Below, one piece after another: positions 1 through 36,800 of a stretch of DNA of 36,800 bases (position 1 is its first letter; every line of letters starts with the position of its first letter). The DNA comes from Bacteroidota bacterium. Lineage in GTDB: Bacteria > Bacteroidota > Ignavibacteria > UBA10030. The notes under the pieces are model-generated. The model ran no database searches. It was given only the letters and a program-made list of their open reading frames with translations, and was not told the DNA's origin. The stretch lies in assembly GCA_021813905.1 (NCBI GenBank), contig JAKAJH010000033.1, positions 1 to 36,800 of the forward strand, given 5' to 3'. The position numbers and the translations under genes are program-made.

Positions 1-77
1 CCGATCTGAAACCAGCCCAGGAAGAACGATCCGCCGCCGATCAATGCGCCGAGCACAACCAGAATATACGGTTCCAT
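1..77 (-). CDS. rny: Ribonuclease Y, N-terminal fragment (cut by window edge)
   Basis: Only the first 25 or so residues are in the window. The ATG at 75-77 is preceded by a GAGGGATGG ribosome-binding site. The visible peptide starts MEPYILVVLGALIGGG and continues as one hydrophobic membrane anchor. RNase Y begins with exactly this kind of single N-terminal membrane segment, followed by a coiled coil, KH domain and HD domain (not visible here). RNase Y is a membrane-bound endoribonuclease that initiates mRNA decay. The identification leans on the anchor and on the position after zapA, a common arrangement in the Bacteroidetes/Chlorobi group. Any other single-pass anchored protein remains possible because the diagnostic domains lie outside the window. 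Confidence 0.6.
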   Translation of the reverse strand, partial: MEPYILVVLGALIGGGSFFLGWFQI

Positions 78-142
78 ACCATCCCTCAATTCATACCGGG
101 CACCACAAAAACAAAAAGCCGCGACCAACGACCGTAATCATG

Positions 143-348
143 TGTATTGAAGAACCTCAATGCATACACAGTGGGTACCTGCCTAAGCATTTCACGCTTC
201 CACGACCCGCTCGCTCCGCAGACATCGGAAGGTCATCGCTGGGCTGCTCCGCTCCGACCGCTTGCGGCGGACGGATCGGCGAGGTGGCATGCGCTCCACG
301 CTTATGAGTCAAGCTCCCATATTAAACGACTTGTCAGGTTCTTTAATA
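143..348 (-). ncRNA. ssrS: 6S RNA candidate
   Basis: About 195-205 nt between zapA and rny contain no gene but can fold as one long rod. Read on the minus strand, AAGAACCT (343-336) pairs perfectly with AGGTTCTT (157-150) as a closing stem. Further in, TAAGCGT pairs with ATGCTTA, CCAC with GTGG, CTCGC with GCGAG, and an apical CCGC/GCGG hairpin closes the tip; unpaired stretches between them give the large central bubble. Size, closing stem, bubble and position directly after zapA match 6S RNA, which mimics open promoter DNA and sequesters sigma70 RNA polymerase. A T-rich run (about 107-119) follows and may end the transcript. The exact ends are estimated. Confidence 0.7.
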
Positions 349-354
349 TGGAGC

Positions 355-383
355 TGATTACGGCTGATGGTGCGGCTTGTCAC
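355..383 (-). promoter_or_regulatory. Possible 6S RNA promoter
   Basis: Minus-strand GTGACA (383-378), 17 bp, TAATCA (360-355). It would start transcription near 348, at the predicted 5' end of the 6S RNA. The match is moderate (first -35 base off). An inverted repeat (CCATATTAAA/TTTAATATGG) overlaps the presumed start site. Confidence 0.4.
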
Positions 384-423
384 ATTCGTTCCGCACGCAA
401 CTGGAAAAGAACAGGAGGCGGTG

Positions 424-759
424 TCACGCCTTGGGCACGTCCGACGGCTGCGCCAACAGACAATTGTCCAGATAGTTGGAAAGCTTCTCGATCTCGGACT
501 CGAGGTACTCCACATCGGTTCCGCGACGCTCCTGCTCCTTGAACAGGTCTTCGGTAATGTTCAAGGCCGAGAGCACGGCCACCGTCAACGGCGGCTGCTC
601 GGGAATCTTGTCGTGGATGCGGGTCAACATGCCATCCACGTACGACGCCACCCGCTTCGTGAAGTCTTCGTTCTCTCCACGGAGCGGATACTCCGATCCA
701 AATATCCGAACCTTGATACTTTTGCTGTTCATAGGCGGTTTTCCGTCGGTCTCAATCAC
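424..759 (-). CDS. zapA: Cell division protein ZapA
   Basis: A 111-residue protein with the ZapA pattern: an N-terminal beta region (KSIKVRIFGSEYPLRG), a middle helix (SYVDGMLTRIHDKIPEQ) and a C-terminal coiled coil (DLFKEQERRGTDVEYLESE). ZapA binds and cross-links FtsZ filaments at the division ring. The GTG at 757-759 follows GAGGAG by about 10 nt. An in-frame ATG at 730-732 (MNSKSIKV) is an equally believable start and would give 102 residues, closer to the usual length. It lies 31 bp behind the coiled-coil gene and upstream of the 6S RNA candidate, an arrangement also seen in E. coli (zapA-ssrS). Confidence 0.85.
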   Translation of the reverse strand: MIETDGKPPMNSKSIKVRIFGSEYPLRGENEDFTKRVASYVDGMLTRIHDKIPEQPPLTVAVLSALNITEDLFKEQERRGTDVEYLESEIEKLSNYLDNCLLAQPSDVPKA

Positions 760-790
760 CGCGTCGCCGCTCCTCTTCCATCAGCCCGAT

Positions 791-1132
791 TCACAGTCGT
801 GAGTTGATCTTTCCGATCAGCTCCCGGACCCGAACCTTCAGATCTTCCTGCTCCTGACGGTTGAAGACGCCGCTCCCGTTGGACTGAAGATGCTGAAGTT
901 GTGCACGCACCCGCTGCAGTTCCTGTTCGCGTTCACGGCCTTCCGAGCTGAGCCTGCCCTCTGTCGCTTCTAAACTTGCGATCCGATCCTGAAGTTCCTT
1001 GTTCTCCTCTTTCAGACGGATGATCGCATCGGAGACGAGCCGTGCCTTGTCCCAGAGCTTCTGGAGGGATTCTTCGAGGTGACGGAGGTCGTGCGTCTTT
1101 GCCGCTTCCGTGTCGAACTTCAGCTCAGGCAA
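791..1132 (-). CDS. Small coiled-coil protein (ZapB-like)
   Basis: A 113-residue, strongly charged protein dominated by heptad-like sequence from about residue 20 to 80 (LKEENKELQDRIASLE and following). It has no membrane segment or catalytic motif. It uses a TTG start (1130-1132) with a strong AAGGAG site 8 nt upstream; no ATG fits. It sits between pheT and zapA in the same direction, and small coiled-coil proteins in this position are common in the Bacteroidetes/Chlorobi group. A divisome role like ZapB (partner of ZapA) is inferred from length, coiled coil and neighbourhood, not from sequence identity. Confidence 0.7.
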   Translation of the reverse strand: MPELKFDTEAAKTHDLRHLEESLQKLWDKARLVSDAIIRLKEENKELQDRIASLEATEGRLSSEGREREQELQRVRAQLQHLQSNGSGVFNRQEQEDLKVRVRELIGKINSRL

Positions 1133-1176
1133 GACTTGGCTCCTTTACGGGTGCTGTCCACTGGCCGATTGGCGTA

Positions 1177-3597
1177 TCAGCCGCGCAGGGTCCCACCGCA
1201 CTCGCGTCGGACGGCTTCGATGATCCGCTGCATCACCGCGTCCGCCTCCGCATCCGTCAGCGTGTGGTCCGCCGCACGGAACTCCAGCGCGTATGCGAGA
1301 CTCTTCTTCCCCGTCCCGGCCTGTTGTCCGGAGTACACATCGAACAGCGTCAGTGCGGTGAGCAACGACGTGCCCGCTCCACGGATCGCTTCCTCGACCC
1401 GGCCTTGCAGGACTGCCGCATCGACGGTGAACGCCAGATCCCGCGTGACGCTCGGGAACCGGGGCAACCCCACGAACCTGCGCTCCCGATTCCAGTTCTT
1501 GCCGAGGATGTCTGTCTTCAACTCGCAGACGAACACCGGTTCCCCGACATCGAACGTTGCGGCGATCTCTTTCCGGACTTTTCCAAAGAAGCCGGCGTAA
1601 GTGCCGTTAATTTCAACACCTACGGTCGGTTCAGTTAAACTTTCAGGCGTATCATACTGAATTAAGCGAATTTTGTCAAGGCCAAACTTCCCAAGCAGAG
1701 CCTCCACTTCGCCCTTCAGATCAAGTAAATCGGCTTTGCGCGTACCGCTCCCGGGTCCCAACGGTGCTGAGACACCGGTGATCAGCAGGAGAAGCCGCTC
1801 TTCCTCTGTAAATCCCTCCAGCGTGTCGGGGTTCTTCCCCTTGACCGGCGAGAAGACCCGCCCGATCTCGAACAGCCGCAGATCGCGCGAGCCGTGGTTC
1901 TGATTGAAGCGAACCGCCTCGACCGCACCGGGCACAAGGCTCGGCCGGAGTGTGGTCATTTCCGCGCTGACCGGATTCAGCACTTTCACGCCGGGGGTCC
2001 CCGACATCTGCGCGAGGGATTCCTGCTGCAGACTCAGCGTCAGCATCTCGTGAAAACCCGTGCCGACGAGGTGGGATTTCAGCGCATCTTCCAACCGATC
2101 GGTTCGGATTCCGGCGGAGAAATCGATCGCCGCCTTCGTCCGGGTTTCGATCCGGTTATAGCCGTAAAGCCGCGCCACTTCTTCGATGAGATCGATCTCT
2201 TCCAGAAGGTCGTTCCGGTAGCTGGGAATGCGCACGTGCAGATCGTTTCCTCTCCCCGGCCGGACAGTCAGACCGAGCCGCTGCAGCAGGCGAACGATCT
2301 GCGCACGCGTCAGTGCCGTACCGATCACGTCGTTGATCCGCTGAACGCGCGCCTTCACTTCTACGGGACGACGCTTCTTCGGATAGACGTCGATGATGCC
2401 CTTCAGCACTTCGCCTTCGGCAAGTTCGTGCATCAGCTGCGCCGCAAGGTCCGCCGCGTAGCGCGCCATTTCGATATCGGCGCCGCGCTCAAAGCGGTAT
2501 GACGCTTCCGTGGAAAGGCCGAGCATCTTTGAGGTGCGCCGGATGCCGGAGGGATTGAAATAAGCGCTTTCCAGAAGCACAGATGTCGTCGTGTCGGCGA
2601 TCTCCGAGTTGGCGCCGCCCATGACGCCGGCGACGGCGATCGGCCGTTCGGCGTCGCAGATCATCAGCATGCCGGCCGACAACGGGCGCTGTTTTCCGTC
2701 GAGCGTGACGAATACTTCGCCTTCCTTCGCCCCGCGCACCTCAATGGTGTGGCCCGCCAGCCGGTCGTAGTCGAACGCATGCAGCGGATGTCCGGTCTCC
2801 ATCAGCACATAGTTCGTGATGTCGACGACGTTGTTGATCGGACGGATACCGACGGCCGTCAGCTGATCCTGCATCCATTTGGGCGACGGTGCGATACGAA
2901 CATTCCGGATAACGCGGGCGCAATACCGCGGACAGTTCTCGCGGTCCCGGATACGGACGGTGGCGGCACGGGACGCGGCGGTGGACGATTCCATCACCCG
3001 CACCGGGGGGATCGTCAGCTTCCGTTCCGTCAACGCGGCGATCTCGCGCGCAACGCCGATGTGACTCAGGCAGTCGGCGCGATTCGGCGTGATGCCGATC
3101 TCATACACGACATCGGTTGAACCGAGTGCTTTGGCCAGCGGCGTACCCGGGCGGAGCTTCGGGTCGAGGACGAGAATGCCGTCCTTATCCTCTCCCAGTC
3201 CGAGTTCGTGCGCGGAGCAGATCATCCCATCCGACTCCACGCCGCGGATCTTCGCGCGCCCCAGAACGAAGGGCTTCCCGTCCGCGTCGTGCTGATCGTG
3301 CGGGATGGTTGCACCCACGAGCGCCACCGCGACCTTTTGTCCGGCCGCAACGTTCGGCGCACCGCAGACGATGGTGCGGGTCTCTTTGCCGGTATTGACC
3401 GAGCACACGGACAGCCGATCGGCATTCGGGTGCTTGTCCCGTTGAAGGACTTCGCCGACGACGAACTTGTCGAACGTCGCCGCCTGGTCTTCGAACGACT
3501 CCACCTCGAGCCCGAGCATGTTCAGCCGCTCCGAGAGCTCCGCCGGCTTCAGGCGGACGTCAACGAATTTCTTCAGCCACGCGTGTGAGACTTTCAT
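1177..3597 (-). CDS. pheT: Phenylalanyl-tRNA synthetase beta subunit
   Basis: An 806-residue protein of usual PheT length. Visible domains in order: an N-terminal start (MKVSHAWLKKFVDV), an EMAP-like tRNA-binding OB fold (about 40-150, with QRDKHPNADRLSVC), the B3/B4 editing domain (about 200-400, with GGANSEIADTTTSVLLESAY), B5 (about 410-480), a catalytic-like core (about 490-690) and a C-terminal anticodon-binding FDX-ACB domain (PRFPSVTRDLAFTVD onward). With PheS it forms the alpha2beta2 enzyme charging tRNA-Phe. It begins 23 bp after pheS and ends the thrS-infC-rpmI-rplT-pheS-pheT block. Confidence 0.97.
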   Translation of the reverse strand: MKVSHAWLKKFVDVRLKPAELSERLNMLGLEVESFEDQAATFDKFVVGEVLQRDKHPNADRLSVCSVNTGKETRTIVCGAPNVAAGQKVAVALVGATIPHDQHDADGKPFVLGRAKIRGVESDGMICSAHELGLGEDKDGILVLDPKLRPGTPLAKALGSTDVVYEIGITPNRADCLSHIGVAREIAALTERKLTIPPVRVMESSTAASRAATVRIRDRENCPRYCARVIRNVRIAPSPKWMQDQLTAVGIRPINNVVDITNYVLMETGHPLHAFDYDRLAGHTIEVRGAKEGEVFVTLDGKQRPLSAGMLMICDAERPIAVAGVMGGANSEIADTTTSVLLESAYFNPSGIRRTSKMLGLSTEASYRFERGADIEMARYAADLAAQLMHELAEGEVLKGIIDVYPKKRRPVEVKARVQRINDVIGTALTRAQIVRLLQRLGLTVRPGRGNDLHVRIPSYRNDLLEEIDLIEEVARLYGYNRIETRTKAAIDFSAGIRTDRLEDALKSHLVGTGFHEMLTLSLQQESLAQMSGTPGVKVLNPVSAEMTTLRPSLVPGAVEAVRFNQNHGSRDLRLFEIGRVFSPVKGKNPDTLEGFTEEERLLLLITGVSAPLGPGSGTRKADLLDLKGEVEALLGKFGLDKIRLIQYDTPESLTEPTVGVEINGTYAGFFGKVRKEIAATFDVGEPVFVCELKTDILGKNWNRERRFVGLPRFPSVTRDLAFTVDAAVLQGRVEEAIRGAGTSLLTALTLFDVYSGQQAGTGKKSLAYALEFRAADHTLTDAEADAVMQRIIEAVRRECGGTLRG

Positions 3598-3620
3598 GGA
3601 TTTGCTCCGCCGTCCGGTCG

Positions 3621-4631
3621 TCAGAATTGCCGCAGGAACCGGACATCGCTTTCGTAGAACATCCGGATGTCATCGATGCCGTAGCGCAGCAGCGCGGTCC
3701 GTTCGATCCCCATCCCGAACGCATAACCCGTGTATTCTTCGGGGTCGATGCCGCCGTTCTTGAGCACGTGCGGATGCACCATGCCCGCGCCGAGGATCTC
3801 CAGCCATCCGGAGTATTTGCAGACCCGGCAGCCGTTTCCGCCGCAGAGGTAGCACGAGATGTCCATCTCGGCGCTTGGCTCCGTGAACGGGAAGAAGCTC
3901 GGCCGGAAGCGGTATTTCAGCCGCTCGCCGTAGAACTGATGCGCAAAGCTGACCAGTGTCCCCTTGAGCTCACTGAAAGTCACGTGCCGGTCGATATACA
4001 ATCCTTCCACCTGATGAAACTGCACCAGGCTGCGCGCGCTCACCGCTTCATTCCGATAGGCCTTGCCGGGCATGATAGCGCGGATGGGCGGTCTTTGCTT
4101 CTCCATCACGCGGATCTGTACCGGCGACGTGTGCGTGCGCAGCAGGATGTCCTTCGAGATGAAGAACGTGTCCTGCATGTCGCGGGCCGGGTGGTCGGGA
4201 GGAAAGTTCAACGCACCGAAATTGTAATAATCGGATTCGATCTCCGGTCCGTTCTCGACCGAGAAGCCCATGCCGACGAAGATGCGTTTGATCTCGTCGA
4301 GCGTCTGCGTGACCGGATGGCGCGATCCGACCCAACGGGGGCGTCCGGGGAGCGTCGGATCGAACGCCGGCTCGGAGGAACCCGCGGCCGCTTCCAACGC
4401 CGCTTTGCGTTCGTCGAAGTGTGCCTGGGCGAATGTGCGGAGTTCGTTCAGCGCCTTGCCGAGGACGGGGCGATCGGCGGGACTGGCGGAGCGGATGCCG
4501 TCGAAGAGGACGGCGATCCGGCCGCTGCGGGAAAGATACGTGATGCGCACCTGCTCCAGCTGCGGAAGATCGCGCGCCGCATCGAGGTCGTGCAGGAATT
4601 CCTGGCGGATCTGTTCAGTGGAATCACTCAT
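3621..4631 (-). CDS. pheS: Phenylalanyl-tRNA synthetase alpha subunit
   Basis: Class II synthetase catalytic subunit, 336 residues from the ATG at 4629-4631 ([16 protein letters not shown]), the usual PheS N-terminus. The reading frame stays open further upstream, but that part is proline/arginine-rich and not PheS-like, so the downstream start is preferred. It has an N-terminal coiled coil (1-90), class II motif 2 ([10 protein letters not shown] and [17 protein letters not shown]) and motif 3 ([19 protein letters not shown]). It adenylates phenylalanine. It is separated from rplT by about 150 bp that holds a stable hairpin, so expression relative to rplT may be tuned there. Confidence 0.97.
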
Positions 4632-4732
4632 GGCGTCTGTGCCTTCGCGATGGATCGAATGGAGGAACCTCCTGGGCGTCCGGGCGTGGCTCCCGGCACT
4701 GGACGGCGAACGCTGAGGACCGACACCGTGGC

Positions 4733-4763
4733 GGTCCCGGGACACCGTGCAGTGACCGGGACC
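4733..4763 (-). other. Stable hairpin in the rplT-pheS spacer
   Basis: GGTCCCGG (4733-4740) pairs with CCGGGACC (4756-4763); inside it CAC/GTG can extend the stem. No U-run follows, so it is not an intrinsic terminator. It is the main structure in the 150-bp gap between rplT and pheS and could be a processing or mRNA-stability element. Function is inferred only. Confidence 0.4.
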
Positions 4764-4783
4764 GTCCGCGGTATACGCACGGC

Positions 4784-5131
4784 TTACGCAGCGGCGAACT
4801 TCACGACTTCAGCGAAGGCGTTCGGGTGGCTGACGGCGAGGTCCGCCAGGACTTTGCGGTTAATGCCGACCTGCTTCTTCTCGAGCGCGGCGATCAGCTT
4901 CGAGTACGTCGTCCCGTGCAGCCGGGCGGCGGCATTGATCCGCGCGATCCAGAGCGTGCGATACTCGCGCTTCTTGGCGCGCCGATGCTTGAAGGCGTGG
5001 ACGCCCGCTTTCTCGACGCTGTGCTTGGCGACCGTCAGGACCTTTGAACGGCGGCCCCAGTATCCTCTCGCCTGCTGGAGAAGTTTCTTTCTCCGCCGGT
5101 GCGATGCGACTTTGTTTTGCGACCGTGGCAT
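4784..5131 (-). CDS. rplT: 50S ribosomal protein L20
   Basis: A 115-residue basic protein starting [16 protein letters not shown], with the L20 signature [21 protein letters not shown] and a globular C-terminal half ([13 protein letters not shown] onward). L20 binds 23S rRNA early in 50S assembly and in several bacteria also represses its own infC-rpmI-rplT mRNA. The start is preceded by GAAGAGGAAG. It sits 22 bp after rpmI, in the standard order infC-rpmI-rplT. No obvious L20-binding pseudoknot was identified by eye. Confidence 0.97.
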
Positions 5132-5153
5132 GTCTCGTTCTTCCTCTTCTTCT

Positions 5154-5348
5154 CTACGCTAACAGAAATGTGCGGACCTTGCGCGCTTCCGTCTTGTCGA
5201 CGAGCGTCGGCTTGCGCAGATGGCGTTTCCGCTTGGTGGTCTTGCTCGTCAGAATGTGGCTGCGGAAAGCCTTCCGGCGCTTCACTTTGCCGGTGGCGGT
5301 CAGCTTGAACGTCTTGACGGCACTCCGCCGTGATTTCATCTTCGGCAT
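5154..5348 (-). CDS. rpmI: 50S ribosomal protein L35
   Basis: A 64-residue, very basic protein ([17 protein letters not shown], ending RKVRTFLLA) of normal L35 length. It starts 5 bp after the infC stop. Its ribosome-binding site AAAGAGGG lies inside the last infC codons, which suggests translational coupling between IF3 and L35 synthesis. Confidence 0.97.
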
Positions 5349-5353
5349 GGCTG

Positions 5354-5911
5354 TTAACCCTCTTTCGGTTGTTTTGCTGCTTCAGCGTTCTTCTTCTTGG
5401 TCTTATCGGCCACGTAGTACGCCACCATCTGGCGGCCCTCCATCTTCGCCTCCTGCTCGTTGCGGGCAATATCCGAGAGGCGCTCCGCGAACCGGCCGAG
5501 CAGCTCCCGGCCGTGGTCCTGATAGGTGATCTGACGGCCCTTGAACACGACGGTCGCCTTCACCTTGTTGCCCTCCAGAATGAATTCGCGCGCGTGACGG
5601 ACCTTGAACTCAAAATCGTGCGTGTCCGTGTTCGGATGGAACCGCACTTCCTTCACCTGGGTCACGTGCTGATGCTTCTTCTGGAGCTTCTCCTTCTTCG
5701 AAAGCTCGTAGCGGTACTTGCCGAAGTCCATCAGCTTGCAGACCGGCGGATCCGCGTTGGGGACGATCTCGATCAGGTCCAGCGTCCGCTCGGTGGCGGC
5801 CTTCAGGGCTTCGGCGATCGTCAGGATCCCCAGCTGCTCTCCTTCTTCCGTGACGACCCGCACCCGCGGCGCCCGGATTTCGGAGTTCAGGCGTGCTCGT
5901 TCTTGCTTGAT
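5354..5911 (-). CDS. infC: Translation initiation factor IF-3 (AUC start codon)
   Basis: A 185-residue IF-3. The N-domain carries the family signature [11 protein letters not shown], then [16 protein letters not shown]; the linker and C-domain follow ([19 protein letters not shown], the usual 30S-binding part). The first conventional start codon in frame, the GTG at 5861-5863, would cut off the conserved SEIRAPR segment. The frame is open upstream, and an ATC at 5909-5911 lies 7 nt after a strong GGAGGAGG site, giving the N-terminus (I/M)[17 protein letters not shown]-3 rejects non-AUG initiators, and infC genes with AUU (E. coli) or AUC (Myxococcus) starts use this for autoregulation. The gene overlaps the thrS 3' end by 25 bp. 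Confidence 0.9.
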
Positions 5912-7863
5912 GGTACAGCCTCCTCCAACGTGAGTGATCGTTCGCGGACCGCGCGCTGCATCCGGGCGATGAACTCATCGGCCCGGCTGGATCCCTGATC
6001 GCCCTTGCGGTGCAGACGCACGGACACGGTGCCCTGTGCCGCTTCCTTCTCTCCGACGACCAGCATGACGGGGACTTTCTTCATTTCCCAGTCGCGGATC
6101 TTGTATCCCACCTTCTCGTTCCGGTCATCCAGCTCCACGCGCAGACCCGCCGCCTGGCACTGATCGCGCAACACCGCCGCGTATGCCACATGCGCATCGG
6201 TGATCGGCAGGATCGCGGCCTGCACCGGCGCCAGCCAGAGCGGAAATTCGCCGGCGAAGTGCTCAATGAGCACGCCGGTGAAGCGCTCCATCGACCCGAA
6301 CGGCGCCCGGTGAATGATGACCGGCCGGTGCTTTGCGCCGTCGCTGCCGACGTATTCCAGCTGAAAGCGCTCAGGCATAACGTAATCCACCTGAACCGTC
6401 CCGAGCTGCCACGTCCGCTTCAGTGCGTCGCGGACCATGAAGTCGATCTTGGGGCCGTAGAATGACGCTTCGCCGGGCGCGACAAAATAATCAAGCTTCA
6501 TTTCATCCGCCACTTCGCGGATCTCGCGCTGCGCCTGTTCCCAGAATTCCGCCTGCCCGCCGTATTTCCCGATATTCTTGTCGTCCCGATACGACAGGCG
6601 GATCCGCACATCCATGCCGAAGGTCCGGAACACGAGCTGCGTGAGCTCGATCGTCGCCCGTATCTCCGCCTTGAGCTGGTCGTGCGCGCAGTAGATGTGC
6701 GCATCGTCCTGCGTGAATCCCCGCACGCGCATGAGCCCGCTCATCTCGCCCGACTGCTCATACCGGTAGACCGTGCCGAATTCCGCCAGACGAATCGGCA
6801 GATCTCGATACGACCGCGGCCGCGCCATGTAGATCTGGTGATGGTGCGGGCAGTTCATCGGCTTCAGCAGGAACGCCTCGCCGTCCGGGAACTGGATCGG
6901 CGGGTACTGCGAATCCTTGTAGTACGGGTAATGGCCCGATGTCTTGTAGAGTTCCAGATTCGCAATGTGCGGCGTGATCACGGGCTGATACCCGCGCTTG
7001 CGCTGCTCTTCGCGGAGGAACGCTTCCAGCTGCTCGCGGAGCACCGTGCCCTTCGGCAGCCACAGCGGCAGGCCGCTGCCCACTTTTGGCGTAAGCAGGA
7101 ACAGCTCCAGATCCTGCCCCAACTTGCGATGGTCGCGCCGCTTCGCCTCCTCGAGGAGGAAGAGATACTCGTCGAGCTCCTTCTTCGTCGGAAAGGTGAC
7201 ACCGTAGATGCGCTGCAGCATCTTGTTCTTTTCGCTGCCGCGCCAGTAGGCGCCCGCGACGTTCAGCAGCTTGACGGCCTTGATCCGACCGGTCGAGGGA
7301 ATGTGCGGACCGTAACACAAGTCCGTGAAATTCCCCTGATGATACATGCTGATGGGCTGCCCCTTGAGATCTTCGAGCAGCTCCAGCTTGTACTGATCAC
7401 CCTTCCGGCGGAAGTAGTCGACCGCCATCTCCCACGGAACCTCCTCGCGCACGTACGGCGTGTCGCGGACGGCCAGTTCCACCATCTTCTCTTCGATCCG
7501 CTGCAGGTCGTCCCCCGTCAGCGCATGATCGCCGAGATCAAGGTCGTAGTAGAAGCCGTTCTCAATCGCCGGTCCGACACCGAACCGCGCTCCGGGATAG
7601 AGTGACTCCACGGCCTCTGCCATCAGATGGGCGGAGCTGTGCCAGTAGGCTTCCTTTCCGCCGTCGTCCGTCCACTTCAGGATGCGAAGCGACGCATTCT
7701 CCGTGATCGGTCGGTTGAGATCGCGGATCTCGCCGTTGACCTCGATCGCAAGGGCTTCCCGGGCCAGGCCTTTGCTGATCCCTTCCGCGATCTTCAGTCC
7801 GGTGATGCCGCACTCGTATTCCTTGCGGCTGCCATCCGGAAATATGATGGTGATCTGATCCAT
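5887..7863 (-). CDS. thrS: Threonyl-tRNA synthetase
   Basis: A 658-residue protein with the complete bacterial ThrRS layout: TGS domain (1-65), editing domain with the HSSAH motif (about 77-81) and the CYGPH motif near residue 183, then the class II core (about 245-540) with zinc-site residues in LKPMNCPHHH and DDAHIYC, and a C-terminal anticodon-binding domain. It attaches threonine to tRNA-Thr and hydrolyses Ser-tRNA-Thr. It is the first gene of the thrS-infC-rpmI-rplT-pheST operon. The ATG at 7861-7863 lies only 11 nt after the U-run of an intrinsic terminator, so all transcription entering the operon from tRNA-Val must read through it. No clear Shine-Dalgarno is present. Confidence 0.97.
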   Translation of the reverse strand: MDQITIIFPDGSRKEYECGITGLKIAEGISKGLAREALAIEVNGEIRDLNRPITENASLRILKWTDDGGKEAYWHSSAHLMAEAVESLYPGARFGVGPAIENGFYYDLDLGDHALTGDDLQRIEEKMVELAVRDTPYVREEVPWEMAVDYFRRKGDQYKLELLEDLKGQPISMYHQGNFTDLCYGPHIPSTGRIKAVKLLNVAGAYWRGSEKNKMLQRIYGVTFPTKKELDEYLFLLEEAKRRDHRKLGQDLELFLLTPKVGSGLPLWLPKGTVLREQLEAFLREEQRKRGYQPVITPHIANLELYKTSGHYPYYKDSQYPPIQFPDGEAFLLKPMNCPHHHQIYMARPRSYRDLPIRLAEFGTVYRYEQSGEMSGLMRVRGFTQDDAHIYCAHDQLKAEIRATIELTQLVFRTFGMDVRIRLSYRDDKNIGKYGGQAEFWEQAQREIREVADEMKLDYFVAPGEASFYGPKIDFMVRDALKRTWQLGTVQVDYVMPERFQLEYVGSDGAKHRPVIIHRAPFGSMERFTGVLIEHFAGEFPLWLAPVQAAILPITDAHVAYAAVLRDQCQAAGLRVELDDRNEKVGYKIRDWEMKKVPVMLVVGEKEAAQGTVSVRLHRKGDQGSSRADEFIARMQRAVRERSLTLEEAVPSSKNEHA

Positions 7864-7874
7864 GACTGTAGAAC

Positions 7875-7900
7875 AAAAAAAATCGGAGTCGGCTCCGATT
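7875..7900 (-). terminator. Terminator/attenuator between tRNA-Val and thrS
   Basis: Minus strand AATCGGAG, loop CCGA, CTCCGATT followed by eight T (the last pairs overlap the run). An 8-bp stem with a U8 tract is a textbook intrinsic terminator. It could end the tRNA-Val transcript, but only 11 nt separate it from the thrS ATG, leaving no room for a thrS promoter, so it likely also controls the operon. Confidence 0.85.
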
Positions 7901-7961
7901 CAACAACTGATGGCTTCCGTCGGCCCATCGGGCCGCGAACGCTGATCTATCTGCACGCGTG

Positions 7962-8035
<74 letters not shown>

Positions 8036-8057
8036 CCCTGTAAAACGTCGGGGTAAT

Positions 8058-8086
8058 AGGATACCGAAAAATCGGCTGAAAAACAA
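8058..8086 (-). promoter_or_regulatory. Promoter of tRNA-Val
   Basis: Minus strand TTGTTT (8086-8081), 17 bp, TATCCT (8063-8058), placing the transcription start about 15 nt before the tRNA. It may also feed the thrS operon through the terminator at 7875-7900. Confidence 0.6.
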
Positions 8087-8111
8087 GCCAAACCTTCGGT
8101 TTCCTGCTCCG

Positions 8112-9080
8112 CTAGTGGTAGAAATCGCGGACCCAGCGATGCGAGTGCAGTCTGCCTACGAGCTCCGGAGAAAGTGCGCGTCCGTCCGAGAGCGCGCAGT
8201 TGCGCTCCACGTTGGCCACCGAGCGCATGCCGGGTATGATCGTGGACACTGCGGGATGATGAAGACAGAATCGCAGGGCAAGCTCCGCGACCGTGGATGC
8301 TTCCGATCCCATCAGTCCTTTGATCGCGTTCACCCGGTCGACGACCTGCTGCTTCCGCTCGTCGCGGAAGTAGTGATTGCGGAAGTCGCCCTCAGGGAAT
8401 GTCGTGGCAGGCGTGATCATGCCGGTCAATCCCCCCTCGTCCAGCGGCACCCGGACGATGACGCCGATATTCAGTTTCTGACATGTCGGGAACAGTTCAT
8501 CTTCCGGCGACTGATCGAAGATGTTGTAGATGACCTGAAACGTATCCACCAGTCCCGTCGCGGCCGCTTTCAGGGCGTTGGACGGCTGGTGATCGTTGAT
8601 CGAGATGCCGAAGTGCCGAATCTTCCCTTCCTCCTTCAACTTTGCGATGGCATCCTTCCATTCCGACTCGTCCGCCCAATCGTCCAGCCAGACGTGAAAC
8701 TGGTGCACGTCGATCGTGTCGAGGCCGAGGTTCTTCAGGCTCGTTTCGGTGGATTTGATGATGTGATCGTACGGAAAGACCTCCGCGAGCTTCGAGCCGG
8801 GGCGAGCCGGCCAGCGGCTGTTCTTGGGGGGAATCTTGGAGGCGACTGTCAGGTGCTCCTTCCGTTCCCGCACCACCTGCCCCACTAGTCGTTCACTGTG
8901 GCCGTCGCCGTACACCAGCGCGGTGTCGATGAAGTTCAGTCCCAGGTCCACCGCCCGGTGCAATGCGCGGAGCGATTCGGTGTCCTCGGCCCCCTGCCAC
9001 ATGGCTTTTCCAATCCCCCATGCTCCGTATCCGACCTCTGAAACGCTGATACCGGTTCTGCCCAGCGTCCGAGACTTCAT
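8112..9080 (-). CDS. Aldo/keto reductase
   Basis: A 322-residue (beta/alpha)8 barrel of the aldo/keto reductase superfamily, NAD(P)H-dependent reduction of carbonyls. The catalytic tetrad is visible: Asp and Tyr in [18 protein letters not shown] (about 50-65), Lys in VASKIPP (about 81), His in [10 protein letters not shown] (about 127). The C-terminal cofactor region ([16 protein letters not shown]) fits the family. Its ATG overlaps the stop of the 83-residue upstream gene as ATGA, so the two are translationally coupled. The physiological substrate cannot be read from sequence. A weak hairpin with a U-rich tail (about 8079-8102) may end this transcript. Confidence 0.93.
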
Positions 9081-9328
9081 TCGTTCGATCCTTTCCTGTC
9101 ATTTCCGCCCGTCAGCTTTCTCCAGGCGTCGTTCAGCACATCCTTTGAGCGCCGCGGGACGAAGTTCGCGTGCATCGCTTCCAGCATCCGCAGGGTCAGC
9201 GCATCGAGATCCTCGTCGTCCTTTACGCGCTTGACCATCATGTCATACGCGAAGCGCTCATCGCGCGTCATGGAGCGAACATATCGCGCCAGATCCTGGA
9301 TCATCCGGCGTTGTTCGACCGATGTCAT
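9077..9328 (-). CDS. Small helical protein of unknown function
   Basis: An 83-residue, charged, apparently all-helical protein ([20 protein letters not shown]; later [20 protein letters not shown]). No signal peptide, membrane segment or recognised motif. It follows the thioredoxin-like gene by 25 bp and overlaps the aldo/keto reductase start by 4 bp (ATGA). The tight coupling and absence of a competing frame support a real gene. I do not recognise a family. Confidence 0.7.
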
Positions 9329-9353
9329 TCCGTTTCCTTCGGGTCGGGGAAGC

Positions 9354-9848
9354 TCAGAGTTTCTTCACCGGCTTAGCCCACTCCTGAAGGAAGCCAAGGA
9401 CCTTTGCCGGATCGTGTCCCTTGCCGGATTCGAGCACTCCGGTATCCTGCGAATGGAGGAACTTCCCGTCCGAATCAAGCACGAACAAGTGGGGATATCC
9501 GGGGATCTTCGGATACTGGGCAAGGAACGCTTCGTTCTTGTTCTCTTTGCTGACGTTCACCTTCACGACAACATAGTGGTCATTGAGATACTTATCCAGT
9601 TCCGGGTTCCTGATGTAGAGACTGTCGAGCCGATGGCACCAAATGCACCACTCGCCGCCGACGTCGAGCAGAATGCGACGGCCGGTCTTCTGCGCCAGCG
9701 CGATAGCGTCTTTCAGATCCCTCGCGGGGTCGCGGGTCGGATCGAACTTCGCGTGGACTGTTGCCGGTGGCGCTCCCTCCTGACGGGCGGGAGCGACGGA
9801 GAATACGAGGGCGATGAGCATCACAGAAAGGAGAAGTCGGATATTCAC
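9354..9848 (-). CDS. Secreted thioredoxin-fold protein
   Basis: A 164-residue protein with a signal peptide (VNIRLLLSVMLIALVFSVAPA, start codon included) and a thioredoxin-like domain containing GGEWCIWCHRLDSLY, a WCxWC redox motif, and the cis-proline strand PGYPHLFVLDSDGKFL. Such proteins (thioredoxin_7/DUF255-like) act in envelope disulfide or thiol chemistry. The GTG at 9846-9848 is chosen because it follows CGGAGG by 5 nt and directly precedes the signal peptide; the longer reading frame runs into tRNA-Leu. No promoter is evident between tRNA-Leu and this gene, so it may be read through from the tRNA. Confidence 0.88.
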   Translation of the reverse strand: MNIRLLLSVMLIALVFSVAPARQEGAPPATVHAKFDPTRDPARDLKDAIALAQKTGRRILLDVGGEWCIWCHRLDSLYIRNPELDKYLNDHYVVVKVNVSKENKNEAFLAQYPKIPGYPHLFVLDSDGKFLHSQDTGVLESGKGHDPAKVLGFLQEWAKPVKKL

Positions 9849-9902
9849 GGTGCCTCCGGTGATATTCGATGGATACTGAAAATTGTGGATCCGACGGTGG
9901 CG

Positions 9903-9988
9903 TGCCGGGAGCGGGACTCGAACCCGCACTCACCTTGCGGCAAAAGGGATTTTAAGTCCCTTGCGTCTACCAGTTTCGCCATCCCGGC
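9903..9988 (-). tRNA. tRNA-Leu (TAA)
   Basis: Class II tRNA, 86 nt. Acceptor GCCGGGA/TCCCGGC, D arm with GGTAGACGC, anticodon loop CTTAAAA (anticodon TAA), long variable arm TGCCGCAAGGTGAGT and T arm GCGGG-TTCGAGT-CCCGC. Discriminator A. Confidence 0.97.
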
Positions 9989-10006
9989 GAGGCGAATCCA
10001 CGCAAT

Positions 10007-10035
10007 AATCTACCAAAGTTTCAGAGGGAAGACAA
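10007..10035 (-). promoter_or_regulatory. Promoter of tRNA-Leu
   Basis: Minus strand TTGTCT (10035-10030), 17 bp, TAGATT (10012-10007), about 18 nt before the tRNA 5' end. Confidence 0.6.
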
Positions 10036-10293
10036 GGCAGGGAAGAATGGGGAATATGGAGTATGGAGACTCGGAGAACTGGCAATAGACGGAAGGATCA
10101 GAGAATAGCAGGAATTGCTCGGATACGACCACAGGAAACTCCGCAGGCCAGGAAATCGGGTCCCTTGGAGGAGAACTTGCGTGGAAGCCTGGAGAGATCG
10201 TTGGGAAGGCCTTCAGGAATATCCTTGGGCTGCGCACGAGTGAATCCCCCAGTCTTCATCTTCATCCTTCACTCTGCACTCAAAATTCGAAAG
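10036..10293. other. Non-coding spacer between tRNA-Leu and tRNA-Cys
   Basis: About 260 bp of purine-rich, low-complexity sequence (repeated GGAAT/GGAGA/GGAAG words) without a supportable reading frame, hairpin or RNA gene apart from the tRNA-Leu promoter at its left edge. A similar purine-rich stretch lies at 10370-10415. It looks like decayed intergenic DNA. Confidence 0.5.
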
Positions 10294-10365
10294 AGGCGCC
10301 GGGCGGATTCGAACCGCCGCATAAAGGTTTTGCAGACCTCTCCCTTACCACTTGGGTACGGCGCC
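10294..10365 (-). tRNA. tRNA-Cys (GCA)
   Basis: Acceptor GGCGCCG/CGGCGCC with discriminator U (the identity element of tRNA-Cys), anticodon stem GAGGT/ACCTT with loop CTGCAAA (anticodon GCA), T arm GGCGG-TTCGAAT-CCGCC. CCA is not encoded. Confidence 0.97.
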
Positions 10366-10431
10366 CTGAAAATGAAGAATTACGAACGGAGGATGAGGAA
10401 TGAGAAGAACGGCAGTCACCATCCACCCTCC

Positions 10432-10480
10432 CAAAGAACAAAAGCCCCGCTACCTGGTGGGAGACAAGTGGCAGCGGGGC
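10432..10480 (-). terminator. Terminator after tRNA-Gly
   Basis: Minus strand GCCCCGCT (10480-10473) pairs perfectly with AGCGGGGC (10451-10444), followed by TTTTGTTCTTT. It lies about 70 nt downstream of tRNA-Gly, so tRNA-Gly and tRNA-Cys are probably separate transcripts. Confidence 0.8.
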
Positions 10481-10552
10481 ACGATCACTGATGAGAGTCC
10501 CTGGTGAGCCACTTGGGAGCGGGCCGCCAGAGTGTCCCGACATGCGGGACCG

Positions 10553-10625
<73 letters not shown>

Positions 10626-10638
10626 GTGAACCGATGTC

Positions 10639-10667
10639 AATATAGCAAAATCCTCCTCACAGCGCAA
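10639..10667 (-). promoter_or_regulatory. Promoter of tRNA-Gly
   Basis: Minus strand TTGCGC (10667-10662), 17 bp, TATATT (10644-10639), about 14 nt before the tRNA. Confidence 0.65.
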
Positions 10668-10705
10668 GAGCCGGCCGGACAAACAACAGGAAAATCCTTC
10701 GAAAG

Positions 10706-11245
10706 TCAAGCCTTCCGCCGCCGGGGCCGTGCGGGCGCGTCGCTCTTCTTGATGAGATCACTGTACGATCCGCCGATGGTCCTGGATGCGCGAATGTCAA
10801 ATGCGTTCTTGAGCTCAGCAAAGAGCGCTTTCGCCTGCGCCGTCCCCCGTGTGACCAGCACTTCGAACTCGATGAAGTCGCCCAGACCTGTGACCGCGTC
10901 GAGATGAATGCGCGCATTCCGATACAGATAGAGCCGGCGCCGCTTGCGAACGACCGCCCGAATGCCGAGCTGGCGCGCCAGGATCCTTCGGAGAGCGCGC
11001 GGATCGTCGAGCGGAGTCACGACATAGTCCGAGAAACGCCCCGATCGTCGATCCGGCCGCTGGTAGCTGATCAGCTCGTGCCGGCGGCCGTCGATCGAGC
11101 GAATCTTCATCCGCCCGCGGACAACGGCAAAATACGTGTCAACCTGCCGGAGCGTACCGGCGAACCGGGCACCGAGGGAGCGTGCTGTTTCCTCGGCGCG
11201 ACGAAGTGAATCGATGGATGCTTTAAGTTCCAGATTCCGGGGCAT
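10706..11245 (-). CDS. CYTH-domain protein (class IV adenylate cyclase / triphosphatase-like)
   Basis: A 179-residue CYTH-fold protein. It starts MPRNLELKASI, the charged-residue N-terminal strand of the family (ELKA in place of the common ExExK). It continues with alternating charged strands typical of the tunnel: DTYFAVVRGRMKIRSID, HELISYQRPD, IRAVVRKRRRLYLYRNARIHLD and GDFIEFEVLV. CYTH enzymes bind triphosphorylated substrates with divalent metal ions (adenylyl cyclase, thiamine triphosphatase, tripolyphosphatase). Which activity applies cannot be decided. The C-terminus is very basic. It follows greA by about 60 bp; a perfect 14-nt palindrome (GCGCGGATCCGCGC, 11288-11301) and a weak hairpin lie between. 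Confidence 0.88.
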   Translation of the reverse strand: MPRNLELKASIDSLRRAEETARSLGARFAGTLRQVDTYFAVVRGRMKIRSIDGRRHELISYQRPDRRSGRFSDYVVTPLDDPRALRRILARQLGIRAVVRKRRRLYLYRNARIHLDAVTGLGDFIEFEVLVTRGTAQAKALFAELKNAFDIRASRTIGGSYSDLIKKSDAPARPRRRKA

Positions 11246-11304
11246 AACGGAGAGAGAATTTCAGACAGCAAACGCCGTCGGGAACCGGCGCGGATCCGCG
11301 CTTG

Positions 11305-11790
11305 TCAGCGACTGATCTCAATGATCTTGTATTCGAGCGTTCCCGCCGGGACTTTGATCTTCACCAGATCGCCCTGCGCCTTTCCCAGCAGCCCGTTGCC
11401 GATGGGAGAGGTCACGGAAATCTTGTTCTTCTCGAAATCCGCTTCTTCCGGCGCAACAAGCCGGTATTCGATGATCTCCTTGGTGCGGGTGTCCTGCACT
11501 TTCACCAGCGAAAGGATGTACACTTTGTCCGTGGGAAGGTCGTTGCTGCCGATCAGCTGCGCCCGCGCCAGGGTCGCCTCGAGCCTTCCGATCCGGATCT
11601 CGAGATGCTCCTGCGCTTCCTTCGCCGCATCATACTCCGCATTCTCGCTCAGGTCGCCGTAGCCGCGCGCCTCGGCGATCTTCTGGGCAATTTCCGCACG
11701 GCCAGTGGACTTGAGATCCCGAAGCTCCTGCTCGAGTTCCATGAGCCGTTCGCGCGTCAGATAAATCTTGCCGTTGTTGTTGTCACCCAT
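11305..11790 (-). CDS. greA: Transcription elongation factor GreA
   Basis: 161 residues from the ATG at 11788-11790 (MGDNNNGKIYLTRERLMELE), preceded by AGGA. It has the N-terminal coiled coil (about 10-80) that enters the RNA polymerase secondary channel, with the conserved acidic tip region (GDLSENAEYDAAKE), and a C-terminal FKBP-like domain with ISVTSPIGNGLLGKAQGD. GreA stimulates transcript cleavage by backtracked polymerase. The frame is open further upstream through the leader hairpin, but the ATG fits family length. The leader holds a promoter and two terminator-like hairpins; E. coli greA also has a leader terminator (source of GraL RNAs). Confidence 0.96.
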   Translation of the reverse strand: MGDNNNGKIYLTRERLMELEQELRDLKSTGRAEIAQKIAEARGYGDLSENAEYDAAKEAQEHLEIRIGRLEATLARAQLIGSNDLPTDKVYILSLVKVQDTRTKEIIEYRLVAPEEADFEKNKISVTSPIGNGLLGKAQGDLVKIKVPAGTLEYKIIEISR

Positions 11791-11808
11791 AACGCGATTC
11801 CTCGCACG

Positions 11809-11844
11809 AAAAAAAATCCCCTCAGGGCTGTGACACCTGAAGGG
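11809..11844 (-). terminator. greA leader terminator (proximal)
   Basis: Minus strand CCCTTCAGG (11844-11836), 9-nt loop, CCTGAGGGG (11826-11818; one G-U pair) followed by A and eight T. The U-run ends 18 nt before the greA ATG. No promoter fits between it and greA, so it is best read as an attenuator in the greA leader. Confidence 0.8.
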
Positions 11845-11850
11845 CAGTCC

Positions 11851-11882
11851 CAAAAACAAAAGCCATCATCCGGGGATGGTGG
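11851..11882 (-). terminator. greA leader terminator (distal) / ribBA terminator
   Basis: Minus strand CCACCATCC pairs with GGATGATGG (11882-11863; one G-U pair, very tight loop) and is followed by CTTTTGTTTTTG. It lies downstream of the putative greA promoter, so it is in the greA leader, but it can also end the tgt-yajC-ribBA transcript. Confidence 0.7.
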
Positions 11883-11899
11883 CTGATTGGTCTAAGGGC

Positions 11900-11928
11900 A
11901 AGGTATCATTATCTCCACCGATACGCAA
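11900..11928 (-). promoter_or_regulatory. Putative greA promoter
   Basis: Minus strand TTGCGT (11928-11923), 17 bp, TACCTT (11905-11900), directly after the ribBA stop. The transcription start would be near 11893, giving a leader of about 100 nt that contains both hairpins. Confidence 0.5.
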
Positions 11929-11936
11929 GCAAAAAA

Positions 11937-13199
11937 TCACTTGTGCCCCGGTGTTCCGATGTGCCGGTCCGCGAGGATCAGATGACCGAGCTTGTCCCGC
12001 TTCACCCGCAGATACCGCTCGTTGTGACTGTTGGGATGAATTTCGAGGGGAACGCGCTCCACAACCTCCAGTCCGTATCCCGTCAGTCCCACGATCTTCT
12101 TCGGATTATTCGTCAGCAGGCGCATCTTGCCGACGCCGAGGTCGCGAAGGATCTGCGCCCCGATGCCGTAGTCGCGGAGATCAGCCCGGAATCCGAGCTG
12201 CTCGTTGGCCTCGACGGTGTCGAGACCTTCGTCCTGCAGACGGTACGCCTTCAGCTTGTTGAGCAGGCCGATCCCGCGTCCCTCCTGCCGCATATAGACG
12301 ACAACACCCTTGCCCGCCGCCTGCACCAAATCCAACGATGCGTTCAACTGGGGGTTGCAGTCGCAGCGAAGCGAGCCGAACACGTCTCCTGTGAGACATT
12401 CCGAATGCACACGTACAAGCACCGGCTCGTCCGGCGTGATGTCACCTTTCACGAGGGCAAGATGCTCTTTCTGGTCGGTGAGACTCCGGTACAGATGAAG
12501 GACGAACGAACCATGCTCTGTCGGCAGCGTAGTCGTGACGACGCGCTGCACGAGTTTCTCCCGCTTCATCCGGTACCCGATGAGATCACGCACCGTGATG
12601 ATCTTTAAACCGAACTTCTTCGCCATGATCTGGAGAGCGGGTACCCGCGCCATGGTGCCGTCCTCATCAAGGATCTCGCAGACCATGCCGGCCGGGGTCA
12701 GTCCTGCCAGGCGGCAGAGATCCACCACCGCTTCGGTGTGCCCCGCACGACGCAGCACACCGCCTTCCATGGCGCGCAGCGGAAAAATATGCCCCGGGCG
12801 CGCGAAATCCCTGGTTTTGGACTTGGGATCCGCCAGGGCCCGCACCGTCGCCGCCCGGTCCGCCGCGGAGACGCCCGTGGTCGTCCCGTGCAGGAAGTCC
12901 ACCGAAACCGTGAAGGACGTCTCGTGCAGGGACGTATTGGGTTCAACCATGAGATCGAGATCCAGAGCAACGGCGCGTTCCTCGGTGATCGGCGCACAGA
13001 CCAGTCCCCGCCCTTCCCGGGTGAAGAAGTTAATGTGCTCCGCCGTCACCTTCTCCGCGGCCACCACGAAGTCGCCTTCGTTCTCGCGGTCTTCGTCGTC
13101 GACCACGATCACGATGTGGCCGGCGCGGATTTCCGCGATGGCCTCGTCAATCGTGCTGAATCCCGTATCTTGCGCTCTGCCCATAGCTGTTGTATCCAC
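11937..13199 (-). CDS. ribBA: Bifunctional DHBP synthase / GTP cyclohydrolase II
   Basis: A 420-residue fusion of the two entry enzymes of riboflavin synthesis. The N-terminal half (about 15-210) is 3,4-dihydroxy-2-butanone-4-phosphate synthase with the acidic metal loop [10 protein letters not shown] and the GHIFPL segment. The C-terminal half (about 215-410) is GTP cyclohydrolase II with zinc cysteines in [18 protein letters not shown] and the RQEGRGIGL segment. The start is GTG at 13197-13199 or ATG at 13182-13184; neither has a strong ribosome-binding site. It follows yajC by 10 bp as the last gene of tgt-yajC-ribBA. No FMN riboswitch is present, consistent with expression from the tgt promoter. 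Confidence 0.96.
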
Positions 13200-13209
13200 C
13201 CGCTCGTTG

Positions 13210-13542
13210 TTACTTCTTTTCCGGCTCCGTTTCCGAGCTGAGGACCGTGACCGATCCCTTGTCCACCTTCACTTTGACGTTGTCGGCAATCTGCACCAGC
13301 ACCGTCTTGTCATCGAAACCGGCAATGGTGCCGTGAACGCCGCCGGCCGTCACAACCTTGTCTCCCTTCTTCATCGCATCGATCATCTTCTGCCGGTCCT
13401 TCTGTCGCTTCTGCTGCGGGCGGATGATCATGAAGTAGAAGATGGCGATGATTGAACCGAACAGGATCAGATTGGCCACAAGACCGGGCCCGCCGTCCTG
13501 GCCGGCCTGCTGTGCCATCAGAATGATCGTCGTAAGTGTCAA
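13210..13542 (-). CDS. yajC: Preprotein translocase accessory subunit YajC
   Basis: A 110-residue protein with one N-terminal membrane segment ([20 protein letters not shown]) followed by the YajC hallmark [14 protein letters not shown] and a small beta domain ([19 protein letters not shown]). YajC associates with SecDF-YidC at the Sec translocon. It uses TTG (13540-13542) with a strong CGGAGG 5 nt upstream. It lies 24 bp after tgt; tgt-yajC is a widespread gene pair. Confidence 0.95.
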
Positions 13543-13566
13543 GGTATCCTCCGTTGAATATGATGT

Positions 13567-14776
<1,210 letters not shown>

Positions 14777-14811
14777 CGCTGGGGCGACCGTTTCGCGGTC
14801 CTGTCATCCGA

Positions 14812-14840
14812 AATATACCGACATTTCCCGCCTCTGTCAA
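14812..14840 (-). promoter_or_regulatory. Promoter of tgt-yajC-ribBA
   Basis: Minus strand TTGACA (14840-14835), 17 bp, TATATT (14817-14812). This is the best promoter in the window, a near-perfect sigma70 consensus; its -35 box overlaps the vanZ stop codon. Predicted transcription start about 14805, giving a leader of about 90 nt with the terminator inside. Confidence 0.75.
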
Positions 14841-15244
14841 CCGCCGGTCGATGGTGTTTCCCGGAGACCGGCGCGGCGCTTCACCGCCGTGCGAATCTGC
14901 AGCAGGATCGCGAATGCCACAGCGCCCGTCGCGTCCGCGAGCATGTCGAAGTAGTCAAACGTCCGCCCGGGCACGAACCGCTGATGAATCTCATCAGTGA
15001 CGCCGTAGAGAGCCGTCAGCACCAGCGCCAGCACGAGCGCATACTTCTGAACCGATAGGAATCGCGACTGATAGCGGAACGCCCGATAACTGAACCAGCA
15101 CAGCACAAAGAAGACCGACGTATGGACCACTTTATCGATCTCGATCGGGGCATGGATGACGGGAATGCGCGGGATTGAAGACAGCCAGAAGATCAACCCC
15201 ATCCAGATCAGCAGCGGCAATTGGTTCAGCGAAAATTCTTTCAC
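14837..15244 (-). CDS. VanZ-family membrane protein
   Basis: A 135-residue protein with four predicted membrane segments (from about residue 7, 40, 70 and 100) and the VanZ-type signature YGVTDEIHQRFVPGRTFDYFDMLAD. VanZ-family proteins are small integral membrane proteins of mostly unknown role (the namesake gives teicoplanin resistance). The GTG start overlaps the nnr stop as GTGA, with GGAGAAA upstream, so it is coupled to nnr. A resistance role should not be assumed here. Confidence 0.9.
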   Translation of the reverse strand: MKEFSLNQLPLLIWMGLIFWLSSIPRIPVIHAPIEIDKVVHTSVFFVLCWFSYRAFRYQSRFLSVQKYALVLALVLTALYGVTDEIHQRFVPGRTFDYFDMLADATGAVAFAILLQIRTAVKRRAGLRETPSTGG

Positions 15245-16812
15245 GCACTTTCTCCCGACACGATCTCCTTTAGCGTCGCGGGCACTTCCTCCAGGAGATC
15301 GCCGGCCACGAGGCTCCGCTCTCCCATCCGTTGCGCTGCCCGATCACCGGCACGACCGTGCACATAGACACCCGCCCACGCAGCATCTGTTCCCGACATT
15401 CCCTGCGCCCAAAACCCCGCAATCAGTCCCGTCAGAACGTCCCCCGATCCGACCGTGGCCATGCCGGGATTGCCGGTGGAATTCACATACACGGTTCCGT
15501 CCGACGCCGCCGTGGCGGTCGGAGCGCCCTTCATGACGAGACAGACCTTGTTCTTCTTCGCAAACTCGCGGGATGCAGGAATCCGTTCCTCCTCGAGCGC
15601 AGCCGGCATCCGGCCCGTGAGACGCGAGAACTCGCCGGTATGCGGTGTCAGGATCATCTCGGTGGTCGACGTCCGGAGCAGTCGGGCCGGAGCCGCAGCG
15701 ACGGCATTCAAGGCATCCGCATCGAGTACGAGCCTCCCCGCCGATTCCCGGATAAGGGTCCGGACGATTTCCTGCGCTTCCGGATCGCGCGACAGACCCG
15801 GCCCGACCGCAACTGCATCCGCCCAGGCGATCCGCTCCCGGATGACGGGAAGCGCGGCACGTGACAGGCTTCCCGAGGCGGTGCATGCGACCCCCTGGAC
15901 GATCACTTCATTGACTTTCTTCGCCAGGACCTCATAGATCGCATCCGGTGTCAGCAGGACAACAGCGCCTGCCCCGGACCGCAGCGCGCTCATCGCGCAC
16001 AGCGCCGCCGCGCCGGTGTATCCGCGAGAGCCTGCCACTACAAGCACCTTTCCTGCGCTGTATTTCTGCGCATTGGTCGGCCGGGACGGCAGCACGCTTC
16101 GCACATCGTCGGCGCCGACGAGCAGCGTCGCCGGTTTGACGCGTTCGATGACTGACGGCGGGATGCCGATATCGACAACGACCGCCCGCCCTGCCGCATC
16201 CCGTCCTTCATTGCACACCAGTCCCCACTTGGGCGCGCCGAACGTCACCGTCGCCGTAGCCTCGACCGCCAGGTCCTCCGCCCGTCCGGTCGTTCCGTTG
16301 ATCCCCGAAGGGATATCGACGGCGACCACCGGGGCGCTCTGGGCGTTCATCCATTCGATCATCCGGGAGAACGGCGAACGAGGACGACCCCGAAAGCCCG
16401 TGCCGAAAACGGCATCCACGATAAGATCGATCGGCGAAAGATCCGCGACGGCCCGGTTCGAGAAGCGACGAATCGTCAGTCCGTTGCGTGGATCGCGGGC
16501 GAATGACTTGAGGAGACGGAAATTGAACCGGGCATCGCCGGTGAGGGATTCGCCGGCCGTACCCAGCAGGACAGTCACATGCGCGCCGCTCGTGGCACAA
16601 TGACGCGCCGCGACGAGTCCATCTCCCGCATTGTTCCCCTTGCCGCAGGCGATGACCACGTGTATTCCGGTGAGGGGACCGAATTCCTGGTGCAGATAGT
16701 CAACGACGCTCCGGCCCGCATTCTCCATCAGAAGCAAGCCGGGCACACCAAGCCCGTCGATCGTGGCAGCATCGCACGATCGCATCTCTTCAACGCTGAG
16801 GAGACGCTGCAT
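15241..16812 (-). CDS. nnr: Bifunctional NAD(P)H-hydrate epimerase / dehydratase
   Basis: A 523-residue fusion that repairs hydrated NAD(P)H. The N-terminal YjeF_N/AIBP-type epimerase domain (1 to about 215) carries GLLLMENAGRSVVDYL and CGKGNNAGDGLVAARH. The C-terminal ribokinase-like dehydratase domain (about 225-523) carries AGSRGYTGAAALCAMSALRSG, LTPHTGEFSRL and the catalytic GSGDVLTGLIAGFWAQGM. The ATG at 16810-16812 follows CGGAGG by 6 nt. It lies 20 bp after nuoN and overlaps vanZ, so it appears to be the tail of the complex I operon, which fits a job in NADH quality control. Confidence 0.95.
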   Translation of the reverse strand: MQRLLSVEEMRSCDAATIDGLGVPGLLLMENAGRSVVDYLHQEFGPLTGIHVVIACGKGNNAGDGLVAARHCATSGAHVTVLLGTAGESLTGDARFNFRLLKSFARDPRNGLTIRRFSNRAVADLSPIDLIVDAVFGTGFRGRPRSPFSRMIEWMNAQSAPVVAVDIPSGINGTTGRAEDLAVEATATVTFGAPKWGLVCNEGRDAAGRAVVVDIGIPPSVIERVKPATLLVGADDVRSVLPSRPTNAQKYSAGKVLVVAGSRGYTGAAALCAMSALRSGAGAVVLLTPDAIYEVLAKKVNEVIVQGVACTASGSLSRAALPVIRERIAWADAVAVGPGLSRDPEAQEIVRTLIRESAGRLVLDADALNAVAAAPARLLRTSTTEMILTPHTGEFSRLTGRMPAALEEERIPASREFAKKNKVCLVMKGAPTATAASDGTVYVNSTGNPGMATVGSGDVLTGLIAGFWAQGMSGTDAAWAGVYVHGRAGDRAAQRMGERSLVAGDLLEEVPATLKEIVSGESA

Positions 16813-16832
16813 GGGAACCTCCGCCCGAGTGA

Positions 16833-18257
16833 TCAGAAGAATCGCTGGGCCGCCTGCACGACGACGGAAGGAGTGATGCCGAGCTGAAGCACCAGAAGGG
16901 CGGCCAGCACGACGGTGACCATTGTGAGAACGGACGGTTTCGCGGCGACATCCGCCGCGCCGTCACGGAAATACATCAACACGACGATCCGCAGATAGTA
17001 GTATGCGGAGATCAGGCTGGTGAGCACGCCGACGATCGCGAGCCAGGTCATCTTCCCTTCGACCGCGGCGAGGAACACATAGTACTTGCCGAAGAACCCG
17101 GCGAACGGCGGGACCCCTGCCAGCGCGAACATGAAGACCGCCATCAGCGCGGCGACCAGGGGCCGCTGCTTGCTCAAGCCGGCATAGTCATCGAGTGTGA
17201 GATGCTGCTCATGGTCGTCCTCCACCATGCTCACAACGGCAAATGCACCGATGTTCATGAATGCGTACGCCACGAGATAGAACGCCACGCCCATCAGTCC
17301 GATCGCGTTCGCCGCCGCGACGCCGGCCAGCATGTAACCGGCATGGGCGATGCTCGAGTACGCCAGCATGCGCTTGATATTCGTTTGCGCGATGGCTACA
17401 ACATTACCCAGGATCATCGATGCCGCCGCAATCACGGCAAGCACGGTATTCAATCCCGCGCCGACGAAGTGGAATGTCCGCACGAACAGGACGAGGAATC
17501 CGGAGAACGCCGCCGCCTTGGCGGCCGTGGACATCAGCGCCGAGACGGTCGTGGGCGCTCCCTCATACACATCCGGAGCCCACATATGAAACGGTACGGC
17601 CGAAACCTTGAACGACAGGCCGACCACCACGAGGCCGGCGCCGGCCAGGAACATGATGTGGGCCGAGATGGCCGGGAAAGCCGCACTGATGGCCTCGAAG
17701 TTCGTCGAGCCGACCGCGCCGTAGATCAGCGCGATGCCGTAGAGCAGGAATCCGGTCGCAAACGCGCCAAGCAGGAAGTATTTCAGCGCGGCTTCGTTGG
17801 AACGGTCCCGCACCCGGGCCAGGCCGGCCAGGACATAAAGACACACCGACATCAGCTCGACCCCGAGAAAAAGGATGATCAGGTCGTTCGAGGCTGCGAT
17901 GAGCATCATCCCCACCACGGCGAAGACCGTGAGAATCGCGTACTCACCGCGGAACCAGCCGATGCGCGCCAGATAGCTGCGGGAAAGCGCGATCGTCATC
18001 GCTCCCGCCACCGCGAAGAGCGCAGCAAAGAAGCTCGCAAATCCTCCTGTCTGTACCATGCCGCTGAAACCGGTGCCATGCGCGGGCATCTGGATGAGCG
18101 CCGTCATCCCCGCCGCCAACAATCCGACGATCGCCAACGCGAATGACGTCGCCGGGCGCCCGCGCCGGTTGGCCTCGACCAGAAGCAGGACAATGCCGGT
18201 GATCGTCGTGATCATCAGCGCGCCACTCTGAAGGATGTCCGTGAGATACGTATTCAT
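16833..18257 (-). CDS. nuoN: NADH-quinone oxidoreductase subunit N
   Basis: A 474-residue antiporter-like membrane subunit of complex I with about 14 membrane segments. The conserved proton-path glutamate is in LFLGVELMSVCLYVLAG (about 128) and the lysine region in WAPDVYEGAPTTVSALMST (about 230-250). It pumps protons during NADH-to-quinone electron transfer. The ATG at 18255-18257 (MNTYLTDILQ) follows AGGAATG; the frame extends 7 codons further without a better start. It is separated from nuoM by the antiporter-like gene. Confidence 0.95.
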   Translation of the reverse strand: MNTYLTDILQSGALMITTITGIVLLLVEANRRGRPATSFALAIVGLLAAGMTALIQMPAHGTGFSGMVQTGGFASFFAALFAVAGAMTIALSRSYLARIGWFRGEYAILTVFAVVGMMLIAASNDLIILFLGVELMSVCLYVLAGLARVRDRSNEAALKYFLLGAFATGFLLYGIALIYGAVGSTNFEAISAAFPAISAHIMFLAGAGLVVVGLSFKVSAVPFHMWAPDVYEGAPTTVSALMSTAAKAAAFSGFLVLFVRTFHFVGAGLNTVLAVIAAASMILGNVVAIAQTNIKRMLAYSSIAHAGYMLAGVAAANAIGLMGVAFYLVAYAFMNIGAFAVVSMVEDDHEQHLTLDDYAGLSKQRPLVAALMAVFMFALAGVPPFAGFFGKYYVFLAAVEGKMTWLAIVGVLTSLISAYYYLRIVVLMYFRDGAADVAAKPSVLTMVTVVLAALLVLQLGITPSVVVQAAQRFF

Positions 18258-18270
18258 ACCAGCATTCCTG

Positions 18271-19719
18271 TCAAGCAATGAAGAACAACAGCCAGATCAG
18301 CACAAAGACCGGCAGCAGCACCGGGATCGAGTACCGGAACACATAACCGAAGAAACTCGGGCATTCGGCGCGGGACTGTTCGGCGATGGACTTCACCATG
18401 AAATTGGGACCGTTCCCGATGTACGTCATCGCCCCGAAGAACACCGCACCGATGGAGATCGCCTGCACGTACCGCCACGAGGCCGCCGTGATCATCTGCG
18501 CGCCCGCATGAAGCGGATTGGCCAGCCCCAGCGCCTCGGGCGTCGCCAGCCCGAGCATCGCCTGCATATGATGCACATTGTCGATCGACGCACCGTGCAG
18601 TCCGAACGCGGCGCTCAGAAAATTCAGATACGTCGGCGCATTGTCCAGCACGCTTGAAAGCGCGCCTGCGCCCCAGAAGTACTGCCCCGGCGTCACGATG
18701 CCGATGTGCGCCGCGTTGAGCTCCAGCCAGTCGAGCGCCGGCACCATCGTCGCAAAGATCCCCGCAAAGAGAATAGCGACCTCTTCGATCGGCACAAAGT
18801 TGAAATCGTTCTTCTCGTGGATCTCGCGTTTCGTCGTGAAGTAAGAGGCCAGCGCGGCACCCCACATGACCACTTCACGGAGCATCCGCGGCGCCGGATC
18901 ATCGATGAACACGGCCGCGATGATGACGATCAGGAAGATCACGTTGTGCAGGCCCGACACCTCCGGCTCGTCCACCTCTTCCGCCTGGTGCCGCACCGCC
19001 GCCGACTGCTGCGCGAATGCCCGCCGGTCGATGAGAAAGAAGACCAGCAGCAGCACCGCCATCGTCAGCGCCCAGATCTCCGATACCCGCGTGATGATCC
19101 AAAAGAACGGAACGCCCTTCAGATAGCCAAGGAACAGCGGCGGGTCGCCGATGGGCGTGAGCGCGCCGCCGATATTGCTTACGACAAAGATGAAGAACAC
19201 CACGTGGAACGGCCGGATGCGGTACTTGTTCATCCGCAAATACGGCCGGATGAGTACCATCGAAGCGCCGGTCGTGCCGAGAATGTTCGCGAGTACTGCG
19301 CCGGTGGCCAGCAGCGCCACGTTCCCGGCCGGCGTCGAGCGTCCCCGGATGCGGACGTGGATGCCGCCCGCCACCACGAACAACGAGCCGATGAGCGAAA
19401 TGAAGCTGATGTACTCCGACGCTGTCAGCAGCAGTCGCGGCAGATTGTGCACGGCGGCCGCATAGTAGACCACCACGACAAATCCCAGCGCGAACGCCAC
19501 CAGCGGATAATTCTTCTCCCACCATTCGCGATTGATGAACGGCATCACCGCGATTCCGGCGAGGAGCGTCACGAACGGCAGGATGTACCACGGATCCACC
19601 GGAAGGATCGCCACGTCATCCGTCACCGTCCGCAGCACGTTGAACAGCACGAGCGCCGCTGCCGAGGCCAGAGCGTACACGGCCAGAACACGCCGCCGTT
19701 GTCGACCGGGAGACGACAT
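18271..19719 (-). CDS. NhaD/ArsB-type sodium:proton antiporter family protein
   Basis: A 482-residue polytopic membrane protein (about 11-13 segments) of the ion-transporter superfamily that includes NhaD and ArsB, not the NuoL/Mrp family. Recognisable parts are ATGAVLANILGTTGASMVLI, FVVSNIGGALTPIGDPPLFLG and, in the second half, SSVLDNAPTYLNFLSAAFG, the two inverted-repeat hairpin motifs with asparagine/proline. Relatives exchange Na+ for H+ or export oxyanions; the ion is not decided by sequence. The start shares one base with the nuoM stop (TGATG), and nuoN begins 13 bp after its stop, so it is an integral member of the nuo operon. Confidence 0.88.
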   Translation of the reverse strand: MSSPGRQRRRVLAVYALASAAALVLFNVLRTVTDDVAILPVDPWYILPFVTLLAGIAVMPFINREWWEKNYPLVAFALGFVVVVYYAAAVHNLPRLLLTASEYISFISLIGSLFVVAGGIHVRIRGRSTPAGNVALLATGAVLANILGTTGASMVLIRPYLRMNKYRIRPFHVVFFIFVVSNIGGALTPIGDPPLFLGYLKGVPFFWIITRVSEIWALTMAVLLLVFFLIDRRAFAQQSAAVRHQAEEVDEPEVSGLHNVIFLIVIIAAVFIDDPAPRMLREVVMWGAALASYFTTKREIHEKNDFNFVPIEEVAILFAGIFATMVPALDWLELNAAHIGIVTPGQYFWGAGALSSVLDNAPTYLNFLSAAFGLHGASIDNVHHMQAMLGLATPEALGLANPLHAGAQMITAASWRYVQAISIGAVFFGAMTYIGNGPNFMVKSIAEQSRAECPSFFGYVFRYSIPVLLPVFVLIWLLFFIA

Positions 19720-21305
19720 CAGCGCGAACGCAGCTCCTGCATGGATCCGTCTGCCGCGCGCATCGTCAGCGGTGCCGGCGCCGAGCGCTGCACGCCCTGC
19801 AGGTACTCAACCGTTCGCTTCGACACGAGTGCCGACTGGCTCAGGAACGTGCGGGGATACACCCCGATCCACGCCACGAAGATCACGATGGGAATGAGCG
19901 TCGCGATCTCGCGCTTCGTCAGGTCGGTAAGCTTGTGACCGCCATACAGTCCGCCTTCCCGCACCGGGCCCAACATCACCCGCTGATACATCCAGAGCAG
20001 ATAGACGGCGGAGAAGATCACACCGAGACCGGCAACGGCCGCATACGCCGGGCTCTGCAGCGTCACCGAACGGAACGCGCCCAGCAACACCAGGAACTCA
20101 CCGACGAATCCGTTGAGGCCGGGCAATCCGATGGACGACAGCGAGATGATCAGAAGGAACGCCGCATAGACCGGCATCAGACGGGCAACGCCGCCATACG
20201 CTTTGATCTCGCGGGTATGCGTGCGATCGTAAATCATTCCGACCAGGAGGAAGAGCGCCCCGGTCGACAGTCCGTGATTCACCATCTGAATGATGGCGCC
20301 CTGCATGCCTTCTTCCGTCAGCGAGAAGATTCCCAGCACGACGAATCCAAGGTGCGACACGGACGAATACGCCACGAGCTTCTTGATGTCCGTCTGTACC
20401 ATCGCCACCAGCGCGCCGTACACGATGCCGATAACCGCCAGCACGCTGAAGAACGGCGCCGATTGGATGGCCGCGTTCGGGAAGAGCGGCAGGCAGAACC
20501 GGATGAATCCGTATGTTCCCATCTTCAGCAGCACGCCGGCCAGGATCACGCTGCCCGCGGTCGGCGCCTGCACGTGCGCGTCCGGAAGCCACGTGTGCAG
20601 CGGGAAGACCGGCACCTTGATCGCGAAGCTCAGCGCAAACGCCGCGAACAGCCACAACTGCACGTTGACAGGAAGACTGGCGCCCACCTGATACAGCTCG
20701 ACAAGATTCGTCGTGAAGTGTCCGTTCGGCACGATGGAGGCAAAGTATCCAAGCGACAGGATAGCGACGAGCATGAGCAGACTGCCGGAGAGCGTGAACA
20801 GGAAAAACTTCACAGCCGCATACACCCGGTCCTGTCCGCCCCAGATGCCGATGATGAAGTACATCGGTATGAGCATCGCTTCCCAGAACACGTAAAACAG
20901 CACGAGGTCCAGCGAGGCGAAGACGCCGATCATGCCGACTTCGAGCAGAAGCACCATCACCGTGTATTCCTTCAGCCGCACGGTGATCGAGTTCCAGGTG
21001 CCGATCAGCGCCAGCGGTGTGAGAAACGTCGTCAGCAGAATCAGGAGGAGCGAGAGTCCGTCGATCCCCACAAGGTAGCTGATATTCAGCGATGGGATCC
21101 AGTCCGCGTGCTGCACGAGCTGATAGCCCGCCCGCGCGGGATCGAACAGCACATACAGCGCGAGGGAGACGATGAACGTCACGAGCGAACCCGCGACGCC
21201 GGCCATGCGGATGAGCCGCGTGTTTCCGGACGGCAGCAGAAGCACCACAATGCCCGCCGCGAGCGGAAGGAAGATGGTCAGTGTGAGTATGAAGTTCTCG
21301 ATCAT
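19719..21305 (-). CDS. nuoM: NADH-quinone oxidoreductase subunit M
   Basis: A 528-residue antiporter-like subunit of complex I. Conserved glutamate in FYVFWEAMLIPMYFIIGIWG (about 150), lysine-bearing and HL motifs around FAIKVPVFPLHTWLPDAHVQ and ILAGVLLKMGTYGFIRF (about 225-275). The ATG at 21303-21305 (MIENFILTL) follows AGGATG by about 9 nt; an ATG at 21321-21323 immediately after the nuoL stop is an alternative adding six residues. It is tightly packed between nuoL and the antiporter gene. Confidence 0.96.
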   Translation of the reverse strand: MIENFILTLTIFLPLAAGIVVLLLPSGNTRLIRMAGVAGSLVTFIVSLALYVLFDPARAGYQLVQHADWIPSLNISYLVGIDGLSLLLILLTTFLTPLALIGTWNSITVRLKEYTVMVLLLEVGMIGVFASLDLVLFYVFWEAMLIPMYFIIGIWGGQDRVYAAVKFFLFTLSGSLLMLVAILSLGYFASIVPNGHFTTNLVELYQVGASLPVNVQLWLFAAFALSFAIKVPVFPLHTWLPDAHVQAPTAGSVILAGVLLKMGTYGFIRFCLPLFPNAAIQSAPFFSVLAVIGIVYGALVAMVQTDIKKLVAYSSVSHLGFVVLGIFSLTEEGMQGAIIQMVNHGLSTGALFLLVGMIYDRTHTREIKAYGGVARLMPVYAAFLLIISLSSIGLPGLNGFVGEFLVLLGAFRSVTLQSPAYAAVAGLGVIFSAVYLLWMYQRVMLGPVREGGLYGGHKLTDLTKREIATLIPIVIFVAWIGVYPRTFLSQSALVSKRTVEYLQGVQRSAPAPLTMRAADGSMQELRSR

Positions 21306-21323
21306 CACCGGGACATCCTGCAT

Positions 21324-23273
21324 TCAATGGGATTGGAGGAGTAACCAGCCGACGACCAACACGATGCCGCCGACGAACACGACCGCATACGACTGCGCCA
21401 CGCCGGTCTGAATGCGCCGCAGCGCCGAACCGATCGCACCGATTCCCCGGGCCGACCCGTTGATCGAACCGTCAATGATCGTCGTGTCCACGCCCTTCCA
21501 CAGATACTCGTCGGAGATCGTCACGATCGGATTGACCACGGAGGCGTCATAGATCTCGTCCACATAATATTTGTTCAGCAGCACGCGGTGGATCCGGCTG
21601 AAGCGCGCCGCCAGCCGATCCGCCATCCCCGTCCGTTTCAGGTACATCACCCACGCCACGTAAATGCCGCCGGCCGCGATCGCAACCGACACCGCCATCA
21701 GCACATACTCGGACCAGACGATGTCATGCTCGGTGATGAGCAGCTTGTGATTGGCGGGATCGAAGATCGGCTCGAGCCAATGCTCGATGGCGTTGCTTCC
21801 CAGCAGGCTCTTCGGGACGCCCAGGAAGCCGCCGACGGCCGAGAGCACCGCCAGGATCATGAGCGGCACGGTCATCGTCTTCGGCGCCTCATGCGGGTGC
21901 AGGTCGTGACCGAAGCGTTCTTTCCCTTCGAAAGTCAGGAACACCAGCCGCCCCATATAAAACGCGGTCATCACGGCGCCCAGCGCGCCCAGCAGCCAGA
22001 GCACCCAGGAGCCGAAATCGCTGCTGAAAGCCTTCCAGAGGATCTCATCCTTGCTGAAGAAGCCGGCGAACGGCGGTATGCCGGCGATCGCCACGGCGCC
22101 GACAACGAACGTCCAGTACGTCACCGGCAAATGCTTCTTCAGCCCGCCCATTTTCTGAATGTCCTGCTCCTCGTGCATCGCATGGATCACCGCGCCGGAG
22201 CCGAGGAAGAGCAGCGCCTTGAAGAACGCATGCGTCATCAGGTGGAAAATGCCCGCACCGAACGCCGCCACGCCCATCGCCAGGAACATGTACCCCAGCT
22301 GACTGATCGTGGAATAGGCGAGTACCTTCTTGATGTCGTTCTGCACCAGTCCGATCGTCGCCGCGAACACCGCCGTGGCCGCGCCGACCGACGCCACGAC
22401 CTCAAGCGAGACCGGCGCCAGAGCATACAGCAGTGAGCAGCGCGCGATCATGTAGACGCCCGCCGTCACCATCGTGGCCGCGTGGATAAGCGCGCTGACC
22501 GGCGTCGGACCGGCCATGGCGTCCGGGAGCCACACATATAACGGGATCTGCGCCGACTTACCCGTGGCGCCCAGGAAGAGCAGCAACGTGATCCACACCA
22601 TCACCGTCCGGCCCGGCGAGAGGATCGAAGCGGCCGCGAAGACTGTGTCGAACCGCAGGCTGCCGAACGTCACGAAGATCAGCAGCATCGCCAGGATGAA
22701 GCCGAAGTCGCCGATCCGGTTGACCACGAACGCCTTCTTCGCCGCGTCGCCGGTGAACTTCTTCTCGTACCAGAACCCGATGAGCAGATACGAGCAGAGG
22801 CCGACGCCTTCCCACCCGAGGAACATCAGCAGAAAGTTGTCCGCGAGCACCAGGTTCAGCATCGCGAAGATGAAGAGATTGAGATAGGAGAAGAACCGCC
22901 AGAAGCCGCGATCGCCGTGCATGTACCCGATGGAGTAGACGTGGATCAGGAAGCCCACGCCCGTCACGATGAGCGTCATCAGGATCGACAGCTGGTCGAT
23001 CTGATACGCCACCGAGACGGAGAAGCTGCCCATCGTTCCGGTGAACGACGAGATCCAGGGGAAGAGCTCGACAACGGCCTTGCGCTCTTCGGGCGCCGAC
23101 CCGAGCATCTGCATCAGAATGCCAAGCGCCAGCGCGAACGACAGGCCCACCATGCCGCTGCCGATGATGCCGATCAGCTTTTCATTCCGCAGTCGCGGTC
23201 CCGCGAGACCGAGGAACAGGAATCCCGCGAGCGGAAACAGCACGAGCAAAGGAGTATACGCGATCATAGCCAT
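21324..23273 (-). CDS. nuoL: NADH-quinone oxidoreductase subunit L
   Basis: A 649-residue subunit with about 16 membrane segments. Motifs: LFLGWEGVGLCSYLLIGFWY (conserved glutamate about 150), LPDAMAGPTPVSALIHAATM (about 235-255), FFKALLFLGSGAVIHAMHEE (about 340) and a long amphipathic C-terminal region leading to a last membrane segment, the part that braces NuoM and NuoN. It is the most distal proton-pumping subunit of complex I. It is the usual length for bacteria. It follows nuoK by 34 bp. Confidence 0.97.
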   Translation of the reverse strand: MAMIAYTPLLVLFPLAGFLFLGLAGPRLRNEKLIGIIGSGMVGLSFALALGILMQMLGSAPEERKAVVELFPWISSFTGTMGSFSVSVAYQIDQLSILMTLIVTGVGFLIHVYSIGYMHGDRGFWRFFSYLNLFIFAMLNLVLADNFLLMFLGWEGVGLCSYLLIGFWYEKKFTGDAAKKAFVVNRIGDFGFILAMLLIFVTFGSLRFDTVFAAASILSPGRTVMVWITLLLFLGATGKSAQIPLYVWLPDAMAGPTPVSALIHAATMVTAGVYMIARCSLLYALAPVSLEVVASVGAATAVFAATIGLVQNDIKKVLAYSTISQLGYMFLAMGVAAFGAGIFHLMTHAFFKALLFLGSGAVIHAMHEEQDIQKMGGLKKHLPVTYWTFVVGAVAIAGIPPFAGFFSKDEILWKAFSSDFGSWVLWLLGALGAVMTAFYMGRLVFLTFEGKERFGHDLHPHEAPKTMTVPLMILAVLSAVGGFLGVPKSLLGSNAIEHWLEPIFDPANHKLLITEHDIVWSEYVLMAVSVAIAAGGIYVAWVMYLKRTGMADRLAARFSRIHRVLLNKYYVDEIYDASVVNPIVTISDEYLWKGVDTTIIDGSINGSARGIGAIGSALRRIQTGVAQSYAVVFVGGIVLVVGWLLLQSH

Positions 23274-23307
23274 CCGTTGTTCAGTAGTTCATGGACCTCG
23301 CGGTCGC

Positions 23308-23610
23308 TTACCATTTCAGAATATTGATCTCATCCAGGTTGACGGTCTGCTTGCGCCGGAACAGGGCAATGACGATCGCCAGTCCGACCGCGGCTTCGGC
23401 CGCCGCCACCGTCATGACGAAGAAGACGAGCGCCTGTCCGGTGCTGTCGCCCAGAAAGGCCGAGAATGCCACGAGCGTCAGGTTCACCGAGTTGAGCATC
23501 AGCTCGATGGACATGAAGACGATGATGGCGTTCCGGCGGACCAGCACGCCGGTCGCGCCGATGATGAACATGGCAGCGCTGAGGATGAGGTACGAGGTGA
23601 GTGTGACCAT
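23308..23610 (-). CDS. nuoK: NADH-quinone oxidoreductase subunit K
   Basis: Exactly 100 residues with three membrane segments, the normal NuoK size. The two buried glutamates of the proton channel are visible in [13 protein letters not shown] (about 36) and [15 protein letters not shown] (about 72). The ATG at 23608-23610 lies 2 bp after the nuoJ stop (TGATTATG); longer in-frame extensions overlap nuoJ and are not NuoK-like. Confidence 0.97.
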
Positions 23611-23612
23611 AA

Positions 23613-24125
23613 TCAGTCCAATTTCTTTTTCGCCAGAAGGATCGCGCCGACAATGGCGGCGGTCAGCAGGACCGACGTCACTTCGAACGGGAACAGGAAG
23701 CGGGTGAAGAGCCGGCTGCCGATCGCTTCCACCGTGCCGATCTCGGTCGCCTTCGCCGGCAGCAGTTCGGTCATCCCGGACGCGGAGGTCATGAGAATGT
23801 AGATGACCTCCATCAGCAGTCCAAAGGACACGCCGGCCGCGAAGACCTTCTTCCACGACAGCCCTTCGCGCAGGCTCCGCTCATCGCGCAGGTTCAGCAG
23901 CATGATGACGAAGACGAACAGCACCATGATGGCACCGGCGTACACCAGAATCTGAATAACCGCGATGAATTGCGCGTGCAGCGTCAGATACAGCCCGGCC
24001 AGCGCAAAAAAGTTGAGGATGAGGTAGAGCGCGGAGATGATGGGATTCCGGCGCGTCACCAGCAGCAGCGCGGAGGCAAGGCCGACGGCCGCGAACACGA
24101 TGAACAGAATGGATTCCAGAGTCAC
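23613..24125 (-). CDS. nuoJ: NADH-quinone oxidoreductase subunit J
   Basis: A 170-residue protein with five membrane segments, containing the NuoJ signature [23 protein letters not shown] (glycine-rich TM3, which forms a pi-bulge in complex I). The start is GTG (24123-24125) after AAGGATG. It is the first complex I gene in this block; subunits A-I must be encoded elsewhere. It follows the ABC permease gene by 41 bp on the same strand. Confidence 0.95.
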
Positions 24126-24166
24126 TTCTTCATCCTTGAATGAACGGTTGCGTCATCCGGCCGCCG

Positions 24167-25414
24167 TCACGCACGACGGAGCCAGCTGATCAGTTCGGGA
24201 ATCGTCGGGCGCTTCCCGTATACCAGGATCGCCGTCCGGAAAATCTTCCCCGCCACCCACATCATCGCCACCGACGAGACCAGCAGCACCGCGACGGTGC
24301 CGAGGATCTCCCATGTGGCCGGCATCTGGATCGGGATGCGCAGCACCATGATCGTCGGCGTCAGCAGCGGGAAGAACGACAGAATGCGGATGAACAGCGA
24401 ATCCGGATGCTGCATCGCCGGGATCGCGAAGGCGATCGGGAACACCAGCAACAGGCTCAGATAGCTCGTCAGCTGCTGCGCCTCCTGCTCCGTCGTCACC
24501 GGCGAGCCGAACGCCACGAACACCGCGGAGTACAGCAGGTATCCGAAGATAAAATAGACCAGCGACAGGAGCAAATACTCCGGCGTGAAGATGGTCGTCC
24601 CCGCTTTCATCGAGACCGCCAGACCGATCAATCCCCACACCAGTACCTGGAGAATACCCAGGCCGCTCAGGCCGAGGATCTTTCCGACCATCAGATCCTG
24701 GGCTGAGCACGACGAGAGCAGCACTTCGATCACGCGGTTGGACTTCTCCTCCACCACGCTGCGGATCAGCAGCTGTCCGGAGGTGAGCACGAGGAACATC
24801 AGCATCATGATGACGATGTACGCGCTAAAGAAAGTCTCAAGGAATCCCGACTCCTTCTCCGTCCCCTTCTCCGAGATCTTGATCGACTTGACGTCGACGT
24901 TCGTCTTGAGCTTCTTCACCAGCGCCGGATCGAGCCCGCGCGCTTCCAGCCGCTGGGCCATGATGATGTCTTCGAGGACGCGCGTGAAGCGCTCCTGGAT
25001 GCGAAAGTTGCCGACGTTCTCCGCCCGGTACTCGACGCGGCCGCTGTCGAATGCCGAGGGCGGGATCGTGAAGTATCCCTCGATCGTCCCGCGCGCCACC
25101 ATCCCGTTCGCTTCCGTCTTTGCCGCCGCAAGATCGCCGCGCTCACCGATCGCACGCAGGACGTAGTTGGGCTGACTGTTGTTCAGACGGAATCGCTCGT
25201 CCAGCTGACGCCCCAACGGCGCTGTCAGCCGCCCCGTCTCATCGATGATGCCGATGGCGATGGTTTTGTCGTCTTCTTTCGATGCCAGCAGGCCGGGCAG
25301 CACACCGAAGCCGACGATGATCACCGGCATCAGCACCAGCGAGATGATGAACGCCTTGGACTTCACCTTCTCGACGAATTCCCAGCGGGCGACGCTGAAG
25401 GCTTTGGCGGTCAT
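24167..25414 (-). CDS. ABC-2 type exporter permease (NatB-like)
   Basis: A 415-residue permease. An N-terminal membrane segment (AFIISLVLMPVIIVGFGVLP) is followed by a large extracytoplasmic region (about 45-200), then five or six membrane segments. The hallmark RSVVEEKSNRVIEVLLSS of the NatB/YhaP group lies at about 238-255. It overlaps the ATPase gene as ATGA and so forms one exporter with it. NatAB of Bacillus exports Na+, but substrates of this group vary and are unknown here. Confidence 0.9.
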   Translation of the reverse strand: MTAKAFSVARWEFVEKVKSKAFIISLVLMPVIIVGFGVLPGLLASKEDDKTIAIGIIDETGRLTAPLGRQLDERFRLNNSQPNYVLRAIGERGDLAAAKTEANGMVARGTIEGYFTIPPSAFDSGRVEYRAENVGNFRIQERFTRVLEDIIMAQRLEARGLDPALVKKLKTNVDVKSIKISEKGTEKESGFLETFFSAYIVIMMLMFLVLTSGQLLIRSVVEEKSNRVIEVLLSSCSAQDLMVGKILGLSGLGILQVLVWGLIGLAVSMKAGTTIFTPEYLLLSLVYFIFGYLLYSAVFVAFGSPVTTEQEAQQLTSYLSLLLVFPIAFAIPAMQHPDSLFIRILSFFPLLTPTIMVLRIPIQMPATWEILGTVAVLLVSSVAMMWVAGKIFRTAILVYGKRPTIPELISWLRRA

Positions 25415-26589
25415 GATCCCGCTCCCTTCTGCGGCGATGCACCGGAACGCGCCGCATCGCGATACGCTTTGAACAATTGCAATCCGCTGACCACCGCCAC
25501 GCCGCCCAGCAACAGCGCCGTGTTCCAGTTCTGCGTGTCGGCTGCCAGCTCTTTCGCCGCCATCACAATGGCCAGCAGCACGATGACGCCGAAGCCGAAC
25601 AGCGCTTTCATGACGCGCTTGTCCTTCCAGGGCGACGGTACTTCGGCATGGACCGCCGGTGCGGCTGCGATCGGCTTGTGCGCCGCTTCGTCCAGCTTCT
25701 CCGGTCCGCCGACGACATTGATGAAGATGGAATTGAGGGACGGTTCGACCACCTCGAACTTGCGCAGCGCCAGGTCCCGGGTGATGTCCCCGAGCAGGCG
25801 CGAGCTCTGCGAGATGTCCTTCAGCTCCAGTTCGGCGTAATTCTGGTACACGTCCGCCCGCTGCACGAGCGGATGCGTCCGCAGGAAAGTGCCGTCGCCG
25901 TCATACTCGAGATGCACCGAGTTTGTGCCGTATTGCTTCTTCACGTCCGCCAAAGCGCCGCTCAGCACCGGCTTGCCCTTGTTGATCAGGCAGATGTCGT
26001 CGCACATTTTCTCCACCTGCTCCATCTGGTGCGTGGAGAAGATGATCGCCACGTTCTGCTGACGCAGTTCCATCAGCACATCTTTCAACAGCACCTGATT
26101 GACGGGGTCAAGCCCGGAGAACGGTTCGTCGAGGATGAGCAGCTGCGGACGGTGAAGGATGGAGATAATCAGCTGGACCTTCTGCTGGTTGCCCTTTGAC
26201 AGCTCTTCGACCTTGCGGTAGGCATCCTGCTTCAGTCCCATGCGGTCAAGCCAGTAGAGCGCCTGGGCGCGTCCTTCGTGCGGGGTGAGGTTCTTCAGGG
26301 CTGCGAAGTACAGGATCGCGTTCAGGATCTTCGTCTTGCGGTACAGTCCCCGCTCTTCGGGAAGATAGCCGATGATGTTCCACATCTCCGGCGTGAACGG
26401 CTTCCCGTCAAAGGTGATCGATCCGCTGTCCGGCTGAATGATGTTCAGCACCGTGCGGATGGTCGTCGTCTTTCCGGCGCCGTTCGGGCCGAGGAGGCCG
26501 AAAAGCTCGCCCCGGCGGACGTCCAGAGAGACGCCGTCGACCGCTATGACGGTGTCGAATTCCTTCCGAAGATTCCTGACAGTGAGCAT
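25411..26589 (-). CDS. ABC transporter ATPase with C-terminal membrane segments (NatA-like)
   Basis: 392 residues from the ATG at 26587-26589 (MLTVRNLRKEFDTVIAVDGV). Walker A GLLGPNGAGKTTTIRT (about 35-48), signature SKGNQQKVQLI (about 137), Walker B LLILDEPFSGLDP and the switch histidine in FSTHQMEQVEKM. A regulatory C-terminal domain (DUF4162-like, about 215-300) follows. Unusually for this group, two hydrophobic segments come last (VMKALFGFGVIVLLAIVMAA and WNTALLLGGVAVVSGLQLF), which would anchor the ATPase in the membrane. It drives the permease encoded next. It lies 35 bp after asnS. Confidence 0.92.
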   Translation of the reverse strand: MLTVRNLRKEFDTVIAVDGVSLDVRRGELFGLLGPNGAGKTTTIRTVLNIIQPDSGSITFDGKPFTPEMWNIIGYLPEERGLYRKTKILNAILYFAALKNLTPHEGRAQALYWLDRMGLKQDAYRKVEELSKGNQQKVQLIISILHRPQLLILDEPFSGLDPVNQVLLKDVLMELRQQNVAIIFSTHQMEQVEKMCDDICLINKGKPVLSGALADVKKQYGTNSVHLEYDGDGTFLRTHPLVQRADVYQNYAELELKDISQSSRLLGDITRDLALRKFEVVEPSLNSIFINVVGGPEKLDEAAHKPIAAAPAVHAEVPSPWKDKRVMKALFGFGVIVLLAIVMAAKELAADTQNWNTALLLGGVAVVSGLQLFKAYRDAARSGASPQKGAGS

Positions 26590-26624
26590 GGATGAGGGGT
26601 CCGTTCCCGCCGATCGCAGGCGGC

Positions 26625-27923
26625 TCAGGGAGTGATCCGGTAAATCATCCGGGGGAACGGGATCGTTTCGCGCACATGATCGAGGCCGCAGATCCATCCG
26701 ACGGTCCGCTCCACGCCGAGGCCGAAGCCGGAATGCGGCACCGAACCGAACCGCCGCAGGTCCAGGTACCACTCAAATGCCTCCTGCGGCAGGTTGTGCT
26801 CTTTCAGCCGCGCGAGCAGCACATCCAGATCGTCTTCACGCTGACTGCCGCCGATGATCTCACCGTACCCTTCCGGGGCCAGCACGTCGACCGCCAGTGC
26901 GACCTTCGGATTCTGCGGATCGCGCTTCATGTAGAAGGCCTTCACCTCGGCCGGATACCGGTGCACCATCACGGGCCGGTCGAACTGTTCGGAGATGACC
27001 GTCTCGTCCGTGCCGCCCAGGTCATTGCCCCACTCGAACGGCTGCCCTTTCCTGTGCAGGATCTCGACCGCTTCATCGTAAGAAATTCGCGGAAGAGGTT
27101 TCTTCACGTTCTGCAGGAGCGCGGTGTTCCGCTCGAGGACGCTCAGCTCCCCGGCGCAGTCTTTCAGTACGGACTGGACGATGTATTCGAGAAACTCCTC
27201 CGCCAGTTCCATGTCGTCGTTCAGGTCGTTGAACGCCACCTCCGGCTCGACCATCCAGAACTCGGTCAGATGGCGGCGGGTCTTGGACTTTTCGGCTCGG
27301 AAGGTCGGCCCGAAGCAGTATACCTTCCCCATCGCCATGGCGCCGGCTTCGGCGTAGAGCTGTCCGGATTGCGTGAGAAACGCCTTGCCGAGATCGAAGT
27401 AATCGGTTTCAAACAGCGTCGAGGTGCCTTCGCAGGCCGCCGGCGTCAGGATGGGCGAATCGACGAGCGTGAAGCCGCGGCCGTCGAAGAAGTCCCGGAT
27501 CGCTTTGATGATCCGGTGCCGGACGCGAAGGACCGCGTGCTGGCGCGCCGAACGAAGCCACAAATGCCGGCGATCGGCCAGAAATTCCACGCCGTGCTCT
27601 TTTGGGGTGATGGGATATTCGGCCGCGACCTGATAGACCTTGGGAATGTCGGTGACGTCCAGCTCGAATCCCCCCGGCGCGCGGCTGTCCGCCCGAACCG
27701 TTCCGCGCACGGAAAAGGCGGATTCCTGCGTCAGCGTGTCGGTGACCGCAAAGACCTGTTCGGGGACATTGGCTTTCACGACGACGCACTGCACCACTCC
27801 CGTTCCATCCCGAAGGAGGAGAAACCGGATCTTTCCGCTTGAGCGCTTATTGTAGAGCCAGCCATGCAGCTGGACCTCCTTGCCCACGTGCTGATGGAGG
27901 TCCGCAATGTAGGTTCGAGCCAT
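26625..27923 (-). CDS. asnS: Asparaginyl-tRNA synthetase
   Basis: A 432-residue class IIb synthetase from the ATG at 27921-27923 ([19 protein letters not shown]). It has an N-terminal OB-fold anticodon-binding domain (1-110, with [16 protein letters not shown]), motif 2 ([20 protein letters not shown]) and motif 3 ([16 protein letters not shown]). Length and the N-terminus fit AsnRS better than AspRS, which carries an extra insertion. It forms Asn-tRNA directly. A consensus promoter lies 30 bp upstream, and this leader has no terminator hairpin, unlike thrS and gltX. Confidence 0.94.
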
Positions 27924-27955
27924 TCCAGTCACCGATGAGTAGATGCCGTCCGTAA

Positions 27956-27984
27956 AATATAGCAAAGGAACGGACGATGTTCAA
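27956..27984 (-). promoter_or_regulatory. Promoter of asnS
   Basis: Minus strand TTGAAC (27984-27979), 17 bp, TATATT (27961-27956). The predicted leader is only about 27 nt. It probably drives asnS and the ABC genes, perhaps the nuo genes behind them. Confidence 0.65.
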
Positions 27985-28005
27985 ACGAAATGATGGCGGA
28001 GAGGG

Positions 28006-28254
28006 TCAGTTCCGCGGTGTCTGCTGCTTGGCGGCAGGGACGTCCGAGTAGCGCGCATCCTTCACGTCGCCGTACGACTCGGGTTGGCTCACCGGCGATC
28101 CCTTCGGCACGCCGTCCGACTCCCGCGCTGCCCGGTTCTTCCGCATCGGCGGGAACAGCGCCTGCGCGATGGCCCGGATCGCCGTTGCCACGAGGTAGAA
28201 GGCGAAGAACCACAGCAGAAGCCGGAGCATGCCGCCGATCAGGAAGCTGATCAT
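28006..28254 (-). CDS. Small single-pass membrane protein (DUF4834-like)
   Basis: 82 residues: one N-terminal membrane segment (MLRLLLWFFAFYLVATAI) followed by a basic stretch and a polar tail ending with YGDVKDARYSDVP. This layout, including the acidic/aromatic DARY-type tail, resembles the small DUF4834 proteins of Bacteroidetes; the assignment is by layout only. Function is unknown. It starts 1 bp after the deoxynucleoside kinase stop, so it is the last gene of the gltX operon. Confidence 0.65.
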   Translation of the reverse strand: MISFLIGGMLRLLLWFFAFYLVATAIRAIAQALFPPMRKNRAARESDGVPKGSPVSQPESYGDVKDARYSDVPAAKQQTPRN

Positions 28255-28255
28255 G

Positions 28256-28930
28256 TCACTTTTTCACGAGCGGATTGTAGTATTCCACCGGTGCCTTGTT
28301 CGGCCGCAGGATCTGATCAAGCAGATCCTCGAAGTCGGATGCGTTATTGACGAAGTCGATGTCCGTGGCCTTGACGATCAGGAGAGGCGTGGCCTTGTAG
28401 CGGAAGAAGAAATAGTTGTACGCCTCATTCAGCTCTTTGATGTACTCTTCGGACATATTCCGTTCCATCTCCCGCGCGCGCTTCGTGATGTTCGCCATGA
28501 GCCGCTCGGTGCTCGACTGCAGATAGATGACCAGGTCCGGCTGCGGGATATTCCGCTCGATAGCGCTGAGCATGCTCTCATACAGCTTCAGTTCCTCATC
28601 CTGCAGCGTGAGATAGGCGAAGATCTTGTCCTTCTCAAAGATGTAGTCGGAGATGACGTGCGCGTGGAACAGATCCGCCTGAAACAGCTCCTGCTGCTGC
28701 CGGTAGCGGCTGAGCAGAAAGAAGATCTGCGTTTGGAAGGCGAAGTGCTCCGGGTCCTCGTAGAATTTCGGGAGGAACGGATTTTCCTCGAACCGCTCGA
28801 GCACCAGGCGCGCGCTGAGCCGCTCCGAAAGCATGCGGGCCAGGGATGTCTTTCCCGCACCGATGACACCTTCGATGGCAATGTAGCGGATCTCGTTGGG
28901 GAGTTCCACGCCGGGTCCTTGCATTGTCAT
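28256..28930 (-). CDS. Deoxynucleoside kinase
   Basis: A 224-residue kinase of the dCK/dGK family. P-loop IEGVIGAGKTSLARML (about 18-33), the substrate/ERS-type region FEENPFLPKFYEDPEHF and FQTQIFFLLSRYRQQ, the DRY-like SDYIFEKDKIFA, and the LID arginines in NITKRAREMERNM. It phosphorylates deoxynucleosides for salvage; whether dA/dG or dC is preferred is not decided. The start overlaps the folK stop (ATGA); a second ATG two codons later is possible. Confidence 0.9.
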   Translation of the reverse strand: MTMQGPGVELPNEIRYIAIEGVIGAGKTSLARMLSERLSARLVLERFEENPFLPKFYEDPEHFAFQTQIFFLLSRYRQQQELFQADLFHAHVISDYIFEKDKIFAYLTLQDEELKLYESMLSAIERNIPQPDLVIYLQSSTERLMANITKRAREMERNMSEEYIKELNEAYNYFFFRYKATPLLIVKATDIDFVNNASDFEDLLDQILRPNKAPVEYYNPLVKK

Positions 28931-29427
28931 GGGACGATCAGTTGTGTCGTTCGAACCACGCCGCTGTCGGGGCAGGCATGCAGCAGCTCTTTGACGCTCT
29001 TTTTGCGCAGCGGATCCGTCAGATCCGGCGCGAGGTCCCGCAACGGGACAAGCACGAATCGCCGGCGCGCCAGTTCCGGATGCGGCAGACGCAGCGGTCC
29101 ATCATTGATCACTTCCGACCCGAAATACAGAATGTCGAGGTCGATCTCCCGCGGTCCCCAGCGTTCGCGTGCCGTCCGGCCCAGGGCCGCTTCGATGGAT
29201 TTCAGATTCGCCAGGAACGACGCGGCGTCGGAGTCCACGTCCGCTTCCACGACCATGTTCAGGAAGGCCGGCTGCTCCTTGATCCCCACCGGCTCCGTCT
29301 CATACACCGGCGAGTTGCGCCGCCACGTCACGTCCGGCAGTGACCGCAACCGCTCCACCGCCCGGCGCAGATACTCCAGCCGATCGCCCAGATTCGATCC
29401 CATCCCCACGTACGCACGTACCGCCAT
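28927..29427 (-). CDS. folK: 2-amino-4-hydroxy-6-hydroxymethyldihydropteridine pyrophosphokinase
   Basis: 166 residues from the ATG at 29425-29427 (MAVRAYVGMGSNLGD). HPPK signatures: GMGSNLGDRLEYL, YETEPVG, and the catalytic RWGPREIDLDILYFG (about 92-106). It transfers pyrophosphate to hydroxymethyl-dihydropterin in folate synthesis. It starts 5 bp after the folB stop, and folB supplies its substrate, so the order folB-folK matches the pathway. Confidence 0.96.
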   Translation of the reverse strand: MAVRAYVGMGSNLGDRLEYLRRAVERLRSLPDVTWRRNSPVYETEPVGIKEQPAFLNMVVEADVDSDAASFLANLKSIEAALGRTARERWGPREIDLDILYFGSEVINDGPLRLPHPELARRRFVLVPLRDLAPDLTDPLRKKSVKELLHACPDSGVVRTTQLIVP

Positions 29428-29432
29428 ATCGC

Positions 29433-29825
29433 TTATCGCCGTCGCTCCGTGTATTCCACTTCCACGTAATCCAGAACGCCTTTGATCGGCGCATTCGGCT
29501 TGCGCACGTGCACCGTCACCTGCACCACCCGACGGAATTCCTTGAGGATGGTGGACGTCACGGATCGGGCCAGCGCCTCCAGCAGGAAGTGCTTTCGGTC
29601 CACCACGGCGCGTCGGACACAGTCGTACACTCTCTCGTAGTCCACCGTGTCCTTCAGGTGATCGCTCACTGCCCCTTTCGAAAGATCGCACTGCAGCTCC
29701 ACGTCCACCTGGAACTTGCCGCCCAGATTCTGTTCATCGCTCAGGACACCGTGATACGCGTAGAACACCGCGTTCTGAAGACGGATGATATCAAGTGGAC
29801 GTTTCTTCGCCATCGTCTCGCTCAC
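29433..29825 (-). CDS. folB: Dihydroneopterin aldolase
   Basis: 130 residues with the FolB pattern: IRLQNAVFYAYHGVLSDEQN, the pterin-binding tyrosine/histidine region, FQVDVELQCDLSKG, the catalytic DTVDYERVYDCVRR, and the C-terminal strand VQVTVHVRKPNAPIKG. It cleaves dihydroneopterin to hydroxymethyl-dihydropterin. The GTG start overlaps the gltX stop (GTGA); the ATG four codons later (29811-29813, MAKKRPLD) is an alternative. It is translationally linked to gltX. Confidence 0.95.
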   Translation of the reverse strand: MSETMAKKRPLDIIRLQNAVFYAYHGVLSDEQNLGGKFQVDVELQCDLSKGAVSDHLKDTVDYERVYDCVRRAVVDRKHFLLEALARSVTSTILKEFRRVVQVTVHVRKPNAPIKGVLDYVEVEYTERRR

Positions 29826-31273
29826 CGGACAGGAATACGTTCGACCGCGCTCCGCAAGCGTCGCACCACCGCGTCGCGGCCCAGCAATTCCATCATCTCA
29901 AACAATCCCGGACCTCCCGTGCGTCCGGAGACCGCCAGCCGCGTGGGATGAATGATCTTCCCCGCTTTGATTCCCCACCGCTCCGAGAGCAGGCGCACAC
30001 AGCCTTCGATGGAGGGATGATCGAACATCGCGAGGGACGCCAGCTCGTCGGCCAGCGTCGTGATCCGTCCCACCGCCTCCGCATCCCAGCTCTTCTTGAC
30101 GCCCGCGTCCTCGTACTCGTCGGGATCGCGGAACAGGTAGAGACCGTTCTCGATAAACTCAGGCAGCAGCGTGACGCGCTCGCGCATCAGTCCGATGGCC
30201 CGCTGCAGGTACTCATCGGTCACGTCGGTGATGCCGCGGGCCGCGAGCATCGGACGGAGCATCGCCGCGATCTCGGCCGCGGGCTTGAGTTTCAAATGCT
30301 GCTGATTCAACCAGTTGAGTTTATCGACGTTGAACACCGCACCCGACTGGCCGACCCGCTCCAGCGTGAAGGCCTCCGTGAGCTCCTGCATCGAGAAAAT
30401 CTCGCGCTCGTCGCCCGGATTCCAGCCGAGGAAGGCGATGAAGTTCACCATCGCCTCTTTCAGATACCCCTTGGTGCGATAGTCCTCGACCGCCACATCC
30501 CCCTGGCGCTTGCTCAGCTTCGACCGGTCGGGATTGAGCAACAGCGGCAGGTGCGCCATCTGCGGGACGGACCATCCGAAATATTGATAGAGGAGGATGT
30601 GCTTCGGCACGCTCGGGAGCCACTCCTCGCCGCGAATGACGTGCGTGACGCCCATGAGATGATCATCGACCACGACCGCCAGATGGTACGTCGGGAAGCC
30701 GTCCGACTTCAGGATCACCTGATCGTCCAGCACGTTGTAGCCGATCGTGACATCGCCGCGGATGATGTCGTGAAACGTCATTTCCCCCGTGAGCGGCACT
30801 TTCATCCGGACGACGCGCTTCTCGCCGGCGGCGATCCGCCGGGCAGCGTCCGCCGGTGATAGATCGCGGCAATGCCGGTCGTACGCCACCGCCTGTTTCG
30901 CGGCCATCTGCTTTTGGCGAATCTCATCGAGCCGTTCGGGCGTGCAGAAACAGGAGTACGCCGTGCCGGCATCGATGAGTTGCTGAACGTGCGAATGGTA
31001 GATCGGAAGGCGCTGCGACTGGACGTACGGCCCGACGTCCCCTTCCCGCCCGGGACCTTCGTCATACTCGATGCCCGCCCAGCGGAGGGTTTCGATCAAA
31101 TTCTCGACCGCTCCTTCCACCTTGCGTGCCTGATCAGTGTCTTCGATGCGCAGCACGAAGCGTCCGTTATGCCGACGCGCGAAGAGGTAATTGTAGAGCG
31201 CGGTGCGAAGCCCGCCGACATGCAGGTAGCCGGTGGGGCTGGGGGCGAAGCGCACGCGGATCTGATCGTTCAT
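29822..31273 (-). CDS. gltX: Glutamyl-tRNA synthetase
   Basis: A 483-residue class I synthetase from the ATG at 31271-31273 (MNDQIRVRFAPSPTGYLHVG). The HIGH-equivalent is GYLHVG (about 15-20) and the KMSKS-equivalent SKLSKRQG (about 245). A helical anticodon-binding region fills the C-terminal third. It makes Glu-tRNA-Glu; a dedicated GlnRS next door means it need not mischarge tRNA-Gln. It leads the operon gltX-folB-folK-kinase-DUF4834-like. No clear Shine-Dalgarno. An intrinsic terminator lies in the leader, 22 nt before the ATG. Confidence 0.97.
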   Translation of the reverse strand: MNDQIRVRFAPSPTGYLHVGGLRTALYNYLFARRHNGRFVLRIEDTDQARKVEGAVENLIETLRWAGIEYDEGPGREGDVGPYVQSQRLPIYHSHVQQLIDAGTAYSCFCTPERLDEIRQKQMAAKQAVAYDRHCRDLSPADAARRIAAGEKRVVRMKVPLTGEMTFHDIIRGDVTIGYNVLDDQVILKSDGFPTYHLAVVVDDHLMGVTHVIRGEEWLPSVPKHILLYQYFGWSVPQMAHLPLLLNPDRSKLSKRQGDVAVEDYRTKGYLKEAMVNFIAFLGWNPGDEREIFSMQELTEAFTLERVGQSGAVFNVDKLNWLNQQHLKLKPAAEIAAMLRPMLAARGITDVTDEYLQRAIGLMRERVTLLPEFIENGLYLFRDPDEYEDAGVKKSWDAEAVGRITTLADELASLAMFDHPSIEGCVRLLSERWGIKAGKIIHPTRLAVSGRTGGPGLFEMMELLGRDAVVRRLRSAVERIPVR

Positions 31274-31295
31274 GGGAGCCGTCGATGCACCGCAC

Positions 31296-31325
31296 AAAAA
31301 AAGCGTCTCGACCTTCGAAACGCTT
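31296..31325 (-). terminator. gltX leader terminator (attenuator candidate)
   Basis: Minus strand AAGCGTTTCGA (31325-31315), loop AGG, TCGAGACGCTT (31311-31301; one G-U pair) followed by seven T in all. An 11-bp stem with U7 is as strong as any terminator in the window. The next gene upstream, glnS, points the other way, so there is no minus-strand transcript for it to end except gltX itself. Confidence 0.85.
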
Positions 31326-31381
31326 GCCCGTCAGGAAGTGCCTGAGGAAGTTCTCTTCGGAGACTGCGGTGATTCCTGATC

Positions 31382-31410
31382 AAGATACCGTTCAGTGCCT
31401 CGAAAAGCAA
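31382..31410 (-). promoter_or_regulatory. Putative gltX promoter
   Basis: Minus strand TTGCTT (31410-31405), 17 bp, TATCTT (31387-31382). Predicted start about 31375, giving a leader of about 100 nt with two small hairpins (TCTC-CGAA-GAGA and TCAGG-CACTT-CCTGA) before the terminator. Confidence 0.55.
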
Positions 31411-31443
31411 GGTGAACGGATCGCCGGCATCGGCCGGAGGTCG

Positions 31444-31473
31444 TTGGATAATCGTGCGGTTTTTTCCTATTTT
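31444..31473 (+). promoter_or_regulatory. Putative glnS promoter
   Basis: Plus strand TTGGAT (31444-31449), 18 bp, TATTTT (31468-31473). Transcription would begin near 31480, leaving a 25-nt leader before the ATG at 31505. It is back to back with the gltX promoter, 34 bp apart. Confidence 0.45.
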
Positions 31474-31504
31474 GAAAATGAACCAACATCATTCCTCTCC
31501 GCCC

Positions 31505-33193
31505 ATGCCGACACCTGAACGAAACGACTTCATCCGCGATATCATCGCCAGCGATCTGCAGACCAGCAAGTTCGAGGGACGCGTTCACACCCGCTTCCCT
31601 CCCGAGCCGAACGGATACCTCCACATCGGCCATGCAAAGTCCATCCAGCTGAATTTCGGCATCGCCCGCGATCACAACGGCCTCTGCAATCTGCGGTTCG
31701 ACGACACGAACCCGGAAAAAGAGGAGCAGGAGTACGTTGACTCGATCGTGCGCGACGTCGAATGGCTTGCCGGCGACCTGAAGGGACGGATCTATTTCGC
31801 CTCCGACTACTTCCGGCAGATGTACGATTGGGCCGTCACGCTCGTGCGCGAGGGAAAAGCGTACGTGTGCGATCTGAACGCCGACGAGATCCGGCGCACC
31901 CGCGGAACCCTCACGGAACCCGGCAAGGAAAGCCCGTACCGCAACCGGAGTATCGACGAGAATCTCGACCTGCTGGACCGCATGCGCCGTGGCGAGTTTC
32001 CGGATGGCTCCAAAACGCTTCGGGCAAAGATCGATATGGCGTCGCCGAATATCAATCTGCGCGACCCGATCATGTACCGCATCGTCCACGAGGCGCACCA
32101 TCGTCAGGGCGACGCGTGGTGCATCTACCCCACGTATGACTGGGCGCACGGACTGGAGGATTCGATCGAGCGCATCACCCATTCGATCTGCACGCTGGAA
32201 TTCGAAAACCATCGGCCGCTCTACGACTGGTTCCTGGATGCGCTCGGGATCTATCACCCGCAACAGATCGAGTTCGCGCGTCTGAACCTGAGCTATACCG
32301 TGCTCAGCAAGCGGAAGCTCCTGCAGCTGGTGCAGGAACGACACGTCTCCGGATGGGACGATCCCCGCATGCCGACCGTTGCCGGCTACCGGCGGCGCGG
32401 TTACACGGCAGAATCCATCCGGGTCTTCTGCGATCGGATCGGCGTATCGAAGAAGGACAGCATCATCGACGTGGCAACGCTGGAGTGGAGCATTCGCGAA
32501 GATCTGAACGCCCACGCCCGGCGGGCAATGGCCGTTCTGCGTCCGCTGAAGGTCGTTCTGACGAACTACCCCGAGGGGCAGACCGAGGAATTGCCCGCTG
32601 TCAACAATCCCGAAGATGAGTCCGCCGGCTCGCGCGTGATTCCCTTCGGTCGCGAGTTGTACATCGAGCAGGACGATTTCCGCGAAGTCCCTCCGCCGAA
32701 GTACTATCGCCTCTCCCCGGGTACCGAAGTGCGGCTCCGTTACGGCTACATCATCAAGTGCGAGAAGGTTATCAAGGACGCGAGCGGGGCGATCACGGAA
32801 CTGCACTGCACGTATGATCCCGAGACAAGAAGCGGCTCACCGGCCGCGAATCGGAAGGTGAAATCCACGATCCACTGGGTGTCGGCGAAGCACGCGGTGA
32901 ATGCGGAAGTGCGGCTCTACGATCGGCTGTTCATGAAGGAAGATCCGAACGACGCGGAAGAGGGGAAGGATTTCCTTTCGAATCTGAATCCCAACTCTCT
33001 GGAAGTCCTGCGCTATTGCAAGCTCGAGCCGATGCTCGGCTCGGCGGCTCCCGGCGATCGGTTCCAGTTCGAGCGTATGGGATACTTTTGCGCCGACAGC
33101 GCCGATTCGAAACCGGGAGCACCGGTCTTCAACCGGATTGTCACGCTGAAAGACACTTGGGCGAAGATCGAGCAAAAAGGAAAGCCGGGGTAA
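31505..33193 (+). CDS. glnS: Glutaminyl-tRNA synthetase
   Basis: 562 residues, close to E. coli GlnRS (about 554). The ATG at 31505 gives [19 protein letters not shown], aligning with the family start; an ATG at 31478 is at or before the predicted transcription start and is less likely. HIGH motif in [16 protein letters not shown] (about 35-50), KMSKS-equivalent [10 protein letters not shown] (about 265-275), and a two-barrel C-terminal anticodon domain. It charges tRNA-Gln directly. It is the only clear plus-strand gene in the window, divergent from gltX, and ends about 70 bp before the convergent tRNA-Ser. No terminator was seen after it. Confidence 0.96.
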
Positions 33194-33260
33194 GTCGTAC
33201 TGCTCGAAAGAAGGGGGAAACGAAGATCTGCTGGAGGAAGATTCGGGGGGATTACTTCAG

Positions 33261-33351
33261 CGGAGAGGGGGGGATTCGAACCCCCGATAAGGGCTTACAC
33301 CCCTATAACGGTTTAGCAAACCGCCGCCTTCAGCCACTCGGCCACCTCTCC
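33261..33351 (-). tRNA. tRNA-Ser (GCT)
   Basis: Class II tRNA, 91 nt. Acceptor GGAGAGG/CCTCTCC with discriminator G, D arm with GAGTGGCTGAAGGC, anticodon stem GCGGT/ACCGT with loop TTGCTAA (anticodon GCT), long variable arm, T arm GGGGG-TTCGAAT-CCCCC. Confidence 0.97.
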
Positions 33352-33353
33352 GG

Positions 33354-33533
33354 AACAATCTCCTGATTGAGGATACTCGCGATCCTTCTGCGACCTGCGG
33401 GAGACTTCCACCATCTCTCGCGTTGCATCGCCTCCGCGCGGGTTGAGAACGTCTCCACCTCAATCAGTTGCCAAGGAACTTCCCTCTTAAACACGATGAG
33501 ATGTGAATACTTCAATTCACATCTCAGCTTCAA
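33354..33533 (-). pseudogene. GIY-YIG endonuclease remnant (C-terminal part)
   Basis: The minus-strand frame from 33533 encodes LIVFKREVPWQLIEVETFST, then RAEAMQRERWWKSPAGRRRI. This matches the C-terminal half of small GIY-YIG (UvrC-type/UPF0213-like) nucleases, where PW-L-x-EVE-F-(S/T)-RAEAM-RE--KS--GR is typical. The N-terminal half with the catalytic GIY and YIG motifs is absent, and the frame runs straight into tRNA-Ser(GCT). It is read as a truncated, non-functional remnant wedged between two tRNA-Ser genes. Confidence 0.65.
33498..33525. repeat. Perfect 11-bp inverted repeat
   Basis: GAGATGTGAAT, 6-nt spacer ACTTCA, ATTCACATCTC. No U-run follows on either strand, so it is not a classical terminator. 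It lies at the broken upstream end of the GIY-YIG remnant and could be a recombination junction or protein-binding site. Confidence 0.6.
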
Positions 33534-33560
33534 TTAACTCAAAACTGTCCCCAAAGTCAA
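33532..33560 (-). promoter_or_regulatory. Putative promoter between the two tRNA-Ser genes
   Basis: Minus strand TTGACT (33560-33555), 17 bp, TTAATT (33537-33532). It could drive tRNA-Ser(GCT) with a long leader through the nuclease remnant. Confidence 0.4.
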
Positions 33561-33578
33561 CGAGTCATAACGGATTTG

Positions 33579-33791
<213 letters not shown>

Positions 33792-33962
33792 ACGGCGGAA
33801 TGTCGCAGCCGCGCAAGTCAATCTTGCATTCCTGGGAGGTAATTTAGGGAGAAATTCGGAGAGATGAAACGCCATTGCAGAATCCAGGTGCCACACTACA
33901 AATCAAGAGATGCAGAAGGCTGGCAGCGCTGTGGCCGCAACGAATACGGCAAAGAAGAAGGC

Positions 33963-34313
33963 TTACTCGGTAACAGTCACAATCACAGGACCGGACGGTC
34001 GGTGAACCGCTTCCTGGAAGGCGTCGGACGGAATTTCGGTTGAAGTCGGCGCGGGCTCATCCCCCACGTTGCCGTCATCCGAATTCGGCACGGGCGTAAC
34101 CGTAAACTTCAGAAGCGACAAGGACTGCACAAAATTGCCCGTGGGTTGATCGGAAGAAAGACTGTTCAGCTGCACACTCGTCACGCGAAGTGTCGGACGT
34201 TGCACCCCGAACGACACGATCTGTTTGACCTGAGGATTGTCCTGCGCCCGCGCTACACTCGCCGAGCCCCAAAGCACAAAAGCAAACAGGATGATGATGG
34301 CCGCGCGCGTCAT
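33963..34313 (-). CDS. Small secreted protein of unknown function
   Basis: 116 residues with a clear signal peptide (IIILFAFVLWGSASVARAQ). The mature part is threonine/valine-rich and likely beta-structured (VKQIVSFGVQRPTLRVTSVQ), with an acidic middle (NSDDGNVGDEP), and ends in a beta strand (GPVIVTVTE). I do not recognise a family. It starts 7 bp after the preceding secreted protein, and both lie downstream of the beta-barrel/SPOR gene, so they may be its exported clients or partners. This is inferred from position only. Confidence 0.75.
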   Translation of the reverse strand: MTRAAIIILFAFVLWGSASVARAQDNPQVKQIVSFGVQRPTLRVTSVQLNSLSSDQPTGNFVQSLSLLKFTVTPVPNSDDGNVGDEPAPTSTEIPSDAFQEAVHRPSGPVIVTVTE

Positions 34314-34320
34314 CGTGGGT

Positions 34321-34893
34321 TCAGTTCGTCAGTGTGAGTGTGACGGTCCGCGACTGCGTCGGGATCTGCCCGACCTCCGCGTCCGCCGCGAACGTGTAGG
34401 TGATCTGCTGATCCCGTTCACTTCCCCGCCCGATCGCCGTCACGACATCCACCGGGCTGACCGCGCCGGAGAGGTCGACGTCGCCGGTGCTCACCGCCTT
34501 GGCGGTCGAAAGCCGGACAAGTAACCTCGTGCCACTCGGCATCGGATCGTCAATCGAAGCCACGATCTTCATCTGATCAACGTTCGTGACCAGATCGTAC
34601 CGCGTGGAATAGTCGCTGACGGTCGTGAGCGAAGAACCGGGCACGGCATCATTGATCAGAAGAAGACCCGGGTCGCCGTTCACGACCAGACGGGCCACGG
34701 GCTTGACTTCAAGGGTGAGGGATTGCGCTGCGGTGCTTCCGGCATCCTGTGCCCGCACCGAAATTGAGACAACTAGAAGGATCGACGCTATGGTCGAGAG
34801 CGTTCGCACGCGGTGGAATGGCACTCGCAAGAAATGAAAGTCCCGCGCAAGAGTCAAGCGAAAGTTGGCAGTTGATGTCTTTCGGAGTTCCAT
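34321..34893 (-). CDS. Secreted Ig-like beta-sandwich protein of unknown function
   Basis: 190 residues. The ATG at 34891-34893 (MELRKTSTANFRL) follows GGGGAG by 8 nt and is preferred to the ATG seven codons upstream. A long basic N-region precedes the signal hydrophobic core (TLSTIASILLVVSISVRAQ). The mature part (about 140 residues) is a likely beta sandwich: SLTLEVKPVARLVVNGDPGL, TRYDLVTNVDQMKIVASIDD, GTRLLVRLSTA, ending QSRTVTLTLTN. The layout is reminiscent of fimbrial-type or coat-protein subunits, but no family is recognised with confidence. The gap to the upstream barrel gene (34894-35089, about 195 bp) shows no gene. Confidence 0.8.
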   Translation of the reverse strand: MELRKTSTANFRLTLARDFHFLRVPFHRVRTLSTIASILLVVSISVRAQDAGSTAAQSLTLEVKPVARLVVNGDPGLLLINDAVPGSSLTTVSDYSTRYDLVTNVDQMKIVASIDDPMPSGTRLLVRLSTAKAVSTGDVDLSGAVSPVDVVTAIGRGSERDQQITYTFAADAEVGQIPTQSRTVTLTLTN

Positions 34894-35089
34894 TGTCGTT
34901 CTCCCCTTTTTCATACAACTCGAATGCCAGGGAGATCCGGCAACGGATTTGATCCCGACCGCCTAACGCTTTGATTTAGAAAGAGTTGACGAGAGGTTGG
35001 AAGAGCAGAGAGGCCCGGCCACAGGCTACCGGGAAGATTCTACAATCGCACTCTCCGCGAGGGGCGGTTTCATACTCTTTTGGGAACCC

Positions 35090-36800
35090 TCAGTGCAGAC
35101 CGGAACGATTCGACATCTCGGGACAAAGGGCCACCGCTTCTGCGCGCGTGCGGAAGGGACCGATGAGCACATGGTAGCGGATCCCGAGTTCCAGCACCGT
35201 CGCCGGCTCAACAGAAACGGGATAGCCGATGATGGCTTCGATCTCACGCGCCACGCGATTCGCTTTCGACCGAGTAGTCCACGAAGATGTCTGAACAACG
35301 TAACCCTTCCGCCGCGCATCATAGTAGACCAGACACGTCGGACGGAATGCTTCCATCAACTTAACTTGCGCAGGCGCGGGAAGTTTTGCGCTTTCGGACG
35401 CACGCGGGGCAGGCGTCGGCGCTTCGGGAGGACGAACCGGCGTGACCGGCGCTGCTGATTTCTCTTCCTTCAACACCTGTCCCTGCTCCAGCATACGGAT
35501 CGCGCGACGACGCGGTCGCAGTTCAAAGGTAACCTCTGTGCGCTCGGCCGGCCGGAGTACCAGACGAATTGAATCCGGCGTGACCACGTGCAGGGGCGGA
35601 ACATCTCCGCCAGCGATCCGCACGATCCACGTTCCGGGACGGAGATCCGCAAACGCGAACCGGCCTCGATTGTCGGTGACACGGCGCAGCACATCCGAGC
35701 CGTTGCTCAGCTCGACAAACAACCCCGCCCGACCGCCCCGCTCCACGATCGCGGTCGAATCCCCGCCGAATTCGCGCGCCGCGTTGTCGAACAACAGGAC
35801 GCTTCCCTGAACGCCGACGCTTCGCGTCACATGGAGGTCCCGCCGCACGTCCATCCCGCCTTCAATGAGGACTTCCATTGGCAGTTGTTCAAGCGTGATG
35901 CGGTCCAGGCCGATGCTGGCCTGATCAACTGTGAGGTAGACCGCTCCCGGCTTCAGTCCGGTGAGCGAGTACTCACCCTGTCCGCCTGTCACGGCCGCAC
36001 CGGTTCCCGCACTCACAAGTACATTCGGAAGCGGCCCCCCCGCCTCATCCGTGATCCGTCCGTTCACGGTGCCGGCTGAGGTGATCCGGCGAACCGGGAT
36101 CGCCACCGGAATGGCATACTCGATCACATAGGCGACATCGGCCACGGTCGTTGTAGTCGCGATCGCGCTGTACCGTCCCCGCAGGGAGATCGTATGGTTG
36201 AACGGAAAGACATGTTCGACGGATCCCTCCACGAGCGCATAGGTCTGATCCGTGGACGACCGGATGCGACTCAGATAGCCGTTCACCTCCGCCATCGTTG
36301 CCTGTCCCAGCAGAAGTGAGGTCGAAATCGCCGCGGATGTCCGGTCCTGAGATTCGTTCGTGTAGACACTTTGGTCGCTCGCATATTCGATGGACGAGGT
36401 CATATTCAGTGTACCCGCCGGTCGAAGCCCGACCGAGAGCGAGTACCGGCTGGACGGGAAGGCGCGTGCCTGCAAGTCGTCACGCACGGATCCGACATCG
36501 GCGTCCGCGAAGATGCTGACCGCGTCAAAGTTGTGGCCAACGCGCGCCTGCACCGCGTCTTCATGCCTTCGGTACTTCGATGCCGGGAACAGATCTTCCT
36601 GACTCGTGTACCGATAGTAGAGCGTGATCAGGTCTGCATAGCCGCCGCCGATCTGAAGGTACCGGTCTCGCGGGGCATAAATCTGGTTCGTGTCCCTTCC
36701 AAGATTCCGCTCTTCCTGCCGGACGTATCCTTCGATGCGAAATCTCGATCCCGGCCGGAGGTTGAAGCTCCCGGAATAGAAATTCAGATCGCGATAGTAT
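35090..36800 (-). CDS. Outer-membrane beta-barrel (usher-like) protein with SPOR domain, 5' end outside window
   Basis: The frame is open to the right edge; 569 residues of the C-terminal part are visible. First comes an array of short amphipathic strands with aromatic ends (YRDLNFYSGSFNLRPG, RYLQIGGGYADLITLYYRY, YALVEGSVEHVFPFNHTISL), typical of an outer-membrane barrel. Then a carboxypeptidase-regulatory-like domain at about 36080-35910 (GTVNGRITDEAGGPLPNVLV, GEYSLTGLKPGAVYLTVD), a second similar domain at about 35810-35560 (DNRGRFAFADLRPGTWIVRI), a proline-rich linker, and a C-terminal SPOR domain at about 35340-35090 (YVVQTSSWTTRSKANRVARE, YHVLIGPFRTRAEAVAL). SPOR domains bind denuded peptidoglycan. 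Barrel plus Ig-like domains suggests an usher or large porin; the missing N-terminus would decide. Confidence 0.75.
   Translation of the reverse strand, partial: YYRDLNFYSGSFNLRPGSRFRIEGYVRQEERNLGRDTNQIYAPRDRYLQIGGGYADLITLYYRYTSQEDLFPASKYRRHEDAVQARVGHNFDAVSIFADADVGSVRDDLQARAFPSSRYSLSVGLRPAGTLNMTSSIEYASDQSVYTNESQDRTSAAISTSLLLGQATMAEVNGYLSRIRSSTDQTYALVEGSVEHVFPFNHTISLRGRYSAIATTTTVADVAYVIEYAIPVAIPVRRITSAGTVNGRITDEAGGPLPNVLVSAGTGAAVTGGQGEYSLTGLKPGAVYLTVDQASIGLDRITLEQLPMEVLIEGGMDVRRDLHVTRSVGVQGSVLLFDNAAREFGGDSTAIVERGGRAGLFVELSNGSDVLRRVTDNRGRFAFADLRPGTWIVRIAGGDVPPLHVVTPDSIRLVLRPAERTEVTFELRPRRRAIRMLEQGQVLKEEKSAAPVTPVRPPEAPTPAPRASESAKLPAPAQVKLMEAFRPTCLVYYDARRKGYVVQTSSWTTRSKANRVAREIEAIIGYPVSVEPATVLELGIRYHVLIGPFRTRAEAVALCPEMSNRSGLH

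Follow-up and report, generated by a model that had tools for sequence, protein, structure and literature searches.

A predicted chaperone-usher-type fibre assembly operon with a SPOR-tailed barrel at a contig end of an Ignavibacteria genome

Gene content and context of the locus

The DNA analysed (the window) was the whole of one contig, G000:C26, with a length of 36800 bases, and its positions end within a barrel gene. This gene was read as a minus-strand open frame of 569 aa (35090-36799) whose 5' end is open, the contig stopping at 36800. Two small genes, b2 and b3, follow it on the same strand. The features of the locus are listed in Table 1. Short ORFs overlying the two tRNA-Ser genes were considered as artefacts of tRNA sequence. 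The two aminoacyl-tRNA synthetase-like genes are direct neighbours in divergent orientation, and a GluRS-like gene is also close to the locus in one relative (L034).

Table 1. Features of the window and of the adjoining end of contig C4 (L058 coordinates)
Feature	Position	Strand	Basis or remark
Glutamyl-tRNA synthetase-like gene	29822-31297	-	
Glutaminyl-tRNA synthetase-like gene (GlnRS)	31412-33193	+	
tRNA-Ser (gct)	33260-33351	-	between GlnRS and b3
tRNA-Ser (tga)	33578-33663	-	between GlnRS and b3
b3, truncated secreted protein	33963..34313	-	116 aa; N-terminal extension and final strand retained
b2, secreted candidate fibre subunit with donor-strand-like N-terminal extension	34321..34914	-	197 aa; conserved beside the barrel; model
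SPOR domain, C-terminal (peptidoglycan-glycan binding)	35102..35338	-	PF05036, E=2.6e-8
Pro/Ala-rich linker	35339..35479	-	sequence; homologous L033 linker has pLDDT <50
Two carboxypeptidase-regulatory-like domains	35480..36094	-	PF13620, E=5.5e-13; limits approximate
Barrel gene, beta-barrel 3' half	36095..36799	-	open at the contig edge; aligns to full-length relatives
C4-window overlap	36788..36800	-	13-nt exact match ATACTATCGCGAT, reading frame continuous
sub1a, major subunit (b2 family)	L058:6264-6764		second b2-family copy just after
sub2	L058:7320-7880		start uncertain
sub3	L058:7891-8442		
sub4, subunit without donor strand	L058:8439-8915		
Chaperone	L058:8925-9752		directly 5' of the barrel
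Barrel gene, rejoined	L058:9761 onward, then window 36799-35090 (-)		

The earlier note had suggested that a chaperone might lie to the right of the window, the direction in which the N-terminus of the barrel was to be sought. Both were located in the same genome, where contig C4 ends, using the chaperone and barrel of a relative as query: a two-Ig-domain periplasmic protein, present also in relatives, and the 5' half of the barrel gene, which supplied about 460 N-terminal residues (L058:9761-11152). The last 13 bases of C4 are the first 13 of the reverse complement of the window, and the frame reads through the join (...AGYYRD / YYRDLNF...). The adjacency of the two contigs was based on this overlap, the reading frame and synteny with relatives, reads being no part of the basis. 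The rejoined barrel is about 1029 aa long (C4 part plus window part).

From 5' to 3', the rejoined operon contains sub1a, a second b2-family copy, sub2, sub3, sub4, the chaperone, the barrel, b2 and b3, i.e. two major subunits, two minor subunits and one subunit without donor strand, plus b2 and b3. The order subunits, chaperone, barrel, b2, b3 is kept in relatives. Of the relatives that have a name, an Ignavibacteriae MAG (RPQN01000158.1) is the closest, and the scan of the genome contigs led to a single relative.

A regulator with a GAFTGA motif, predicted from its sequence to be a sigma54 activator, is encoded upstream of the operon on the other strand. In seven of nine loci, TGGCAC-N-TTG sites lie no more than about 80 bases from the major subunit; in this genome the site is at L058:6196, with 68 bases between it and the probable start. 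Against a background of 0.11 sites per 500 bases, this gives p about 4e-10, an indicative value, the pattern having tolerated two mismatches and the search interval having been picked after the sites were seen. Transcription of the operon is probably sigma54-dependent. A separate promoter for b2 was rejected, as no consistent sigma54-type site was found upstream of this gene.

Subunits and chaperone

The gene b2 adjoins the barrel in same-family loci, with 46-58% identity, and its start codon is probably further downstream. The AlphaFold model of b2 (pLDDT 85.7, core >90) is a seven-strand beta sandwich with the N-terminal extension outside the sandwich. No sequence match in the PDB and no Foldseek fold match at E <0.001 were obtained for b2. 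The Foldseek matches to the PDB are individually weak, with pilins at E about 0.004-0.05, but donor-strand subunits (CfaB, Caf1, FimA, CsuA/B, CanA) are over-represented among them. After the signal peptide, sub1, sub2, sub3 and b2 have a common N-terminal stretch of alternating hydrophobic residues (e.g. QATATQTVTLAVNxVYKI). This extension is absent from sub4, directly before the chaperone, in 10 of 10 aligned relatives as well as in this genome.

The earlier note had described two signal-peptide proteins with likely Ig-like folds after the barrel. Both are present on the same strand and b2 is modelled as a beta sandwich, but b3 is truncated and does not provide a second Ig-fold subunit. When nine b3 proteins were aligned, the two ends were conserved and the body was full-length in L037 only; with conservation limited to both ends, an Ig-like fold is unsupported for the b3 of this genome. 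In known systems a donor strand is absent from the tip subunit, and the terminator is unable to take one up. By analogy with these roles, sub4, without extension, is the strongest tip candidate, and b3, without body, is a candidate terminator or base subunit.

The chaperone has two Ig domains and was given no name by Pfam or NCBIfam: PapD_N was not matched and PF06030 reached just 0.016. A profile of 26 chaperone sequences matched the Enterococcus faecium WxLIP (EfmWxLIP1; PDB 9i25/9i1y, chain residues 28-252) over 220 positions with E=4e-12, stronger than any PapD. A single hhalign comparison with 12 PapD-like chaperones of K-12 gave 95.8% (E=7e-9, 209 columns). Two unrelated comparisons used as negative controls, neither of them an unrelated two-Ig protein, gave <1%, and part of the PapD-like score may reflect shared fold. 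Stand-alone chaperone homologues without a barrel were also seen in one group (L098, L099, L117), beside a response regulator.

WxLIP has two Ig domains and is predicted to put a hairpin strand into the gap of its WxL partner, thereby completing the partner's sandwich, and to hold WxL on peptidoglycan (PMC10599100). The locus could accordingly be read as a WxL-like wall display moved into diderms, in which the WxLIP-like protein, instead of serving as an assembly chaperone, stays bound and fixes the small proteins on peptidoglycan, with the barrel anchoring the complex via SPOR or LysM. The full-length match of the chaperone to EfmWxLIP1 and the recurrence of wall-binding domains on the barrels fit such a display. 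However, window-type chaperones end at the last strand (..FGAQYTLKF, alignment A4) and have no C-terminal transmembrane helix after the second domain, unlike WxLIP. In addition, paralogous subunits with N-terminal extensions and one without are polymer-like, and the subunits gave no WxL family match and no sequence match in the PDB. This reading is unlikely.

The barrel, its wall-binding tail and its relatives

The carboxypeptidase-regulatory-like domains (two copies) and the SPOR tail named in the earlier note were both recovered by Pfam. Within the carboxypeptidase-like region, PF15976 (CooC_C) was matched weakly, with E=7.5e-4 and under the curated cut-off, and the two domains occupy the position of the C-terminal domains of ushers. 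Across the chaperone, the subunits and the barrel, Pfam and NCBIfam gave above their cut-offs just CarboxypepD_reg, SPOR, LysM and NEW3-like domains in some homologues. The segment ahead of CarboxypepD_reg aligns, from roughly residue 465 onward, with relatives of full length at 34-45% identity, a region made of barrel strands in the AlphaFold model of the L033 homologue. In this model (mean pLDDT 82.7, pTM 0.47, 17 sequences), two N-terminal Ig domains precede a barrel of about 26 strands, as counted by hand from the DSSP assignment; two beta domains come next, followed by a disordered linker and, at the C-terminus, SPOR. No plug domain is inserted among the consecutive strands of this model.

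The L033 barrel was compared with the PDB using Foldseek. The eight best matches were all FimD (E 1.5e-13 to 5.6e-12), and PapC was also matched (E 1.4e-10 and 1e-7). LptD, MtrB and porins ranked lower, with E about 1e-6; sperm and ciliary Ig-repeat proteins scored between these two sets because of the Ig domains in the barrel protein. Superposition of the model on FimD was poor (TM 0.26-0.33), and the label 'usher-like' therefore stands on match ranking and not on superposition. No Pfam match to ushers (PF00577) was found, and direct usher homology by profile comparison was dropped, hhalign against nine K-12 ushers giving 24%. The usher-like barrel of the earlier note thus holds as a fold resemblance to FimD and PapC, but not as a detectable sequence homology to Pfam ushers. 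Neither a TonB receptor barrel nor a plug was matched in Pfam or among the 50 best PDB folds.

The SPOR domain scored 34.5 bits (Pfam cut-off 21), and a local SPOR profile gave 1.2e-33 on the window copy, the window itself being part of that profile. In the window's family, 14 window-type homologues, counting the window, have one SPOR or more; L035 has two copies and L044 has three. The domain is missing from the homologues L037, L051 and L052 and from the order-level L046. Elsewhere, SPOR was found in L089 and L100 and LysM in L095, L096 and L118, and the barrels of L102, L103 and L105 end after the C-terminal domains. Since SPOR and LysM are unrelated peptidoglycan-binding modules at the same place, wall binding is the likely function of the barrel tail. 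Usher C-terminal domains are periplasmic; with an even strand count, the SPOR domain should therefore be periplasmic. A peptidoglycan-binding domain was found on none of the nine K-12 ushers, and to our knowledge no chaperone-usher usher with such a domain is known. In RlpA, the SPOR domain contacts denuded glycan through Gln Q270 and Arg R309 (PMC6895207). The equivalent of Q270 is retained in the window copy (YVVQTSSW); at the R309 position, aligned by hand, the window appears to have His (RYHVLIG), and most relatives have Arg. Window-type barrels with 300-400 extra C-terminal residues matching no wall-binding family were also observed (L090, L091, L092, L093).

The operon is conserved in Ignavibacteriota and other Bacteroidota. 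Of 61 relatives, 19 gave a strong match to the barrel; the chaperone was found in 17 and the b2 family in 24. Each of the 17 genomes that encode the chaperone encodes the barrel too (hypergeometric p=3e-13), and in the two barrel genomes without chaperone the barrel is cut by a contig end. The b2 family is present in all 19 barrel genomes, and the small secreted genes, whose lack of co-occurrence would have spoken against the earlier note, do accompany the barrel. The association persists within family f1 (p=2.5e-7 and 7e-5), with shared ancestry remaining in the test. In a phylum sample, the chaperone profile matched 31 of 395 genomes, and the loci that were opened mostly contained subunits, chaperone and barrel together. 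More distant Bacteroidota loci (L107-L116) carry repeated subunits of about 181 aa and a 930-aa barrel related to the window barrel (profile 99.9%), and several have an extra protein of about 478 aa, perhaps a tip adhesin.

Other barrels from the same bacterial groups, those of L047, L049 and L114, are usher homologues (98.4% to K-12 ushers, E=1e-14, profile comparison). SPOR domains were also seen on these proteins (L114:8197-11712, L047, L049), together with TPR repeats in L049. On these profile matches, the classical sequence family, too, includes ushers with a SPOR tail. Within genus g9, genome G030 (L033) has a window-type barrel and genome G009 (L049) an usher homologue. The two barrels align over the last 104 residues only (linker and SPOR, 51% identity), and the b2 proteins adjoining them are 75% identical. 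Read most simply, these alignments mean that one platform took the place of the other while the tail and the subunit were kept, an argument for the window-type barrel and the usher homologue doing the same job.

A TonB receptor, a porin or LptD as the main reading was ruled out by the fold ranking, the gene partners and this replacement; a large outer-membrane channel of unrelated origin (LptD-, MtrB- or porin-like), accompanied by stand-alone secreted or wall-associated beta proteins, is very unlikely, for although 26 strands are also found in LptD and MtrB, MtrB superposes about equally (TM 0.28, against 0.26 for FimD) and the barrel is without usher sequence signal, FimD accounts for all of the eight best structural E-values, the barrel strictly co-occurs with chaperone and subunits, and an usher homologue takes its place in g9 with b2 kept.

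Proposed assembly system and its significance

The end of the window was interpreted as the 3' part of an operon whose products would assemble fibres in the manner of a chaperone-usher system, with a probability of roughly 0.78. In the best reading the barrel is the usher analogue of this system, tethered to peptidoglycan. The proposal of the earlier note, a chaperone-usher-like system with a SPOR-tailed usher, gains support from the chaperone on C4, the FimD/PapC fold ranking and the co-occurrence of the genes. The two major b2-family copies, the two minor subunits and b2 would reach the periplasm via their signal peptides, where the WxLIP/PapD-like two-Ig chaperone would hold the incomplete beta sandwich of each subunit. 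In the outer membrane, the 26-strand barrel would receive the chaperone-subunit complexes, and polymerization into surface fibres would occur by donor-strand exchange, the N-terminal extension of one subunit inserting into the next, with sub4 as putative tip and b3 as putative terminator. At the periplasmic C-terminus of the barrel, SPOR would bind peptidoglycan, by which the platform would be tethered to the wall, perhaps where cells divide.

Archaic and alternative chaperone-usher pili (Csu, Ecp, CS1) share with the locus the operon logic of subunits, chaperone, usher and further subunits, the csu operon having the order csuA/B-A-B-C-D-E. They also share the two-Ig chaperone, small beta-sandwich subunits with N-terminal extensions and the usher-like barrel fold, and EcpC has a similar CarboxypepD/CooC_C-like C-terminal domain. 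In contrast to their ushers, the window barrel is not PF00577-similar, has no plug, has about 26 rather than 24 strands and carries a wall-binding tail, and the PapC_N of ushers is replaced by two N-terminal Ig domains. The system would work like a chaperone-usher system; it may be a branch that has diverged from these or one that runs parallel to them. The WxL/WxLIP clusters of Firmicutes resemble the locus in that its chaperone is homologous to WxLIP along its length, and WxLIP is predicted to complete its partner's sandwich with a strand (PMC10599100). They differ in having no outer membrane or barrel, in the membrane helix of WxLIP and in their WxL domains, which were undetected here. Type V (Fim/Mfa) pili of Bacteroidia are donor-strand fibres in the same broad bacterial group (PMC5954841). 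Unlike the present system, with ordinary signal peptides (by eye), a chaperone and a barrel, they are made from lipoprotein precursors with no chaperone or usher.

In the excerpted text of PMC4654587, classical and alternative systems are placed in beta/gamma-proteobacteria and archaic systems in proteobacteria, Cyanobacteria and Deinococcus-Thermus; Bacteroidota do not appear in the ranges given in the excerpts of PMC4654587 and PMC9452303. No description of SPOR ushers, Ignavibacteria ushers or Bacteroidota chaperone-usher systems was found in the open-access literature, which is weak evidence of absence. A wider proposal, given slightly less than an even chance, is that of a distinct, Bacteroidota-wide platform class with a barrel non-homologous to classical ushers, interchangeable SPOR or LysM tails as anchors on peptidoglycan and a chaperone family linking WxLIP to PapD-type chaperones.

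Through its SPOR tail, the platform would be held on the wall, and fibres could come to be positioned at sites of division. The range of chaperone-usher-type systems would extend to Bacteroidota, beyond the lists excerpted from PMC4654587. The likeness of the chaperone to both WxLIP and PapD bears as a test on the common ancestry of monoderm wall display and diderm pilus assembly; if the family does bridge WxLIP and PapD-type chaperones, the strand complementation of WxLIP and that of pilus chaperones would have a common origin.
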